From the IMG/VR virus record IMGVR_UViG_3300026488_000012, positions 62,001 to 126,000 of that record: a DNA stretch of 64,000 nt. One strand, 5' to 3'. The notes below the pieces were generated by a model. It worked only from the letters and a program-made list of their open reading frames with translations. It ran no database searches and was not told the origin of the DNA. Origin of the DNA: a virus. The translations under genes were made by a program, and so were the position numbers. Within the stretch, counting starts at the first letter, position 1, and the number at the start of each line of letters is the position of its first letter. Shown here in pieces: positions 1-64,000 of this stretch.

Positions 1-515
1 TTACAGTAGATTCCAAAACCAAGAACATTATAGATAGTATACTAACTATGATAGTCAATAGGGAATTAAAGATGTCCACTAATGTCATAAGTATTGATTC
101 CGTGGATAACGACTTAAAAGATTTGAGACACATAGAGGATGCCTTGTTGATGATGGGAATTAACAAATCTGTTAATTATCTACAACATTTATTAAAAATA
201 AACGTAGATATCAAATTCAAACATACAGTAACTATCGTAGAAGAGGTTAATATTATCAGAACAGGAGTTAAAATAAAGATACCTCCTGAGTTAATAAATA
301 CGCCTATGGATATAACGAGACATAGGATAATGATCGATTTGTTAAATGACTTAGGTATAGAAAATGACGATGAAATTCCATTAGTTAAAGATAAGTTAAA
401 CTTGCTAATGGATGGAAATATGAACCTATTTATAATTAGTAGGAATATGCATAAAAGGATAGTAATTAAATTGTTTACCATTAGTGATTGTTATGTTGGT
501 AAAATTATACAATAA
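1..515 (+). CDS. Unknown phage protein, 5' end outside the window
   Basis: The reading frame is already open at base 3 and runs without a stop to TAA at 513-515, so the first in-window ATG (base 48) need not be the start. At least 171 residues are visible. The protein is rich in Ile, Lys and Asp and shows no motif that I recognise. Its stop codon lies at the edge of a strong terminator hairpin (514-545), so this is the last gene of a rightward operon. Function is unknown. Confidence 0.75.
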   Translation, partial: TVDSKTKNIIDSILTMIVNRELKMSTNVISIDSVDNDLKDLRHIEDALLMMGINKSVNYLQHLLKINVDIKFKHTVTIVEEVNIIRTGVKIKIPPELINTPMDITRHRIMIDLLNDLGIENDDEIPLVKDKLNLLMDGNMNLFIISRNMHKRIVIKLFTISDCYVGKIIQ

Positions 516-554
516 GACATAACCCGGGTATACGGGTTATGTCTTTTATTTTTT
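514..554 (+). terminator. Rho-independent terminator
   Basis: A 13-bp stem (514-526 with 533-545) is followed by a T-rich tail. It ends the operon entering from the left and insulates the promoter and structured RNA downstream. Confidence 0.85.
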
Positions 555-589
555 ATATTTGTAATTTTTGAAATTAAAAGAAAAATGAC

Positions 590-615
590 TATATATCGCT
601 AAGATGTAATAAAAC
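590..615 (+). promoter_or_regulatory. Phage promoter-like motif upstream of structured RNA copy 1
   Basis: The sequence matches the recurrent motif of this genome: TAT, then CGCTAAGA, then TGTAATAAAAC. It sits between the preceding terminator and the structured RNA at 623. The same motif precedes RNA copy 2, so both RNAs appear to begin shortly after this element. Confidence 0.55.
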
Positions 616-622
616 CGCAAGT

Positions 623-740
623 CCTATCTGTCTAGTACTTATCTCCTGGTGTGGAAGGGGGAAGACACGACTAACCCCGTTGTCATATAGGGGGTCAGAA
701 GTCTTCCCTGACGAAGGAGATTTAAGGAACGACAGATAGG
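623..740 (+). ncRNA. Structured leader RNA, copy 1 (rod-like, covarying with copy 2)
   Basis: The RNA folds into one long interrupted hairpin. P1 pairs 623-632 with 731-740, P2 pairs 641-647 with 715-721, P3 pairs 659-666 with 701-708, and P4 pairs GAC/GTC (669-671 with 694-696) plus CCCC/GGGG (675-678 with 690-693). The second copy at 62326-62446 has the same helices with about ten compensatory changes in P1-P3. Internal-loop sequences are kept: AGTAC opposite GGAAC, GGTGTG opposite GACGA, and an AGAA strand. AGTA opposite GAA fits a loop E (bulged-G) motif; that is inference. P1 ends 8 nt before the AAGGAG of the MYG1-like gene, so control of translation or of mRNA stability is plausible. 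I do not recognise it as a known riboswitch or ribozyme. Confidence 0.8.
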
Positions 741-760
741 CGGGCTACAAGGAGTCAGAA

Positions 761-1609
761 ATGACACAAATGAGTAGAGTAAATAAAATCGGAACACATA
801 ATGGTGTTTTTCATGCAGACGAAATCACTGCAATTGCAGTGATTAAAATATTTACAGGTTCAAATCCTGAAATAATAAGAACCAGAGACAAAGACGTTCT
901 TAACAATATCCTCCAAGAAGGAGGGATACTGATTGATGTTGGTGGTGAATATAACTTTGAGAAAGGGATATTCGACCATCACCATAGTAAGAATGGAGTA
1001 AATAACATGGCATCTGCTGGTATTATTGCAGATGCTCTGGGCATTACTGAAGAGAAATACCCATTATTGGTCTCATTAATCAGGGAAGTAGATGCTCAGG
1101 ACCTAGGCATTAAAAGAAATCCTGAGCATCACTTTTCAAATATAGTTAAATCGTTTAATGGATTAGCAGATAATCCATCTAATAACGATGATGCTTTTGA
1201 GAAAGCATTAGAGTTTGCAGTTAATTATATAACCACCCTTAAAAAACAAGACGAGCTAAACTTATTCTACAAAAAAGAAGTAGAAGAAACAGTAATAAAG
1301 GAAATAAACGGAATTAAGGTCGCAGTTCGTAGGAAAGATGATAAGTTTGTCCCAGCTGTAGAATTCACTGGAGAAGCCGATTTAGTACTAAGTTGGGACA
1401 AGCAACAGAACTGTTGGAGTCTCCAGGCAGTACCTCTAACCAAAGGAGACTTTAAAAGTAAATACAAAATTGTAAGTGCAGATAATCCGGTTTTCATCCA
1501 CCCGGCTGGATTCATTGCTAAAATAAAAGATACGGGCGAAGGTATCAAGTTTGAAGTTAAAGATGGAGATAGTAACAAAACCATCACCATCCCATATCCG
1601 GGAGGATAA
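761..1609 (+). CDS. MYG1-like DHH-superfamily phosphoesterase
   Basis: This 282-residue protein belongs by motif to the MYG1/UPF0160 branch of DHH phosphoesterases. The N-terminal THNGVFHADE (about residues 12-21) supplies His and Asp metal ligands, and FDHHHSK near residue 72 is the DHH-type signature. Members of this family are metal-dependent hydrolases; eukaryotic MYG1 is reported as an exonuclease. A role in nucleic-acid or nucleotide turnover is inferred. The ATG at 761 follows AAGGAG (749-754). Immediately upstream lies a structured RNA (623-740), which may regulate translation. The gene is monocistronic, bounded by T-rich sequence at 1620-1631. A MYG1-like gene is an uncommon phage cargo. 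Confidence 0.8.
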   Translation: MTQMSRVNKIGTHNGVFHADEITAIAVIKIFTGSNPEIIRTRDKDVLNNILQEGGILIDVGGEYNFEKGIFDHHHSKNGVNNMASAGIIADALGITEEKYPLLVSLIREVDAQDLGIKRNPEHHFSNIVKSFNGLADNPSNNDDAFEKALEFAVNYITTLKKQDELNLFYKKEVEETVIKEINGIKVAVRRKDDKFVPAVEFTGEADLVLSWDKQQNCWSLQAVPLTKGDFKSKYKIVSADNPVFIHPAGFIAKIKDTGEGIKFEVKDGDSNKTITIPYPGG

Positions 1610-1637
1610 TCCCCTTGACTCTTTTTTTTTTATTAAA

Positions 1638-1663
1638 ATAACAGAGATATATATCTCTGTTAT
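1638..1663. terminator. Palindromic terminator between convergent genes
   Basis: A perfect 26-nt palindrome lies between the end of the rightward MYG1-like gene and the end of the leftward helicase gene. T tracts (1622-1630) and AT-rich sequence flank it on both sides, so it may act in both directions. Confidence 0.6.
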
Positions 1664-3925
1664 CTATTTTATTTTTATTAAAGATTCGTATATATCCTTA
1701 ATGTTGTTAATAGGTAAATGGACATAATTACTTATACTATTAACAGCTATATCTTCTGTAACTTCTTCTAAAACTTCTTCTGTATCAGGATTTTCCTCTT
1801 CTATCTCTTCTGTTTCCTCTTGTAATACTTCTTTAGGTATCTCGTAAGCAAACTTATTATCAGTTATGAGCTCTACTCTATCTTTAGAGAGATTTAATAT
1901 AAATAAATCTCTTTGGGTTATGTTAAGCTTATCACCTGTATCTAATTTTACTATATAAACAAAACATTTCATATCCTGTCCTAATCTATATATCCTAGCT
2001 ACGGTTTGGTCAAATATATACATCCTGAATGGTAAATCTAAACATATCATAACGTTAGCAGCTATTAGAGGTACTCCGGTAGATAGTGACTTATATGTAG
2101 TAACTAAAGGGTTATAGTTATTCTTTAAATCCATAAATAAGGATACTGTTTCGTCTAGCTTCTTAGTTAACTCTCCATATACTCTTAAAGGGTTGTATTT
2201 TAGTTTTTTGCATTTCTCATAGGCTATATCACATACTTCTGTATAGTTAGAGAATATCAATGTCTTCTTAGGAGTAGATTCTATTATATCTTTATACTTC
2301 ATAACCTTAGCTATCTCTTTATAACAATCTATTCTTCTCCTTAGTAAGATTTTACCTAATGCTTCTCCTAGTGCTTTTAACTTAGGATATTTAACTATAG
2401 GAGCTACATCTCTAAACTCTTTTAATAAATCACCTTCCAACATAGGTGTAATATAATTCTTCTCAAATTCATTAACAGTTCTTATTATAGGTATAGCAGC
2501 CATAAGTTTTCCATTTTCAACAAGGTTAAATACTTCCTTAACATCTTTTAAATAGTTCCTAAACATCCTATCTATCTCTATTTTGGTATAACCTCGTTTT
2601 TTCTTTTTATACCATTTGTCCTTTACATAGTTAATTATCTCTATAAATCTATTATAATATTTATCATAATCTTTAAGTAACTCTTTATGTCTTTTAGTTT
2701 TATATTCTTCCATATCTTTTTGTATAGTAGAGATTAAATACGGTTCATAATTGTCTATAGTTACTTTATATTCGGTAATAACTAAAGGAGGAAGGTTGTC
2801 TGTAGGCTTTTCTATGCGTCTTCTATATAATCCAAATCTATATTTTAGAAGATTTAAGGATACAGGGTCTGTAGATTTATACATATTTAAAAACCAGGTT
2901 AACGCATATGGGAATTTCTTATCCAGAATATATAGTAGTGGTATTAATTCCTTTTGTTCCATTTTTATAGGTGTACCTGTTAATAAAAACATATCTTTAG
3001 GGTCTAAGTAGCTAACTACTTGTAATAACGATTCAGTTCTTAAAGATTTAATATTGTTAAAATTGTGCCATTCATCTACGATTATATTAGGTTTAAGTCT
3101 TTTTAGTTTTTTAAGAAGAACTTCATCTTTAGCTAATTTCTCCAAGAATTCGTAATGAAGAATAATAAACCTTTCTCTACTTACTTTTCTATCTTTAGTG
3201 GATAATATTTTATAGGTCTGCGGTCTCTTAAATACTGATTCAGTAACTGATTTAACCCATACTTCTTCTAAGGTCTGTCTGGGAGCTATGATTATAGTAT
3301 GTTCGTATTCTAATCCTACAGATAGTGCTAAACTTACAAATGTCTTACCAGCTCCAGCTGCTGCGTCTATTAAGAACCCTCTTAAGTCTGCTAAACGTTT
3401 AACTTCCTCATATTTTTCAAAAGCAGGTCTTTGAAAATCTAAAACATCGAATTTAAGCTCCTTTTTGATTCTCTTATAGTTAATAGATGTTCTTGTTTTT
3501 ATGTATCTCTGAGATACCCAAGTCTGGGTTCTTATGAAACTTAACAAATCTTCTACATTAGTTATACCTATACCAAGGTTGGCCTCTATATCAGGATGAT
3601 TAGATATATAATCTAATACAACTTCTAATTCTAATAAGCCAAACTCTGGTATAGAGATAGTATCTCCTCTCTTACCAAATATAATATCAAACTGATAACC
3701 TGAAATAGTTAAATCATCCTCCGATAGCGGTTTTACAACCATAGATTTAACAGAACGTATTAAATCCAAATAAGGTAATTTAAATTCATAATACCTGAGA
3801 TTACGTCTATATCTATAAGTTATAGATTTATATCTTAGATAATTAAGCATAGTCATTCCTTTATTTAATTTCAATGTAACCGGTTTATGACTAATAACGT
3901 AATAGTAATAGTTAAAAAGATTCAT
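1664..3925 (-). CDS. SNF2-like superfamily 2 helicase/ATPase
   Basis: This 753-residue protein carries SF2 helicase motifs in order: Walker A AAAGAGKT (188-195), IIIAPRQT (motif Ia), the DEWH box (284-287), TGTP (316-319, motif III) and a C-terminal VARIYRLGQ (motif VI) followed by a VYIVKLDTG strand typical of SNF2 proteins. Such enzymes translocate on double-stranded DNA to remodel bound proteins or recombination intermediates. The first 160 residues form a phage-specific N-terminal region, and the C-terminus has an acidic Glu-rich stretch before the end. It is transcribed leftward and alone, divergent from the gene at 4036. Its role in replication or recombination is inferred. Confidence 0.85.
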   Translation of the reverse strand: MNLFNYYYYVISHKPVTLKLNKGMTMLNYLRYKSITYRYRRNLRYYEFKLPYLDLIRSVKSMVVKPLSEDDLTISGYQFDIIFGKRGDTISIPEFGLLELEVVLDYISNHPDIEANLGIGITNVEDLLSFIRTQTWVSQRYIKTRTSINYKRIKKELKFDVLDFQRPAFEKYEEVKRLADLRGFLIDAAAGAGKTFVSLALSVGLEYEHTIIIAPRQTLEEVWVKSVTESVFKRPQTYKILSTKDRKVSRERFIILHYEFLEKLAKDEVLLKKLKRLKPNIIVDEWHNFNNIKSLRTESLLQVVSYLDPKDMFLLTGTPIKMEQKELIPLLYILDKKFPYALTWFLNMYKSTDPVSLNLLKYRFGLYRRRIEKPTDNLPPLVITEYKVTIDNYEPYLISTIQKDMEEYKTKRHKELLKDYDKYYNRFIEIINYVKDKWYKKKKRGYTKIEIDRMFRNYLKDVKEVFNLVENGKLMAAIPIIRTVNEFEKNYITPMLEGDLLKEFRDVAPIVKYPKLKALGEALGKILLRRRIDCYKEIAKVMKYKDIIESTPKKTLIFSNYTEVCDIAYEKCKKLKYNPLRVYGELTKKLDETVSLFMDLKNNYNPLVTTYKSLSTGVPLIAANVMICLDLPFRMYIFDQTVARIYRLGQDMKCFVYIVKLDTGDKLNITQRDLFILNLSKDRVELITDNKFAYEIPKEVLQEETEEIEEENPDTEEVLEEVTEDIAVNSISNYVHLPINNIKDIYESLIKIK

Positions 3926-4035
3926 AATTAATAAAGCAGTAACTCTTGATATACAGGATTTATTCCTCGTATATAGTTTTTATTTCGACTTACCTGAAAA
4001 TTCATTGATTTAACTTCAATCATAAAGGAAAACCT

Positions 4036-4983
4036 ATGATAGACTTATACCAAGGAACATTAGGACATAAGTACAACGTTGACGATATAAAATCAGAGTT
4101 AATCAAGTATTTAATTAAGACAGAAGAAGATTTATCTTACGGAGTAGTAGAAAAATACTCTAAGGTAATCTTTATAACAGGTAGGAACGAGTTAGAGAAG
4201 AACATTAAGACGTTCTACCATCCTATCATATTTGAACATAGTGGTAATACATATATAGCTATGGATGTAAGACTCTTCAGTAAACAAAAAATAAATCCGG
4301 ATGATAATATACTAGACATAATAAAAGACCCTAATAACGGTAAATTAGCGATATATAGAACTATACTAACTAAGTTATTCTTAGATAAAAACTTAAAATT
4401 CCTACTAGCTATAGATAAACAAGTATTTAAAATGTTTGATTCAGTAATAACTACTCTATATAGAAATGCTTTAATGTCTCCTGATGTTACACCATATGTT
4501 AGTCTGACATGTAACTACCATTATCAGACTTACGAAGATAGAAGAATAGAACCAAAAGAATTTGAAAGAATCATATACGACTACATAAGAACACAAATAA
4601 ATATGATAGATAGAGGTTTAATTAAGAGGATAGAAAATGCTCTAGTTACTAATGAAATACCTAATCCATCTAAAACTATAGGAGACTTAGTAGAAGTTAG
4701 TAAATTCATAGGTGCTAATACGAGAGTAGAAAAAATGACAACAGATGTTCTCTCTACTATACTTGGTAGAAGTATGATATTCCTGAATAGTTTTGAACTC
4801 GGCATAGCTTTCGTAGAATCTAAAGCTAACACTATAGCTATTCTAACAACACTATTAGAAAACAGTTTTAATAGAAAATCTATTATGTATAAAGCTATAG
4901 ACTTAAGAAAAAGATTTATAGACCCAAATAGTTTCTTAAGAACTATGCAAAGAGTCATTAATGAAAATATTTTAAAAGGATAG
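4036..4983 (+). CDS. Unknown phage protein (315 aa)
   Basis: The ATG follows AAAGGAAAACCT, so the ribosome binding site is weaker than most here. The protein is mostly helical by composition, with a central strand-rich part (HPIIFEHSGNTYIAMDVR). No enzyme motif or membrane segment is evident. It shares an operon with the next gene, 4 bases downstream, and faces away from the helicase gene. I do not recognise its family. A structural role is possible but unsupported. Confidence 0.75.
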   Translation: MIDLYQGTLGHKYNVDDIKSELIKYLIKTEEDLSYGVVEKYSKVIFITGRNELEKNIKTFYHPIIFEHSGNTYIAMDVRLFSKQKINPDDNILDIIKDPNNGKLAIYRTILTKLFLDKNLKFLLAIDKQVFKMFDSVITTLYRNALMSPDVTPYVSLTCNYHYQTYEDRRIEPKEFERIIYDYIRTQINMIDRGLIKRIENALVTNEIPNPSKTIGDLVEVSKFIGANTRVEKMTTDVLSTILGRSMIFLNSFELGIAFVESKANTIAILTTLLENSFNRKSIMYKAIDLRKRFIDPNSFLRTMQRVINENILKG

Positions 4984-4987
4984 GAAA

Positions 4988-5593
4988 ATGATAGATTTAA
5001 GAAATAGAGCATTATTATTCAAAGATAAAAGATTTCTAATAAACAATAAAAATGTTTATATTTTTGCTAAAGCTAATTACTATAACTACGGGAGAGATAA
5101 ATCATCTCCTTTTGAATTCTTCTATAGAGTATTTAGAACAGATGAAGAGGCTAAACAGTATTTTGACTTATATAAGAACGATTGTTTACCGAATGAGACA
5201 ACTTACAACGGAGCAGAGAACTTCCTTAAGCTTATATATATAAAACCTCCACATACTATAAGTCTGTTAGCCCATATATTAAATTTAGGTATAGAAGACT
5301 ATGTAGGAAATTTGGACTCAGTAATAAGTAATAAAGATATACTTTTTATAAAGAACTGTGAATTAAAACTAGTTAACTATGACAAAGAAAAAGATGAATG
5401 GATTTTTAAGAATAATAAAGATAACTATTATATAGTACAGAAACCATATCTATTATTAGAAGAAATAATAAGTGAAAACAATAACAGTAAAAACAAAAAC
5501 TCTATAATAAACGTATTATTTATAAAGAAGCCTATAGAAGATTTGATATTATTAGAAGATAGTGGAAACAAAACATTTTTTAGATATAAGTAG
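4988..5593 (+). CDS. Unknown phage protein (201 aa)
   Basis: It starts four bases after the previous stop, with AAAGGATAGGAAA as ribosome binding site. The beginning of the protein (MIDLRNRALLF) resembles the start of its neighbour only in MIDL. The sequence is rich in Asn, Lys and Tyr and has no motif I recognise. Its stop codon lies inside a 15-bp terminator stem, marking the end of the two-gene operon. Confidence 0.7.
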   Translation: MIDLRNRALLFKDKRFLINNKNVYIFAKANYYNYGRDKSSPFEFFYRVFRTDEEAKQYFDLYKNDCLPNETTYNGAENFLKLIYIKPPHTISLLAHILNLGIEDYVGNLDSVISNKDILFIKNCELKLVNYDKEKDEWIFKNNKDNYYIVQKPYLLLEEIISENNNSKNKNSIINVLFIKKPIEDLILLEDSGNKTFFRYK

Positions 5594-5622
5594 GGTATGT
5601 ACCCTACTTATATCTGTATTTT
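5582..5622 (+). terminator. Terminator with embedded stop codon
   Basis: A stem of 15 bp pairs 5582-5596 with 5601-5615 and is followed by a modest T-rich tail. The TAG stop of the upstream gene lies within the left arm. Confidence 0.75.
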
Positions 5623-5744
5623 AATAGCAATGACAAAAATAATAAAAAATAAAGGAGGGGTAAAATCACAAAATATTAAAAATCCTAATATGCTCTTATG
5701 CTTAAAGTCTCAAAAAGGAAAGGAATATGGGTGGGCAAGTCTAT

Positions 5745-7880
5745 CTAAAAATCTTTAAGAACCCCGAGCTTCTTCAACCTCTTGTAAAATTTCATCTCTT
5801 TTAAAATTGTATCCAAGTTAAATGTTTTCGTGTATTTCGGGTCAAGTTTCTCTTTCAAGATTCTTATCTTCCCTATTATACGATAAGCTTCAATCTCGGA
5901 TGCGACATTCTCTAAACTCTCAAGTAGCTCTTCTATTTTTTCTTTAAGCTCTTCTTGGAACATAATATACTCACGCTCTTCCTCAGTGGCATCTTCTAAC
6001 AACTCCAAGTTAACTGCTCTTGCCAGGACTTTGCTTCCATCGATTCCGTAAACTTCTTTGTTTTTCGCATTATTCAAAAACCAGTATGCTAGGAGCCAGG
6101 CGATGACCATATCATCATGTCCATCTTTTTTATGGTCAACTCTTCCATTCACAACACTCAATGATAATATCTGCTCCACTAAAACTTCATCTCTTACTAC
6201 ATCACCAATATAGGAGGCTGCGCTTTTTAAAACGGGACCGTAAAGATTACTTCTTGCAGTAACACCACCACCCGAAGTCACAAACCCAAACTTGCTCTTG
6301 AACTTTAAGTACAGATAGTTACTGTACATCTTATCCTCAAGTATCTCTGAGTACCTATCCACGTATAAGTCCAAATCATCAATCACCCAGTTAAAGATTC
6401 TTCTGAATGGATTAACACCATTCTTAACCATTAACTCAACAACTCCGTCTAAAACTGCTACACCAGTTGATTTTCTCTCTACGATTAATACGCTGTTAGG
6501 ATAGGTACTCAATAAATCATATACAAATTTAGAAAAACTTGGAATAGAAGCTTCGTTGTAATTACCTGCTCCTACTACTTCACCAGTATATACGTTCATA
6601 ATCACTAACGCTATATCATCCCTACCTATCCCTTCTGAAGGGTCTATAGAGATAACATATGGTGTATACCTGTTGTCTCTAACAGTGTCTTTAAACTTAT
6701 CGTAAAGCCTTAATACATATCCGTTAAATATCTCAGTATCAAGAGGTTGCATCTTACTGTTTTCTATTATCTCTAACTGTTTCTTAGTTAGAGGATGGTT
6801 TAAACTACCACTACCCCACTTCATAAGGAAATCAGCTTCAGCATCTTCTCCTTCAGCTCTAGCTACCTCCATCCTCTCTAACAACCAATCATCTGTAAAA
6901 CCTAACTGTCTATGGTTATACTCTAATAAACATATAACGTGTGCTTTATACTTACTGTTCTTAATCATAACTTCATTAAGCTCTTTCCTATCTTTGACGT
7001 CAAACAGCTTCTCCGTCCATCTAAATGCTTCCTTATATATCTCGTACGCAAACTGACCTTCCTTAGTTTTTAATTTACCAGGTGTAGTTAATAACGTGTT
7101 ACCATAAGGTAGTCCCTTCTCCTCAGCTATCTCTCTAACTGCTGTAGTAGCTGCAAATATAACTGGTAATATCTTCTCTATGTTGTAGACATATGCAAAC
7201 TCGTCTATATCAACTACAGGAGTACTCATACCCCTACCTATGTTATCTGCTGTCTTAGGGTCCTTCTGACCTACATATAAGTCTATAACGTTCTCAAATG
7301 CTTTAACAGTTATCCTTTCACTGTTTTTAACATCCCTATTACTTATCATCTTCAAATACCAAGGAAACCCTTCCTCTAACTTATCTACTATCTTCCTACT
7401 AACCCCTGCTCTTAACTTATCATCTTTCACAAGTATAGATATGTTAAACTTCCTTACTTTTAATCCACTTAGATAAGCGTTCTTAGTCTCATAGCTTAAT
7501 GACTTACCTGTCTGTCTAGGTTGTATCAGATACGTAGTTACGTGATTAAAGAATAACCAAAAATAACTTATGTTAGCCCTATTAGCTATCAATGGTAACA
7601 GGTTACCACCTATGCTTGGTATTCTAAATACCTCTCTTAAAAAATACCAAGGATTTAAAAAACACTCCTCTGATATCATAGATATCTCTTCGTTTGTTAA
7701 ATTGTCAGACCAAGGGTCTACATCCAGTAATTTAGGATTTAAAAGACTTAGCATAAATGCGTGATTCTTTATGCCCATATGCTTTAACAGTCTTGCTACA
7801 TGTAAAAAACTATCATTCTTCGTATTTAACTGTAAGACTGCGTTAGGATACTTCTTCCAGTCATCGTAGAATAAAATCAT
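5745..7880 (-). CDS. terL: Terminase large subunit (TerL)
   Basis: This is the DNA-packaging motor ATPase and nuclease. The 711-residue protein shows the ATPase Walker A-like QPRQTGKS (120-127) and Walker B VVDIDEF (222-228). It also shows the three acidic nuclease motifs: SIDPSEG (Asp413), LIVERKSTG (Glu468) and DGHDDMVIAW (Asp589/590). All catalytic positions expected for a terminase are present. The ATG at 7880 follows AGGAGTTATAG. After the nuclease domain there is a ~110-residue charged helical C-terminal tail. No small subunit was recognised beside it. Codon use in the last third (more GAG, CTT, TTG, ATC) looks different from the first two-thirds, which may reflect recombination. Confidence 0.95.
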   Translation of the reverse strand: MILFYDDWKKYPNAVLQLNTKNDSFLHVARLLKHMGIKNHAFMLSLLNPKLLDVDPWSDNLTNEEISMISEECFLNPWYFLREVFRIPSIGGNLLPLIANRANISYFWLFFNHVTTYLIQPRQTGKSLSYETKNAYLSGLKVRKFNISILVKDDKLRAGVSRKIVDKLEEGFPWYLKMISNRDVKNSERITVKAFENVIDLYVGQKDPKTADNIGRGMSTPVVDIDEFAYVYNIEKILPVIFAATTAVREIAEEKGLPYGNTLLTTPGKLKTKEGQFAYEIYKEAFRWTEKLFDVKDRKELNEVMIKNSKYKAHVICLLEYNHRQLGFTDDWLLERMEVARAEGEDAEADFLMKWGSGSLNHPLTKKQLEIIENSKMQPLDTEIFNGYVLRLYDKFKDTVRDNRYTPYVISIDPSEGIGRDDIALVIMNVYTGEVVGAGNYNEASIPSFSKFVYDLLSTYPNSVLIVERKSTGVAVLDGVVELMVKNGVNPFRRIFNWVIDDLDLYVDRYSEILEDKMYSNYLYLKFKSKFGFVTSGGGVTARSNLYGPVLKSAASYIGDVVRDEVLVEQILSLSVVNGRVDHKKDGHDDMVIAWLLAYWFLNNAKNKEVYGIDGSKVLARAVNLELLEDATEEEREYIMFQEELKEKIEELLESLENVASEIEAYRIIGKIRILKEKLDPKYTKTFNLDTILKEMKFYKRLKKLGVLKDF

Positions 7881-7929
7881 CTATAACTCCTATGTTTAAA
7901 TTCATTCACTACAAAACAAAAAAAGATTC

Positions 7930-7959
7930 ATAGTTAGTAGGGATATCCCTACTAACTAT
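7930..7959. terminator. 30-nt perfect palindrome upstream of terL
   Basis: A perfect inverted repeat centred on GGGATATCCC has AAAA to its left and TTAATTCTT to its right. It resembles the other bidirectional terminators of this genome. Its position in the terL leader could make it an attenuator for leftward transcription, or the terminator of a rightward RNA from upstream. Confidence 0.5.
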
Positions 7960-7983
7960 TTAATTCTTAAATCTATACCCAGG

Positions 7984-8091
7984 AGTTCCTTATGCCAAGA
8001 GGATTTAAAGACAGGTTTTTTTTTTCTTTTCTGAAGTCTTTTCTTTATCTTCAGTCTGTCTTTTCTAATCCTCTCACTAGATAGGAGAACT
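7984..8091. other. Long four-helix hairpin in the terL leader region
   Basis: Four stacked stems close one rod: 7984-7993 with 8081-8091 (one bulge), 7998-8005 with 8067-8074, 8007-8014 with 8056-8063, and 8031-8036 with 8049-8054. About 32 pairs form in 108 nt, far more than expected for ordinary intergenic DNA. A run of ten T lies at 8016-8025 on one arm. Which strand is transcribed is unclear; on the minus strand it would be part of the terL leader. A 30-codon frame beginning ATG 7992 lies inside it and is probably fortuitous. Confidence 0.5.
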
Positions 8092-8092
8092 A

Positions 8093-8320
8093 AATCAAGT
8101 ATCTGAAATATTTTTTTCTGTTCTGAAATCCCTCTAGTAGAGTTAAAGACTAATAACCTGTAACTTGGTTACCATTCATGTACGTTAGCTCTGAGTCTTT
8201 TAAACCCCTTTTAGCTCTTATCTATCTCTCTTATTTTAAAACTTTTTTTATCAATATTTTTTTATCGTTAGAGTATATATAATATATATTATACTAACGT
8301 ATAATATATTACATATTATT
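8093..8320. other. Gene-free AT-rich stretch with pairing elements and a cruciform
   Basis: No gene is visible. Inverted repeats pair 8143-8151 with 8194-8203, enclosing 8154-8158 with 8067-type GGTTA at 8167-8171. A very AT-rich cruciform lies at 8268-8299 (CGTTAG arms with CTAACG around a TATATA core). The AT-rich part could serve as a promoter region or unwinding element. No function can be assigned from the sequence alone. Confidence 0.4.
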
Positions 8321-8353
8321 AAAAAAAAAAGGAGAGGGGTACAGTCCCCCTCC
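8321..8353 (-). terminator. Strong terminator for leftward RNA
   Basis: GGAG plus GGGG arms (8331-8339) pair with CCCC plus CTCC (8346-8353). On the minus strand the hairpin is followed by ten T. Two bases of the stem overlap the adjacent hairpin at 8352-8376, so the two structures compete. Confidence 0.75.
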
Positions 8354-8610
8354 TACGGAGCCTTCGCTCACGTAGGTTTGTCCTACTCTGTCTCTTCTTC
8401 TACCCAACTAAATACTTCTATATGTCTGTTCCTCCGTTCGCTCGTCTCCTACCTTCCCCATCAATAGAATTATGTACAAGACTACGTCTTGTAAACACTT
8501 TTTATTAAATTAGATTTAATAAAAGCTTAATTAGTTGGATATTGCTTAGAATATGGTATAGAAATAATGAAAAAACTGTATAAGAAATGAAGAAAACTAA
8601 TTAAGCTATT
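8321..8610 (-). ncRNA. Candidate structured non-coding RNA with its own terminator
   Basis: Read leftward, this stretch contains several consecutive hairpins. An arm at 8595-8607 pairs with 8524-8536 (13 bp). Further stems are 8501-8509 with 8515-8523, 8475-8482 with 8486-8493 (TAC loop), and 8352-8361 with 8366-8376. It ends at a GC-rich terminator (8331-8353) followed, on the minus strand, by ten T residues (8321-8330). The 8331-8460 part is clearly richer in GC than surrounding DNA, as structured RNAs often are in AT-rich genomes. It contains no convincing reading frame. The 5' end is unknown and the family is not recognised. Confidence 0.5.
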
Positions 8611-8781
8611 CCTATGTAAGATTAGATACATATCCTATATACTCTCTTATAAGTCTTTTAGAAGTAAAAGAGAATATAACATGTCTTATATAGAAAAAGA
8701 AAATAAGAAAAAGATATAAGTATATACAAGATAGTATGTTAAAAGATAAAAAGAAATAGATAAGATAAAAGGAGTAGAAAC

Positions 8782-9207
8782 ATGGATAAGATACTTGAAA
8801 GAATATGTAAGTTCTTGTTTAAACCCAAGATAGTTAACAGCATGCTTATAAGAAGTAACTTATTTGCTAGAGAACATGTATTAGAGTTTAAAAAGATGTT
8901 TTGTAGGATAAAGGGTAAAATAAGACTTGAAGTAATTAGATACAGTATAACTCTAACACTGTTTAGGGATATAAAGAGTGGTAAGAGATACGTAGATTTG
9001 ATTATACAGATAAAGGATAAAGATGGATTAGTACATAAGGATTTAAACTACAATTTAGAAACTTGGTGTATAAGAGAGATATCTTATTCCCTATACAGTT
9101 TTATGACATCTGATCAATCCTTTAATAGAGTAATGAGTAAAGATGAGATATATGACATAATAGAAGAGTTAAGCTCTTATATAGAAGAACATGTATTACC
9201 TATGTAA
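8782..9207 (+). CDS. Unknown phage protein (141 aa)
   Basis: The ATG follows AAAGGAGTAGAAAC. The protein is basic in its first half (FKPKIVNSMLIRSNLFAR) and acidic at the end (IIEELSSYIEEHV). No domain is recognised. It is the first gene after the 0.9 kb gene-poor region and overlaps nothing. The next gene starts 27 bases later, so the two are probably co-transcribed. Confidence 0.7.
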   Translation: MDKILERICKFLFKPKIVNSMLIRSNLFAREHVLEFKKMFCRIKGKIRLEVIRYSITLTLFRDIKSGKRYVDLIIQIKDKDGLVHKDLNYNLETWCIREISYSLYSFMTSDQSFNRVMSKDEIYDIIEELSSYIEEHVLPM

Positions 9208-9234
9208 AATATGAATGCTAGGAAAGGATATGAT

Positions 9235-9522
9235 ATGGACTTATTGAGAGATCATACTTTAGAGATGTTAAAAGAGGATGTATCTGGTTCTGAAATTAGC
9301 GATATGATAGGTAATGTGTTTAGAAATATAGGGATAGAAGACATTAGTGGTAAGATAGGTTCATTACTGAATTCTAAAGGACATCGAATAGATGGAGATA
9401 TCACGTGTAGAAGTGGTTTATTAATTAATGAAGATGATACTGTGGACTCTTTTAAAATTACAAGTAGTAACTCTTCTGAAAAAGAAAGAGAGTTTGAGAG
9501 ATTTGTAAACGAGTTACTATAA
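9235..9522 (+). CDS. Small acidic unknown protein (95 aa)
   Basis: I chose the ATG at 9235 because GGAAAGG lies about eight bases upstream; an in-frame ATG at 9211 has no ribosome binding site. The protein is acidic and rich in Ser, Asp and Glu, and ends in a Glu-rich helix (SEKEREFERFVNELL). No family is recognised. A terminator follows 65 bases downstream. Confidence 0.65.
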   Translation: MDLLRDHTLEMLKEDVSGSEISDMIGNVFRNIGIEDISGKIGSLLNSKGHRIDGDITCRSGLLINEDDTVDSFKITSSNSSEKEREFERFVNELL

Positions 9523-9587
9523 GTTATTTTACATATCCCCATGTAGAAGAACACTATATACGTTATTTGATTAAAAAGAAAAATAGA

Positions 9588-9621
9588 AGATACGGGATGG
9601 TACCATCCCGTATCTTTTTTT
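9588..9621 (+). terminator. Terminator
   Basis: A perfect 28-nt inverted repeat (9588-9615) centred on GGTACC is followed by seven T. Confidence 0.85.
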
Positions 9622-9640
9622 GGTTTTAAGAACATTTAAA

Positions 9641-9666
9641 GATATATTATTAAAGTGTAACAAAAT
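9641..9666 (+). promoter_or_regulatory. Phage promoter-like motif
   Basis: GATATATTATTAAA followed by GTGTAACAAAAT matches the recurrent motif. It lies between a terminator and the gene starting at 9686. Confidence 0.5.
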
Positions 9667-9685
9667 ATAAAAAAAGGAGTTGAAA

Positions 9686-10258
9686 ATGGAAAACAAATCT
9701 TGTAAAGTTAAAAACATTACAAAATGGTTAAAAGAAGTGTTACGTAAAAAGGATGTTAAAATTCATGTGGATAAAAACGATGATTCGTCTATGGATGTTA
9801 CCATAGAACACGATAATCTCAAATTGAGATTGATAATCGGGGATAATCCATACTTATCGTTTCACAGTAGTGAGTCTATTTGTGAAACTTATAACAAGGA
9901 TAAAGTATCTAAGGTATCTAAATTAATATTAAGTTATTTTAACGTTCTAATATGGAAGGTCATAAAGACCGCTGATTTTATAACAGAGTGTTCTAAATTA
10001 ATCGGAGACAAACCTAAGATTAAAAAAGATAAACAAGGACGTTTGAAAAGAGTTAAATACTTCAACGTCACTATTAAAAAGAAAAACAACGATATCGTAA
10101 TTAAAGATGAACTTTTTGACGATAAGTTCAAGGTTAAACAATACGACAATGAATTTGTAAGATTATTGTATAGAGACGTAAAGGTACTTGCACCAGTTAC
10201 TCTATACAAACAAATCAATAGGGTATTAGACAAAATAGAGGAGGAGTTAGTGGATTAA
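9686..10258 (+). CDS. Unknown protein with a WLkxVL domain, paralogue of the gene at 14789
   Basis: The ATG at 9686 follows AAAAGGAGTTGAAA. The 190-residue protein begins with ITKWLKEVL, continues through a strand-rich stretch ending in HDNLKLRLI, and finishes with a YRDVKVLAP...LYKQINRVLDKI segment. The same two blocks occur in the protein at 14789-15634 (VVTWLRGVL and YRNINVLIPKGLYNRI), so these are paralogues. Both genes have the phage promoter-like motif in front, suggesting similar expression. Function is unknown. Confidence 0.75.
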   Translation: MENKSCKVKNITKWLKEVLRKKDVKIHVDKNDDSSMDVTIEHDNLKLRLIIGDNPYLSFHSSESICETYNKDKVSKVSKLILSYFNVLIWKVIKTADFITECSKLIGDKPKIKKDKQGRLKRVKYFNVTIKKKNNDIVIKDELFDDKFKVKQYDNEFVRLLYRDVKVLAPVTLYKQINRVLDKIEEELVD

Positions 10259-10285
10259 TCCACTAACCGATATCTTTTTTTTTTT
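10246..10285 (+). terminator. Terminator with embedded stop codon
   Basis: A 22-nt inverted repeat (10246-10267) contains the TAA of the upstream gene at its centre and is followed by a run of T at 10276-10285. Confidence 0.8.
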
Positions 10286-10288
10286 ATT

Positions 10289-10332
10289 AATTTCCAAGTT
10301 TAAATAACTAAAGATTACTAAAATGCAATAAA
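10289..10332 (+). promoter_or_regulatory. Phage promoter-like motif with upstream AATTTCCAA element
   Basis: AGATTACTAAAA then TGCAATAAAC (10311-10332) matches the recurrent motif. A second block, AATTTCCAAGTTTAAA at 10289-10304, recurs almost exactly at 18497-18512 in front of the FtsZ-like gene, which suggests an upstream recognition element. Confidence 0.55.
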
Positions 10333-10354
10333 CGAAATTAAAAAGGAGTTAAAG

Positions 10355-10519
10355 ATGAAGAAATCAAGATCTTATTACCTAGTTGTAAATGGAAAAAAGT
10401 TAGATTATGAATACAAGAATCCATTACACGTGAACAAAATAATGTTAAAGATGATCAGAAATGGATTTAATCCGGAGGATATTAAAATAAGAGTAAGTGG
10501 AAGGAGACAACATGTATAA
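10355..10519 (+). CDS. Small basic protein (54 aa)
   Basis: A 55-codon frame follows AAAAGGAGTTAAAG and a promoter-like motif. The protein begins MKKSRSYYLVVNGKKLDYEY and is lysine-rich. It overlaps the start of the AAA+ ATPase gene by eight bases, which suggests translational coupling. Its function is unknown. The good ribosome binding site and promoter position make it more credible than its size suggests. Confidence 0.65.
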   Translation: MKKSRSYYLVVNGKKLDYEYKNPLHVNKIMLKMIRNGFNPEDIKIRVSGRRQHV

Positions 10520-11714
10520 CAGTATTTTGCCAGTAGGTAACCCTATAAACCTAATAGAAGCTATGGGTGGAAATAGAAAACTCCCTCCAGGCGTATATAA
10601 AGTAGTTTATGATAGTAACACTAAGAAGCTGGACTTCTACAAGTTACCTTACGATAAATTTAAACTACCGAATAAAATATACGGTAAGTTGCCTAACTAT
10701 GCTAAGCATTTTTGGTATGCTTATAGGAACAGTAAAAATAACTTAGGTGTTATCTTAACTGGTGAGAAAGGAACCGGTAAGACTGAGTTAGCTAAACTTA
10801 TAAGTAACTTGGCTATAGACGATGGTTATCCTGTTATTATGGTGGATGAAGCTGGTAGTTACGATATAGCTAAGTTACACGATTTATTAGAGAATCTAGG
10901 TGATGTAGTTGTCTTCTTCGACGAATTCGGTAAAAATTTTTATATGGGAGATCAGAATAGGTTATTAACCACTTTAACATCAGACAGCGGTGGCAAGAAG
11001 TTATTCTTGATAACTGAGAACAAGTATTACAATTTAAGTCCATTCATAAGGAGTAGACCAGGTAGAGCTAGATATCATCTAGATTTTAAAAAATTAGAGT
11101 CGGATATAGTAAAGGAATATCTAGACGAGCATGTTAGTGATTCTAAATTTAAAGAGGATGTATTAAGAGTATATGAAAAGTCTACGAGATTTACTTTTGA
11201 TTATTTAAAAGCGTTAGTAGAGGAGCATAAGTTGTTCCCAGACATGAAATTTGAAGAGATGAGTAGATATCTTAATATAGACGAAATAAGAACAGAATTC
11301 TACGTTATAATTACAGATGCTTTTAAGGTAGACGATAAAGGTAATAAGAAAGAGGTTTATATGGTGTTACAAAATACCATACCTAAGTTAGAAGACTTCG
11401 AAGAAAGTATGATTCCTATAAGTGTAACGCTTCTTAAAGAAGATAAGAGTAATAACGAAGATGAGAATCCCGCTCTTATACCTGAAACTATGTTACAGAT
11501 AAATGTTAACGATATCATTCAGGAAAAAGATAAGACATTGACTTTTGAAAAAGAATTCAACGGAGTATATTATAGGTTAGTAGGAAAGATTGTTCCTAAG
11601 GAGGAGATGATAGAATTTAGGAAGTTACAATCGCAGTTAAAAAACAGAAAACTGCCAGTAGGACAAGGTATTCAAGCAGCTAATGTAAATCAACAAGTAA
11701 ATCCATTTGTATAA
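10512..11714 (+). CDS. AAA+ ATPase
   Basis: The 400-residue protein carries a Walker A motif GEKGTGKTEL (about 84-93), a Walker B motif VVFFDEFGKN (about 133-142), a sensor-like LFLITEN and an RSRPGRARYH arginine-finger region. This order is typical of AAA+ ATPases, and related single-domain AAA proteins are common in jumbo phages. The C-terminal ~150 residues hold a separate strand-rich region and a Gln/Asn-rich end. The ATG at 10512 has AAGGAG six bases upstream; the in-frame GTG at 10497 is less likely. It probably remodels a protein or nucleoprotein substrate, which is not identifiable here. Confidence 0.85.
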   Translation: MYNSILPVGNPINLIEAMGGNRKLPPGVYKVVYDSNTKKLDFYKLPYDKFKLPNKIYGKLPNYAKHFWYAYRNSKNNLGVILTGEKGTGKTELAKLISNLAIDDGYPVIMVDEAGSYDIAKLHDLLENLGDVVVFFDEFGKNFYMGDQNRLLTTLTSDSGGKKLFLITENKYYNLSPFIRSRPGRARYHLDFKKLESDIVKEYLDEHVSDSKFKEDVLRVYEKSTRFTFDYLKALVEEHKLFPDMKFEEMSRYLNIDEIRTEFYVIITDAFKVDDKGNKKEVYMVLQNTIPKLEDFEESMIPISVTLLKEDKSNNEDENPALIPETMLQINVNDIIQEKDKTLTFEKEFNGVYYRLVGKIVPKEEMIEFRKLQSQLKNRKLPVGQGIQAANVNQQVNPFV

Positions 11715-11726
11715 AAGGAGATAAGA

Positions 11727-12161
11727 ATGAAATATATAGATATATTTAAATTAACAGATGATAATGGTTATGTTAGGTTGGATAAGAATATATTAGAAGA
11801 GTTTAAATATACGGATGCTAATAATTCAGATAAGGAAATAGCTGAAGTTGGATTAGATATTAGGTCTTATGAAAGTCCAACGATTTTCGTGAAATATAGC
11901 GACCTTACGACTGTTATGGTTCCGTTATGTAATTTAGTGGACTTCTTGCATAAGAAATTTAAATCTAGAAACAGACATTATGTATATAAGAATACTTTTA
12001 CAAGAAAAGGTAAAGGTACAGTGGGGATTGGTTTTGGGTGTAAAGATGAATATTATACTTATTCCATTATTTCTAATAATCCTGACTTGGCATTTTTGTT
12101 CGCTATACAGTGGTATACTAATAAAATTAGAAAAGTTAGAAAGGAGGATAAGGCTGAATAG
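11727..12161 (+). CDS. Unknown phage protein (144 aa)
   Basis: It follows the AAA+ ATPase after 12 bases with AAAAGGAGATAAG as ribosome binding site, so the two are likely co-transcribed. Aromatic and basic residues dominate the C-terminal half. No domain is recognised. The TAG stop lies in the loop of a terminator hairpin. Confidence 0.7.
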   Translation: MKYIDIFKLTDDNGYVRLDKNILEEFKYTDANNSDKEIAEVGLDIRSYESPTIFVKYSDLTTVMVPLCNLVDFLHKKFKSRNRHYVYKNTFTRKGKGTVGIGFGCKDEYYTYSIISNNPDLAFLFAIQWYTNKIRKVRKEDKAE

Positions 12162-12179
12162 TCTTATCCTTTTTTTTTT
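12145..12179 (+). terminator. Terminator
   Basis: AGGATAAG (12145-12152) pairs with CTTATCCT (12163-12170) and is followed by nine or more T. The upstream stop codon is in the loop. Confidence 0.8.
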
Positions 12180-12192
12180 AAGTTTGTATACT

Positions 12193-12218
12193 AATATCTT
12201 ACTAAAATACATTAAAAC
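12193..12218 (+). promoter_or_regulatory. Phage promoter-like motif
   Basis: AATATCTTACTAAAA then TACATTAAAAC matches the recurrent motif and precedes the broken WDGH-family gene by 17 bases. Confidence 0.5.
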
Positions 12219-12234
12219 AAAAAAAGGAGTGAAT

Positions 12235-12635
12235 ATGAAAAATGAAGAAAGATATGCAATCATTGATAGAGAAGAAAATAAAGTACTTTCAGAAGCGAAC
12301 AAGGTTCAGTATTTAAGCGGTGGTTATCACACATACAAAGAGCTGTATGACTATCGTATGGTATATAGTACTATTGCTTTTAACGCTTTATATTAACAAG
12401 GTTACAATGTGGTGAAGAGTTGGAGGCATGATGATGGCGAACTGTGTTTTGGCGGGAGCGGTTCGTGGTGTACTTGTTACACCCGGAAATCGGACAGATT
12501 TCGAACCATTACCCTACTGAGACATGGGAATTACTTAAGGTCCCTGAGGTTGAGACTGCTCCTAAATGGGACGGACATACGTCTCAAGAAGCATACGAGA
12601 GGTTACTAAAATTAATAGAGCCACAGGGGAAATAA
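12235..12635 (+). pseudogene. Broken WDGH-family phage gene
   Basis: Reading from ATG 12235 (after AAAAAGGAGTGAAT) gives a protein whose parts match a small phage family known for a WDGHTSQ motif: YHTYKELYDYRMVYS, then KSWRHDDGELCFGG, then HPEIGQISNHYP and WDGHTSQEAYERL. An in-frame TAA at 12394-12396 interrupts it between ALY and QGYNVVKSW. A shift of -1 near 12453-12460 is then needed to reach the last block, which stays open to TAA at 12633. Two separate lesions argue for a decayed gene rather than a programmed event. Promoter, ribosome binding site and terminator are intact, so the decay may be recent. Function of the family is unknown. Confidence 0.75.
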
Positions 12636-12655
12636 CCCTGTAGCTCTACTTTTTC
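12617..12655. terminator. Terminator between convergent genes
   Basis: Arms at 12617-12628 and 12635-12647 pair with one mismatch, followed by T-rich sequence in the plus direction. The minus-strand gene ends against it, so it may serve both. Confidence 0.7.
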
Positions 12656-12852
12656 TTTTTATTTTTTCTCATGTTTTTAAAAGCTTTAGCTAAAGCTGCT
12701 CTTTTTCTAACAGTTTTACTAGGCGATTTTAAACCTTCATTTATGCAAGCTGTATTTACTTTACTATATCCTTTGCGTTTACAGTAAGCTCTAAACGCTC
12801 CAGGATGTTTAACCGCAGTCTTAACCCAGTTTTTATTTTGTTTCTTAGCCAT
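12646..12852 (-). CDS. Small very basic protein with a KHPGAF motif (68 aa)
   Basis: The 68-residue protein is extremely rich in Lys and Arg and ends NKKKK. It contains VKHPGAFRAYCKRKGY, a pattern I associate with small basic proteins of many large phages whose function is unknown. A nucleic-acid binding or head-associated role is inferred from charge only. The start has TTAAGGAGTAAGTT upstream. It lies 33 bases downstream of the 407-aa gene in the same leftward operon. Confidence 0.75.
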   Translation of the reverse strand: MAKKQNKNWVKTAVKHPGAFRAYCKRKGYSKVNTACINEGLKSPSKTVRKRAALAKAFKNMRKNKKKK

Positions 12853-12885
12853 AACTTACTCCTTAATTAAATATTCATTACAATC

Positions 12886-14109
12886 TTAAGTTTTCTTCAA
12901 TGCTAGACTATATACATAAACGATAAATGCTATAACATCTGCAACTATCATCCATTTTGTTTTTCTACCAGTTGCTTTTACAAATGTTTTAAATAATGTC
13001 TTCTTAATATTATCCATGTCTTTGTTTTTCACCTTACTACTACTCCAGTAGTTCTTAATATTTGTGATAATTAGATATATCTTAGTTTTGTCTAAAGGAT
13101 TTATTCCAAGTCTATTCAGGTACTCATAGTTTAGTATAATTGATTTCTCTAATATTTCTAACATATCCTTGGCTTTAATCAATTCTTCCTCTTCATCGTT
13201 TACTAATTCGTTAAGTGTTTTTAAAAGTAATCCCTCTGGTAAACTATTAAACATTCTCTCTATGAAACTTACTAATGGTTCGTCTATGAAATCTGTTTTA
13301 TTTATATACGTAGTTTTTATTTTCTCTATCATAGGTTTAACTCCAGTAGATACTTCTTTCATATTCCCGTCTTCGTAAAACATACTATCACTTTTTATAT
13401 GGTTAGTCTCTTCTAGGAGACCATACATAATCCTAGCAAGGTTTTTTAATACTGAGCGTATCTTAGTTTGTAGTGTGATGATTATATTAATAGCGTCTTC
13501 TGTAGAATATCTTATTAACCTCTTATAGTATATACCGTTCTTCTCTATAAAGTCGTCTATCCTTTTCTCGAAGAACTGTTCCCAGTTGTCTAACTGTTTT
13601 ATTAAGTATTTATTACTTAACTTCTGTAATGCTGTTATAGCTATTTCCTTACCAAAAGGAAATCTGAACATATGAGTATGGATACTACAGAACATACGGT
13701 ATTCCATTATTAACAAAGGTTCTAGAAGATATTTTCTAAGTTTCTCCTTATTTTTATTTATTTTAGGATCAGTAATCCATACATGCATAGTGTATAATAA
13801 CAAATGGTATATAAAGTTACTAGATACTTTTCTATCAGGGTCTATACCTTTTACTTTTTTAATTTCCTCTACACAGTAGTTTAAGTCTAAGTTATAGATA
13901 TTTTCTACTAACTCTATATCGTCCAAGCTACTGAATCTTACTTTATATACTCCTACTAACTTATCTCCAAAGAACTCTATATGGTCTTGGTTCTTTACCA
14001 TAAATGCTCTTCTGAAATGGTATAACTCTTTCCATAACCTATCGTCAAGCTTTTTATTTTTAAGTAGAATAGAGAAGAACTCTTTTAAGTCTTTATATTT
14101 TTTCTCCAT
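12886..14109 (-). CDS. Conserved phage protein with C-terminal membrane segment (407 aa)
   Basis: The protein is helical by composition and ends in a hydrophobic stretch (MIVADVIAFIVYVYSLAL) followed by KKT, which could be one membrane-spanning helix. It has no enzyme motif. It is the first gene of a two-gene leftward operon with the small basic protein. The ATG at 14109 follows AAAGGAAAAAT. The overall pattern resembles long helical structural or scaffold-like proteins of jumbo phages, but I cannot assign a role. Confidence 0.7.
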   Translation of the reverse strand: MEKKYKDLKEFFSILLKNKKLDDRLWKELYHFRRAFMVKNQDHIEFFGDKLVGVYKVRFSSLDDIELVENIYNLDLNYCVEEIKKVKGIDPDRKVSSNFIYHLLLYTMHVWITDPKINKNKEKLRKYLLEPLLIMEYRMFCSIHTHMFRFPFGKEIAITALQKLSNKYLIKQLDNWEQFFEKRIDDFIEKNGIYYKRLIRYSTEDAINIIITLQTKIRSVLKNLARIMYGLLEETNHIKSDSMFYEDGNMKEVSTGVKPMIEKIKTTYINKTDFIDEPLVSFIERMFNSLPEGLLLKTLNELVNDEEEELIKAKDMLEILEKSIILNYEYLNRLGINPLDKTKIYLIITNIKNYWSSSKVKNKDMDNIKKTLFKTFVKATGRKTKWMIVADVIAFIVYVYSLALKKT

Positions 14110-14151
14110 ATTTTTCCTTTAAAATGTTTTTACTTCAACGGATTTTAAAGA

Positions 14152-14178
14152 TATATCCTTAGTAAGAAACAATACAAA
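14152..14178 (+). promoter_or_regulatory. Weak promoter-like motif
   Basis: GATATATCCTTAGTAA then GAAACAATAC resembles the recurrent motif with several mismatches. It lies 17 bases before the start codon at 14195. Confidence 0.3.
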
Positions 14179-14194
14179 GTAAAAGGAGTTAGAT

Positions 14195-14719
14195 ATGAAC
14201 AGAAGTTTAAGTCTGCCTGAAGTAATTTCACATATTTCGCATAACGGAATATCAAAACTGATGGAGACAGAGAAAACTATTAACATAACAACTGACGAGT
14301 ATTTGATAGTTAACGTTAAAGACGATTATGACGAATATTTAAAATTAAATAACATAAATTACCCTGGTGATACTGATTTTATAGACCTATATGTAGTTTA
14401 TGATTTAAATAAAAATTATTTAGTTATACCAGACATGTCTATGGACTATAAGATATTTAACGAGGTAATAGCTAATAACACCAGACTATATGTCGAATTA
14501 TTGGAGAATATAAGTTCATTACCTCTATATGAAGAATTCCTAGAAGGTATGATAAATGATGACTTTGTGATAGAATTAATTAATAAAGAGACTGAAAAGT
14601 TGTTTAAAGCTACACTAAAGAGCATCAACGAGTATAAATTTAGAATAATCGTAAAGGACGATAAAGATAATACAATAATGAGTCTTTTAAGAGACAGAGT
14701 TAATAAATTACCAAGTTAA
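14195..14719 (+). CDS. Unknown phage protein (174 aa)
   Basis: The ATG follows AAAAGGAGTTAGAT. The protein is acidic in its middle and contains alternating strand and helix patterns but no motif I recognise. It is separated from the next gene by a promoter-like motif with no hairpin terminator, so transcripts may read through. Confidence 0.7.
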   Translation: MNRSLSLPEVISHISHNGISKLMETEKTINITTDEYLIVNVKDDYDEYLKLNNINYPGDTDFIDLYVVYDLNKNYLVIPDMSMDYKIFNEVIANNTRLYVELLENISSLPLYEEFLEGMINDDFVIELINKETEKLFKATLKSINEYKFRIIVKDDKDNTIMSLLRDRVNKLPS

Positions 14720-14742
14720 TTTTAATTCTAATTTTGATTAGT

Positions 14743-14769
14743 AGTATATTACTAAGTTGTAAAAAAATA
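14743..14769 (+). promoter_or_regulatory. Phage promoter-like motif (TATATTAC form)
   Basis: AGTATATTACTAA then GTTGTAAAAAAAT matches the recurrent motif. It contains TATATTAC exactly, the core reported for phiKZ early promoters. Confidence 0.55.
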
Positions 14770-14788
14770 AAAAAAAAAGGAGTCAAAA

Positions 14789-15634
14789 ATGAAAAGAACC
14801 ATTAATATTGAAAAAGTAGTAACGTGGTTACGTGGTGTATTGGCAGATGTTGATAACGTAGTAGTAGATATGGAGGTTGTGAGTAACGAAAATTATGTAA
14901 ATGTAAAACATCCTACGGGTGAGTTAATCATAGAAGGTGGGATTGTTAATACTAGAATTAACGACATAGATTATGAATTAGAACTTAAAGATGTTGATTA
15001 TTCTAGGATTCTGGATATCATAGTGAGTCCTGGAGTAGATATCTCTAAGGAGATTTTAGGACGAATCGAATATTTAGAGAATATCGGAGAAGATTGTACG
15101 GATTTTGTAGGTTTCTCTAGAGGTGAATATATGGAATTCGTCATATGTGACACGTCTAGGTATATAAAAGGTGTCGTAAAATTCAGAAAAGTGAAAGAAG
15201 GCGTTATAGAGGTTACGGACATACTCAACGATTATAAGTATGTGATTAGAAAATATAGTAACAAACTTGATAAAATAACCTATAGAAATATTAACGTATT
15301 AATACCTAAAGGGTTATATAATAGAATAGAGGAAGTTATAAATAAAGGTATCTGCGATATTAAAGAAGTACTAAGATGGATTAAGACGGTTGTTAATAAT
15401 ATTAACAATGATGAACTGGATATAAAAGATATCGTCGATGTAGAAAACATTGGTACCGACCAACCAGTTCTAAAGATAAAGCACAATGGAACATATTTTA
15501 ATATATCGGATGTTATAGAATTTGGATACGAAGACAAGAATTGTACATTCGAGTTTAACTTACACTCAGCTGAATATATGGAGATAATGGATGTAGCGAA
15601 CGAGCTATATACAAAGTATATTGATCAGAAGTAG
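14789..15634 (+). CDS. Unknown protein with duplicated WLkxVL domain (281 aa)
   Basis: The protein opens with INIEKVVTWLRGVL and later repeats the same kind of unit as DIKEVLRWIKTVV followed by VLKIKHNGTYFNI. Between them is a YRNINVLIPKGLYNRIEEVI segment. The first unit and the middle segment correspond to the paralogue at 9686-10258. The second unit appears to be an internal duplication of the N-terminal domain. Strong ribosome binding site AAAAAGGAGTCAAAA. Function is unknown. Confidence 0.75.
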   Translation: MKRTINIEKVVTWLRGVLADVDNVVVDMEVVSNENYVNVKHPTGELIIEGGIVNTRINDIDYELELKDVDYSRILDIIVSPGVDISKEILGRIEYLENIGEDCTDFVGFSRGEYMEFVICDTSRYIKGVVKFRKVKEGVIEVTDILNDYKYVIRKYSNKLDKITYRNINVLIPKGLYNRIEEVINKGICDIKEVLRWIKTVVNNINNDELDIKDIVDVENIGTDQPVLKIKHNGTYFNISDVIEFGYEDKNCTFEFNLHSAEYMEIMDVANELYTKYIDQK

Positions 15635-15637
15635 TAG

Positions 15638-15676
15638 AAGAGGTAGTTAAACTACCTCTTCATTCGTATTTCTTTT
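15638..15676 (+). terminator. Terminator
   Basis: An 11-bp stem pairs 15638-15648 with 15651-15661 and is followed by T-rich sequence. It separates the 281-aa gene from the RecJ-like gene. Confidence 0.75.
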
Positions 15677-15694
15677 TTCCAAGGAGGATTAACA

Positions 15695-15775
15695 ATGTCA
15701 GATATTAATGAGATTAAAAATGAAAGGATTGTAAAATGTCAGAGAGAATTTCAAGAAAGGAGTTACTGGATGTAG
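15695..15775 (+). CDS. Possible 26-residue leader peptide overlapping recJ-like gene
   Basis: ATG 15695 has the strongest ribosome binding site of the region (AAGGAGGATTAAC). It opens a 26-codon frame (MSDINEIKNERIVKCQREFQ and six more residues) that ends inside the RecJ-like gene in another frame. The RecJ-like ATG at 15736 has only AAAGGATTG upstream. Translation of the short frame could therefore modulate the start of the exonuclease gene. No homology is recognised and the frame could be a degenerate start. Confidence 0.35.
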   Translation: MSDINEIKNERIVKCQREFQERSYWM

Positions 15776-17541
15776 CGAAGAGTAACAGTACTGAGTTATT
15801 AATACCAAATAGGACAGTGTATAAATATGTTTTAGAGAAGACTAAGAGTAGAGAGAGAGCTACTATAGTTGGTAATAGATACAAGAACACATATCATTAT
15901 CAGAAGTACTACACCACTCCTTTGTCAGTAATAATGTCTGCTAAGTTTATAAAGAAACTACCTGATATAGATAAAGCTATAGATATCGTAGATAAACATA
16001 TTAACAATAACTCCAGGATATTACAAGTTACTGATTATGACGTCGACGGTATTACTGCTGGAGTTATAGGACATAAGATATTTAAAGGTATATTTAAGTA
16101 TAAGAGATTTAAGGTAATGATTAATAAGAGAGACTGGAAGAACGGGATGAATGAAACCATAATAAATAAGATACTTGAAGAACATAAACGTAAGCCTATA
16201 GGGTTAATTATTACATCTGATCACGGAAGTTCGGATGGAGATAGACTTAAGAGACTAAAAGAGGCTGGTATAGACGTTATAGTAACAGACCATCATATAC
16301 CATCAAATACTAATAGTCCAGAAGGTATAGTAGACGCATTTGTAAATCATAAGAGAAGTGAATCTCTTTATACTTCAGATATAACAGGAGCAGCTGTTTT
16401 ATTCTTTACTTATTACTATTATTATCTAAAAAAGAGAAAAGTAACTAAGGACATGATAGACAAGTTCTATACACTACTTATATATGTAGGATTGACTGTT
16501 ATATCAGATAGTGTAGATTTATCAGAATGGGTTAATAGAAAGATTGTAAAATATATGTTAAATAGACTTAATAGTAATAAAAGCATAGATCCTTTCTGGG
16601 ATGTAGTTAGAGATGAAATATTTTCTACTTGGTTTATAGATCAGGAATTACTATCGTTTAACCTTATTGCCAAATTAAATAGTCCTGGTAGGATACATGA
16701 CCCTACTTTAACTTTTAGACTTATGGTATCTGATAATAAAAAAGAAACAGAAGAACTACTTAGTGAAGTAACTGAGATAAATAATAAAAGAAAAGAGATA
16801 CAGAACGAAGCTATAGATGATTTAGAAATAGAGTATGTTAATAATAACTTAACTATTGCATATAGGGATGGATTATCTGGTATACAGGGTATTATAGCTA
16901 GTAAGCTTATGTTTAGGAACTCTACTCCTATTTCATTTTGTTTCACAGATACAGAGGATGGAGTAGTCGTGGGTTCTGGAAGGTCACTAACAGAGGATTA
17001 TAACTTAGTGGAGATATTAAGAGAACTAAAAAATAAACCATACGTGTTAAATTTCGGAGGACATGCCGGTGCTTGTGGTATAGATATAAAGAAAGATTGT
17101 ATCTATAATTTTATTAAAGATATCAACGACGTAATGGAAAGAAAATATAAAGGTATAAAAACTAAACTAAAAATAGATGATATTATTACTACTGATAAAC
17201 AACTTAATAAAGTATTCTTCGCTAACTTATCAGAAAGTCCATATGGACAAGGATATCCTAAACCTATGTATTTATCTAAATTTAAAGTAGTGTCTAAGCG
17301 ACTTTTTGAAAAACATAAAAATAACTTTCTAGTAGCCACTGTAAGATTAGTTACTAATAACGGATTAGGTCACGCATATAAGCTACTATATAGTCTTAGT
17401 GCGAATGAACTTAATATAATAAATAGAAAAGATTTAGAATATTTGATTATAATATATAGTATAGGTCTTAATAGTTTTAAAAGAAACAATGAACTCAGTA
17501 TAGCTGTAGAAAAGATACTCTCGGTAGAATATACCGAGTAG
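15736..17541 (+). CDS. RecJ-like DHH single-strand exonuclease
   Basis: This 601-residue protein has the RecJ motif order: TDYDVDGITAG (99-109, metal-binding aspartates), LIITSDHGSSDG (158-168), VIVTDHHIPS (182-191, the DHH motif) and a later NHKRSESLYTSDITGAAV block. It also has a DHHA1-type GGHAGACGI near residue 446. RecJ enzymes degrade single-stranded DNA 5'-3' in recombination and repair. All core acidic and histidine ligands are present. It is shorter and more divergent than bacterial RecJ at the C-terminus. It lies in the early-type region with the AAA+ ATPase and the FtsZ-like gene. Confidence 0.9.
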   Translation: MSERISRKELLDVAKSNSTELLIPNRTVYKYVLEKTKSRERATIVGNRYKNTYHYQKYYTTPLSVIMSAKFIKKLPDIDKAIDIVDKHINNNSRILQVTDYDVDGITAGVIGHKIFKGIFKYKRFKVMINKRDWKNGMNETIINKILEEHKRKPIGLIITSDHGSSDGDRLKRLKEAGIDVIVTDHHIPSNTNSPEGIVDAFVNHKRSESLYTSDITGAAVLFFTYYYYYLKKRKVTKDMIDKFYTLLIYVGLTVISDSVDLSEWVNRKIVKYMLNRLNSNKSIDPFWDVVRDEIFSTWFIDQELLSFNLIAKLNSPGRIHDPTLTFRLMVSDNKKETEELLSEVTEINNKRKEIQNEAIDDLEIEYVNNNLTIAYRDGLSGIQGIIASKLMFRNSTPISFCFTDTEDGVVVGSGRSLTEDYNLVEILRELKNKPYVLNFGGHAGACGIDIKKDCIYNFIKDINDVMERKYKGIKTKLKIDDIITTDKQLNKVFFANLSESPYGQGYPKPMYLSKFKVVSKRLFEKHKNNFLVATVRLVTNNGLGHAYKLLYSLSANELNIINRKDLEYLIIIYSIGLNSFKRNNELSIAVEKILSVEYTE

Positions 17542-17552
17542 TATCTTTTTTA
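17512..17552 (+). terminator. Terminator overlapping the stop of the RecJ-like gene
   Basis: Arms 17512-17526 and 17532-17547 pair, with the TAG stop in the right arm, and a run of T follows. Confidence 0.8.
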
Positions 17553-17609
17553 TTTTTTACGCTGTAACCTCGGGATAGCTTGATGTTATACCATACCAAG
17601 GAGAATATT

Positions 17610-18497
17610 ATGTATGTTTATGTTACTGATTATATAGTTGCTAGAATTAGTGATAAACAGAATAAAACAGATTCAGAAACAGATACTTCTAAAAAGACTA
17701 ATCATATAGTCTTCAAAGATAAAGAATACTCGTCTATATTAACAAGTAATATTGATAAAGTTACTTATGTTACGCCTAATGAAATTATAAGACACGTGAT
17801 AGGATTAGGTATAAATGAATTCAACGCTATACTTAACAAATATGACATAGTGTTTGATTTTAAAGATGAGATGTTGGATAATAGGGATTATTTAAAGTTA
17901 ATAGTAAAATCTAAATACGAGATGGATTTCACACAGGGATATGATAGCTTAGTTATGTCCATACCGAATACGAGTAAATTACTTATTATAACTCCTTCAT
18001 TAGTTAAACTACTGTATAGTAAATTACACAGTAATCTAGGATTTGAGTTCATAGGAGAGGTTGTAAAATCTCCATATAAGATATTTATGTATACGGTTGA
18101 TATTATGGAAAAAGTACCGATGAAGTATATGGATAACATAGATATTATCTATGATGTTTTTGGTAAATATCAAGAAACATTTAGAAACTTGGATAGAGTT
18201 TTTCAATTAGCTATAAAGGACCTTAAACAACGTAAAATCGATGATAAATTTATGAATGAAGTTAATAATATATATAATATTTATAGAAAAATGATTAGAA
18301 CTACGCCAACTATTTCAGAGTTGATTATAAAAATAGATTTACATACGAACAATTGGAAGTTCAAGAAGAACATTAAAACCGGAAATACTAAGGCTATACT
18401 TATAGACCCATTTGTTTTGTTTATAGAAAATCTAGAGGTTTATTTAGATGTACAGAAAAACTTACATAAAGAGTTAAGAAAAGCTAAGATATTTTAA
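17610..18497 (+). CDS. Unknown phage protein (295 aa)
   Basis: ATG 17610 has CAAGGAGAATATT directly upstream; the earlier in-frame TTG at 17580 has none. The sequence alternates acidic and hydrophobic segments without a recognised motif. It lies between the RecJ-like exonuclease and the FtsZ-like gene, and its stop codon is the first part of an AATTTCCAA element preceding the next promoter motif. Confidence 0.7.
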   Translation: MYVYVTDYIVARISDKQNKTDSETDTSKKTNHIVFKDKEYSSILTSNIDKVTYVTPNEIIRHVIGLGINEFNAILNKYDIVFDFKDEMLDNRDYLKLIVKSKYEMDFTQGYDSLVMSIPNTSKLLIITPSLVKLLYSKLHSNLGFEFIGEVVKSPYKIFMYTVDIMEKVPMKYMDNIDIIYDVFGKYQETFRNLDRVFQLAIKDLKQRKIDDKFMNEVNNIYNIYRKMIRTTPTISELIIKIDLHTNNWKFKKNIKTGNTKAILIDPFVLFIENLEVYLDVQKNLHKELRKAKIF

Positions 18498-18542
18498 TTT
18501 CCAAATTTAAACGGATATAACTTATTAATCTGCAATAAGAAA
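18497..18542 (+). promoter_or_regulatory. Promoter-like motif with AATTTCCAA element for the FtsZ-like gene
   Basis: AATTTCCAAATTTAAA (18497-18512) matches the element at 10289-10304 at 15 of 16 positions. GATATAACTTATTAA then TCTGCAATAAG (18515-18540) is a variant of the recurrent motif. Confidence 0.5.
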
Positions 18543-18563
18543 AATAAAAAAAAAGGAGTCAAA

Positions 18564-19607
18564 ATGGCAAGATTAGAAGGAAAATTAATTATTCATGGCG
18601 TAGGTGGAGCAGGAATTAATATAGCGTCAGATGTGCTAAGAGGGTTAGAAAACTATAACGAAATTTCAGATATAGAAATCTATACTCTAGACAGTACAGA
18701 TAAAACTATCCAAAAACATCCAGAATTAGAAGAAACATTTATGAAAATAACATCCGGTAAAAGAAGCGGCACACAGATAGATGGTGCTGCTGGTGAGAGG
18801 AAAAATACAGAACTGGTAAAGATTTATTCTGAAAATGTTAAAAACTACATGGATGAGTTTGAGTTTACTAAACCGAACACCAACGAATTCCATGTAGTTA
18901 TATTCAGTGGTTCAGGAGGTACTGGTAGTGTAGCAGGACCTTTACTAATTCAAGAGTTGATACAGACAGGTAATATCGTCTATCCTATAGTGATAGGGGA
19001 TGCGTCTAACTTATTATTTATAACAAATACCATTAATACATTATCAACTATAGAAAGAATCGCTACTAAAAATAAAGTAGCAATTCCATTTACTTTTTAC
19101 AATAATACTATAAATGGTGTTACGAATATGCAAACTGAAAAGGAGATTAATAATAGGGTTATTAAGATGCTGTATCTGATAAGCATCGGTATTTCTGGAA
19201 ATATCCAGAATATAGACTTACAAGATATGAGGAATTTTATGCAGCCGTCTCTGTATAAAACTATCAGAGTTCAAAATGGTGCATATGGTCTACACGTAGT
19301 TAGAAAGACTTTGGATGTGGAAGATGCAATTATAGCTAGAACCGTCACTACAGAAGAATTCGATATAGATATCAAATCTGATCTCCTACACAATAAAGTA
19401 GGTATTCTTCTCTCAGAAGAAGCTATCGAAACATTGGGAGACCAATTACCAGTGTATCTGTATCTAAGAACTAATACACTGGTAGACACTGTTGAGGAGT
19501 TAGAAGAGACCTATGAAAAATTAGAAGAGAAGACTAGAAAGAAGAGAAGGTCTCTCAGGTCTAATCTAAACAACGTAGAAGACGATGATACAGGATTGGT
19601 ATTGTAA
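18564..19607 (+). CDS. Tubulin/FtsZ-superfamily GTPase
   Basis: The 347-residue protein shows the hallmark FtsZ/tubulin motifs. GVGGAGINIASD (12-23) is the T1 nucleotide loop. FSGSGGTGSVAGP (114-126) is a variant of the GGGTGTG signature. NIDLQDMRNFM (216-226) closely matches the FtsZ T7 loop NxDxxD that completes the GTPase site of the next subunit, so polymer-coupled GTP hydrolysis is expected. The C-terminus is basic (EKTRKKRRSLRSN) then acidic. Known phage members (PhuZ) form a spindle that positions the replicating genome in jumbo-phage infected cells, while plasmid TubZ segregates DNA. Spindle or DNA-positioning function is inferred. A dedicated promoter-like motif and terminator suggest independent control. 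Confidence 0.88.
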   Translation: MARLEGKLIIHGVGGAGINIASDVLRGLENYNEISDIEIYTLDSTDKTIQKHPELEETFMKITSGKRSGTQIDGAAGERKNTELVKIYSENVKNYMDEFEFTKPNTNEFHVVIFSGSGGTGSVAGPLLIQELIQTGNIVYPIVIGDASNLLFITNTINTLSTIERIATKNKVAIPFTFYNNTINGVTNMQTEKEINNRVIKMLYLISIGISGNIQNIDLQDMRNFMQPSLYKTIRVQNGAYGLHVVRKTLDVEDAIIARTVTTEEFDIDIKSDLLHNKVGILLSEEAIETLGDQLPVYLYLRTNTLVDTVEELEETYEKLEEKTRKKRRSLRSNLNNVEDDDTGLVL

Positions 19608-19633
19608 TACCAGTCCTTCTTTATTTTTTTTTT
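19592..19633 (+). terminator. Terminator overlapping the stop of the FtsZ-like gene
   Basis: A stem pairs 19592-19603 with 19606-19617 around the TAA stop and is followed by a long T-rich run. Confidence 0.8.
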
Positions 19634-19658
19634 GATTAAATTAAAACAAGGAGTGATT

Positions 19659-21278
19659 ATGTTAGCTAAATATCTTACTAAGAAAAAAGATATCGATTTT
19701 GTAAAAGACTTAATTAAAATAATGAATAAAATTGTAGAGTTAGGGTATAAGAGTAAAAAGCGTAAAAATGTGATGTTAAAGGATAGTGAGAAAATATCTA
19801 AAGAGTTCACTAAGCTTATGGAAAGAAGATTCGGGATAAGAGCTAAGTTAGACTTAAAAAGAGGTAACACTATAGCAACCATACCTCCCGTTACAGCTTT
19901 AGATTCTGTTGTGTCTGAGTATAATTATAAGAAAGCGATACAGGACCACGCTGCGATATCCGGTACTAACGATCCTATAGTTAAAATGTATGAGAGAAAT
20001 AATGAAATATTAAGAGAATTTGGTAAGATAGAGATAGATATGGATTCCCTGTTTATACATACAGATGAACCTTTAGAATCTTTCGTATTAATAGACCCTG
20101 TGTTTGTTGTTGAAAACGGTATAACACCTACTGAGTTAGCTGCTACAGTCTTACACGAAATAGGACACGACTTTGAGTATATAAGATATCAAGCGTATTT
20201 ATCTGTACAATATGTTAGAATATCGGATAAGATTAAAGAAGTAATTGACGGCAAAAAAGGAGTTATTGAGCTTATATTAGAATTAGAAAACACTAAAGAT
20301 ATAGAAGTTAGTGAATTAACATTTAGCGATAAAGTAGAATTGATTATGAGACTTCCAGATAAACTATTAGAAGATTTCTCTGAGGAATATAGAAAAAAAT
20401 ATATATTACCGTCTAAGGTTATTTCTAGAATTAAAGAATTCGAAATAAGAGCTGATGATTTTGCTTGCAGATTTGGTTTAGAGAAGGAGCTAGCTACAGG
20501 ACTTCAAAAGTTATTTACTGTAAGAAATGTTTTAGATACCTTAACAGCGTCTTTTTCAGCAGTAGGTACTCCTGTTAGATTTTTATATAGGAAGTTCATC
20601 GGTATAAGAAGTATCTTTGATATATATGTGATATATCTACTCGAGACATTTGTATTACATAGCTTAACAGCTTTTCTATCGGAAGTTATAAACTCAGAGT
20701 TAGGTGAAGATGAGAGAAGATTTGCATTAAAAGCAAGTAGAGTATTAACATTCTTATTGTTCACTTTTAAAATTTACGATAATGCTAGTATGTTGATTCA
20801 GATAAAACGTTTATTCGGTAATCAAGCATTTTTTAAATTAACCGCATATGGTTTAGCATACTCGTTGATAACGGTATTTATTTCTTATAATGCTGTATAT
20901 TCTAAAGATGATGAAAGTACATTATGGTATATGGTAATGGGTGATAGCACTATCTATGAAAATCCAGTTAAAAGATTAGAAAATATTAAAAGAAGTATAA
21001 TAAGTAAACTTAAAACAATAGATGATAAAGAGATACAGAAAGAGATGCTTGACGAATTATACGAAATCGAGAGAATAATTTTAGATTCCAAACAAGAGCT
21101 AAATAAATTGTTTATTAGTATTCTAGATATAGTATTACCTAGCTATACGTTTAAAGAAAAATCGGAGATGAATCCTATGTATATCTTAGAAATGTTAAAT
21201 AGGAAACATATAAATAATGACTTATATGTTAAATCAGTAGAGATATCTTTAATTCCAAACGATGCTAGTGATAAATAA
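19659..21278 (+). CDS. Membrane-associated HExxH zinc metallopeptidase-like protein 1
   Basis: ATG 19659 follows ACAAGGAGTGATT. The 539-residue protein contains AATVLHEIGHDF with the zinc-binding HEIGH at 166-170. About 100 residues on it has EIRADDFACRFG, which could supply the third ligand as in M48-type peptidases. Hydrophobic segments follow (IFDIYVIYLLETFVLHSLTAF and a later YGLAYSLITVFISY), suggesting membrane attachment. It ends NNDLYVKSVEI, nearly identical to the end of the protein at 27895-29244 (NNELYVKSIEI), so the two are paralogues. Substrate is unknown; processing of a virion protein or attack on a host membrane protein are both possible. Confidence 0.75.
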   Translation: MLAKYLTKKKDIDFVKDLIKIMNKIVELGYKSKKRKNVMLKDSEKISKEFTKLMERRFGIRAKLDLKRGNTIATIPPVTALDSVVSEYNYKKAIQDHAAISGTNDPIVKMYERNNEILREFGKIEIDMDSLFIHTDEPLESFVLIDPVFVVENGITPTELAATVLHEIGHDFEYIRYQAYLSVQYVRISDKIKEVIDGKKGVIELILELENTKDIEVSELTFSDKVELIMRLPDKLLEDFSEEYRKKYILPSKVISRIKEFEIRADDFACRFGLEKELATGLQKLFTVRNVLDTLTASFSAVGTPVRFLYRKFIGIRSIFDIYVIYLLETFVLHSLTAFLSEVINSELGEDERRFALKASRVLTFLLFTFKIYDNASMLIQIKRLFGNQAFFKLTAYGLAYSLITVFISYNAVYSKDDESTLWYMVMGDSTIYENPVKRLENIKRSIISKLKTIDDKEIQKEMLDELYEIERIILDSKQELNKLFISILDIVLPSYTFKEKSEMNPMYILEMLNRKHINNDLYVKSVEISLIPNDASDK

Positions 21279-21290
21279 CTAAAATATACA

Positions 21291-21322
21291 AAAGGTAGGG
21301 GATAAAAACCCCTACCTTTTTT
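21291..21322 (+). terminator. Terminator
   Basis: AAAGGTAGGGG (21291-21301) pairs with CCCCTACCTTT (21309-21319) and runs into T residues. Confidence 0.85.
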
Positions 21323-21368
21323 AATGTTCTTTGTTTTCACTGAATATTACAAACAAAAAGGAGAGTAT

Positions 21369-22190
21369 ATGAATTTCGTACCGAGTATAGATGACCCGTC
21401 ATATAGAATAATGATTAAAAGTATAAAGACTTATATCAAGACTATTTCGTTAAATGTAGCCGATATAATAATTTACATCATTGATACATTGTTAATAAAT
21501 AAAGAATTAATCAGGCTACCGTATATAAATATGGTAAACAATGTACCACTTCTTAAACATAACTTATACATGGACAAAAGTGATAACGTTTACAGAAGAA
21601 ATGCTATAAATAACTTAGAAGCTTTATTAGAGTTATTAAACAGCGTTGACGTGTTAATGCCGATAGAAGATAATGGTGCAATAATCTCAGCTGAAAATAT
21701 GGTAATAAGTAAAAATAAGTTACTACATATGATAAGTAAAAACACAGTATCTATGTACTTAGACCCAAATAAGACAGCTGGAGATATTTTAACCATTTTA
21801 GCTAAGTATAATCTTCTATCCATCAATAAACAAAAAGAGTATATCTGGGAGTCATTAACGCCGTTAGACCAGAATATAATTCTGGAAGAAGTATATTACA
21901 ACGATGAACAGTATCCGGAATTATATCTGATAGAAAACCTATACAAACCATTATCGAATCTAAGTGATATGCTAAATGAAGTTAGCTTTATGTTAAGTAG
22001 TAGGATTATAAATAATAACATCGAAAAAGAGGTTAACATATATAGTTTAGATACCTTTATGGTAGATAGGTTAACATTAGGAATAAATATACATCAAGGA
22101 TATCCTGCATTAAGAGCTATGGCTATTAAAAAATTAAGAGATATCATAGGAGGCAATGATGAAAAAGATAACAACAGTAATGAGTATTAA
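21369..22190 (+). CDS. Unknown phage protein (273 aa)
   Basis: ATG 21369 has AAAAAGGAGAGTAT upstream; the earlier in-frame ATG at 21324 lies in the preceding terminator region. The protein is helical and acidic with no recognised motif. It is the first gene of a seven-gene run (21369-25090) with overlapping or abutting ends, so the products probably act together, perhaps as tail or baseplate components. Confidence 0.7.
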   Translation: MNFVPSIDDPSYRIMIKSIKTYIKTISLNVADIIIYIIDTLLINKELIRLPYINMVNNVPLLKHNLYMDKSDNVYRRNAINNLEALLELLNSVDVLMPIEDNGAIISAENMVISKNKLLHMISKNTVSMYLDPNKTAGDILTILAKYNLLSINKQKEYIWESLTPLDQNIILEEVYYNDEQYPELYLIENLYKPLSNLSDMLNEVSFMLSSRIINNNIEKEVNIYSLDTFMVDRLTLGINIHQGYPALRAMAIKKLRDIIGGNDEKDNNSNEY

Positions 22191-22599
22191 CTTAGTTAAT
22201 AAGAAACTTTACAATTATATAAAGAGTAGGTTTAACTATAGAGATAACGACATGGAATTTCTGATAGGTCTACTTATGAAGTATGCTGTAATGGCGTTAG
22301 ATAATGAGTTATCATTATCTAATAACACGTCTATATTCGAGATGTCGTTAAAAGTTGACCATATAAAAGACGTTATGTTTTCATTTATAGATAAAGTACT
22401 AGATAGATACATGTATAATATACTGGAAGAAGATGAAATAGAGATAGTAGACTTAACAGTGGATGGGTTATTATTATCATTACTCGAACATATAAAATTG
22501 TTAAGTATGATAACCAAAGTAGATTTAAATATAAAGTCTCTATACTATAATCCGTTTTTACAGGATAAGTTATTGATAGATTTAATAATCAAGGATTAA
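22159..22599 (+). CDS. Unknown phage protein (146 aa)
   Basis: The gene overlaps the previous one by 32 bases. ATG 22159 is five bases after AGGAGG; the adjacent ATG at 22156 is too close. The protein is helical with hydrophobic patches and acidic residues, without a recognised motif. Confidence 0.65.
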   Translation: MKKITTVMSINLVNKKLYNYIKSRFNYRDNDMEFLIGLLMKYAVMALDNELSLSNNTSIFEMSLKVDHIKDVMFSFIDKVLDRYMYNILEEDEIEIVDLTVDGLLLSLLEHIKLLSMITKVDLNIKSLYYNPFLQDKLLIDLIIKD

Positions 22600-22601
22600 A
22601 T

Positions 22602-22913
22602 ATGAACCACGTTATAATAAATGCGTCAGGGTTATTACCCTTGATGTATCACCCGTTATATTTTATTTTTTCTGATTTTATAAACAACTTAGATACCGAA
22701 TTCTTGGATTTACACTTCGAGAGACTTCTTAACGAGTTAGAAGATGAGTTAGATGTTAAAACAGTGTTCGATATATGCACAAAGATTCATTACTACATTA
22801 CAACACTTGTTCTAAGTAAAGTTCCAAATGTACTCAATTATAAAGTTACTAAAGTGGAACAAGATGAACGAAGAGGTTATTACTTATTAAAAATAGAGTA
22901 TACAGAACTATAA
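22602..22913 (+). CDS. Unknown phage protein (103 aa)
   Basis: It starts two bases after the previous stop with AAGGATTAAAT as ribosome binding site. The N-terminal INASGLLPLMYHPLYFIFSDF is hydrophobic but interrupted by Pro and His, so it is not a clear membrane helix. The C-terminal part ends in a charged strand (VEQDERRGYYLLKIEY). No family recognised. Confidence 0.65.
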   Translation: MNHVIINASGLLPLMYHPLYFIFSDFINNLDTEFLDLHFERLLNELEDELDVKTVFDICTKIHYYITTLVLSKVPNVLNYKVTKVEQDERRGYYLLKIEYTEL

Positions 22914-22922
22914 AGGAGTACT

Positions 22923-23414
22923 ATGATTTACGATTTAAGTAAGACCAAAGTTAAAAAAGGATTGTTGAAGAGACTTGGTATCGAGATGGATTTAACTGAT
23001 GACGTAGGTGTTAGGAACAGGTGTTTAAAAGCTTACTATAGATTTAGTTTACTAGATAAGAGTAAAGTTGTACAATTTAACATTTACGACAAATTACTAA
23101 GAGCTATGTTTGGAAAAAAGAAAATAACTGAACATATTGAACTAGTGTATTTAGAGTTATTAGTGGAACTTATAACTAAGTCTATTGTCTATGATATCGA
23201 TTATAAAACATTAATTAAAGAAACACTTATTATAGACAATGATAGTATTAAACTAACAGATGAAATATTGGATATGTTGTATGTGATATTAAACAATGAG
23301 TTAGGTAGGTTTAAAGAATATATCAAACCTAATACGTTAATTTATGCGTATGTTTGTAAGATAATAGACGTCATAGATTTAGCAGCAGTTACTATTTACA
23401 TAGAACTAACATAA
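22923..23414 (+). CDS. Unknown phage protein (163 aa)
   Basis: The gene follows AAAGGAGTACT. It is lysine-rich at the N-terminus (SKTKVKKGLLKRLG), then helical and acidic. It sits in the middle of the 21369-25090 operon. No motif recognised. Confidence 0.65.
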   Translation: MIYDLSKTKVKKGLLKRLGIEMDLTDDVGVRNRCLKAYYRFSLLDKSKVVQFNIYDKLLRAMFGKKKITEHIELVYLELLVELITKSIVYDIDYKTLIKETLIIDNDSIKLTDEILDMLYVILNNELGRFKEYIKPNTLIYAYVCKIIDVIDLAAVTIYIELT

Positions 23415-23426
23415 GGAGGGATGGTG

Positions 23427-24239
23427 ATGTTAACAAGAACTACTGATAATAACAGAGACTATTTACTATATATTATATCAAAGCTTTCCGCATATCGTAA
23501 TGACGATGTGATGGAATCCATCGATACTTATATCTACGATAGAACTATGGAATCGAAGTATATCTTAAATACTGATATAGACTCCGATCCATTTATAAAA
23601 TTCTCAGCTATAACTTTAACAAAATTCATATTTGATCTTGGCGCATATAGTGGTTACTTGGACCAAGATTTATCTACCTTTATAACCTTATTAACGAAGG
23701 AGTTTAAATATGACGAAGTAATTTTCTATAATAAAGTGTATGAAGTTATTAAAACGCTCAGTGATTCTACTAATAAACTCGTATTTGCTATGTATTCCAT
23801 TTATGAGTTTGTAAATGAGATATCTACCGCTTTAAGTAGAGGTGAGACAGAGAATTATATTAATGGAATAATATCAAACATTATATCTACATCTGGCCCG
23901 TATTTAGAAGTAACGTTAACGGATATGTTAACAACATTTATAAAGTCATTAATTAAAGATAGAATTTATAGAGAAGAGTTATTAGACCTATTTGGATTAT
24001 CTAACTATGACTTTATGGAGATTATAGTAGAGATAATTGACGATTTCTTTGCTAGAGAGAAAAACGAGTTATGGTTATATAAGTCTGTTTCAGAATTAGC
24101 GGACTTTACTACGAGTTACTTACTAGTAAATAGAAATCTAATTTCGTTCGACGAGTGTCTTGTACTCGGACCACAATATAAAATAGTTAATGGTGTAGAA
24201 GAAGTATACAAATTTAATCTACTTTTCTTAAAAGGATGA
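23427..24239 (+). CDS. Unknown phage protein (270 aa)
   Basis: ATG 23427 is seven bases after AAGGAGG, a better distance than the in-frame ATG at 23421. The protein is almost entirely helical by composition. Its TGA overlaps an in-frame ATG of the next gene, indicating translational coupling. No motif recognised. Confidence 0.7.
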   Translation: MLTRTTDNNRDYLLYIISKLSAYRNDDVMESIDTYIYDRTMESKYILNTDIDSDPFIKFSAITLTKFIFDLGAYSGYLDQDLSTFITLLTKEFKYDEVIFYNKVYEVIKTLSDSTNKLVFAMYSIYEFVNEISTALSRGETENYINGIISNIISTSGPYLEVTLTDMLTTFIKSLIKDRIYREELLDLFGLSNYDFMEIIVEIIDDFFAREKNELWLYKSVSELADFTTSYLLVNRNLISFDECLVLGPQYKIVNGVEEVYKFNLLFLKG

Positions 24240-24241
24240 AT

Positions 24242-24685
24242 ATGTTAAATACTAATAGTTTGGCGACATTCGGACCGTGGAGTGAATCCTACCATTCGAT
24301 TATAGAAGCTAGATATGTCTTAAAGTTACAGACGCACAACCATACGATACTTAGTGAACTTTCTAAAGTTCTAATGATTACTAACATAGATGACAGAGAG
24401 AAAATTTTACTACAAAACGATCTCTCTAATTTAATCTATATTTTTAACGCTGATTATAGATTAGAGAACACTGATAAACTACTTGATGAGTACTTTAAAT
24501 TTAGAAAGATTAATTTAGAACCTGAAAGTAAGGATATTTTAAACCATATAGTCAGAGAACATAGAGAAACATTTATGTATTATCATAAATCCGTCTATGA
24601 TATTTCCGACTCTATTATCCTTTACGAAATATATACAGTTAAAGCTTCACTTATAGTGAATTTAGCCATAGGCGTTAAGGAGTAA
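24242..24685 (+). CDS. Unknown phage protein (147 aa)
   Basis: ATG 24242 lies six bases after AAAAGG; an alternative in-frame ATG at 24236 overlaps the previous stop. The sequence is helical with a hydrophobic end (VKASLIVNLAIGVKE). Three bases separate it from the next gene. No family recognised. Confidence 0.65.
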   Translation: MLNTNSLATFGPWSESYHSIIEARYVLKLQTHNHTILSELSKVLMITNIDDREKILLQNDLSNLIYIFNADYRLENTDKLLDEYFKFRKINLEPESKDILNHIVREHRETFMYYHKSVYDISDSIILYEIYTVKASLIVNLAIGVKE

Positions 24686-24688
24686 ACT

Positions 24689-25090
24689 ATGATTGCAGAT
24701 TTTAAAATAGGTAATAGGTATAAGTTTAGGACTATAGCACCTATTACCCTTAAACCTGAATACGTTAATGTTAAACTAGTGGGTACCCTAACATTCGATA
24801 TGGCCACTGCATTCACAGATGTAACAGGGTTACACATAAGGGTACAAGAAGAGGTAGGTAGAAATATTAGAGGTTTAGAAGACTCGAGTTTCTACGTTTT
24901 TGAAAACGATGATAAAGAAAGAATAGTCTTATCTTCGCTATGGATAAATCTTGATACAGTAGAAATTGTACAGGAGATGAAATTAAAAATAGAGGTAGTA
25001 GTAAAAGATTTAACAGATAAGTATGTTATAGAGAATATGCTAAAAGAATTAGGTTATGATAACGTAAAAGTAGAACTAGTAACGACATAG
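24689..25090 (+). CDS. Unknown strand-rich protein (133 aa)
   Basis: The last gene of the 21369-25090 operon follows TTAAGGAGTAAACT. The protein is rich in beta-type patterns (KFRTIAPITLKPEYVNVKLV, IRVQEEVG). The stop codon lies in the loop of the operon terminator. A virion component is possible from context only. Confidence 0.65.
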   Translation: MIADFKIGNRYKFRTIAPITLKPEYVNVKLVGTLTFDMATAFTDVTGLHIRVQEEVGRNIRGLEDSSFYVFENDDKERIVLSSLWINLDTVEIVQEMKLKIEVVVKDLTDKYVIENMLKELGYDNVKVELVTT

Positions 25091-25114
25091 TCGTTACTAG
25101 CTTTTTATTTTTTC
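25076..25114 (+). terminator. Operon terminator
   Basis: CTAGTAACGAC (25076-25086) pairs with GTCGTTACTAG (25090-25100), followed by a T tract. Confidence 0.85.
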
Positions 25115-25170
25115 TCTTTTTTACTTTAGTTTAATCAAATCGACTGAAATAATAATATATGGGAGTATAA

Positions 25171-27321
25171 ATGAGTAAGTTCCTTAAAAAACAACATAAT
25201 TATAAAAATCTGGTTGACCCGATAAATCAATATGTGAAAGTGGCCGCTAATTTTATAAAGAAAACAAAAGAACTTGATGACAATATAGAAGTTATAGAGA
25301 GTAAAATTAAGAAACTATTAAAAGAGAAGTTCGAGATAAAGAACCCTAAAGTTAAATTTAGAGAAAGGGATTTAAAAGGGGATGTTACTACTAAAACAAC
25401 ATCTCTATACTCATATATAAAATATCCTAAAAAGACAGGACATATCATTGTTCCATCTTTTACTGTTTATTTTAAACCAGAGGTTAAAAGAAGTCTCCAT
25501 AGTGACTTCATTGATGAGAACGTTAAAGAAAGGAATAAGCATAAGAAACTAGCTTTCAAGTATGAAATAGAAGGAGAAATAGAATTATTTAAAAAACATA
25601 ACACTATTCAGAAAACTAAAAAGATATTCAATAACAGTTTATCAGGAGCATATGCATCATCAGGAACTATCCTTTATAACCCATCAGCACATTATACTTT
25701 AACATCTATAACGAGATGTGTATCAGGTACAGGTAATTCTCAGTCAGAAGTAATAATATCAGGAAACCTACATTTAGCAACTCCTGAGATAGCTCTTAAC
25801 TATATAGCCACCATAATAACATTTATGAATAGACATAAGTTATTAGAGATAGTAAAGAAGTATAATTTATATATACCTACTCCTGAGGAAGTATTAAGTT
25901 TATTACTTAAATCTACTAGAAAATACTGGCAGAGTAAATCTGAAGAGGAGTATTTGCTAAACTTCCTTAAAAGATTAAGTAAATTAGAATTAGTATGGGT
26001 AGCCTATTTAAATAATCTATACGCTATTAGGGAATTTAATTCCGACCTATTAAGAGAGTTTTTTGATTTAACACTAAGGAAACCTGATATATCAAAAATA
26101 GATACACCTAAAGAAGAAATGGTCAAATTTCTAAATGATCATCCTGAATACCTAAATATGTTACATCACCTAAGAGCGGATGTATTAATGGGTAAAGAAC
26201 CTATCTATGATAAATTAGAGCTTAACGATATAAAAGAGTTATACGGTAGCTTAAAATATGCTATCGAAGCATTCGATAAGTTTGATGATTTGCTAACAAC
26301 ATTCCTAATGACTGATTTATTACCTATTAACATCGCTTATATTAAAAATATGTTAAGAGAAGTTATAGTGTTATCAGATACAGACAGTACCTGTGCCACA
26401 TATGAAGACTGGGTGGAGTGGTATTTTGGAGAGAATAAGTTTTCTGTAGAGGGTATGGCTACTACAGGTGTAATAATGACTATAACAGCTACCGCAGTAG
26501 ACCACGGGATTAAAGTATTTGCAGCGAATATGAATATACCTAAAGATAGAGTACATGGTATAGCTATGAAGAATGAATTCTACTGGGATGTATTTGTTCC
26601 TACTAACGTATCTAAACACTATTTTGCTGATTATTGGATTAAAGAGGGTAATGTAAGAAAATCACCTAAGAATGAAACTAAAGGTGTTAATCTATTAGCT
26701 CCTAATGCTTATAGTAAAGTAAGAGACTTAGAAGACTGGTTAAGGAATGATATTTTTAGAAGAGTAAGAAATAAAGAAAAGATACCTATGAGAAAATATC
26801 TTAAAAAAGTTATGTTAATGGAGAAAGAGATTATAGAGAAAGTTTATCAAGGTTCGGCTGACGTTTTAAGATTAGACAAGATTAAAGATAAAGATGCTTA
26901 CAAATTAGATCAATATCATAGTCCATATTTCCATTATCTATTGTGGCAAAGAGCTTTCTCTAAAAAATACGGTAATGCACCAGACCCTACATTTGTAGCA
27001 TTGAAGGTTAACGTGACTACGGATAGTAAAACAAGATTCAAAGAGTTCCTAAATAGTTTAGAAGATGAAGAGATAAAAGAAGGATTGATTTCAATAATGA
27101 AAGAAGCTGGTAAAGACAGTATCGGTACATTTAGATTTCCACTGGCTAACGTTATGGAAAAAGGATTACCTAAAGAAGTAATTCCATTTATCGATATAGA
27201 TAGAATCGTATTTGATAACTGTAACCCACTTTATATGGTCTTAGAATCTATAGGTTACTATAAGAAACCAAAAACTAAAATTTTGGATATCGAATTAGAG
27301 TTAGCTGAAGAGTTAGAATAA
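25171..27321 (+). CDS. Family B-like DNA polymerase, palm-containing subunit
   Basis: The 716-residue protein contains NNSLSGAYASSGTILYN near residue 154, matching polymerase motif B (NSxYG-type) as found in jumbo-phage polymerases, then HYTLTSITRC. At residues 400-407 it has VLSDTDST, the motif C DTDS that binds catalytic metal. The N-terminal 150 residues hold a PSFTVYFKPE block also typical of this branch. No 3'-5' exonuclease motifs (DIE, NxxxFD) are seen, so proofreading must lie in another gene, as in phages with split polymerases. It stands alone between two terminators and is central to genome replication. Confidence 0.85.
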   Translation: MSKFLKKQHNYKNLVDPINQYVKVAANFIKKTKELDDNIEVIESKIKKLLKEKFEIKNPKVKFRERDLKGDVTTKTTSLYSYIKYPKKTGHIIVPSFTVYFKPEVKRSLHSDFIDENVKERNKHKKLAFKYEIEGEIELFKKHNTIQKTKKIFNNSLSGAYASSGTILYNPSAHYTLTSITRCVSGTGNSQSEVIISGNLHLATPEIALNYIATIITFMNRHKLLEIVKKYNLYIPTPEEVLSLLLKSTRKYWQSKSEEEYLLNFLKRLSKLELVWVAYLNNLYAIREFNSDLLREFFDLTLRKPDISKIDTPKEEMVKFLNDHPEYLNMLHHLRADVLMGKEPIYDKLELNDIKELYGSLKYAIEAFDKFDDLLTTFLMTDLLPINIAYIKNMLREVIVLSDTDSTCATYEDWVEWYFGENKFSVEGMATTGVIMTITATAVDHGIKVFAANMNIPKDRVHGIAMKNEFYWDVFVPTNVSKHYFADYWIKEGNVRKSPKNETKGVNLLAPNAYSKVRDLEDWLRNDIFRRVRNKEKIPMRKYLKKVMLMEKEIIEKVYQGSADVLRLDKIKDKDAYKLDQYHSPYFHYLLWQRAFSKKYGNAPDPTFVALKVNVTTDSKTRFKEFLNSLEDEEIKEGLISIMKEAGKDSIGTFRFPLANVMEKGLPKEVIPFIDIDRIVFDNCNPLYMVLESIGYYKKPKTKILDIELELAEELE

Positions 27322-27337
27322 TAAAAAAGAATCACGT

Positions 27338-27363
27338 CAAGAGAGTCATTATCGACTCTCTTG
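27338..27363. terminator. Terminator between convergent genes
   Basis: CAAGAGAGTC (27338-27347) pairs with GACTCTCTTG (27354-27363). Minus-strand reading gives a T tail after the hairpin, and the plus strand is also T-rich beyond it. Confidence 0.75.
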
Positions 27364-27370
27364 GCATACT

Positions 27371-27835
27371 CTATTTCTCTTTTACTAAATTTCCATAATC
27401 TGTTCTATACTTTTCATCTCTTCTTTTCTTAATTAAGTAGTTAATTCTTTCTTCATCTTCTATATCCGTCATTATCTTTCCATCTTTATCATACTCTAAT
27501 TTACCTACTAACTCTTTTCTACAATTATTAGAACTATCTTCTGCATTTATCCAGATATTAAGTCTTTTAGACCTATTTATAGGAATTAAATACCATTCAG
27601 TTTCACAGCTTTCAAAATGGAATTTAACCCTTACGTATAACTCATCATCTTCATCATACCAGCTTCCATCTTCTTTTTGTAATCCTACTCTTATCTCAGT
27701 TAAGTTTTTTGTATCCTTTAATGATTCATATATGATGTTTTTAAATTCCTTATCAGTAGCTACTTGCCAACTGGTTGCTTTTATACCTGTGATACCACCT
27801 ATAGTAAATATATCTGTTATTTTAAAATAAGCCAT
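27371..27835 (-). CDS. Single fibronectin III-like domain protein (154 aa)
   Basis: The first ~95 residues read as one immunoglobulin or fibronectin III-like domain. TSWQVATDKEFKNIIYES is a pattern common in phage tail and fibre proteins, and LYVRVKFHF marks a later strand. The remainder is charged and helical. It is transcribed alone and leftward between the DNA polymerase and the second metallopeptidase. The start has CAAAGGAGTTACAA. A decorative virion role is inferred from the fold pattern. Confidence 0.6.
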   Translation of the reverse strand: MAYFKITDIFTIGGITGIKATSWQVATDKEFKNIIYESLKDTKNLTEIRVGLQKEDGSWYDEDDELYVRVKFHFESCETEWYLIPINRSKRLNIWINAEDSSNNCRKELVGKLEYDKDGKIMTDIEDEERINYLIKKRRDEKYRTDYGNLVKEK

Positions 27836-27894
27836 TTGTAACTCCTTTGCATAGTTTTGTTTGAATTAATTAATTAATAAAAAAGGATAAAGCT

Positions 27895-29244
27895 ATGTTA
27901 AATACAGGTATAATCTTATTTAACGATAAGGATATTTTAAAAGCAGAAATGTTGTTAACTAAGGTATATAACGCATCTGAAAAAGGTTATTACGGTAGTC
28001 CTGATGAAAGAAAGTATTTTCAAGACTACTTAGATAATGCTTTTTCTAAATTAGAAGAGATATTCACAAACAGGTTTGGAATAACTATTAAGTTTAAACA
28101 CGACAAAGAAGGATTACCTATAATATATCCATTACCTACTAGAACTATACTAAACGAGGTTAAAAAGATTAGAAAAGAGATGAGAGAAAAACTAATCACT
28201 AGTAGTAAAATACCTTCAGATAAAATATCATTAAAGACCATTGGGTCATTAGGCAAGCTAGTAGATGTTTTAGAATCTAACAGTATTTCTATAGATATAG
28301 AAGAATTGAGATTTATCAATGGCAAGGATATAGAGGTAAACATAGAGTTCAGTATAGAGTATATGTTAAAAGATCTTAAACTAGCTCCTAGAGAGATTTT
28401 AGCGTCATTCCTACACGAAATAGGACATATCTTCTTAGCATATATTAAATTAGGTAACGAAGTGTTATACACTATGAAAACAACTTATAATCTACTTAAT
28501 AGTATTTATAACGAAAACGATATTGTAAAGTTTGTTAAGATTTATTATAAACAGAGCCCTGTAAATGAAAAAGATGCTATTAATATAGTAATAAAGGATA
28601 TAAGCGACCATACTGTAAATGCGGTAGACTTTCAAAGTTACTATAACACTTCAGTGGATAATGAAGATATTTGTGATTACGTAGCTGTTAAATTTGGGTA
28701 TAGTAGTGATTTAGCTAGTCTTATATATAAGTCCAGTGAATCTAACTATAGTAGCCTGAATAGGCTAAAATATGTTTACTTGTTAGAAATGTTGATAATA
28801 ACTATATTTGTAGGATTTGAAATAGCTTTAGGATTTATAATATTAGTCCTATTCTATAAGGGATTATTTAAGTTAATAGGATACATATTAGGATTTATGT
28901 TCTTTGGTTTAATAGGGATTATATTTGTTAAAGGATTTAAATCTAAAATGCTTAGGGACGGTAATACACATAGAGATTTAAAATCCAGAATTAAACAAAT
29001 AAGAAAAGACCTTATCTCTATAATAAGGGAACACCCTGACAAGAAAGACGTTATAGAAGAAACGTTAAAACAACTTAAGACTATATCAGGTATCTTAGAC
29101 GATGTCGATAAGTTATTAGGTAAGACAGATTTTAAAGATTTATTAATTTATGATAACGTATCTTATCTCTATGAGAAAATCGATAGCTTGATTAACAATG
29201 AACTATACGTAAAATCGATAGAAATAGAAAAAGTAAGGAGTTAA
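27895..29244 (+). CDS. Membrane-associated HExxH zinc metallopeptidase-like protein 2
   Basis: This 449-residue paralogue of the protein at 19659-21278 has SFLHEIGHIF with HEIGH at 174-178 and NEDICDYVAVKFG as the counterpart of the possible third-ligand region. Two adjacent hydrophobic segments follow (LEMLIITIFVGFEIALGFII and YILGFMFFGLIGIIFV), likely membrane helices. It ends NNELYVKSIEI. The start has AAAAAGGATAAAGCT. The following gene begins one base after its stop. Presence of two related membrane peptidases suggests distinct substrates or stages. Confidence 0.75.
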   Translation: MLNTGIILFNDKDILKAEMLLTKVYNASEKGYYGSPDERKYFQDYLDNAFSKLEEIFTNRFGITIKFKHDKEGLPIIYPLPTRTILNEVKKIRKEMREKLITSSKIPSDKISLKTIGSLGKLVDVLESNSISIDIEELRFINGKDIEVNIEFSIEYMLKDLKLAPREILASFLHEIGHIFLAYIKLGNEVLYTMKTTYNLLNSIYNENDIVKFVKIYYKQSPVNEKDAINIVIKDISDHTVNAVDFQSYYNTSVDNEDICDYVAVKFGYSSDLASLIYKSSESNYSSLNRLKYVYLLEMLIITIFVGFEIALGFIILVLFYKGLFKLIGYILGFMFFGLIGIIFVKGFKSKMLRDGNTHRDLKSRIKQIRKDLISIIREHPDKKDVIEETLKQLKTISGILDDVDKLLGKTDFKDLLIYDNVSYLYEKIDSLINNELYVKSIEIEKVRS

Positions 29245-29245
29245 G

Positions 29246-29800
29246 ATGTTGAACTTATTTATTAATGATTATAGGGACGTAATAGAGTTAAAGCCAAATG
29301 AGGTATTTAACGGAAATAATGTTTCCACTAGGAGTATAAGTTATGAAAGTATTAATCTTATAAATAGGTTAATTGATAGGACTTCGTTACTGAAACCCGA
29401 TGACGTTATTTTAGAGAACAATACACTTATAGTTTTTAAAGATGGTATAAACGTAGCCGAATACCTAATAAGTATTGGATTATCTAAAGTTATTTTTCCA
29501 TCCGTTAATTATGGCGTTTATGAAAAAGAATATAGACTTATTACGGAGAAATCTATTAAGTTTTTTGTTTACTACTTGGTAGATAGTGTAATAGGTAATA
29601 GACTTGTAGATAGTAAAAACATTATAAGTATGCTGGGGAATATATTATCTAGTAGAATGTGCGCAGATCTTGAAGGATTTAGTCAATGCGGCGGTTTTAT
29701 CTTTACTGAGACCCCTGTGGTATTCGATAAAAATATGGATACATTAGGTTTAATCGAACAAGTTAAGTGGTTAGTATTGAGTTTAAGAAAAAGAGTATAA
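29246..29800 (+). CDS. Unknown phage protein (184 aa)
   Basis: It starts directly after the second metallopeptidase gene with TAAGGAGTTAAG, so co-expression is expected. The protein mixes strands and helices and has two Cys in MCADLEGFSQCGG. No motif recognised. Its stop lies in the left arm of a bidirectional terminator. Confidence 0.65.
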   Translation: MLNLFINDYRDVIELKPNEVFNGNNVSTRSISYESINLINRLIDRTSLLKPDDVILENNTLIVFKDGINVAEYLISIGLSKVIFPSVNYGVYEKEYRLITEKSIKFFVYYLVDSVIGNRLVDSKNIISMLGNILSSRMCADLEGFSQCGGFIFTETPVVFDKNMDTLGLIEQVKWLVLSLRKRV

Positions 29801-29825
29801 GGAGTGGTTAACCACTCCTTATACT
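29794..29825. terminator. Bidirectional palindromic terminator holding both stop codons
   Basis: A perfect 32-nt palindrome centred on GGTTAACC carries the TAA of the rightward gene in one arm and the TAA of the leftward gene in the other. Confidence 0.8.
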
Positions 29826-32686
29826 TTAATTAACTTTAACTCATAATCCAGTTCTGGTACATATATACCAGTAAGTGTAGGTGCTAATTTCTTAGACACG
29901 GAGAACATATTACTAGTAGGAGTGTATTCATATATTTCTATCTCTCCTAAGTTATCTAAGTTTTCTACTTTAACGAACTGTATATTACTGTCGTTTAATC
30001 TGTTTAATATGTATTTATCCATATCTATTCTTTTATTAAATTTCCTAATAGCGTATTGCAAAGCTAGACCTGTTTTTCTTTTTAGTTCTTCTAACTTAAT
30101 ACTATCAGTTACATCGTCTATTACATAAAGTGTGACTGTTGGTTTTACTATAAAAGGAGTATGGAATGTTACGTTATTTTTAATAATTTCAACGTCCCTT
30201 AGATTATAAGTAGGTTTGTATAATATTTTAGTATTTTCCAGTAACATACTATTTAATTCTTCTAACTCGTTAAATATGTAGTTATCGAGTTCTAAGTATT
30301 TACTTATCATAAATGTTCTATAATCCTTATCTTTAGTCAATAAGAACTCTAATTCAAATGTTAAAATATCTATGTAGTGGTCGAATCCATACGTATAATC
30401 TATAATAGGTTTAGAGTTATCGTCTAAGATAACTTCTCCTTTTTTATGTATTAGTATAGGGTTCCCTTCTTCATCAAGAACAAGGTCTCCTTTCTTATGT
30501 AGTATTTTTACTATTTCAGTATCCTCGATTCCATCTCCATTGGTATCTATTTTTTCAAATATGTAATTACCATCTTCATCCGTAGCTAACACGTCTTCTT
30601 TATACGTAAGGTATACGTCATTCTCATATTTTTTATATATTCTAAGGTTAGGGGATACTCTATAGTTTGTAAATAAATATTTAGCTCTTTTGAATAACTC
30701 TAAAGATAAATTACTTACAGCGATAACATTTGCTACTTCTGAATCAAACTGTTCTATCTCTCTGGTATAAGTGTTATTTATTTTACCTAAGACTGTAGGG
30801 TCTGTTACATATATGTAAAGCTTTGCATTTTTTATCACATTACCTATTCTAACATGGTCTAAAACAGATATGAAATCCATTAGTTCAACAGTATCATCCT
30901 GACCTATATAATCAGAAACATTGAATCTAAACGTTATTTCTTCATCTCCTATCTCACCTTTAATAGCTATCTTAGACATACTATTATTAGGTTTAAATAC
31001 CAACATAGCCTTCCTAAAATTATTAGGAATATTTCTAAAACTATCATCTGCGTTATATCTTAATTTAAGTACATAATCCTTACCGTTTCTAAGTACCGTA
31101 GTGTTTACTAACTCTAATACAAAATTACTATTAGCATTATAGTATTCAGATTTACTATAAATAACTTTAGGAGTATTTACTTCGTATACCCTTATAAATA
31201 CTCCATCTTTAAAATCGAATATGTACTTAAACGTGTTATAGAAATATTTCTCTTTTCTAAGTACCTCCGATAAATCACCTTCTGTTAGTGTTTTTAGTTT
31301 ATCAACATCCGTTTGTGATACCAGTTTAAATTTATAACCATCTTTCTTAAAGAACGTCATAGGTCTTATTATACCTATCCCATTGTCTATAGTAACGCTG
31401 TTAGGTAAATTAGCTATTTCTTCATGTGTTATTTCTAAAGTATCCATAAATACATCTGGATTACTATACAGATATGACTGGTCCTCTATGAATACTAATT
31501 TCTTCTTAACTACGTACTCTCTCTTAAGTATCGTGTCTATGGTGTTATCAAGTTCGTATCCATATCTACTTAACTTCTCTTCTATATCGTATGTCGTTAT
31601 AGGTAACTTGTTATCTCCTGTAGTATTATAAATAACTAACTTTCTAAGATCTTCTAAATCTAACATATTTCTACCACCTGAAGTGTAACTGGATGATAAT
31701 ATTATAGGTGTGAATGAAGTTATAGCAGGTGTTTTACCAGTTATCTGTGTAGGTAATGAAAAATCCATCGTGAAATCGTCTTTAATGTAGTTATCAAAGT
31801 TTAATATAACTTCTCCTTTAGTGGTATAGATATAATTACTAATATTAGTAATGTTAAAGTTCTTAGTATATGTATCATATAGCGTAGTTTTTAGTGTTTT
31901 TTCATCTTTTAGAGAACATCTTAGTACTGGATTTTTTATATCGTATACGAAATCAGAGAAAGTTATACAGGTATCTATCTCACCTACTTCTGTGGTTAAT
32001 TTACTAAATATCGTATGGAACTGATCATTAAGTTCATATGTTTTATTAAATCCTTGAACGGGTATTATAGATTGTTTATCGTATATCATATCTAATTGTT
32101 TTAATTCTACATCGAATAGAATCCATCCGTTACCATCATTGTCTGTAACTATATGACTTTTAAGTATTCTATTACCAGGTAGCGATATACTAAGTTTATT
32201 TGGCATTAGTATAACTACTGATTTATTCGTACTTTCGAAGTATCTTATTATTACGTCGTTTAGGAACATAAAGCTATAGTAGTTTTTTACTATTATTCTT
32301 GTATACATAGGAATGGTGATTTCGTAATATTGTTCTTTTTTTATACCGAATTGTTTAATCTGGTCTATCGATATGTATATATGGAACGTTGTAATACTTG
32401 GATATGCGAATACATTATCGTATTCCCTGTTTATCATATGGTGGTATAAGTCCTCTCTAGTCGTTGCTAATGATGGATATAACTTTCTTAAGTTTATTAC
32501 CATCTGTTCTAAAAGCGTGCTACCTACGGTAGCGTTACTTTCTATTAGAAACATAAACGGATTGGTTGGGTCTGGTATATCATTACCATCCATTAAAGTT
32601 TCCATATATTTGTATAAGTCTATCTGAACCATATTAGGGTCATATGCATACTTTATTAATTCGTTTTTAATATCTAAAAATCCCAT
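29819..32686 (-). CDS. Probable baseplate wedge structural protein (955 aa)
   Basis: The N-terminal third (VGSTLLEQMVINLRKLYPSL, then EDLYHHMINREYDNVFAYPS) resembles a large structural protein found in many jumbo phages and tentatively equated with baseplate wedge (gp6-like) proteins. The rest is strand-rich, with Asp-rich loops such as DEDGNY and DTNGDGIED. The C-terminal IKKT-like segments hold long helices. It is transcribed leftward after the 362-aa gene, eleven bases away. Virion location is inferred; the wedge assignment is tentative. Confidence 0.6.
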   Translation of the reverse strand: MGFLDIKNELIKYAYDPNMVQIDLYKYMETLMDGNDIPDPTNPFMFLIESNATVGSTLLEQMVINLRKLYPSLATTREDLYHHMINREYDNVFAYPSITTFHIYISIDQIKQFGIKKEQYYEITIPMYTRIIVKNYYSFMFLNDVIIRYFESTNKSVVILMPNKLSISLPGNRILKSHIVTDNDGNGWILFDVELKQLDMIYDKQSIIPVQGFNKTYELNDQFHTIFSKLTTEVGEIDTCITFSDFVYDIKNPVLRCSLKDEKTLKTTLYDTYTKNFNITNISNYIYTTKGEVILNFDNYIKDDFTMDFSLPTQITGKTPAITSFTPIILSSSYTSGGRNMLDLEDLRKLVIYNTTGDNKLPITTYDIEEKLSRYGYELDNTIDTILKREYVVKKKLVFIEDQSYLYSNPDVFMDTLEITHEEIANLPNSVTIDNGIGIIRPMTFFKKDGYKFKLVSQTDVDKLKTLTEGDLSEVLRKEKYFYNTFKYIFDFKDGVFIRVYEVNTPKVIYSKSEYYNANSNFVLELVNTTVLRNGKDYVLKLRYNADDSFRNIPNNFRKAMLVFKPNNSMSKIAIKGEIGDEEITFRFNVSDYIGQDDTVELMDFISVLDHVRIGNVIKNAKLYIYVTDPTVLGKINNTYTREIEQFDSEVANVIAVSNLSLELFKRAKYLFTNYRVSPNLRIYKKYENDVYLTYKEDVLATDEDGNYIFEKIDTNGDGIEDTEIVKILHKKGDLVLDEEGNPILIHKKGEVILDDNSKPIIDYTYGFDHYIDILTFELEFLLTKDKDYRTFMISKYLELDNYIFNELEELNSMLLENTKILYKPTYNLRDVEIIKNNVTFHTPFIVKPTVTLYVIDDVTDSIKLEELKRKTGLALQYAIRKFNKRIDMDKYILNRLNDSNIQFVKVENLDNLGEIEIYEYTPTSNMFSVSKKLAPTLTGIYVPELDYELKLIKV

Positions 32687-32697
32687 TTAAAACTCCT

Positions 32698-33786
32698 TTA
32701 ATTATTGTTACCATTTGTTAACTTCTCAGTTGCTAAAGAGTATGATTGACTGTCTTTAGGAACTAACCATTTAAATTCAAGTGTATCGGGGTCTATATAC
32801 GGGTAACACCTATAGTTTAAATAATTTTTGAGTAAATCATCTACTTCATACATAGAGTTCTTATCTCCTTTTATGTAATAGTCTTCGTAGTAAGGATTAA
32901 AGTATGTCTGGACTAAATTAAACTCATGGATAAGCCTAGGATCGTTATATTGTCCTCCAACGCAAACGAATTTGATATCCAGTGTTTTATTACTTTCTTT
33001 CATTATTTCGTTTCTATCGTATTCGAAATATTTACCGAGATTCATAGCTGTAGGGAACGCAGCTCCCGGTGCGAATATCATACTTACATATTTCCCTGTT
33101 TTATCTAATAGGATTATATAAAATCTCGTATTGTAGTCTAATTCATTTTCAGATATAAAATCCACATATGGAACTAACTCCCCTTCAAATACCTTACTCT
33201 CATACATAGTCCACATTTGGAATAGTAACGGTAATACCCCTGTTTTAATATTGGAAAAGGTAGCAGTAACTTCGTAAACATCATTTACTTCATAAGTACC
33301 ATCAACCATAGCATACTGTTCCCTACGTAACCCAGCTTCAGTTGTCATATGTGGTACAGCTACGTCTGGTATACCTGATAATGTTAATAATGTGTTGGTT
33401 AGAACAGGTATAAATGCTTGATATTTATCAGACAACGGACAATTAACTACTTCGTTAGTTATTAGAATACTTCCTTCTTTACTCTTAACAAATGGTCCAT
33501 ATAAATCCCATTGTAATCTCGGGTCTAACATAGTTCTAACATATGCTTCTTTACTTACAAGGTTTTTAGTTAGTAATGGATAGAACTCTCTGACATTTAG
33601 TAAATTAGGAGTAGTAAGATTTAACTGTGGTCTTGTAAAGAATACATAACCTTTTCTATATCGTTCCATAGGTATAATAGGTGTAGAATGTGTCATATTT
33701 ATGCCGTATAAGAAGTTACTGATACCCCTATCGAGTCCTCCTATATACGTATTGTCTAAAACATCGTTAAAGTTTTTTAAAACCAT
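32698..33786 (-). CDS. Conserved jumbo-phage virion protein (362 aa)
   Basis: The sequence contains GYVFFTRPQLNLTTPNLLN, LDPRLQWDLYGPF, then ENELDYNTRFYIILLDKTG. I associate this set with a conserved virion structural protein of large phages, possibly of the tail or baseplate. No enzymatic motif is present. It is the first gene of a two-gene leftward operon with the probable baseplate wedge gene. Start preceded by AAGGAGATTTT. Confidence 0.6.
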   Translation of the reverse strand: MVLKNFNDVLDNTYIGGLDRGISNFLYGINMTHSTPIIPMERYRKGYVFFTRPQLNLTTPNLLNVREFYPLLTKNLVSKEAYVRTMLDPRLQWDLYGPFVKSKEGSILITNEVVNCPLSDKYQAFIPVLTNTLLTLSGIPDVAVPHMTTEAGLRREQYAMVDGTYEVNDVYEVTATFSNIKTGVLPLLFQMWTMYESKVFEGELVPYVDFISENELDYNTRFYIILLDKTGKYVSMIFAPGAAFPTAMNLGKYFEYDRNEIMKESNKTLDIKFVCVGGQYNDPRLIHEFNLVQTYFNPYYEDYYIKGDKNSMYEVDDLLKNYLNYRCYPYIDPDTLEFKWLVPKDSQSYSLATEKLTNGNNN

Positions 33787-33919
33787 AAAATCTCCTTATT
33801 TATTATAATATCTCCATTTACTTCATCCCAAGGTAACATATACAATATATAACGACCCCTCAAATGTTATGATTAGACGCCTGATAACTAGTAAATTTAC
33901 TTAAAAATAAGGAGAAAAT

Positions 33920-35191
33920 ATGGCTAAATACGAAGTACATGGTAACATAAGCTATGGCTTATGTAGTGGATTTGTTTCAGTAGCAGCTGCTACAAGTATA
34001 TTCAGAGCGATAACTGATCTATTTGAAAATACTAAAGATTTTGCTAATGACCCTAGTCTATTAGTAAAGAAATATCCAGATTTAATATTTAGCGGAAGAA
34101 TAACTAAGGTTGTATCAGATAGAATAATAAGACCTGTTATAGTTATATCCGATAAGTTAAAATATATGGATAAAAAGGACCTTACTAATATAATTAAGTT
34201 TAATATAAATATGTATGGAGCGTATCTATTACAGGCTATAAAAATATTAGCCAACATCTACAATGTCGACGTATCTATGTTATCCAGAGTAATGACTAAT
34301 AGAAGTATGTTTAAGACTATATACAAAATTACTAAGGATATGAATCCGGGTACTGAGAGTAATGAAGATAATCTAACATCTATTATACTTAAAGAATATG
34401 GTAACAAACTTACAGCTGGTATTTTAGATAACGATGAAGATGAGATAGATGAAGTAGAAGAGGATAGAGATGAGAAACCTTCTAGTAGGACTAAAACATC
34501 CAGTAAAGTTGATTTTAAGACGGTAGACCCAAAATCACTAGGAACACCAGAAGAACTATTTAAAGTAATAGAACTTGATTTAGTTGTTAAGAAAGATGTA
34601 GATGGCGATAAGTCAGAGATTAAAGTTAGTTTACCGTTTATCATAGCTCCTATTATAGTCTATACTGATTCTGAAACATTCCTTAGAAACGTTTTAGGTA
34701 ATGAAAGTAAAGAATCTTTTTCATATAGATGGTTACAGTATAAATCAGGAGAAATTAATCTATCTGATTTAATATTTGCATCCGACCTAATTAGAGAGTA
34801 TAAAGAAAATAAAATAAGGAATAAAAACGACGTAGCTAAACTTATACAGGATAACTTATATTCAGAAAGTATGCATAGTGTTATAACAAGAGAGGGTAGT
34901 TTTGCTACTTATAATCAAATCTATATCTTTGATAGGTCAGATCAATACCTAGTAGAGGAGCTGATACAAGATAATTTATTAGACCCTGAAGTATGGCAAG
35001 ATTTAGCTTTATCTTTAAAAGCATTTAGTATCAACTTCGTAGACAACGACGAAGAAGCGTTATTGAATTATATAACTGATATGCCTACTTATAACGTATT
35101 AACCTTTAGACAGATTAAAAAAGATACTAATAAAAACGATGACTTAATAGAGCTTATGAAAGCTATGTTAGTTAATAAAAATCCATTTTAA
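33920..35191 (+). CDS. Conserved phage structural-type protein (423 aa)
   Basis: The protein starts with a small-residue-rich segment (YGLCSGFVSVAAATSIFRAI), has an acidic linker (DNDEDEIDEVEEDRDEK) and a C-terminal region with RWLQYKSGEINLSDL followed by DLIREYKENK. Such an arrangement is seen in conserved jumbo-phage proteins of unknown, probably structural, function. It opens a rightward block that runs to 39894. Ribosome binding site AAGGAGAAAAT. Confidence 0.6.
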   Translation: MAKYEVHGNISYGLCSGFVSVAAATSIFRAITDLFENTKDFANDPSLLVKKYPDLIFSGRITKVVSDRIIRPVIVISDKLKYMDKKDLTNIIKFNINMYGAYLLQAIKILANIYNVDVSMLSRVMTNRSMFKTIYKITKDMNPGTESNEDNLTSIILKEYGNKLTAGILDNDEDEIDEVEEDRDEKPSSRTKTSSKVDFKTVDPKSLGTPEELFKVIELDLVVKKDVDGDKSEIKVSLPFIIAPIIVYTDSETFLRNVLGNESKESFSYRWLQYKSGEINLSDLIFASDLIREYKENKIRNKNDVAKLIQDNLYSESMHSVITREGSFATYNQIYIFDRSDQYLVEELIQDNLLDPEVWQDLALSLKAFSINFVDNDEEALLNYITDMPTYNVLTFRQIKKDTNKNDDLIELMKAMLVNKNPF

Positions 35192-35207
35192 TAGAAAGGA
35201 ATAAACG

Positions 35208-36221
35208 ATGGCTACTTTTAGAAAATATAGACGTCCAAGTAGAAGTTACAATAAAAAAACAGTTTTTAAAGTTCTAAGCAAGGACCAGATAGAGTATATG
35301 TTAAACCTGTTAAAAATGGAAGGACCTATTTATCTTAAAACTATAGAAGAACTTAAAGATATAGCTAAGAAACATAATCTAACCATCTTAGCTGGTATGG
35401 GTGTTAGAAAAAAATTTAAGAATGATTACGAGGTATTAGACTTTTTAGAAGAACTTGTTAAGATATTTATAAAATATAGCGATGATATAAAATCCAAGAT
35501 AGATGAAGAGTTACCTGAGACTATAAATCTTTACTCAGATAACCTTAACATTTCTACAGCTGTGTATCTTCTAACTATTATAAGCGATATACTATACATG
35601 CCTAGGTTATTAGACACGATTATAAGTATGTATGATAACGCTTTAAATAAAAAAGTTACTCTTTTTAAAGTAAGGGATAAAGTATTCCTTAACAAGATAC
35701 TATTTAACTTAGAGGAACTATATATTAACGATATGTTAAACAGTAAAAACATAAGCGCTATTATTGATAGTATAGGTAACTATCCATCTACTAACGTATT
35801 AAGTAACTCTGTTCCACTTAAGATAAGGAATGAGATAATCTCAGGAATTCTTGGTAGTAACAAATTAGGTAAAATCTTATCTACTATACTATCAAGCTTT
35901 AAAGTAGCTTCCAGTGATAAATATACTCTACATTACGATAGTTTAACAAGAAATAAAAACCTTAAAGCAGGGTTTGCTGGTAATCCTATTTATTACATTA
36001 GGAAAATTATAGCTGATTTAGAAATTAACAGATATGAAAAAAGAAAACTGGAAAAGAAAAAACTTGAATTACAGTTACAGTATATAAAAGAGAAAGCTTC
36101 TAAAGAAATGGACCCTAAAAAAGCTGAAATTTATAAAAAGCAAATAGAAATATTAGAAGATAAGATTGAAAAGTTAGAAGCTAAACAACGTATGTTCGAA
36201 GATAAGTTATCTAGAAAATAG
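35208..36221 (+). CDS. Unknown protein with C-terminal coiled coil (337 aa)
   Basis: The first 25 residues are very basic (FRKYRRPSRSYNKK). The last ~70 residues form a charged heptad-like coiled coil (KRKLEKKKLELQLQYIKEKA and on to the end). No domain recognised. It lies 16 bases after the previous gene and 17 before the next, in the structural block. Confidence 0.65.
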   Translation: MATFRKYRRPSRSYNKKTVFKVLSKDQIEYMLNLLKMEGPIYLKTIEELKDIAKKHNLTILAGMGVRKKFKNDYEVLDFLEELVKIFIKYSDDIKSKIDEELPETINLYSDNLNISTAVYLLTIISDILYMPRLLDTIISMYDNALNKKVTLFKVRDKVFLNKILFNLEELYINDMLNSKNISAIIDSIGNYPSTNVLSNSVPLKIRNEIISGILGSNKLGKILSTILSSFKVASSDKYTLHYDSLTRNKNLKAGFAGNPIYYIRKIIADLEINRYEKRKLEKKKLELQLQYIKEKASKEMDPKKAEIYKKQIEILEDKIEKLEAKQRMFEDKLSRK

Positions 36222-36238
36222 AAAAAAAGGAGATGATG

Positions 36239-38581
36239 ATGAAATTTTTAGATATGGACGCTACAGTAGATGACGCTACTGTAGCGTCTTCTTATAACGA
36301 AGAAGACTATATAATTAAAGACGTAGGTGAAGCCCTTGTTTTACTTAAAGCGGTAGATGATGTTCAAACAGGATTAGAAGAGATAGATGCAACTGAGAAT
36401 GCATTAGGTAAATCGATGGAAGCGTTAGCTTTAGCTACTGAGCTATGGATGGAGTATTCATCGATAAGTCCTGGTTTGGAAGATAGTTATGCTATAGAAG
36501 ATAAAACTAATAAGCTATTCCAACTTACTGACGAGTTAAATATAGAATTACCTCCATCTGCGGGTATGTTAGACAGCGATAAGGATGACGAAAGTAACAC
36601 TAACATCATCTTTAAAATATTAAAGGGTATATGGGATTTTGTAATTAGGATAGTTAGAGGATTTATAAGTCTTATACGTAGAATAATTAGAGGATTTATA
36701 ACTATAGTTAAAAAGATATTCGGTATAAATGACGTCTATGAAAAAGCAGAGAAAAAGAAAGAAGAAGATTTATCCAGACTTGCTGGTGGAGGAGGAGGTT
36801 TCTCCATAGGAGGCGTATCTAGATCAGGAGGTAGTTCTAGTAGCGAAAAAGCTGAGAAGGTAGTAGAAGAAAATAAAACAAAAACAGAAGAAGCTAAGAA
36901 GATATCTGAAAGCGTAGATAAAGCAACCGAGACTAAAAAACCAGAAGAAGCAGATGTGACTAAAACAGGTGTAAAGTCTATAGACGAAGCTATAGAGGAA
37001 TTAGAGAAAATGCCACAAGAGTTTAAAGACGATATATTAGAAGCAGCTAACGACATAGTTAGAAGAACTAAAAAATTAATCTATGAACACTTCAGAGCTA
37101 CATATAGCGGTACCAAGTATAGCATAAAACATATACAGACTTCTTTAGCATTTCCATACATACATGCTTGTTATCTAGCCGCTACTATTAACACATATGT
37201 AGATGTTATAGAATCTCATAAATACGTTAACGGTAGGACAACACTAAACGACTTTATTTCCAGTATAAACGGTAGATTAGCAGAAATAGAAAAAGTACTA
37301 GATGAAAAAAGGATACGTTCTTTTATAACTAACGATGAGTACAGTAACATATATGAGCTTATAGATACGTTAAATAAAGTATTAGGTTATACAGATACTC
37401 GTGAGTTTGCTAATGGTAGAACTATAAGAGGTGAGTTATCTGTTTTAGACTTACTATTTATTCTTATGGGATTCTTGGAAGAAGAGGCTGGTTACATAAT
37501 GGATAACAAATTCACAGAAGTTGTAAGTCCTATTAATGAAGCATTTAGAGGAAGTTTAACTCCTTTAATTAAATTTGAACATACAGCTGGTGATAGTTTA
37601 AAGAATTTAGAAAAAGAGATATTTAACAAGATAGGGTTTAAACTTGTGGATAATAAATACTACGTAGGTAAGATGGGAGATGTTAGACGTTATCTATCAG
37701 GTTCTTTTGAAAAGATAAAAGATAACGAAGAAATAAAGATAGATGTTCTGTCTATAAACGGTAATATACTACATATATTCGTAATTCCTAAAGAGGTTAA
37801 TCTTACGATAGATTACGAACCAGAGTTTATGAAAATGAGGATAAGCTTTAGTACCTTAATGAAGGAACGAAAAGGTGATTTAAAACTAATTAAAAAAGAT
37901 TTAAGAGAGTATATAAGATATATAAAAGACGTTAATGATTATTTACAAAGTTTCTTTGCTACTGTACGTGTAGGCAACTTTGTCATAACGGAAGATTTAT
38001 TCGATTATGATAGTATAACGTTACCAGGGTACGAAAATCCAAGAACTTATGAAGACATTAAAAGTATATTTGGTTATTTACAAAAGGTAAGTTTTCCTAG
38101 AATAAGAGACGAATTAGGGCTAGGAAAAGTACCTATAAATATGGTAGAGGATATGTTGGAAAACAGTATTTTAGCTAATTTAGACAAGTTAGAGAAGACA
38201 GTTGAAAGACTTGATAAATTAATAAAACGTTCTATTAAGTATACGTATAAATTAAACGTTAGAAAAAGTAAAGAGGAATATAAGAAAAATCCTATTTATG
38301 TAGATGGTAAGCCTATGTCTTATAACGAATATCTGGAATGGAAGAGATCAATTATAAATGAATTAACAGGTCTATATGTTAATGTCTCCGTTAGTATAAA
38401 ACAGGTTATATCTTCAGTACTAACTAAGTTTATTAAAAACATAGTTATGATGGCTGTTACTGATTTAAGAGTGATATTAGATAACCCTAATTTAATAAAG
38501 GCATACTACATAGACTTAGATGCAGAGAAAGCGTTTTTAGACAAATATTATAAATACTTAGAGGAAAGGGAGAAAGTATGA
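36239..38581 (+). CDS. MKFLDxD family protein 1, possible internal virion protein (780 aa)
   Basis: ATG 36239 (third of three consecutive ATGs, six bases after AAGGAG) gives MKFLDMDA, matching the starts of the next two proteins. Around residues 125-165 lies a long amphipathic to hydrophobic stretch (GIWDFVIRIVRGFISLIRRI continuing through FITIVKKIFG). A Gly/Ser-rich linker and an acidic-basic low-complexity segment follow. The C-terminal 500 residues are helical. The three-gene run and a helix able to insert into membranes suggest head proteins that are ejected with DNA; this is inference. Confidence 0.65.
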   Translation: MKFLDMDATVDDATVASSYNEEDYIIKDVGEALVLLKAVDDVQTGLEEIDATENALGKSMEALALATELWMEYSSISPGLEDSYAIEDKTNKLFQLTDELNIELPPSAGMLDSDKDDESNTNIIFKILKGIWDFVIRIVRGFISLIRRIIRGFITIVKKIFGINDVYEKAEKKKEEDLSRLAGGGGGFSIGGVSRSGGSSSSEKAEKVVEENKTKTEEAKKISESVDKATETKKPEEADVTKTGVKSIDEAIEELEKMPQEFKDDILEAANDIVRRTKKLIYEHFRATYSGTKYSIKHIQTSLAFPYIHACYLAATINTYVDVIESHKYVNGRTTLNDFISSINGRLAEIEKVLDEKRIRSFITNDEYSNIYELIDTLNKVLGYTDTREFANGRTIRGELSVLDLLFILMGFLEEEAGYIMDNKFTEVVSPINEAFRGSLTPLIKFEHTAGDSLKNLEKEIFNKIGFKLVDNKYYVGKMGDVRRYLSGSFEKIKDNEEIKIDVLSINGNILHIFVIPKEVNLTIDYEPEFMKMRISFSTLMKERKGDLKLIKKDLREYIRYIKDVNDYLQSFFATVRVGNFVITEDLFDYDSITLPGYENPRTYEDIKSIFGYLQKVSFPRIRDELGLGKVPINMVEDMLENSILANLDKLEKTVERLDKLIKRSIKYTYKLNVRKSKEEYKKNPIYVDGKPMSYNEYLEWKRSIINELTGLYVNVSVSIKQVISSVLTKFIKNIVMMAVTDLRVILDNPNLIKAYYIDLDAEKAFLDKYYKYLEEREKV

Positions 38582-39894
38582 AATTCTTAGACTTAGACTC
38601 TCAGTATAGGGAGAGTGAAAGAATTGTTTTAAAAGAAGTAGAAACTGCAAAAGAGTTACTAAACGACTACCTTGAACATAGTCTAAGTGATATAGAACTT
38701 AAAAGGGAAATAAACTCAGGTATAGAGGAACTAGATTATTTATTAACGCTTATAAATAAAGAAGGAATAACAAGTCCTTCTGTTTTTGCTTATACTGGGA
38801 TTAATATATCATATGGTACTGAAGATGCCGATGCTATGGTTGAATCAGCTAAGAGAATAGCTAAAGGTATATTTAAGTTTATTTTAAAGATTTTAGATAG
38901 GATATTAACGTTTGTTTCCAGTTTCTTTAATAAAGGTATATCATTAACAGAGAAATTATATCTGGCAGCTATTATACGTTACAGAGATATATTAGGTAAA
39001 AAAATAGATGAAAAGAATGGAAACAAAAATCAACCTCTGGATTTAAAAGAATTTAAGTTTAAATCTATAGTTAAGTATAAGGACTTCTTTATACTAACCG
39101 CATTAAAGAACAACAATACTATAGACCCTACTATGACTATGGAATATGTTAGGTCCACTCTAACTCTTTTTACAGATAATGTTATTACGTTTGATAATAC
39201 AGTAGATAGTCTAAACAATATAGTCAAAGGTATGAAGAACGACACAGTTAACGATAATACTTTAGTAGGTTATCTTGTAGAAAAGAATAAATCGATTATA
39301 CACGCATTGAGTCCTTTAAAAACTATGTTTAATAGAAATGACCTACTTAAGAAAATAATAGAAGAGGGTATGAAAAATAGAAAAGATGGTTTTGAAGTAT
39401 TTGTTATACCGTTTCCATTAAAAGGTATAGAAAACGGAAGTGTTAAATATCTTAAGGTATCTATCGTTAAACCTGAAACTTTATCTAAAATGAAAGCAGA
39501 TGAAATCAAAGGTCTAGACGACTTATACATAACAAAAGAGGAAGCTCTCGAATTAAGTAAACTCGGTATTAACATAGATAAGGTAGAAAACATTAAGATA
39601 AAATCTATGTCTTACAATGAAATCGATAACGTAGTAACTGCGTTTCAGGAAGCTAGTGAGAAGATTAAGAAGAAACTAAATGGGGATAAGATAGTTAAGA
39701 AGATAGAGAAACTAAGAAAAGCTACTATAGCAGTAGAATCAGGTAACTTCGATAGTAAGACATCTGGGATTAAAGTACAATATTATAATGCTGTACTAAA
39801 AACAGCAGTAGCGTTATTAGAATCTAGTAAAGAAATATATAAAAGCGGATATTGTGAGTCTCTTAAAAACTACATTATGGCTCACGAATATTAA
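38578..39894 (+). CDS. MKFLDxD family protein 2 (438 aa)
   Basis: It overlaps the previous gene by four bases (ATGA). The protein starts MKFLDLDSQY and has a hydrophobic, lysine-bearing helix at about residues 91-120 (IAKGIFKFILKILDRILTFV), in the same relative place as in its neighbours. The rest is helical with a strand-rich centre (FEVFVIPFPLKGIENG) that has a counterpart in protein 1 (LHIFVIPKEVN). The paralogy is therefore supported beyond the N-terminus. Confidence 0.65.
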   Translation: MKFLDLDSQYRESERIVLKEVETAKELLNDYLEHSLSDIELKREINSGIEELDYLLTLINKEGITSPSVFAYTGINISYGTEDADAMVESAKRIAKGIFKFILKILDRILTFVSSFFNKGISLTEKLYLAAIIRYRDILGKKIDEKNGNKNQPLDLKEFKFKSIVKYKDFFILTALKNNNTIDPTMTMEYVRSTLTLFTDNVITFDNTVDSLNNIVKGMKNDTVNDNTLVGYLVEKNKSIIHALSPLKTMFNRNDLLKKIIEEGMKNRKDGFEVFVIPFPLKGIENGSVKYLKVSIVKPETLSKMKADEIKGLDDLYITKEEALELSKLGINIDKVENIKIKSMSYNEIDNVVTAFQEASEKIKKKLNGDKIVKKIEKLRKATIAVESGNFDSKTSGIKVQYYNAVLKTAVALLESSKEIYKSGYCESLKNYIMAHEY

Positions 39895-39959
39895 AAAATT
39901 CTTTAATAGGAAAGTCGACATATTTTGATATTTTAAATCAAAAAAACAAGGAGAACAAA

Positions 39960-41498
39960 ATGAGATTTTTAGATTTAGACTTAAGAGATGACAGATTCAT
40001 AGGTAAAGATGATATCGACCCAGCTATCGTGGCGTTAGAGATCGGTGCAGGACTTAACGACCTAAATATGGAAATGGTTAAACTTGAAATGTTAGGTAGA
40101 GCTGAAGAAGCACTTGCTGAAAGTATTGATTTAGACGAACAAATCGCAGCACAAGGTGTTGCTAATAAAGCTACAGTAACATACGGTATTGAAAGTTTAG
40201 CTATTACTGCGACATTTCTAGGTGTAGACATTCCTGTAGAAGAAGTAGCTGCAGGTATTGAAGACAATGACCAAGAAGGAGCAGCTTCTACTAAGAAAGG
40301 ATTCCTAGATAAAGTTGTTGAAGGAATTAAAAAAGTAATTAAGAAAATTATAGAGTTCGTTAAAAAACTTGTTGATAAAGTTAAAAGCTTTTTCGAAAGC
40401 AAACAACTAGAAAATGTAGCTAAAAAAGCTGAAGAAACTGCTGAGAAACTAGAAGAGAAAGGTGTTACTGAAGTAAAAGATTGTAACCTTGATGACGAAG
40501 ATGTAGAGAAAGCATTCTTTAAAGTAGTTAAAGAAGTACCTGAATATCTATACGCTGGTGGTAAACTAGAATCTATTCCTGATGTTGAAAAAATGGTTAA
40601 CTGGTATGTTGATAAAGAAGTAGTTAACTTCTATAAAAAACTACACGAAATGATTAAAAACTTCAACCCTAAAGGTGCAATGGGAGATTTATTAAAGGCT
40701 CTTAAAGAAGCAGAGACTGGCTGTAACAACAATACTGAAGAGAAATGTAAAAAGAATTCTGAAGTATCTAAACAATTTAAAGACTTAGTTGCAAAAACAA
40801 TTAAACTTGCTAAAGATTTAGATGTGAAATTCACAGGTATTAACAAATTTGTCGTCGATGAACTTAATGGTAAAGCAGGTAAAAGACTTGCTAAACTTGA
40901 AAAACAAAATGGAATTAAATATAAATCAATTCTAATTCCAGGTAGTACAACTATTACAGCTGATGACAAAAATAGGGACGAAATTAAACTTAGAATACAA
41001 GGAACTTTATACCATATTCCATCTGATATTGACGCTGTTGCTGAAGAATTCGAAAATAAAAAATTCAGTAAAGAAGCAGTTGAGAAATTACTGAAATTAA
41101 TTAAATGGCAAACAGAAGCTATAGATAAAGAATTTACTATCAGCACTGAAAAACTTTACAAAAACGTTAAACCTTTAAGTGTTAAAGAACTAATGGATTA
41201 TAGTAAAGTAACTGAGTTCTATAGAGAGCAGGCTAGTAGTATCGCTACAGACATTAAAAATATATCTGATAAGGTCAAAGCAGAAATAGAAGATATAGAA
41301 GAAAAATTAAATACAGAAATGGGTAAAACAGGTGCAGGTACTAAAGCTGATATTCCGATACTAAGCAATGTAAAAAGTATAGTACAGGCAGTCGGTGACA
41401 AGACTTCTACGTTTACTAAAGATACAGGAAAAGTTACAAAAGCTATATCAGCTTACGCTGAATTACCAAAAGTTTGTTCAAAAATTTCTCTTGATTAA
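39960..41498 (+). CDS. MKFLDxD family protein 3, probably abundant (512 aa)
   Basis: The protein starts MRFLDLDLRD and carries an amphipathic lysine-rich helix at residues 113-149 (VVEGIKKVIKKIIEFVKKLV and on). Its codon choice (many GCA, GCT, GAA, AAA, CTT, ACT) is more uniform than that of its neighbours, as expected of a highly expressed virion protein. It is acidic and helical, ends YAELPKVCSKISLD, and has its own 65-bp leader and a strong terminator. An internal head or core role is inferred. Confidence 0.65.
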   Translation: MRFLDLDLRDDRFIGKDDIDPAIVALEIGAGLNDLNMEMVKLEMLGRAEEALAESIDLDEQIAAQGVANKATVTYGIESLAITATFLGVDIPVEEVAAGIEDNDQEGAASTKKGFLDKVVEGIKKVIKKIIEFVKKLVDKVKSFFESKQLENVAKKAEETAEKLEEKGVTEVKDCNLDDEDVEKAFFKVVKEVPEYLYAGGKLESIPDVEKMVNWYVDKEVVNFYKKLHEMIKNFNPKGAMGDLLKALKEAETGCNNNTEEKCKKNSEVSKQFKDLVAKTIKLAKDLDVKFTGINKFVVDELNGKAGKRLAKLEKQNGIKYKSILIPGSTTITADDKNRDEIKLRIQGTLYHIPSDIDAVAEEFENKKFSKEAVEKLLKLIKWQTEAIDKEFTISTEKLYKNVKPLSVKELMDYSKVTEFYREQASSIATDIKNISDKVKAEIEDIEEKLNTEMGKTGAGTKADIPILSNVKSIVQAVGDKTSTFTKDTGKVTKAISAYAELPKVCSKISLD

Positions 41499-41503
41499 TA
41501 AAC

Positions 41504-41541
41504 TAGATAACGGACTATAGTCCGTTATCTATTATCTTTTT
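41504..41541 (+). terminator. Terminator
   Basis: A perfect 28-nt inverted repeat (41504-41531) is followed by a T run. Confidence 0.85.
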
Positions 41542-41569
41542 TCATTGAGAAAACATTCAAGGAGTTTAT

Positions 41570-42106
41570 ATGTTAAATATGTTAAAAAAAACTAATAACG
41601 CGATTACGCCGAAAGTAATTAATTTACCTTTATTTTTTAAATTTAAAGACAAATACGAGAATCCTTTTATAAGTAATTTTTATTACGATATGACAGATAG
41701 TATTGTAATGGGATTAGCAAAGACGTTAGAGTTAATAATAAATGATGAAGAGCTTAATGGATATATTTTTAAAAATAAACCGTTTATAACTAATAATGCT
41801 TTAAGTAAATTAGTCGACACAGTATACACTAATACTACGGATGTATTTGCTAATGATTATAATTTACAAACAGAATTCAAAAATGTATTAAAAGATTTGT
41901 CTAAGGTATTTGAAAACAATATAACCAGTAAAGACCACTGGGAAGTGTATATACTAAAGGTAATTAACCTCTATAATCAGTCTACATTAAAACTCTTTGA
42001 TAAGTGTAGAAGTCTTAACGATGATTATAAACACTACAACGATGTTCTAGTGTATCTATTAGGACAGCTTACAAATAGAGAAATAATAGAGAGTGTAGTA
42101 GGATAG
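41570..42106 (+). CDS. Unknown phage protein (178 aa)
   Basis: A single-gene unit between two terminators, with CAAGGAGTTTAT before the ATG. The protein is helical, with moderately basic ends, and carries no recognised motif. Its stop lies within the following terminator hairpin. A structural role is possible from location only. Confidence 0.65.
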   Translation: MLNMLKKTNNAITPKVINLPLFFKFKDKYENPFISNFYYDMTDSIVMGLAKTLELIINDEELNGYIFKNKPFITNNALSKLVDTVYTNTTDVFANDYNLQTEFKNVLKDLSKVFENNITSKDHWEVYILKVINLYNQSTLKLFDKCRSLNDDYKHYNDVLVYLLGQLTNREIIESVVG

Positions 42107-42130
42107 TCCTACTACACTTATATGCTTTTG
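42092..42130 (+). terminator. Terminator with embedded stop codon
   Basis: A 27-nt inverted repeat (42092-42118) contains the TAG stop at its centre; a T-rich stretch follows after about ten bases. Confidence 0.7.
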
Positions 42131-42161
42131 TTTTTGATGAAAACACTATTAGGAGTTATCT

Positions 42162-43916
42162 ATGATTATAGCTAGAGTACCTTTGAACAATTTAGAATAT
42201 ACTATATATAAACCACTTATAACATCGGTTGTTAAGTCTTTTTCTATAAAATACTTAAAAGACCCTGATCCTTATTTAACATTTACAGCTGATGCCGATG
42301 TTTTCGGTTCAGGTATGTATGATACCGATTACTCCACGCAATACCAGAAAAGATTTATAGACGTAACATATGAGGTCAGACATGATGATGAAGGCAGTAT
42401 CGTTAATAGTATTAGATTTAACGACGGTTTAGTTTTATTCGACGATAAAGATTTGAAATACTTTAAAATCTTTGGAGAACCTATATCACATACTTTTAAT
42501 TTAACACTTAAGATAAGAAGTAGATTTAAAAATGAACTTAAGCAATTACTTAACCATTTTCAGATGGGTCAGATAGATGATGTTAACTATTTAGTAACAG
42601 ATGCAGATGTATTTTTCTCCATACCTAATAACCTATTAGACTTAGTTAGAAATATCTGCTATTTAAAGTATAACGACGAAGAACTATGGTTCAAATATTT
42701 TACTAAGTTTTCTACTATAGAACTTGATTTCTTAAATAGTAAATCAGGGAAGAAACAACTGCCTATATATCGTATAAAATATAAGGATTTAGCTATCCCA
42801 TTTTCAGCAGAGTTCTTAGATAAAGAAATAGAAAGAGAAGATGGATGGTTTTCTATAGAGATAGGTCTAAGGTTTAATTTAGACATAATAACATCTTTAA
42901 AAGTTCAATATCCTATACTAGTAGCTAACAGACCTATAGAAAAGAGGTTTATAATAATACCAGATAGACTTATAGAGTCAGTAGCATTACCTATAGAAAG
43001 GTCTCTTTACAACGATAAACTTATAAACACTTATTTGGAAAGAGTTAATAACCTCGTTTATAAAAAGATGCGAGAGTTAATGAACACTATAGATGTTGAT
43101 AAGTACATTAAAATATTTAAAGACATAGAAGACGATTATGATATCTTATTCGATTATAAAAAGAAGATAGAAGAATTACATAGCTTAGATAAGAATGTCA
43201 CTAATTATAACAAACTAAAAGAATTAATATTGGAAGCTATACATAAAGATATTAGTAAATACCTAGATACGTTCTATAGATTAAAGAACAATTTAAAAAG
43301 GGTATATCCTATCTATGATATTTGGAGAAACTATCTTACTTATAACGGGTATGAAGTTATTAACGTTTTATTATTACGTATTAGTCCTCGTTCTATGGTT
43401 TACCTTAATCTATACGAGTTATTAAACTTAGGATATAGTAAGGATGTTATTGACTACATCATCGACAATCATAGCTCAGAGATATTTAAATTAAAGGGGT
43501 CGGTATTTCATATGGAAATCTATATAGACGATTTACCATATAAGTATCTAGAAATAGTTAAGGAAGATACATATATAGAAGATTTAGATTTAGAGCTTAA
43601 GAGAGGAGATTTGATAGATAAAAGGATATTAGATCATAATCTAAATAACGAGGATCGTGTATATATAGACTTAAGACCAGTTTATCATTTGGTTATACGT
43701 ATCGCTAATGATTTTAGAAATATTAACTATAAAGTCAATACTGAGTATTTTAGTGTCTTAGGTCAGTTCTTTGCTATTAGAGACATAGAGAACTATTATC
43801 TTATGTCAGATAGGTCTATAATGAAAACAATCAACGCTTTAACTATAACGGCATTATCCGCTAGAGAAATGAGTCCTTTACTGTTAGAAGCTGTAAAAGA
43901 TATGAATAAGGAGTAA
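42162..43916 (+). CDS. Large structural-type protein (584 aa)
   Basis: The N-terminal 270 residues are strand-rich (YLTFTADADVFGSGMYDTDY, RFIDVTYEVRHDDEGS), and the rest is helical. There is no catalytic motif. It begins a run 42162-47620 of tail or baseplate-type genes with almost no spacing. I read it as a virion component of unknown place. Confidence 0.6.
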   Translation: MIIARVPLNNLEYTIYKPLITSVVKSFSIKYLKDPDPYLTFTADADVFGSGMYDTDYSTQYQKRFIDVTYEVRHDDEGSIVNSIRFNDGLVLFDDKDLKYFKIFGEPISHTFNLTLKIRSRFKNELKQLLNHFQMGQIDDVNYLVTDADVFFSIPNNLLDLVRNICYLKYNDEELWFKYFTKFSTIELDFLNSKSGKKQLPIYRIKYKDLAIPFSAEFLDKEIEREDGWFSIEIGLRFNLDIITSLKVQYPILVANRPIEKRFIIIPDRLIESVALPIERSLYNDKLINTYLERVNNLVYKKMRELMNTIDVDKYIKIFKDIEDDYDILFDYKKKIEELHSLDKNVTNYNKLKELILEAIHKDISKYLDTFYRLKNNLKRVYPIYDIWRNYLTYNGYEVINVLLLRISPRSMVYLNLYELLNLGYSKDVIDYIIDNHSSEIFKLKGSVFHMEIYIDDLPYKYLEIVKEDTYIEDLDLELKRGDLIDKRILDHNLNNEDRVYIDLRPVYHLVIRIANDFRNINYKVNTEYFSVLGQFFAIRDIENYYLMSDRSIMKTINALTITALSAREMSPLLLEAVKDMNKE

Positions 43917-43919
43917 TAA

Positions 43920-45176
43920 ATGGGATTGTTTAATGATGGAATCGATTATGAAAGTTATACAAGGTCAGTTATAAATGAAAACGATAAACAAATAGACACT
44001 GGTATAGCCATAGCGGATAAAACTAACTATAACTATATATTCGAATCTCAAACACCTATAGATTCGGTTATAAATCAGTTACCTGGTTATGTTATTAAAG
44101 TAACATATTTTAACAAATCACAAGGTAATGCTGAGGTCTACGAATATCCAGATTTTACACTTGATGACTTAATAGTTGAATATACAAAAATAGACAATAT
44201 GTCTTTATACTTAGAGTCTCCTATAGAAGCTACTGAGTTAAACAATTACGAGGGTACTGGTTATATAAAATCTCGTATAGAACCTCAACCAGGGGATTTC
44301 TTTTTAGCTAAGTTATACGACGGTAGATTAGGTTTATTTGTAGTTACTACTACAGACGCTATAACTTATAACTTTAGTAGGATATTTAAAATAACATTTA
44401 AGTTTTATTTATTCCCTTCTGATAAGGATTTAAATAAAATAGAAAAGAACACAGCATTAGAGTTAATAGCTGATGATAAATTAAACAGCTCTAGAGAAGA
44501 AATACTCTATGAGAAGTCCAGATATATAACGATTAGAGAAGTTATAAAAAGAGAGAATGAACTATTAGAAATATGGAAAAGAAGATTTATAACATCGTAT
44601 AATAACTATAATATAGGTTTCAGAGATGAGAACGGTTTCTTGGTAGTAGACCCGTATTTTGAAAAATACGTCGTATCTTTGATAGGATTAACTAACATTA
44701 AAGACGTAACTTTAACTAATTTAAATATGGAAGAACGTTCTATATTTGATGTTATCTTAGATAGAGATAAGATTGCATATGGTCTAATGAAACACTACAC
44801 CATAGAACCTGCTATAGATACGTTCTTCACACCCTTCTTGAAATCCTATGCTTATAATCAAATGGATAAGATAGTTAGATTAACTAAAGATGAGAATGAA
44901 CCATATTACGTATTTTCTAAAACACTATATGATAATTTAATACCAGAGGATAATGATGAAGAAGTGGTATTTGATTCTCCTATAGAATTAGGAGTTTATA
45001 GCGTTATTAACGATATTAACATCGATTTGAATATCCTAGATGAAATCTTAGATGAAATAAATGAATTAATAAAATCTGATAATGAACGACATATGTATTA
45101 CAAGATCCCTGTGGTTATTAATATTTTAAGATTTTACAAATTTAAGAATAACTATACTAACCATTTTCTATTTTAG
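43920..45176 (+). CDS. Conserved jumbo-phage virion protein (418 aa)
   Basis: The region EPQPGDFFLAKLYDGRLGLF followed by VVTTTDA and a strand-rich FKITFKFYLFPSD resembles a conserved structural protein of large phages that handles or packs tail components. The C-terminus is helical and acidic. It begins three bases after the previous stop. Virion location is inferred. Confidence 0.6.
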   Translation: MGLFNDGIDYESYTRSVINENDKQIDTGIAIADKTNYNYIFESQTPIDSVINQLPGYVIKVTYFNKSQGNAEVYEYPDFTLDDLIVEYTKIDNMSLYLESPIEATELNNYEGTGYIKSRIEPQPGDFFLAKLYDGRLGLFVVTTTDAITYNFSRIFKITFKFYLFPSDKDLNKIEKNTALELIADDKLNSSREEILYEKSRYITIREVIKRENELLEIWKRRFITSYNNYNIGFRDENGFLVVDPYFEKYVVSLIGLTNIKDVTLTNLNMEERSIFDVILDRDKIAYGLMKHYTIEPAIDTFFTPFLKSYAYNQMDKIVRLTKDENEPYYVFSKTLYDNLIPEDNDEEVVFDSPIELGVYSVINDINIDLNILDEILDEINELIKSDNERHMYYKIPVVINILRFYKFKNNYTNHFLF

Positions 45177-45185
45177 GAGTTAAAA

Positions 45186-45785
45186 ATGTTACCAAGAAAT
45201 CATCCATTGTTTAATAGTAGAGCTACTATTATGGAGATACTTACTAAAAATAAATACTTTGTGAAAGTTCCACGTATTTATTTATATTCTCCAGAAGAGT
45301 TAAAATACTTTGGTATGCATACCACTGAAATTAATGGTCGATTTGATAAAAAATCGAGTTTAGAACTAACAGACAGTTATAAGTCCCTATTAGAGATAGC
45401 GGATATAATCAACGACGGTATGCCTGTGCTTGTAAAAGAACCTGTTAAGTATATACCTAATATATACGAAAAGTTAACAGAAGTTATAGATATATTAAAA
45501 AACACGCCATTCCCTAATGAAGAAGAGAGAGAAGAACTTCTATTTAAACTGGAGATAGCGTTAGAAAAAATAGTTAAAGAGAACGGTGAGTATATAGGGA
45601 AGATTATTAACGATAATGATAGGTATACTAATTATACTAAACAAAGATTCGGTAAATTTATGACACCTAGAAGTATAGAGCATAAAGTTAAAATTGATAA
45701 TAATAATACACCTACTGACACTAATAAAGGACTAAATAGAAGATATGGTATGTATAAATTAAATCTCGATGATATAGAGGGTTAA
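45186..45785 (+). CDS. Unknown phage protein (199 aa)
   Basis: Nine bases follow the previous gene. The sequence is helical in the centre (EKLTEVIDILKNTPFPNEEE) and basic near the end. No motif recognised. The stop lies in the terminator at 45771-45796. Confidence 0.65.
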   Translation: MLPRNHPLFNSRATIMEILTKNKYFVKVPRIYLYSPEELKYFGMHTTEINGRFDKKSSLELTDSYKSLLEIADIINDGMPVLVKEPVKYIPNIYEKLTEVIDILKNTPFPNEEEREELLFKLEIALEKIVKENGEYIGKIINDNDRYTNYTKQRFGKFMTPRSIEHKVKIDNNNTPTDTNKGLNRRYGMYKLNLDDIEG

Positions 45786-45804
45786 CCCTCTATATCTTTT
45801 TTAT
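45771..45804 (+). terminator. Terminator with embedded stop codon
   Basis: A perfect 26-nt inverted repeat centred on GGTTAACC is followed by TTTTTTAT; the TAA stop is at its centre. Confidence 0.85.
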
Positions 45805-45845
45805 ATTTTGGTTTCCTATGAACTAATAGAGATAAAGGAGTATTT

Positions 45846-47258
45846 ATGAGTATTATTAACGTACCGTTGGAAAAACATATACAACAGGTTATATCTAGTT
45901 CTTGGAAATTAGAATTTCCTACATTTTATCTATATTTACATACAGAAGAACATGACTTAGTTATAAAACAGATAAAATTCATCGACGTGGTAAGAGATTT
46001 TTATAACAATTTTACAGATGTTATTACGGTTGAGTTTATACTTCCTAAAGGAGACTATAATAAATTTATTCTTCCTAATAAGGATAGGTTAGAATTTACG
46101 TTATGCGTAAAAAGAGAAGATAACATATTTAAAGATAAACTAAGATGTAGAAAATATAAAGGAGTTGTTTTAGACGCAGGTAGCGAACAAAAAGAAACAA
46201 TAGCAAGTTTACATAACATAGCAGATAGTGAAATGCTTAATAAATCCGATTTTGTATACGTTAAAGCACAGTTAGTGATAGGAGAGTTATTGTTCTTTAA
46301 ACAGACTGAAGTCTACGGGACTTATAGAGATACACCTGTTGGTATATTAGGTAAACTTATAGCTAATGAAGTATCTAAAGCCTTAAGTAAGAAAATGTAC
46401 TTATACATAGCTCCTGGTAATAATGATGTACATAGGATAGTCATATCACCGGTTGTTAAATTACACGAGTTACCAGCTTATCTACAAGAGAATTATGGAC
46501 TGTTCTCGGGATTACCTAACATATATTTTAGTAAAACATCTGAAAAACATACAAACTGTCCCGATTGCCCAGTTGTATATGTATATCCTAAAGCTTATAG
46601 TTTAGAAGGTCCTAGATTACGTATCTATAACTCGGCTAGAAGCATTATGGATTACAACGATATGAGTTTTAAAAAGGTAAAAGGAGGCGATGTTGAGGTA
46701 GTAGCGTCTAAGGTAGATGTATCTAAGACAGGATTTGAACATTTACTACAAGAAGAGGTTGGATACTACGGTATAGATGTTTCGGATGTTTTTAAAGATT
46801 ATGTCGAAGATAATGGTTCTTTAAACACCAAAAACTGTTCAGATAAGTTTAAACAAAATATAGACGATTTACTAAAGATAAAAATGTTAACTTTAGATAA
46901 CGATGTATTAGGAGCTAAAACTAAGAAATATGTAGGATATACGTCTAACGAATACGCCATGGCTCAAATGCTTAATAGTAAAAAAACAACCAAAATGAGT
47001 ATAAGTATTAAAAACTTTGATGGATTATGGGATAGAGGTGCTTTAGAAGAAGTTGTTTATCCAGGTATGGGTATAACTTATCTTTATTCGGTATCTGATA
47101 CCATTAACGGTAATAAGGTCTATAAAATAAAAGCTCTACAGGGTGGAATTGATCAAATGCATATATCCTACGATGTTTTAAATAGAGAACTTACCAGTGC
47201 ATTAGTTTTAGATGTTTTAAATCCTGTGGTCGTACAGAAAGAGAAGAGGAACAAATAA
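45846..47258 (+). CDS. Candidate baseplate hub-like protein (470 aa)
   Basis: The first ~150 residues form a strand-rich domain in which LPNKDRLEFTLCVKRED resembles the loop of tail hub proteins that carry conjoined barrels. GPRLRIYNSARSIMDYNDMS lies in the second half, and paired Cys occur in TNCPDCP. T4 gp27/gpD-type hubs are the comparison, but I cannot show it by motif. It opens a two-gene operon with 47273. Confidence 0.45.
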   Translation: MSIINVPLEKHIQQVISSSWKLEFPTFYLYLHTEEHDLVIKQIKFIDVVRDFYNNFTDVITVEFILPKGDYNKFILPNKDRLEFTLCVKREDNIFKDKLRCRKYKGVVLDAGSEQKETIASLHNIADSEMLNKSDFVYVKAQLVIGELLFFKQTEVYGTYRDTPVGILGKLIANEVSKALSKKMYLYIAPGNNDVHRIVISPVVKLHELPAYLQENYGLFSGLPNIYFSKTSEKHTNCPDCPVVYVYPKAYSLEGPRLRIYNSARSIMDYNDMSFKKVKGGDVEVVASKVDVSKTGFEHLLQEEVGYYGIDVSDVFKDYVEDNGSLNTKNCSDKFKQNIDDLLKIKMLTLDNDVLGAKTKKYVGYTSNEYAMAQMLNSKKTTKMSISIKNFDGLWDRGALEEVVYPGMGITYLYSVSDTINGNKVYKIKALQGGIDQMHISYDVLNRELTSALVLDVLNPVVVQKEKRNK

Positions 47259-47272
47259 TAAAAGGACAGAAG

Positions 47273-47620
47273 ATGGAACTGAGGAAGAACGATAAAAATG
47301 AATATGTTATTATTTTAGATAAGAAAGATATTGATGTAGTTATAGATATATTTAAATCCATAACTCCTAACTATGATAGGTATTTACCACTGCAGAATGA
47401 TGATTTATGGTCTAGATTATTATTAAGATATACTGTAGATAGAGTCTTAGACAAGTTAGAGCTCAATAAGAATATTCCTATCCTACTTACTATAATAAAT
47501 GGTAACAGCAAGTTTATAGTCTCTATTACAGACGTAGAACAAAACTATGATGAGAACAACATGGTAAGAGGAATAATGTATGGAGAGATAATTAATACAA
47601 AAATAGTTAAAGAAGTATGA
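47273..47620 (+). CDS. Unknown phage protein (115 aa)
   Basis: Fifteen bases after the hub-like gene, with AAAAGGACAGAAG before the ATG. It is strand-rich and acidic (YVIILDKKDIDVVIDIF). Its TGA stop lies in a bidirectional terminator. Likely a small tail component by context. Confidence 0.6.
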   Translation: MELRKNDKNEYVIILDKKDIDVVIDIFKSITPNYDRYLPLQNDDLWSRLLLRYTVDRVLDKLELNKNIPILLTIINGNSKFIVSITDVEQNYDENNMVRGIMYGEIINTKIVKEV

Positions 47621-47641
47621 GGAGTAATTACTCCTCATACT
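47614..47641. terminator. Bidirectional palindromic terminator
   Basis: A perfect 28-nt palindrome holds the TGA of the rightward gene and the TAA of the leftward gene. Confidence 0.8.
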
Positions 47642-48215
47642 CTAATAAATCATAATCGTCATCTTTGTCTTGTTGTTCTACTTCCTTACTCTCTTCAAGC
47701 AAGCTACCATATCTCTCTTTTATCATATTGTAAAACTCTATTACGTTTTTTATATCTCTTGGATTAACTTTAACAATCTTACTTATAGCTTCTAGTACAG
47801 GTTCTAATTCCTTTTCAGCAAGTACTCTGTTATTCTCTACTGTTAGGTTATAGTTGTTAACTATTGTTGCATAACTTATCTCTTCTAGTGGAGTGTTAAC
47901 GTTATCATAATCTCCTAATAACGGAGGTACTGTAAATAACTTTTCATTAGTCTTATCATCTACTACTATAAATGGTCTTTTAGGATCGCCTGCGATATTG
48001 TAAAAGTTTATAAAGAACCTTCTATTATTCTCCTCGTTATGTTCAACTTTACCTAATAAGTATGGTAGGATATATTCTACAAACACAGATTCACTAACTC
48101 TGTTTAAGTCTTCATCACTTTCTACTTCTACGAATTTCTTTATTTCTTCAGCAGATGAAGCTATCGCTTCCTCTAAAAGATGTAAATATTTCTTGTTGAT
48201 TTCAGGTTTCATCAT
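47628..48215 (-). CDS. Acidic unknown protein (195 aa)
   Basis: The protein is helical and ends in a very acidic tail (QQDKDDDYDLLEYEE). Two consecutive ATGs (48215 and 48212) follow AAAGGACTAA; either may be used. It shares a leftward operon with the 131-aa gene. No motif recognised. The charge could fit a small chaperone or tail-assembly type factor, but that is speculative. Confidence 0.65.
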   Translation of the reverse strand: MMKPEINKKYLHLLEEAIASSAEEIKKFVEVESDEDLNRVSESVFVEYILPYLLGKVEHNEENNRRFFINFYNIAGDPKRPFIVVDDKTNEKLFTVPPLLGDYDNVNTPLEEISYATIVNNYNLTVENNRVLAEKELEPVLEAISKIVKVNPRDIKNVIEFYNMIKERYGSLLEESKEVEQQDKDDDYDLLEYEE

Positions 48216-48243
48216 TTAGTCCTTTACTTTGGTTGTAATGTAG

Positions 48244-48639
48244 TCATCTTAGTAAATATCTGTCAATATTTATATTATCATTAGCACTGATCTCTATTAT
48301 CTCAGATAGATAATAAGTCTTATTATTCTCGTATGTAGCAGCTACTTCTATACCTATTGTTCTTGGTTTGTTATCGTTTTCTTTTATGTTTACACTAACA
48401 TTTACTTCTTTAAAATATAGAAGATAATAATCTGTAAGAGCTTCTTTTATTCTAGATACTAACTCACTATCATCGTTTTTGTAATTCTGATATATCCATT
48501 TAAACGATTTTATTTTACCGTAGAATGTTACCGATTGAGAATAGTCTGATGTTACGAAATATAGAAATATCTTTTCCATTAGAATAACTGGATCTTTTGT
48601 TAAACCAAATATAGTCATAGTTGGTAATAGATTTTTCAT
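48244..48639 (-). CDS. Unknown phage protein (131 aa)
   Basis: ATG 48639 follows AAAGGATTTGAAA; the upstream in-frame TTG at 48645 overlaps that site. The protein is a compact alpha/beta type with an LTKDPVILMEKIFLYF helix. Such small proteins next to tail genes often belong to the virion, but nothing specific is recognised. First gene of a leftward pair, divergent from the SbcD-like gene. Confidence 0.6.
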   Translation of the reverse strand: MKNLLPTMTIFGLTKDPVILMEKIFLYFVTSDYSQSVTFYGKIKSFKWIYQNYKNDDSELVSRIKEALTDYYLLYFKEVNVSVNIKENDNKPRTIGIEVAATYENNKTYYLSEIIEISANDNINIDRYLLR

Positions 48640-48663
48640 TTTCAAATCCTTTAGGAGGTATTT

Positions 48664-49782
48664 ATGTTTAGATTTTTAGTTTTATCGGATATACATTTAG
48701 GTCATAACAAAACCCCTACAGAGTTCATAACTCATAACTTAAGAATATGGTTTAAAGATTACGAACATTTGTTTAATATAAATAACTTAGACGCTATATT
48801 TATATCAGGAGATGTTTTTGATAGGTTATTGTCTCCTAATAGTATAGAAAGTATGGAAGCGTATACGTGGTTATCAGAGTTAGCTAAGTACTGTAGTGAA
48901 AACAATATAAAGCTTAGAATACTAGAAGGTACACCAAGCCATGATTGGAAACAGACTAAATTACTGTATAAGATTATTGGAAATTTACATCTCGATATAG
49001 ATTTTAAATACTACGAAGATGTCGATATTGAAGTAATAAGAACTGATAATGCTGAAGTTTCTGTTCTATATATACCGGACGAGATAAGAGAAACTAGTGA
49101 GGAAACATATGAGCTAGTTAAATCAACACTCAAGAAGCACAATATGGAGAAAGTGGACATAGTAATAATGCATGGAGCTTTTAATTATCAATTACCTGTT
49201 AAAGGATTAGATTTCTTACATAATGAAGATGATTATCTATCCATAACTAATGATTTAGTAATTGTAGGACACATTCATAACCAGTCTATTTTTAAAAACA
49301 ATAAGTATAAATCGTTTATACTATGTCCTGGTAGTTTTGATAGGTTAACATTCGCAGACGAAGATATCAAGAAGGGTGGTTGGTTAGTTGAAATAAATGA
49401 AGACGGTGTGAATACTATGTTTTTGGAAAACAGATTAGCTATTAATTTTAAAACAATAGATATTTCAGATAAGAATATAAACTCTTATAAGAAAATAATA
49501 GAATCCATACCAAAGTATTCTAATATCAGACTTATAGTTAACGAAGAGAACAACGTTAATGAACTTGTTAAATACGTAAAATCCGTTAGACCAGATATAA
49601 ACATAGTAGTTAAGGTAAATAAAACAAAAAACAATAATGAGAATAAAGTAGAGAATGTGTCACATACCTTTAAGATAACAGAAGATAATATAAGGGAATT
49701 GATTTATGAAGAATTAAAAAATGATAATTACGATAAAGAACTGCTTAATGAAGAGTTAGACTTGATATTAAGCTCCTTATAA
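48664..49782 (+). CDS. SbcD/Mre11-like metallophosphoesterase nuclease
   Basis: All calcineurin-like motifs are present in order: LSDIHLGH (Asp9, His11), ISGDVFDR (Asp50), EGTPSHDW (His93/Asp94 region), IMHGAF (His170) and VGHIHNQ (202-205). This matches SbcD/Mre11 and T4 gp47, the nuclease partner of an SMC-type ATPase in double-strand break processing and recombination. The first His motif is GTPSHD rather than GNHD. The C-terminal ~120 residues are lysine/asparagine-rich and may bind the ATPase partner. No SbcC/gp46 gene is in this window. Confidence 0.85.
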   Translation: MFRFLVLSDIHLGHNKTPTEFITHNLRIWFKDYEHLFNINNLDAIFISGDVFDRLLSPNSIESMEAYTWLSELAKYCSENNIKLRILEGTPSHDWKQTKLLYKIIGNLHLDIDFKYYEDVDIEVIRTDNAEVSVLYIPDEIRETSEETYELVKSTLKKHNMEKVDIVIMHGAFNYQLPVKGLDFLHNEDDYLSITNDLVIVGHIHNQSIFKNNKYKSFILCPGSFDRLTFADEDIKKGGWLVEINEDGVNTMFLENRLAINFKTIDISDKNINSYKKIIESIPKYSNIRLIVNEENNVNELVKYVKSVRPDINIVVKVNKTKNNNENKVENVSHTFKITEDNIRELIYEELKNDNYDKELLNEELDLILSSL

Positions 49783-49825
49783 TAATATTTAATTAATTTG
49801 TATATAGAGTAACAAGGAGTAAATA

Positions 49826-50674
49826 ATGGATGTTACAGTATGGACAGGAGATATACTTCCTATAAATTACCCTACCGAAGCTGTTATTTTATCTTACGAG
49901 AAAAGACGAGGTGATTATGATTATTTACTTATTAATTTCACTACTTTAGTAAGAAATTTTATTACTGCGTTAAATCCGGTAGAGGATATATCTGAAAAGA
50001 GTAAATGGAAGAAAGAAATATTAACAGGAAATAGGTATAAAGATAAAATAAAAAATCTGTTTATAAAAGATTTAGAGATATTCCTAAATATCCTAAACGA
50101 TAAACATCTGAAGGTTAAATTTTATTATAGAAAAGATATCGACCATAAGAAGATAAAGAAATGCTATAACAATTATAAGTTGTTGGAGGAATTAAATTTC
50201 AATAACCAGATATCTGAAGAATATGCTAAATCCTTTGTAAGATATGTAACCGACGAAGCTGTTGTAAAGATAGAACCATTACCACAACCCGATCCTTCGG
50301 TTAATTATCTTATACTAACACATAATTCCATAGATTTGATAAGATTTCAGTATAAGAAATATGTGAATCTAATCGAATCTTTTACAGGAGACATAAAACC
50401 TTACACTTTATGGTATACTAAATTATCTAAATTCGGAGACCATGATTTATCTATTATACCATTTAACTATATCACTCTAGCTATATTTGGTTGTAATAAC
50501 TATGTAAAACCAGGTAAGATTAAACTTAAGAAACATATATATGGGATAGCTAAAAAGATGAAGTGGACAAGTTCTACTACCTTAAGTAAAGTAAAACTTG
50601 ATTTAGAAATAAAGGATCCTATGCTTTATAAACTACTCAATGAACAGATAGGTAAATGTTACAAGAATATTTAA
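49826..50674 (+). CDS. Conserved phage protein of unknown function (282 aa)
   Basis: The central and C-terminal parts hold YLILTHNSIDLIRFQ, ESFTGDIKPYTLWYTKLSKF and IIPFNYITLAIFGCN. I recall this combination from conserved jumbo-phage proteins without known function. Lys is abundant throughout. The ATG follows CAAGGAGTAAATA. It lies between the SbcD-like nuclease and a small operon end at 51378. Confidence 0.6.
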   Translation: MDVTVWTGDILPINYPTEAVILSYEKRRGDYDYLLINFTTLVRNFITALNPVEDISEKSKWKKEILTGNRYKDKIKNLFIKDLEIFLNILNDKHLKVKFYYRKDIDHKKIKKCYNNYKLLEELNFNNQISEEYAKSFVRYVTDEAVVKIEPLPQPDPSVNYLILTHNSIDLIRFQYKKYVNLIESFTGDIKPYTLWYTKLSKFGDHDLSIIPFNYITLAIFGCNNYVKPGKIKLKKHIYGIAKKMKWTSSTTLSKVKLDLEIKDPMLYKLLNEQIGKCYKNI

Positions 50675-50721
50675 AGAATTCTATTTGAGCTGAATTTAAT
50701 AAAAACAAAAAGGAGTTATTT

Positions 50722-51354
50722 ATGGAAAATAAAGTAAGGTTGATACCGAAATCAGTATTTTTAAGATTAAGAAGACTTACACTGTTGGATAAAGTCGGTG
50801 ATAAAGAGTATATACTAAACTGGGGATACAGAGATGGTTATGTATCTTTGGGTGTTATAGACAGAGAGACTAACAGAAGTATTAAAGATGCTAGAATTGC
50901 TTTGAATACTGTCCTTCTAAGAACAGTTGTTCAATATTTAAGAAAAGTAATAGATAGTCAGGAAGAGATAAGTTATACGATAGAGTCTAAAAGTAGGGAT
51001 TTTAACAACAAGGATAATAATAGTTTAATAATTAAAGGTAAATTACATATCGGTAAAAAGAAAGTTAAAGACCACTTAATTAACTACATAATGTTGGAAA
51101 ATGGGGTTAAATACCCGTTTAAATTATTACCAAGCAAGTATTATGTATTCTACAAAAATGGAGAGAAGCTTAACGATTATACAGAGCTTAGTAACTTCTT
51201 TACAGAAGCTTATATAAAAGAACTTAATAAGATTTTGGACGAGATACCGCCGTTTACAGAAGAAGATGTATTTGAAGTTAACCTAAACTTTAATAAAAAC
51301 GACAAGACTGACAAAAATAATAAAACAAAAGAGGAGGATGATGATTTATTTTAG
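50722..51354 (+). CDS. Unknown phage protein (210 aa)
   Basis: The N-terminus is basic (RLIPKSVFLRLRRL), and the C-terminus is a Lys/Asp/Asn-rich tail ending EEDDDLF. The middle (FKLLPSKYYVFY ... ELNKILDEI) vaguely recalls the C-terminal block of the 9686/14789 family, but too weakly to claim. Ribosome binding site AAAAGGAGTTATTT. Its stop abuts the terminator at 51355. Confidence 0.65.
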   Translation: MENKVRLIPKSVFLRLRRLTLLDKVGDKEYILNWGYRDGYVSLGVIDRETNRSIKDARIALNTVLLRTVVQYLRKVIDSQEEISYTIESKSRDFNNKDNNSLIIKGKLHIGKKKVKDHLINYIMLENGVKYPFKLLPSKYYVFYKNGEKLNDYTELSNFFTEAYIKELNKILDEIPPFTEEDVFEVNLNFNKNDKTDKNNKTKEEDDDLF

Positions 51355-51397
51355 TTATGGAGGATAATTCCTCCATAATTGGTAATATTTTTAATTT
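51355..51397 (+). terminator. Terminator whose tail enters the 106-bp repeat
   Basis: TTATGGAGGA (51355-51364) pairs with TCCTCCATAA (51369-51378). The T-rich tail (TATTTTT) is the first part of the direct repeat. Confidence 0.7.
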
Positions 51398-51486
51398 TAA
51401 CTATATATATTGTTATCTTACTAAAATGCAATAAAACTACAAGATTAGGAGGTAAATATGAGTAATGAATTTTACAAAATTAAGGA
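51381..51486 (+). repeat. 106-bp exact direct repeat, copy A (promoter, leader, first codons)
   Basis: This stretch is identical, base for base, to 59946-60051. It spans the terminator tail, the promoter-like motif, the leader with AGGAGG, and the first ten codons (MSNEFYKIKD) of the downstream gene. The two genes diverge directly after it. Confidence 0.9.
51413..51437 (+). promoter_or_regulatory. Best example of the phage promoter-like motif
   Basis: TTATCTTACTAAAA then TGCAATAAAAC lies 20 bases before the start codon of the 518-aa gene. An AT-rich TATATATATTG tract precedes it. Confidence 0.65.
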
Positions 51487-53014
51487 CGTATATAAAGATA
51501 CAAGTGTCCTTGTTAGTTACAAAGATAAGGAGATAGAATTTCCGATAGAGATTCTAATTAATCGTAGAAGTAGAGATAGTTACGATAAAGGCATGTTTAC
51601 CGTACTCAATAAGTACGTAGACTGGAAAGGAGTCGGTTTTAAAGAAAAACTATTTAATAGAAATGTAGAAGTGTATAATAATATCCTAGAACTCACTAAC
51701 TACGACCATATAACAGCAGAGGATTATAAGGTGGTTGGTCCTATCTTGGATATGTTTAATTTTCAAGAAGTTAAAGATTTCATAAAGAAATACAATATTG
51801 TAACACCGTTATCTCATTTAGACGATGAGTTTAACTTATCTATAGAGATAAACAAAGAAGGTAGTAGAGTTCAAACTTATCTCAAGGAGGATTATATAGA
51901 GCTTGTTGCGTTATTGACTATTATTAAGTCGGTTATAGGTCCTATCGGAATGTACGCTGAATTCAATACCGGTAAAATACCAGAGAATTATAGAGAGCTA
52001 ATTCTAATCAATTTTCTACTGGAGCATGAGATATCAGAAACCCCTCCATTTAAGAAGTTAATAGGGTATATAGAAAAACTTGTTAAGAACATAGAGACGA
52101 ACGAGGAAGAGCTTAACATACGCTTAATTAAAAGGGGTATAGATAAGGAAAATCTCATCTATAGTATACTTGGAGGAGTGTTGTTTACTAAACTTTGTCT
52201 AAGAAACGAGATTAACGATACTGAGGATAAGAGTATAATAAATACTCTTTATAGTTACGTTAGTAATAAATTAGAGATTAAGAATACTGCTACTTCTAAT
52301 ATCAGGATTAAGAAGTATTATATAAGTAGCCAGGATGGCGAAGATACTGAGAGTATTATAGAAAGCTATAGGATACCTACTGAATTAACACAAGGTTGGA
52401 TAGAGGAGTTCAAATTTGCCACTAGCGATATACGTAGGATGTATAGGTTTTATACAGGTAAGGAACCAAGTGAAGAATTAAAAATGTTTGAACATGCCAT
52501 ACATAGTATATCTCCTAAAGAAATACCAGAAGTAAATATCAAACTAGCGTTTATTATATTAAAGAAGATTATAGACCCGAGAGCTTATTTGTATGTAGAC
52601 GCTAAGAATATTAAAAATGTATTAACAGTAGCAGCTACTGTGGCTTGGGAATTAGATTTCCAAAACATGTCTTTGGTATTGTCTAGTCAAAAAGCACCTG
52701 GTGGTATTGGTTTTAGTATAAATAGTAAAACAAAACTTGATTCAATTACTAAGGAATTGTTAGCAAAGGAATTTCCTCTTAATGTTTACAATTTTAATAA
52801 AAGAAAGAATATCATAACTAAAGTGGATAATGTTGTAGAGAAATATATAACAAAGATTGCCGAGAAGATGTTAACTACTCAGTATTTATGTATGTTACCA
52901 GAAAATATTATAGAAGAAGTAACAGGTAGTAGAAAGAGGATAATAGAGGTTCCTACGTCTATTAGAAGTATACTAACAGAGCTACTAATTAAGATAGAAT
53001 ATACAGTTAATTAA
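51458..53014 (+). CDS. Unknown protein sharing its first ten codons with the RNA polymerase fragment gene (518 aa)
   Basis: The ATG follows TTAGGAGGTAAAT within the 106-bp repeat. After MSNEFYKIKD the protein is unlike the RpoB-like protein at 60023. It is helical and mixed in charge, with no catalytic motif seen; the region RAYLYVDAKNIKNVLTVAAT and a later KAPGGIGFSINSKTKLDS are the most distinctive. The shared promoter implies co-expression with the RNA polymerase subunit, and a partnership is a reasonable but untested idea. It does not show RpoB or RpoC signatures. Confidence 0.75.
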   Translation: MSNEFYKIKDVYKDTSVLVSYKDKEIEFPIEILINRRSRDSYDKGMFTVLNKYVDWKGVGFKEKLFNRNVEVYNNILELTNYDHITAEDYKVVGPILDMFNFQEVKDFIKKYNIVTPLSHLDDEFNLSIEINKEGSRVQTYLKEDYIELVALLTIIKSVIGPIGMYAEFNTGKIPENYRELILINFLLEHEISETPPFKKLIGYIEKLVKNIETNEEELNIRLIKRGIDKENLIYSILGGVLFTKLCLRNEINDTEDKSIINTLYSYVSNKLEIKNTATSNIRIKKYYISSQDGEDTESIIESYRIPTELTQGWIEEFKFATSDIRRMYRFYTGKEPSEELKMFEHAIHSISPKEIPEVNIKLAFIILKKIIDPRAYLYVDAKNIKNVLTVAATVAWELDFQNMSLVLSSQKAPGGIGFSINSKTKLDSITKELLAKEFPLNVYNFNKRKNIITKVDNVVEKYITKIAEKMLTTQYLCMLPENIIEEVTGSRKRIIEVPTSIRSILTELLIKIEYTVN

Positions 53015-53032
53015 TTTGTAAGTTTTATTAAA

Positions 53033-53058
53033 ACTATCTTACTAAACTGCAACAAAAC
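53033..53058 (+). promoter_or_regulatory. Phage promoter-like motif
   Basis: ACTATCTTACTAAAC then TGCAACAAAAC is a close match to the recurrent motif, 22 bases before the start at 53081. Confidence 0.6.
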
Positions 53059-53080
53059 AAAAAAAAAACAGGAGGTAAAT

Positions 53081-54565
53081 ATGAATCCAGAAGGACTATT
53101 TAATCAACCAACAGTTCCAAATTTTACAGTGGAACAATTCTATATCATCCCTACTGAGGGATATAAAGATATGGTCATTAGACCGATTAATCTTAATGTA
53201 GACCGTGAGGATTTAAACAGGATAGTAGACTTATTAAAGACTAAACTATCTGGCTATGACGTAAAAATAAACCCGCTTGAGTTGTCGGGTATGAACATTA
53301 TAGAACCCGGGGACAAAGTGCTTCCTACAGAAATACCAGGCGGATGGGGTCAACCAAGAGGTGTGTTTCTACTAGTGATTAAGTATACTGACGCTGTGAC
53401 AGGTGTAGACGAGATGGTGTATTTAACAGGATTTACCGATACGCCTAATTTCAATCCAGTTACAGGTGCAGTCGATGAGAGCATGTTACTATATCCTAAC
53501 ACTATGGTAATACTAACAAAAGTTACAAATGTTGACAAATTTGGTAACCCGTATACTTATTATAGGGTTACTAATACATTAAATCTTGAGTACGATATCA
53601 GTACAGGTGAGTATTACACTATTGATGATCTAACCAACGCTAAGTTTATGTTAAGACCTGTGGACATTATGAGAAAAATAGAAGATTTGGAATTATCAGG
53701 AGACGCTATTTCTAGCGCAAATACTTCTTCAACTACTAAAATTATATCGGCTATTAAGAAACCCGACTTATTACCAACTATACATGTCACAGAGACATTG
53801 AACGGTCTTATAACGGGCGCGATTATGACCGATGGTACAAATGTTTATGATACATTAAAAGCAAGCGATAGCGTACTCGATCCTACATCCATTCTTCTAT
53901 ATAACTCATTTATTAAATCGTTATTAAGGATAACAAAAGGTCGTATGTATTTTAGTATTAAAGAATTAGCATTGTTGGATAATTCTGTTTTAAACAAAAT
54001 AACAATCATAAGACAAGTAGGGCAACCTACTATGGAAATGCCTGATATACTAACAAGTAACGTTTCTGAGGAGGTATATATACCTACCATAGAAGCTAAG
54101 TTATCAACTATGATAAGAGACATGGTATCAACGCTAATAACAAAGAACATGCTAATGTCCATTACATTCACGATGACTAACGCCACCATAGACGGTAGTA
54201 TTTACCTCACGCCTATTCACGCTACTCCTGTAACAGGAGATCTCGATGTTAAGTACTTGGTAAACAAGTTTAAGTTAGAGTTTGAGCAATTAGTGGTCCC
54301 TGCTATAACATATAATAATAGTTTAGTGTTGAATATTAACGTTTATGCTAGTATACTTGGAGAAACCAAAATCTCAATATCTGTGAACGGTGGACCTGAG
54401 ATATTGTTTATATATCCTACGTTCGCAGATAATCTCTATAACTCACTATTATCAGACGTTAATAAATTTAACGAAGTCACCAGCAGTTATAAAAATATTG
54501 TAGATGTCGCTCTTGGTGAACTCAAATATATGACAGATTCTCAAACAGCAAAAATTGTACAATAA
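53081..54565 (+). CDS. Structural-type phage protein (494 aa)
   Basis: The protein is rich in Thr, Val, Ile, Asn and Asp with strand patterns (VYLTGFTDTPNFNPVTGAVD, YPNTMVILTKVTNVDKFGNP) typical of virion proteins. It has no catalytic motif. Codon use includes more GTC, GAC, and GGC than the neighbours. Strong ribosome binding site CAGGAGGTAAAT. It shares an operon with the next gene, nineteen bases away. The early-type promoter motif in front is unusual for a structural gene. Confidence 0.6.
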   Translation: MNPEGLFNQPTVPNFTVEQFYIIPTEGYKDMVIRPINLNVDREDLNRIVDLLKTKLSGYDVKINPLELSGMNIIEPGDKVLPTEIPGGWGQPRGVFLLVIKYTDAVTGVDEMVYLTGFTDTPNFNPVTGAVDESMLLYPNTMVILTKVTNVDKFGNPYTYYRVTNTLNLEYDISTGEYYTIDDLTNAKFMLRPVDIMRKIEDLELSGDAISSANTSSTTKIISAIKKPDLLPTIHVTETLNGLITGAIMTDGTNVYDTLKASDSVLDPTSILLYNSFIKSLLRITKGRMYFSIKELALLDNSVLNKITIIRQVGQPTMEMPDILTSNVSEEVYIPTIEAKLSTMIRDMVSTLITKNMLMSITFTMTNATIDGSIYLTPIHATPVTGDLDVKYLVNKFKLEFEQLVVPAITYNNSLVLNINVYASILGETKISISVNGGPEILFIYPTFADNLYNSLLSDVNKFNEVTSSYKNIVDVALGELKYMTDSQTAKIVQ

Positions 54566-54584
54566 AAAAAAAAAGGAGTTAACA

Positions 54585-55775
54585 ATGGAAAGAATAAATG
54601 AGTTTTATAAAGATATATTAGAAGCTTTAGGTTTAGTTGTAGATGAAAAAGGAAGAATATTCGTTAAAACGGGTAAAACTCTTACCCCTCTTGTCATGGA
54701 TGGTTTACAATTTGTGTTACCTACTAAAGAGAATATAGAAAATCTTATAATCAAAGATGAGAACGGTAAATATAAAGCTGCTTATAGATTTTTCAATCCA
54801 GCATACGAGGACCCTATTAAAGGAGTAGATGTATCTCTTAATAAACTAAGAGAGATTATGTATAGAAGATTAGAGAATAGAGTTGTTTCCATTATGGAAG
54901 TATTAATAAATATCGCTATGGGCGAAGCAGCTAGCCCAGGCGCTATAGAATTTATAGAATTACTAAACAGGTATAAAAACTCAAACATTAAGAAACTCGT
55001 AGATACGGGTATCTTAGATGCATTAAGAGCTCTCTATAAAAACAGCACCAGCTCTAAAAATCCATTAGATAATTTCTTACATATATATCTTCAGAAAGGT
55101 ACTACCATCAATAATGAAAAGTATAATAAGATAGCTTCTACTCAATTCCATATGTATAATAGACTCATAGACTTTAAAGTAAAGCAAGACGATATTAATG
55201 GAATTAAATTAAGAAATAAAGACAAAGGAGCTATTTTATCAGGATACGAATATATATTCAAAGATGTTGATGAGCTCATTAAAGGCATCATCATAGGTAG
55301 TAAAAACAATGTAGCACCTGGACTACATTCATTATTGCTAACCTATGACAAATTAGTCGATAAGACTAATAAAGCTATAGAAGATATTAAGGAAGATATT
55401 GAAGAAGAATTGTTTGTAGAACTTAAGCTAAGGAAGTTGAAAATAAATGTAAATGATTTAGATAAGTTCTTAACTGAACTCAAGGAAGATTTAAAATTCA
55501 TACCTAAAGATTCTGAAATCGAGCAAATGATTCAGCAACAAACTACTATAGGTTATGTAACGCCTAATAGAAAAACAGTACAACCTAATCAACAAACGAC
55601 TCAATCTGAACTAGACCCTGTTGAACTTGCTGCTATGGAATCAGTAAACGAACCTGTGACTATGACTGGCGGATTCGTTAATCCTATGACACCGGTACCT
55701 CAACCACAACAAATGAATAATATTCAATCACAAGTAAGTAACCAGGGTGATTATGATCCTGTACTAATGATGTAA
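54585..55775 (+). CDS. Conserved phage protein with Gln/Pro-rich tail (396 aa)
   Basis: ATG 54585 follows AAAAGGAGTTAAC; the in-frame ATG further upstream lies in the previous gene. The N-terminal part (YKDILEALGLVVDEKGRIFV then TLTPLVMDGLQFVLPTKENI) matches a conserved protein type of jumbo phages of unknown function. A helical middle and a low-complexity tail (QPNQQTTQSE, PVPQPQQMNN) follow. Probably a non-enzymatic structural or assembly protein. Confidence 0.65.
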   Translation: MERINEFYKDILEALGLVVDEKGRIFVKTGKTLTPLVMDGLQFVLPTKENIENLIIKDENGKYKAAYRFFNPAYEDPIKGVDVSLNKLREIMYRRLENRVVSIMEVLINIAMGEAASPGAIEFIELLNRYKNSNIKKLVDTGILDALRALYKNSTSSKNPLDNFLHIYLQKGTTINNEKYNKIASTQFHMYNRLIDFKVKQDDINGIKLRNKDKGAILSGYEYIFKDVDELIKGIIIGSKNNVAPGLHSLLLTYDKLVDKTNKAIEDIKEDIEEELFVELKLRKLKINVNDLDKFLTELKEDLKFIPKDSEIEQMIQQQTTIGYVTPNRKTVQPNQQTTQSELDPVELAAMESVNEPVTMTGGFVNPMTPVPQPQQMNNIQSQVSNQGDYDPVLMM

Positions 55776-55795
55776 ATTAATATAAGGAGACAGTG

Positions 55796-55990
55796 ATGAG
55801 ACAAACTATGACAGTTGATAATAAAGGAAATATCATTCTGCTTACAGAGAGGAATAATAACCTCTCTGTTAATTACAAAAATATAAAGTACAGTAACTTT
55901 TCAGAGTTCATGAAAGACGCTTATGGTGTCGATGAAAATGCTTCATCTATAGATGAAGCTATGAAAGCGATTGAAAAATATAATAAATAA
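55796..55990 (+). CDS. Small unknown protein (64 aa)
   Basis: ATG 55796 is seven bases after AAGGAG. It is the third gene of the operon starting at 53081. The protein has a short strand-rich N-terminus and an acidic helical C-terminus. Its stop abuts a strong palindromic terminator. Confidence 0.6.
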   Translation: MRQTMTVDNKGNIILLTERNNNLSVNYKNIKYSNFSEFMKDAYGVDENASSIDEAMKAIEKYNK

Positions 55991-56026
55991 CACGTGACTA
56001 TATAGTCACGTGTTATGTTTATTTTT
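55987..56026. terminator. Palindromic terminator between convergent genes
   Basis: A perfect 30-nt palindrome (55987-56016) centred on CTATATAG is followed by T-rich sequence on the plus strand. Confidence 0.8.
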
Positions 56027-56383
56027 TTATTCTTTATATTTAACGAGATAATCGTTATATAGGTCTTGTAGTATCTCACCTTTTATTATCTTAAGTTTTG
56101 TAGGTAGCTTACCTCTTTCAAAATCTATCTTAAAATCATAATTACTTAGATTGTTTATTCTAATATTAGGATAGATATATACATCAGGTATTTTAAATTT
56201 AGTCTTAATAAGTCCTCTTAAGTCTCTTATCCATTTATAAACTTCATATGGTTCTATTGTTACTATATCAACCATATCGTCCGTTATATAACCGGATGCT
56301 ATTATATTCTCCCAGTAATTTAACAATCTTTCATCAAGTTGAGGATTATTATAATTAGTATAATCAGATAAAACGGATAACAT
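56027..56383 (-). CDS. Unknown phage protein (118 aa)
   Basis: The ATG follows AAAGGACTTAGAT on the minus strand. The sequence (VSDYTNYNNPQLDERLLNYW, then YEVYKWIRDLRGLIKTKFKI) has the size and pattern of small baseplate wedge-type proteins near tail genes in large phages, but this is only suggestive. It is the second leftward gene, separated from the 78-aa gene by a terminator. Confidence 0.6.
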   Translation of the reverse strand: MLSVLSDYTNYNNPQLDERLLNYWENIIASGYITDDMVDIVTIEPYEVYKWIRDLRGLIKTKFKIPDVYIYPNIRINNLSNYDFKIDFERGKLPTKLKIIKGEILQDLYNDYLVKYKE

Positions 56384-56423
56384 ATCTAAGTCCTTTCTTT
56401 TTTTAATTCACTAAAAAAGAAAT

Positions 56424-56455
56424 ACATCTATGAGACCGTTAAGTCTCATAGATGT
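56424..56455 (-). terminator. Leftward terminator
   Basis: ACATCTATGAGAC (56424-56436) pairs with GTCTCATAGATGT (56443-56455). On the minus strand a TTTCTTTTTT tail follows. Confidence 0.8.
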
Positions 56456-56691
56456 CATAGTTTCTCTTCTAGATTACTTACAATAAAATATGTACCGTTT
56501 GTCTCTACATTCTCTTCTAAGTGTGTTATTACACCGCATATATCTTTAAATTTAGTATTAGGTGCATAGTACATCCAACCATCTTCTCCTGGCTTTAAGA
56601 ATCTCAATAACACCCTACTGTCGTTTATTGGTTTATTTGTTTCAAATTCTACTGTAAACTTAGCTCCTGTAACTGATTCCAAATGTAACAT
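56455..56691 (-). CDS. Small strand-rich unknown protein (78 aa)
   Basis: The minus-strand ATG follows AAGGAGGTATGT, a strong ribosome binding site. The protein (GAKFTVEFETNKPINDSRVL, then WMYYAPNTKFKDICG) looks like a small beta-rich fold. No family recognised. Divergent from the lysin gene. Confidence 0.65.
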   Translation of the reverse strand: MLHLESVTGAKFTVEFETNKPINDSRVLLRFLKPGEDGWMYYAPNTKFKDICGVITHLEENVETNGTYFIVSNLEEKL

Positions 56692-56756
56692 ACATACCTC
56701 CTTATTGATTTTTTTACACCTTATTAGGTATATCTTAATTTTTTTATAAATTTCAT

Positions 56757-56783
56757 TTATATCTTACTGAGATGTAATTAAAT
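56757..56783 (+). promoter_or_regulatory. Phage promoter-like motif upstream of the lysin
   Basis: TTATATCTTACTGAGA then TGTAATTAAAT matches the recurrent motif with two or three changes. It lies 30 bases before the start at 56814. Confidence 0.5.
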
Positions 56784-56813
56784 AAACAAAAAAAAAGAAA
56801 AAAGGAGTTGAAA

Positions 56814-57359
56814 ATGAGATTCTTATTTATTTTAATTTATACGTTAACCCTATATGGGAAAACAATGAATACGACTGAAATATCAGTCGTACATAAAGAT
56901 AGGAGACTGGTAAATGAGTATTATCAAGAGTTAAAAAACCTGTCTGATGACCAGAAATTCTGGTTGAGTGAGGTGTACAAGACCTGTCTAGAGTATGATC
57001 TAGGTTATACTTGCGTAGCGATAGCTTGGGAAGAATCCAAGTTTAATAAATGGGGAGATAACGAAGCAGGTGACTACGGTTTAATGGGTATAAACCTATA
57101 CTGGTACATGATAGACAACGGACTTAATTATAGAAACAAATATAGGAGAATAGAAGTCCGCACTAGGTTAATAAGAGATAGTTACTATAACTTAAGGTAC
57201 TCTATATCTAAGCTTATAAAATTAAGAAAGAAGCATAAGAACAACTGGTTTAAAATATGGGGTTGTTATAACGGAGGTACAACCCCTAACTATTACTATA
57301 GTAGAAGAATATTGAATAGAATTTATGCTTTTAGAAAATGGTTAAAGACAAATAACTAA
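56814..57359 (+). CDS. SLT-type lytic transglycosylase / lysozyme-like protein
   Basis: The 181-residue protein begins with a short hydrophobic signal-like segment (RFLFILIYTLTLYG), then has AIAWEESKFNKW with the catalytic-type Glu near residue 73, and DYGLMGINLYWY, corresponding to the GLMQ(I) block of SLT-domain transglycosylases. CYNGGTTPNYY matches the later YNGG block. These enzymes cleave peptidoglycan between MurNAc and GlcNAc. ATG 56814 follows AAAAGGAGTTGAAA; the TTG at 56808 is within the ribosome binding site. It may act in lysis or in cell-wall penetration. A small membrane protein follows directly. Confidence 0.8.
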   Translation: MRFLFILIYTLTLYGKTMNTTEISVVHKDRRLVNEYYQELKNLSDDQKFWLSEVYKTCLEYDLGYTCVAIAWEESKFNKWGDNEAGDYGLMGINLYWYMIDNGLNYRNKYRRIEVRTRLIRDSYYNLRYSISKLIKLRKKHKNNWFKIWGCYNGGTTPNYYYSRRILNRIYAFRKWLKTNN

Positions 57360-57373
57360 AAAGGAGGGTAAAG

Positions 57374-57613
57374 ATGAATAGAAGATATAAAATACTTCTA
57401 ATGGCGTTAATAGTTATCCTAAGTGTATTATTAGTGATGTATGAAGACACAGAATATAAAAAAGTTAAAAAAGGGGAGTATGAGTTACAGTGTCTAATAA
57501 GAGATAAAGGATGGGTCACCATAGACCCGTCTAAAGTTGACGGACACGATCCAGAATCAGACTGTTGGTCTTTTACTAACGGATGGGCTTGTAACTGTGA
57601 AGTTACAAAATGA
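57374..57613 (+). CDS. Small membrane-anchored Cys-containing protein (79 aa)
   Basis: The N-terminus has a single hydrophobic helix (ILLMALIVILSVLLVMY) after NRRYK, giving an Nin-Cout anchor or uncleaved signal. The outer part has Cys in CLIRDKGW, CWSFTNGWACNC. It lies 14 bases after the lysin gene, so a lysis accessory role (holin-, spanin- or inhibitor-like) is possible. Size, topology and place fit such a role, but no family is recognised. Confidence 0.65.
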   Translation: MNRRYKILLMALIVILSVLLVMYEDTEYKKVKKGEYELQCLIRDKGWVTIDPSKVDGHDPESDCWSFTNGWACNCEVTK

Positions 57614-57679
57614 CCCCCCTATCTTTTTTCTTTTTATTATATACTGAGATTCAATATTTACCTCCTAATTTTATAGTTT

Positions 57680-57717
57680 ATAGACTATAGGGATATCCCT
57701 ATAGTCTATGTTTTTTT
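57680..57717 (+). terminator. Terminator after the lysis pair
   Basis: A perfect 30-nt palindrome (57680-57709) centred on GGGATATCCC is followed by seven T. Confidence 0.85.
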
Positions 57718-57800
57718 AATAGAATTTTGTGTTGTAAAATATTTCAATTACATTATATTAATTAGTAAAAAAGGACAAACTAACTAAAAGGAGAAGCAAT

Positions 57801-58415
57801 ATGAGCAAAAAGACAGTGATCGGGATTGTAGGGTATGATAATTGTGGTAAAGATACTTTTGCCAGATATCTAAAAGAAGAATTAATTAAAACTTACAACA
57901 GCAGAGTCGAAATACTACATTTTGCAGATATCTTAAAGAAACTTGTTTCTAATATTTTGGAAACAGATATTGATACAATTGAACGGTTTAAGAAAGATAA
58001 TGGTATTAAACCTATTAATATTGTATTTGACAATAGTAGCAGAGAATACACAATGAGAGATTTTATAATTAAAATAGCTAAGACTGTAGTTAATGTTTTT
58101 GGTATTGATATTTTTGCAAGAGTAGTAGAACGAAATATACTAGAGTCTGAATCGGGTATATTTATTATACCAGATGTAAGATTCTTAATAGAAGCAGAGA
58201 TAATGAAAAAAGAGCTGGGAGGTATTTTAGTAAAGATAAATTCAGATATAGATGGTTGTAATAACACAGGTTATGAGTATGAAATATCGTTAATAGAAAA
58301 ACATGGACTTATAGATCATTATGTCAAGTTTAAAAATTTAGAAGAATCTATAAGAGAGTCTAAACGTATAAGTGTAATAAACGAAATAAAAAATAAATTA
58401 AAGGATGAACAATGA
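57801..58415 (+). CDS. Deoxynucleoside monophosphate kinase-like protein
   Basis: The 204-residue protein begins with a P-loop GYDNCGKDTFARYL (about 11-24), the GKDT variant found in phage dNMP kinases such as T4 gp1. IIPDVRFLIEAEIMKKELGG (about 131-150) corresponds to the conserved DVRFxxE block of this family. Such enzymes phosphorylate dNMPs to supply DNA precursors. The next gene overlaps by four bases (ATGA). The start has AAAAGGAGAAGCAAT. Confidence 0.8.
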   Translation: MSKKTVIGIVGYDNCGKDTFARYLKEELIKTYNSRVEILHFADILKKLVSNILETDIDTIERFKKDNGIKPINIVFDNSSREYTMRDFIIKIAKTVVNVFGIDIFARVVERNILESESGIFIIPDVRFLIEAEIMKKELGGILVKINSDIDGCNNTGYEYEISLIEKHGLIDHYVKFKNLEESIRESKRISVINEIKNKLKDEQ

Positions 58416-58972
58416 GTATATCATATATAGTAAGATTTATAAATGGTGGAGAAGAGTGGTTTTCAGTTGTTGTGGATGAGGATAACGAAGCTAACTTTAA
58501 GAATGGTTTAATAAAGACAGGTGATAATAGACTTTTTGATGATGAAGATACGGTCATACTCACATCTAAACTTGATTTAGATGGAATCGCACATTTATTA
58601 GACGTGTGTATGTCTGATAGTAATGGCGGTAGAGATCATATCCTAATGAATACAAGACTTGTAAATAAAAACGATCGCATAGCAGATGTACACGTGTCTA
58701 TACTGGTTTACCTTACTATAGGAGCTCTAGAGATATTAGAAACACTATTAGGTAAACCGAATATTAATATAGATGAACTTATAAATGCTATAGACGATGG
58801 TGATGACGAGGTTATCGATATGGTGTACTCGTTAGTAAACACTATAGCTGCGTTAGATGCTTTAGAAGTATTAGACGAGATGATTAAATATTATCCTATG
58901 TTGATGAAGTATGAAGAAACGATTAAAACAGTGAGAGAACACTGGAGAGAGTTATATGATAAAATTATGTAA
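58412..58972 (+). CDS. Unknown phage protein (186 aa)
   Basis: Translationally coupled to the kinase gene by an ATGA overlap. The first ~60 residues form a strand-rich small domain (YIVRFINGGEEWFSVVVDED), and the rest is acidic and helical (DDGDDEVIDMVYSLVNTIAA). No motif recognised. Confidence 0.65.
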   Translation: MSISYIVRFINGGEEWFSVVVDEDNEANFKNGLIKTGDNRLFDDEDTVILTSKLDLDGIAHLLDVCMSDSNGGRDHILMNTRLVNKNDRIADVHVSILVYLTIGALEILETLLGKPNINIDELINAIDDGDDEVIDMVYSLVNTIAALDALEVLDEMIKYYPMLMKYEETIKTVREHWRELYDKIM

Positions 58973-58984
58973 AGGAGTATAGGT

Positions 58985-59854
58985 ATGTTGTTTAGTTATT
59001 CAGAGAAAGATATAGGAGACTATACTAAATGGTCTCCTATAAAAGAAATAAAAGAGCGTGTAGGTAATTTTATTTTTGCTATTGATAAAGATGGAGAGCT
59101 ATACGGATATCTAACGAATGAAGATAACAAGACTTATAAAGCTGTAAATAGGGAAGGTTACTTTATAAAAGAGACGATTGATTTAAGTTTTACATTTGTT
59201 ATCTCTAATATAGAGGATGAGATTAATGATTTATTAGCTAATCCTAATGTTTTTATTAAGAGAATAAAGGATGAGTTATACGACAACAGAGATGAGATAA
59301 ATAGTGGTGATGGTCATATTTTAAACGATAGTGTTATTGTAAAATTAAATACGGAATATCCACTGATAGATGACGATGAAGATGAATTTAAAGAATCCAC
59401 TCTGAGTAATACGTTAGCACAGTTAATAAAAGCAGGTCTTATTTTTTCTTTAGTCTTTACAAAGTCGTTAGGAGATACGAGTAAACCTGTAATATATGAT
59501 AAATTAAGTGTTGATAATAGAGAGATTATCCTTCCTCACTACGAATATAATTCTTCTGTTTTAATAGTTGATATAGATGAAACAGATAAAAATGTAATAG
59601 TACTTGGGAAAGGCTTAAATTTACATATTGACTCTAAAGTTGAAAAGCTACCAAAGGATTTATATTTCTTATTACATGTTTATCTAACTAAGTATGCTAA
59701 TATTACAAAGGATAATCCTCTTAGTATTATCCTAACTAAAGAACTTATTAACGAATATGTATCTAACATATATAGTGTAGAACCATCGGAAGGATTATTA
59801 GTTAATGAAATGTCTAGAGTAGATATAGAGACTAACTTAGGTATAAGTATTTAA
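58985..59854 (+). CDS. Unknown phage protein (289 aa)
   Basis: Third gene of the kinase operon, twelve bases after the previous one, with AAAGGAGTATAGGT. It is acidic with strand and helix patterns and no catalytic motif. The operon ends in two successive hairpins (59861-59905 and 59920-59945). Confidence 0.65.
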   Translation: MLFSYSEKDIGDYTKWSPIKEIKERVGNFIFAIDKDGELYGYLTNEDNKTYKAVNREGYFIKETIDLSFTFVISNIEDEINDLLANPNVFIKRIKDELYDNRDEINSGDGHILNDSVIVKLNTEYPLIDDDEDEFKESTLSNTLAQLIKAGLIFSLVFTKSLGDTSKPVIYDKLSVDNREIILPHYEYNSSVLIVDIDETDKNVIVLGKGLNLHIDSKVEKLPKDLYFLLHVYLTKYANITKDNPLSIILTKELINEYVSNIYSVEPSEGLLVNEMSRVDIETNLGISI

Positions 59855-59860
59855 ATATTT

Positions 59861-59905
59861 TGACGGTTATTCGGGTTATATAGTAATATATATTATGAAC
59901 CGTCA
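59861..59905 (+). other. Hairpin downstream of the kinase operon
   Basis: TGACGGTT (59861-59868) pairs with AACCGTCA (59898-59905) around a 29-nt AT-rich loop. It lacks a clear T tail and precedes a second, stronger hairpin. Confidence 0.45.
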
Positions 59906-59919
59906 TATTCTTAGTGAGT

Positions 59920-59958
59920 CCTATAGAGCGATATCGCTCTATAGGGGTAATATTTTTA
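59920..59958 (+). terminator. Terminator whose tail enters the 106-bp repeat
   Basis: A perfect 26-nt palindrome (59920-59945) is followed by TAATATTTTT, which belongs to the direct repeat. The same arrangement is found at 51355. Confidence 0.7.
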
Positions 59959-60051
59959 ATTTTAACTATATATATTGTTATCTTACTAAAATGCAATAAA
60001 ACTACAAGATTAGGAGGTAAATATGAGTAATGAATTTTACAAAATTAAGGA
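59946..60051 (+). repeat. 106-bp exact direct repeat, copy B
   Basis: Identical to 51381-51486. It covers the terminator tail, promoter motif, leader with AGGAGG and codons for MSNEFYKIKD of the RNA polymerase beta-like gene. Confidence 0.9.
59978..60002 (+). promoter_or_regulatory. Phage promoter-like motif upstream of the RNA polymerase gene
   Basis: Same sequence as 51413-51437, 20 bases before the start codon at 60023. Confidence 0.65.
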
Positions 60052-62263
60052 TATTATAAATAGATACGCAAAGTATTTTAAAGATAACAACTCTGAGTTA
60101 AGACTGAGATATGAGTTATTTTCAATTCACGCGCTTAACCCGTTTGTTATATATAACTCTTCTCCAAGAGGATTGATGATGGCGTCGCATGTATCACAGA
60201 TACTTGTTATAGATAATCCTGAGAAAGACATAATACAGACGCCTACTATGAATGATCTTAGTAGATATGTTATATCTAAGAAGTTTCTACATGATGCAGA
60301 GATAATTGATGTAATAAGTAGATATAGTAATCCATCCATAGGTAAAGAGGTAGAGTATGATATCATCTATAGAAGACTAGATGACGGTAAGGTTGACGTA
60401 ATGAAAATACCATTATTTAATAAATTTCACACCTATTTTGGATTCCTATACAAATTCCTATTAAATCATAGAGAGTTATACCCGGGAACAATAGTTAAAA
60501 AAGATACATACGTAGCAGTACCGCCTACTGTTATAGATGTTGATGACGAGGGCAATTTTGACTATGGGTTTGGTTTAAATGCTAACGTAGCAATGATAAC
60601 TATACCGGAGACTGCAGAAGATGGTATAGTGATATCCGAATCATTCGCTAAGAAACTTAAATTTAAGACTATAGAGAAAAGAGTTTTATTCGTAGAACCT
60701 GATGAGGTATTACTTAATCTTTATGGAAATGATGAACATTATAAGCCTTTCCCTGAGATAGGAGAGGAAATAAACCCAGACGGTGTTTTAATGGCAAAGA
60801 GAAAGATAGATGATGAGATAATAATAGGACTATTGTCTAAGGATGAGTTAAGAAGAGTTAATCCTATGTTCGACGAGGCTGTATATTGTAAAGGAAAAGT
60901 TATAGATATTAAAGTCTATAAAAATTATAAGAACAAGATGATACCTATGGAACCAGACGAGTTTATTAACAAATATGTACAGGGTATGAGTGATTACCAT
61001 AGAAGAATAGTTGATATATACAACGTTCTTAAAAGATCAGACCCTAACTTAGAAATGACTCCACTGTTTATAAAATATGTATCGAACAGTATAGGTTATT
61101 TAGAATCAGAAGAGTATAGAAGAAAGAAAGTATATAGAAAGGAGGAGATAGAACTTTACAGAATAGAAATAGAAGTAGTTAGGGAAATAATACCTACTAA
61201 AGGATTTAAGTTGTCAGACTTCCACGGGGGTAAATCTGTGATAGTGGATGTATGGAAAGACGAAGATATGCCAGTAGATGAATTTGGAAATAGAGCTGAT
61301 ATCATAGCTGACCCGTCTGCTACCGTATCCAGACTTAACATAGGTAGGATGTACGAGAGGTACATAAAGGCTGCGTCCAGAGAAGCTAAGAGACAGCTTA
61401 TAAATAAAATAAGAGAGTTACTTAATCTAACTGAAGTATCTTCTCAAGATGTCGATATATTATCAGACGAACAAGTAGTTAATTTATTTAAAGAATATGT
61501 AATAGAATTTGTAAATATGTTCGATACTGAACAAAAAGCTGCTTACAACCAAGTATTACAGGGTAATGATATTGTCTCTATGAGAGAGATAATTAAAGAG
61601 ATAGTAGATGAGGAGTTCTATATCTATCTAACTCTGGATAATCCGAAAAGAGCTTATGAGATAGTGGTAGATATAGAGTTGTCTAAATTTAAACCTCCAT
61701 ATGGTAAGGTTAAGTTCAATTATTATGGTACTCCTGTGGAAACTAAAAATCCGGTAATGATAGCACCGATGTATTACATACTTCTATCTAAAATAGCAGA
61801 TGACTATCTCGTAACATCTTCTGCTAAGTTAAATCATTTCGGTACTCCTATTACTGTATCATCAGTGGATAAACACAGGTTACCGCATAGGAATTCTCCT
61901 ACAAGAGTATTAGGAGAGACTGAAACTAGACTATATGCGTCGTATTGTGGTAGAGAGTTTCTAGCCGAGTTAAGAAATAGAAATTCGTCTATAGAACAAC
62001 ACGCTACAGTCTATAGAAATATATTAAACGCAGATGAACCTACAGATATAGATGATGTTATACCGAGAGACGTTTATCCGTATAAGAACGATAGACCTCT
62101 AACTATGTTAGAAGCATTATTTCATTCAGTAGGACTGGATTTGAAATATACGGAAGATATAGATTTACTTCACGAGCCACAGCAATTAAAGACTAATGAA
62201 AATCTCGGTGATGATATAGAAATATACGAGGAAGATAAATCATCTTCAGATAGAGAGGGTTAA
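60023..62263 (+). CDS. Multisubunit RNA polymerase beta-like subunit, C-terminal half
   Basis: The 746-residue protein aligns by motif to the C-terminal half of bacterial RpoB. MITIPETAEDGIVISESF (near 192-209) matches the EDAIVISE block. KLSDFHGGKSVIVDVWKDED (about 395-414) matches DKLAGRHGNKGVVS...EDMP, keeping both active-site lysines and the His. ADPSATVSRLNIGRMYE matches NPLGVPSRMNIGQ. HRNSPTRVLGETETRLYA (about 619-636) matches the GGQRFGEMEVWAL block. The N-terminal beta lobe is absent, as in phiKZ-type phage polymerases with split subunits. It should form the catalytic core with other phage-encoded subunits outside this window. Confidence 0.85.
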   Translation: MSNEFYKIKDIINRYAKYFKDNNSELRLRYELFSIHALNPFVIYNSSPRGLMMASHVSQILVIDNPEKDIIQTPTMNDLSRYVISKKFLHDAEIIDVISRYSNPSIGKEVEYDIIYRRLDDGKVDVMKIPLFNKFHTYFGFLYKFLLNHRELYPGTIVKKDTYVAVPPTVIDVDDEGNFDYGFGLNANVAMITIPETAEDGIVISESFAKKLKFKTIEKRVLFVEPDEVLLNLYGNDEHYKPFPEIGEEINPDGVLMAKRKIDDEIIIGLLSKDELRRVNPMFDEAVYCKGKVIDIKVYKNYKNKMIPMEPDEFINKYVQGMSDYHRRIVDIYNVLKRSDPNLEMTPLFIKYVSNSIGYLESEEYRRKKVYRKEEIELYRIEIEVVREIIPTKGFKLSDFHGGKSVIVDVWKDEDMPVDEFGNRADIIADPSATVSRLNIGRMYERYIKAASREAKRQLINKIRELLNLTEVSSQDVDILSDEQVVNLFKEYVIEFVNMFDTEQKAAYNQVLQGNDIVSMREIIKEIVDEEFYIYLTLDNPKRAYEIVVDIELSKFKPPYGKVKFNYYGTPVETKNPVMIAPMYYILLSKIADDYLVTSSAKLNHFGTPITVSSVDKHRLPHRNSPTRVLGETETRLYASYCGREFLAELRNRNSSIEQHATVYRNILNADEPTDIDDVIPRDVYPYKNDRPLTMLEALFHSVGLDLKYTEDIDLLHEPQQLKTNENLGDDIEIYEEDKSSSDREG

Positions 62264-62280
62264 ATCCCTCTCTTGTTATT
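62252..62280 (+). terminator. Terminator with embedded stop codon
   Basis: AGAGAGGG (62252-62259) pairs with CCCTCTCT (62266-62273) around the TAA stop; a T-rich tail follows. Confidence 0.75.
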
Positions 62281-62295
62281 TCAAATTTTTTCATT

Positions 62296-62321
62296 TATGT
62301 ATTACTAAACTGTAACAAAAC
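62296..62321 (+). promoter_or_regulatory. Phage promoter-like motif upstream of structured RNA copy 2
   Basis: TATGTATTACTAAAC then TGTAACAAAAC matches the recurrent motif. It ends five bases before the structured RNA. Confidence 0.6.
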
Positions 62322-62325
62322 AAAA

Positions 62326-62446
62326 AACCTCTCTACCAAGTACTGCTCCTCTGGTGTGAAGGAGAAGGTCGAGACTAACCCCGGTGGTATAAGGGGAGTC
62401 AGAAGACCTTCTCGACGAAGAGGAGACGTGGAACGGTAGAGAGGTT
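62326..62446 (+). ncRNA. Structured leader RNA, copy 2
   Basis: P1 pairs 62326-62337 with 62435-62446. P2 pairs 62346-62352 with 62419-62425, and P3 pairs 62362-62370 with 62405-62413. P4 pairs GAC (62373-62375) with GTC (62398-62400) and CCCC (62379-62382) with GGGG (62393-62396). Relative to copy 1, P1 has three, P2 three and P3 four compensatory pair changes. Loop strands AGTAC/GGAAC, GGTGTG/GACGA, TAA and AGAA are unchanged. P1 ends two bases before AAGGAG of the next gene, so folding and ribosome access are likely linked. Confidence 0.8.
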
Positions 62447-62460
62447 AAAAGGAGTAGATA

Positions 62461-62967
62461 ATGAAAAAAATTAAAGTGGAGTACGATTATAAAGAAATTT
62501 CTTCCCCTGATATTGACGTTATAAAGGAGATAAGAATTGGCGAGAAAGTAGTCTCGCCAATAGCAGTAAAAGGAGTAGAATCCATTAGTCCCAACAGATT
62601 ATTTAGCAATGTAACTAGTGCAAGAGCAATAGTTCTTGCTTATCTTTTTGAGGATGAGATAAATAATTTGTTGCCTTACCCTATGATGATTTTCGATAAT
62701 AGAGGAACAAATGTGGTCGCTACGGAAAGAGAGGAAGATGAATTTCTCTCTTATGATTATGTAGATATGACAGGGGTTAATTGTGGAAGAAGTCAACCGA
62801 CTTATAAGATATTTGAGTTAACCGGGGACCTAATGACCGATGTTTATCACATCATTAACCCTCCGGTGAGGATAGATTATATCTATCCTAAGTTTAGAGC
62901 GGATATTCTTTATTTAGGGAATCAGGCGTTCGCTCTACTTGATGTAGAATTTATAAAACCATATTAA
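62461..62967 (+). CDS. Unknown protein preceded by the structured RNA (168 aa)
   Basis: ATG 62461 follows AAAAGGAGTAGATA. The protein starts with a charged strand (KIKVEYDYKEISSPDIDVIK), has a central helix (ARAIVLAYLFEDEINN) and a strand-rich end. No motif is recognised and no similarity to the MYG1-like protein, the other gene behind this RNA, is apparent. It forms a one-gene unit with its own promoter motif and terminator. Confidence 0.7.
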   Translation: MKKIKVEYDYKEISSPDIDVIKEIRIGEKVVSPIAVKGVESISPNRLFSNVTSARAIVLAYLFEDEINNLLPYPMMIFDNRGTNVVATEREEDEFLSYDYVDMTGVNCGRSQPTYKIFELTGDLMTDVYHIINPPVRIDYIYPKFRADILYLGNQAFALLDVEFIKPY

Positions 62968-62968
62968 T

Positions 62969-63008
62969 GGGAGTTTATAAACTCCCTTTAATTTCTTCTT
63001 TTTTTTTT
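62969..63008 (+). terminator. Terminator
   Basis: A perfect 18-nt inverted repeat (62969-62986) is followed by a T-rich run ending in ten T. Confidence 0.8.
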
Positions 63009-63055
63009 ATTTTAAACATATATATATATATGTATGTATTTCGAACTGATTTCGT

Positions 63056-63082
63056 GTATATACTATTAAAACGCAATAAAAC
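63056..63082 (+). promoter_or_regulatory. Phage promoter-like motif
   Basis: GTATATACTATTAAAA then CGCAATAAAAC matches the recurrent motif with a small spacing change, 20 bases before the start at 63103. A (TA)n tract at 63019-63034 lies upstream. Confidence 0.55.
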
Positions 63083-63102
63083 AAAAAAAAAAGGAGTTAA
63101 AA

Positions 63103-64000
63103 ATGGTACTTAATCAAAATTTAGCTGATCAAAATTCAGTAAGTAGAGTAAAAAGATGTACAGTTTGTGGAGCAGTATACGGTCGCTCCATAGGAACGCT
63201 GGAAAGATGTGATATCTGTGGCGGTATACTCATAGACGCGACACAAGATGCTTTTCTACAACAAAGAATGAATCAAGGATTCGCGCCATCATATTCGTAT
63301 ATTCCAAATACGCCTAATCATATACCTGGACATATGAATATGTCCAGTAATTCTAATTTATATACACCTCATGTAGGTAATAAAACATTCTTGAAGGACC
63401 TATATGAAAACGGTCTCATCGATACCTATGTGAAAGTCACTTATAGTTTTCAAGAGGCGTACGAGGATAAAAATTGGATTTTACACTACGGTTATGGTAC
63501 AGGTATGTATGGTCTAAAAAATGAAATCACACAAGTAGAACAAGGTGATGTTGGTAGAGATTCATTAACGCTAGGAACGTTGTTTAATGACACAGTAACT
63601 TTGTTAAAAGAAGTGGTACTTGATGAGGATAGTAAAGGAACACTGGATATAGATGCCAGTGTTACGTATATTCGTGGAGACAATAATATAGACAGTATAT
63701 TACAGGTGATTGAATTAGATAACGACGGCGAAAAAGCATTGACCGCAAGTTTAATAAGTGAGGAAAGCAAATGCATAGACGGCGTTTATAAAAAAGCTAT
63801 GCTTCTCACCGTTTATTATTTAAATAGAGAATTAATATTAAGTAATGAAGTCTCTATTACTATCGAAGACGTTGAGTTGGAAGATGGTAATAGAGTACTT
63901 TATATAAGTTCTGATAACTCAAAAACTGTAAGAAGAGTTAACTTTAGAGAAAACACAAACAGTATTTATATCTACGATAACATTAATCTTCTACCAGAAG
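63103..64000 (+). CDS. Zinc-ribbon protein, 3' end outside the window
   Basis: ATG 63103 follows AAAAAGGAGTTAAAA. The frame is open for at least 299 codons to the end of the window. Residues 19-41 form a zinc ribbon: CTVC followed after about 15 residues by CDIC. A Pro/Asn/Ser-rich linker follows (PSYSYIPNTPNHIPGHMNMS), then an acidic strand-rich region. Zinc binding is inferred from the four Cys. Regulatory and structural roles are both possible. Confidence 0.75.
   Translation, partial: MVLNQNLADQNSVSRVKRCTVCGAVYGRSIGTLERCDICGGILIDATQDAFLQQRMNQGFAPSYSYIPNTPNHIPGHMNMSSNSNLYTPHVGNKTFLKDLYENGLIDTYVKVTYSFQEAYEDKNWILHYGYGTGMYGLKNEITQVEQGDVGRDSLTLGTLFNDTVTLLKEVVLDEDSKGTLDIDASVTYIRGDNNIDSILQVIELDNDGEKALTASLISEESKCIDGVYKKAMLLTVYYLNRELILSNEVSITIEDVELEDGNRVLYISSDNSKTVRRVNFRENTNSIYIYDNINLLPE

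Follow-up and report, generated by a model that had tools for sequence, protein, structure and literature searches.

We describe a new family of structured, covarying 5′ leader RNA in a phiKZ-like phage, and show that it is tightly associated with coding sequences that are themselves packed with hairpins. The window analysed here is the whole 64,000-nt stretch of DNA, bases 62001-126000 of virus contig G000 (179,975 bp). An initial annotation of this window had pointed to a covarying, unclassified structured RNA in the 5′ leaders of unrelated genes, a proposal that is confirmed and, with five copies now in hand, strengthened. The most informative feature was absent from that annotation: of all genes in the genome, those that follow the leader carry the densest hairpins.

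Results

The leader RNA and its copies

Two loci in the window had been said to fold into the same interrupted rod, and both do so: copy 1 at 623..740 (+ strand; covariance-model match 136 bits) and copy 2 at 62326..62446 (+ strand; 142 bits), 84% identical over 121 aligned columns. Folded singly, copy 1 reaches -53.6 kcal/mol (z -4.5) and copy 2 -60.4 kcal/mol (z -6.9), a stability attained by 0 of 200 dinucleotide shuffles. The rod runs from P1 (10 bp) through an asymmetric AGUAC/GGAAC loop, P2 (7 bp) and a GAA-versus-GACGA loop to P3 (9 bp), and continues with an AGAA loop, P4, a 2-nt bulge, P5 and a terminal loop of GUUGU type. About ten pairs of P1, P2 and P3 differ between the two copies with pairing always kept, just as had been claimed.

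A covariance model built from copies 1 and 2, the check that the initial annotation had proposed, was used to search the contig. It returned three further covarying full copies, all within this same contig, at 1-119, 3115-3232 and 142671-142789 (copies 3 to 5; E 1e-19 or better), and a truncated copy lies at the very end (179909-179975). The two original loci are therefore real, and the count of two was too low: the contig holds at least five full leader copies and one truncated copy. Copy 3 is identical to copy 2, and the copies at 3115-3232 and 142671-142789 are diverged and were detected by a model built without them. Across the five full copies 98.4% of pair cells are standard pairs. Two-sided changes occur at 15 of 38 pairs in this sample of five copies from one genome, two of them identical, against 7.6 +/- 1.8 after shuffling (0 of 500 shuffles reach the observed value), and pairing registers slid by 1-3 columns leave only 0-2 pairs with such changes.

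The segments AGUACU, GAAGG, GACGAAG, AGAA and GGAA vary little or not at all over the five copies. In copy 1 the AGTAC strand lies at 634..638 (AGUAC invariant in five copies) and the facing GGAAC strand at 726..730 (GGAA invariant in five copies); in copy 2 sequence and alignment place them at 62339..62343 and 62430..62434, all on the + strand. A fit of this internal loop to loop E had been suggested, and AGUA opposite GAA with a C-G closure is present in five of five copies, a signature in sequence by which the loop is probably a bulged-G (loop-E-like) motif. Conservation of the unpaired strands, also claimed, holds between copies 1 and 2 for AGTAC/GGAAC, the GGTGTG/GACGA strands, the bulge between P4 and P5, and AGAA. 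Over all copies, GGTGTG is not invariant, being replaced by CGGAGAA or GGAGAA in copies 4 and 5, which leaves only GAA/GACGA constant, and the supposed TAA bulge is actually NA (AA, CA or UA).

The RNA had not been recognised as any known class, and comparison with Rfam 15 gave the same answer: no family reached its gathering threshold in the window and none matched the leaders even under a lax E limit of 5, and a known class was rejected on these grounds. With a five-sequence model, homologues of the leader were absent from 44 phage records with the divergent polymerase, which suggests that the leader is lineage-specific; phiKZ, a 51-kb syntenic relative (G001) and a distant sister phage (G003) were likewise negative. 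Scanning viral and genome collections for exact patterns yielded either no match or chance ones that the model rejected, and blastn against 50,697 phage records gave only a weak 43-base match within a Gordonia-phage gene.

The phage

Among the predicted products of the contig are a divergent family B DNA polymerase of phiKZ type (PF20286, E 4e-164; 31% to phiKZ), beta-type subunits of a multisubunit RNA polymerase and a PhuZ tubulin (phrog_4733, E 1e-37), together with RecJ-like and SbcD-like proteins. By the first three, hallmarks of phiKZ-like nucleus-forming phages, the phage is phiKZ-like, and it may form a phage nucleus. Single-sequence searches, weak at such divergence, found no match in the contig to the phiKZ shell protein ChmA or to PHIKZ067, which we take to be the ChmC homologue in phiKZ. 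No tRNA or tmRNA was found in the 64-kb window. Both ends of the contig fall within the same leader sequence (1-119 and 179909-179975), so that either a circular genome was opened in the leader or the assembly broke at the repeat, in which case more leader copies could be missing.

Promoters and transcript layout

The phiKZ early promoter is TATATTAC (PMC7058600) and the layout of AR9 promoters is AAATATATATTAT-6N-G (PMC5312081). In phiKZ's own sequence the early promoter appears as TATATTACTAA-nnTG. Early-type promoters of this layout, a TATATTAC-like box, 6 nt and a G, stand upstream of the leaders: TATATATCGCTAAGATGTAATAAAAC at 590..615 before copy 1 (motif scan score 25.7) and TATGTATTACTAAACTGTAACAAAAC at 62296..62321 before copy 2 (score 29.6), both on the + strand, with predicted start sites at G 606 and G 62312. 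The promoter-like motif noted earlier is thus present, as a phage early promoter (TATATTAC-6N-G) and not a sigma-70 one. A position-weight search seeded from upstream of the leaders and of neighbouring genes located 32 sites in the contig with the consensus TATATATTACTAAAATGCAATAAAAC; almost every site is on the + strand, and most lie immediately upstream of a gene. Early promoters precede those copies whose upstream sequence lies within the contig, that of copy 5 being degenerate; the promoter position of copy 3 falls beyond the contig edge. An identical promoter and leader start (GTTATCTTACTAAAATGCAATAAAACTACAAGATTA) occurs three times, at contig positions 113412, 121977 and 126156 (window 51412, 59977 and just past the window end), and the site at 121977 precedes an RNA-polymerase-subunit gene.

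Since the complete copies lie between an early promoter (TATATTAC-6N-G) and a Shine-Dalgarno sequence, the element is a 5′ leader, and from the phiKZ/AR9-like layout these transcript parts should be early and made by the phage polymerase. The predicted transcript begins with a short A-rich 5′ end, followed by the rod and, about 4-11 nt after it, the Shine-Dalgarno sequence, a spacing that replaces the 2-8 nt given before. AAGGAG stands outside the rod at 749..754 for the first leader gene (unpaired probability 0.59 in the native mRNA) and at 62449..62454 for the second (0.88), both on the + strand. Leader transcripts carry one or two genes and then a hairpin or T-run; the second probably terminates at the hairpin and T-run at 62968..63012 (+ strand), as sequence and fold suggest. 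In predicted folds there is no terminator between rod and gene, and no helix of the rod sequesters the Shine-Dalgarno sequence.

Coding sequences behind the leader

Copy 1 precedes a gene for a MYG1-like DHH phosphoesterase (761..1609, + strand; PF03690, E 1.6e-25) and copy 2 a gene for a 168-aa protein (62461..62967, + strand) with no match in Pfam, NCBIfam or PADLOC. The genes downstream of the leaders are, as had been stated, unrelated and have no visible common pathway. Many short inverted repeats can be read in their sequences. We measured structure excess as the mean folding energy of 120-nt windows against 20 synonymous-codon shuffles for all 157 ORFs of 80 aa or more; ORF calls were mechanical, each taken from its first start codon. 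Across the contig the median excess is -1.1 kcal/mol per window, and the values for the five leader ORFs are -12.9, -10.3, -8.0, -7.8 and -6.2 against shuffles that preserve protein and codon counts, not dinucleotides. These ORFs rank 1, 2, 3, 4 and 7 of 157; the 168-aa gene is third (-8.0) and the MYG1-like gene fourth (-7.8 kcal/mol per 120 nt). Fifth comes the second cistron behind the copy at 3115. By chance, all five leader ORFs would fall within the top seven with a probability of 2.8e-8 (Mann-Whitney p 5e-9), and the leader ORFs, in the manner of genome-scale ordered RNA structure (GORS), have coding RNA that folds better than its synonymous shuffles.

The density of perfect short-loop stems of at least 8 bp is 3.4 per kb in leader ORFs and 0.55 per kb elsewhere, and stem lengths go up to 16 bp. 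A composition artefact was rejected, as the shuffles keep protein and codon counts and these energy-free hairpin counts agree with the folding result. The sense-strand excess is clearly larger than the antisense in three of the five leader ORFs (e.g., -12.9 vs -9.1), and G-U pairs are about as frequent on the sense strand as in the shuffles but are depleted on the antisense strand. Sense bias and sense G-U pairs together indicate that the selected molecule is most likely the mRNA, and DNA-level palindromes are a less likely source of the coding hairpins, given sense-biased folding and tolerated sense G-U pairs.

Structured ORFs without a leader occupy ranks 6 and 8-20. Genes without a leader behind GTAA-type promoters have a mean excess of -3.2 vs -1.2 for the GCAA type (p 0.01); the classes were grouped partly by eye and then by the base after the start-site G, and the evidence linking promoter class to coding structure is only moderate. 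The gene for an SLT transglycosylase (window 56814-57359) has an early-type promoter and the sixth-highest coding structure. The hairpin-densest coding sequence of the contig, that of the leader gene at 142809-144995 (L014 16809-18995), encodes a basic protein of 728 aa, of which residues 528-687 (~160, near the C-terminus) show a 36% match to a Microcystis-phage protein.

Comparison phages

Control phages were scored with 8-12 shuffles per ORF. Across seven phages, the level of -6.2 that all leader ORFs attain is matched by only 9 of the 791 remaining ORFs that are 130 aa or longer. phiKZ shows no general link between early promoters and coding structure (p 0.27), and a general early-gene property is not seen there as an explanation of the coding hairpins. 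The two most structured phiKZ ORFs (172658-173086 and 120708-121160) both lie downstream of TATATTAC early promoters. The relatives G047, G033 and G014 gave no homologues of the leader genes by blastp, and among their ORFs of at least 130 aa a 251-aa ORF of G033 (-6.3) alone reaches the leader-gene range. In the syntenic relative G001, ORFs 7158-7433 and 30550-31023 have excesses of -9.8 and -5.8 and no homologues in the contig.

The distant sister phage G003 (IMGVR_UViG_3300037333_000013; 164,667 bp; divergent polymerase E 8e-152) encodes a MYG1-like protein with 29% identity to ours. Its ORF ranks second of 160 for structure (-10.0); upstream of it stand a TATATTATT promoter and a leader of ~125 nt whose sequence is unrelated. 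This leader, family X, has four copies and is apparently a second new leader RNA, found before ORFs 5425-6525, 4810-5235, 43434-44030 and 115802-117004 (minus strand; L063 ~4860-5000). By inspection, a hairpin loop pairs in all copies with a downstream CAUAGUC-NNNN segment to form a pseudoknot, followed by GGUAAUGC or GGUAAUUC, and four covarying pairs give the compensating changes GUGG/CCAC, CUGG/CCAG, CAGG/CCUG and CACG/CGUG. No Rfam match was found in the family X loci searched. An early-type promoter and an untranslated leader of ~300 nt precede the top-ranked G003 gene (ORF 113691-115460, -11.6); both are its own, and the leader lies at L077 ~15460-15760 (minus strand) and has only a chance-level Rfam match. 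This 589-aa gene product and the 728-aa product of the top gene in our contig show no relation. The five long-leader G003 genes, a group picked after seeing the data, differ from the rest with p 2e-4. The combination of a long structured leader with a hairpin-dense coding sequence thus recurs with different leader RNAs. Coding structure is uncorrelated between homologues in general (Spearman -0.04), which makes the structure common to the two MYG1-like genes a specific property.

Two further observations concern these sequences. The early leaders of G003 ORFs 94361, 19166, 74824, 10801, 96561, 15431 and 159184 carry a short 5′ UGCUGUG-stem-CUAAC hairpin that recurs behind TATATTATT promoters, with stem changes that are apparently compensating. 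In L065 (IMGVR_UViG_3300046786_000471), all nine ORFs in 76-6247, one of them MYG1-like, have an excess of -4 to -14 kcal/mol per window.

Discussion

It is unusual for one phage genome to hold five paralogues of a covarying RNA family that has no known relative, and leader and hairpin-dense messages together point to a hitherto unrecognised means by which viral mRNA is protected or handled. We tentatively favour, at somewhat less than an even chance, a reading of the leader as a tag, recognised in trans, on early mRNAs that are deliberately structured for protection or handling. The tag would mark some of the early transcripts that start at the phage's early promoter, with at least five uses in this genome, on messages meant to stay folded. 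Its bulged-G (loop-E-like) motif and its GAA, GACGA and AGAA loops may be bound in trans by a protein or the ribosome, and this binding would help highly structured messages to survive nucleases and yet be loaded by ribosomes. The setting would be a phage group that keeps early transcription apart from translation. In phiKZ relatives, early mRNAs arise inside a vesicle or nucleus and have to be exported before ribosomes can translate them (PMC12908238), which removes the protection given by ribosomes; dense folding could shield these messages from nucleases and base-pairing defences, and this would give such messages a reason to exist. Human MYG1 is reported to be a 3′-5′ RNA exonuclease (PMC11167044), and one tagged gene may therefore itself make a ribonuclease; that its coding structure protects its own message is speculation. 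As a counterpoint to the tag reading, the structured genes may just be low-expression genes; the absence of the leader from the 44 relatives and the lack of a general link between early promoter and coding structure in phiKZ also weigh against it.

A more elaborate form of the tag reading, which we regard as doubtful, envisages a DNA-phage regime of "armoured mRNA". Here the leader would mark early messages shaped at synonymous sites into near-continuous hairpins, and a trans-acting factor would keep them folded and resistant to nucleases or base-pairing defences and deliver them to ribosomes; sister phages would use unrelated leader RNAs likewise, as with the covarying pseudoknot family of G003.

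The initial annotation had proposed a regulatory RNA, either a protein-binding leader, which is still plausible, or a riboswitch-like aptamer, which gained no positive support. One phage protein could bind all copies and adjust initiation across a small regulon, as ribosomal-protein leaders do, with the coding hairpins a separate brake on the same low-dose genes. Conserved internal loops within a variable helix frame, a rod that adjoins the Shine-Dalgarno sequence, and CUCCU-like strands in P2 that by sequence could pair with it instead would all suit such a site. Yet the predicted native folds leave the Shine-Dalgarno sequence outside the rod, no regulator gene was recognised in the phage, and regulation alone leaves the hairpin-dense coding sequences unexplained, and we consider this reading rather unlikely. 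A metabolite-sensing riboswitch would share the compact fold, the conserved unpaired strands and the position in 5′ leaders of several transcription units; it is very unlikely, because the downstream cistrons are unrelated, with no common pathway, and no expression platform (a terminator, or a Shine-Dalgarno-sequestering helix in the rod) is seen in predicted folds, nor is there a relation to any Rfam riboswitch.

The put RNAs of phage HK022 modify RNA polymerase, and processive antitermination, in which the rod would modify the phage polymerase to pass hairpin-dense genes without stopping, accounts directly for a leader before the hairpin-densest genes and one second cistron. It is improbable nonetheless, as the transcripts are short and appear to stop at a hairpin or T-run of ordinary kind, and other structured genes (those at ranks 6 and 8-20) do without the leader. 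The leader might instead direct export or localisation, taking selected early mRNAs from the early vesicle or phage nucleus to ribosomes, and phiKZ relatives do separate transcription from translation, with the RNA-binding ChmC implicated in export (PMC12908238). It stands, however, on only a small subset of early genes, and the shell protein and ChmC gave no match here in single-sequence searches that are weak at such divergence; we think this quite improbable. Little credence is given to the idea that recombination spread promoter and leader as a cassette in which the rod is only a generic 5′ mRNA stabiliser. Copy 2 and the contig-end copy do match nearly to the base in promoter and upstream sequence, but copies 1, 4 and 5 have diverged by compensatory changes with their internal-loop sequence retained, and a cassette leaves the link to coding structure unexplained.

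The link between leader and hairpins offers a testable entry to mRNA protection, export or translation in giant phages that separate transcription from translation, and to why synonymous sites of some DNA-phage genes face strong selection for RNA structure. Among known systems, ribosomal-protein-type autogenous leaders such as the L20 leader (RF00558) are alike in being structured, probably protein-recognised and beside the Shine-Dalgarno sequence; the phage leader differs in matching none above threshold, in serving several unrelated cistrons and in preceding hairpin-packed coding sequences. HK022 put and Bacillus EAR RNAs form rods or stem-loops and stand at the 5′ end of transcripts that are early or long. 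The phage leader resembles them as a 5′ rod RNA on early transcripts, and differs in having no Rfam match, short transcripts with terminators and a phiKZ-type polymerase. Early transcripts of phiKZ and AR9 share the promoter layout (TATATTAC or TATATTAT, 6 nt, G), whereas the phiKZ early leaders examined are short and without common structure, and phiKZ has no general link to structured coding. GORS of RNA viruses is alike in that coding RNA is selected for pervasive base-pairing via synonymous sites; it is defined for RNA-virus genomes, whereas here a few genes of a DNA phage are concerned, tied to a specific leader. Closest in arrangement is family X of G003, with several early-leader copies before hairpin-dense genes including a MYG1 homologue, although its sequence and its fold, a hairpin-loop pseudoknot, are unrelated and our leader model does not match it.
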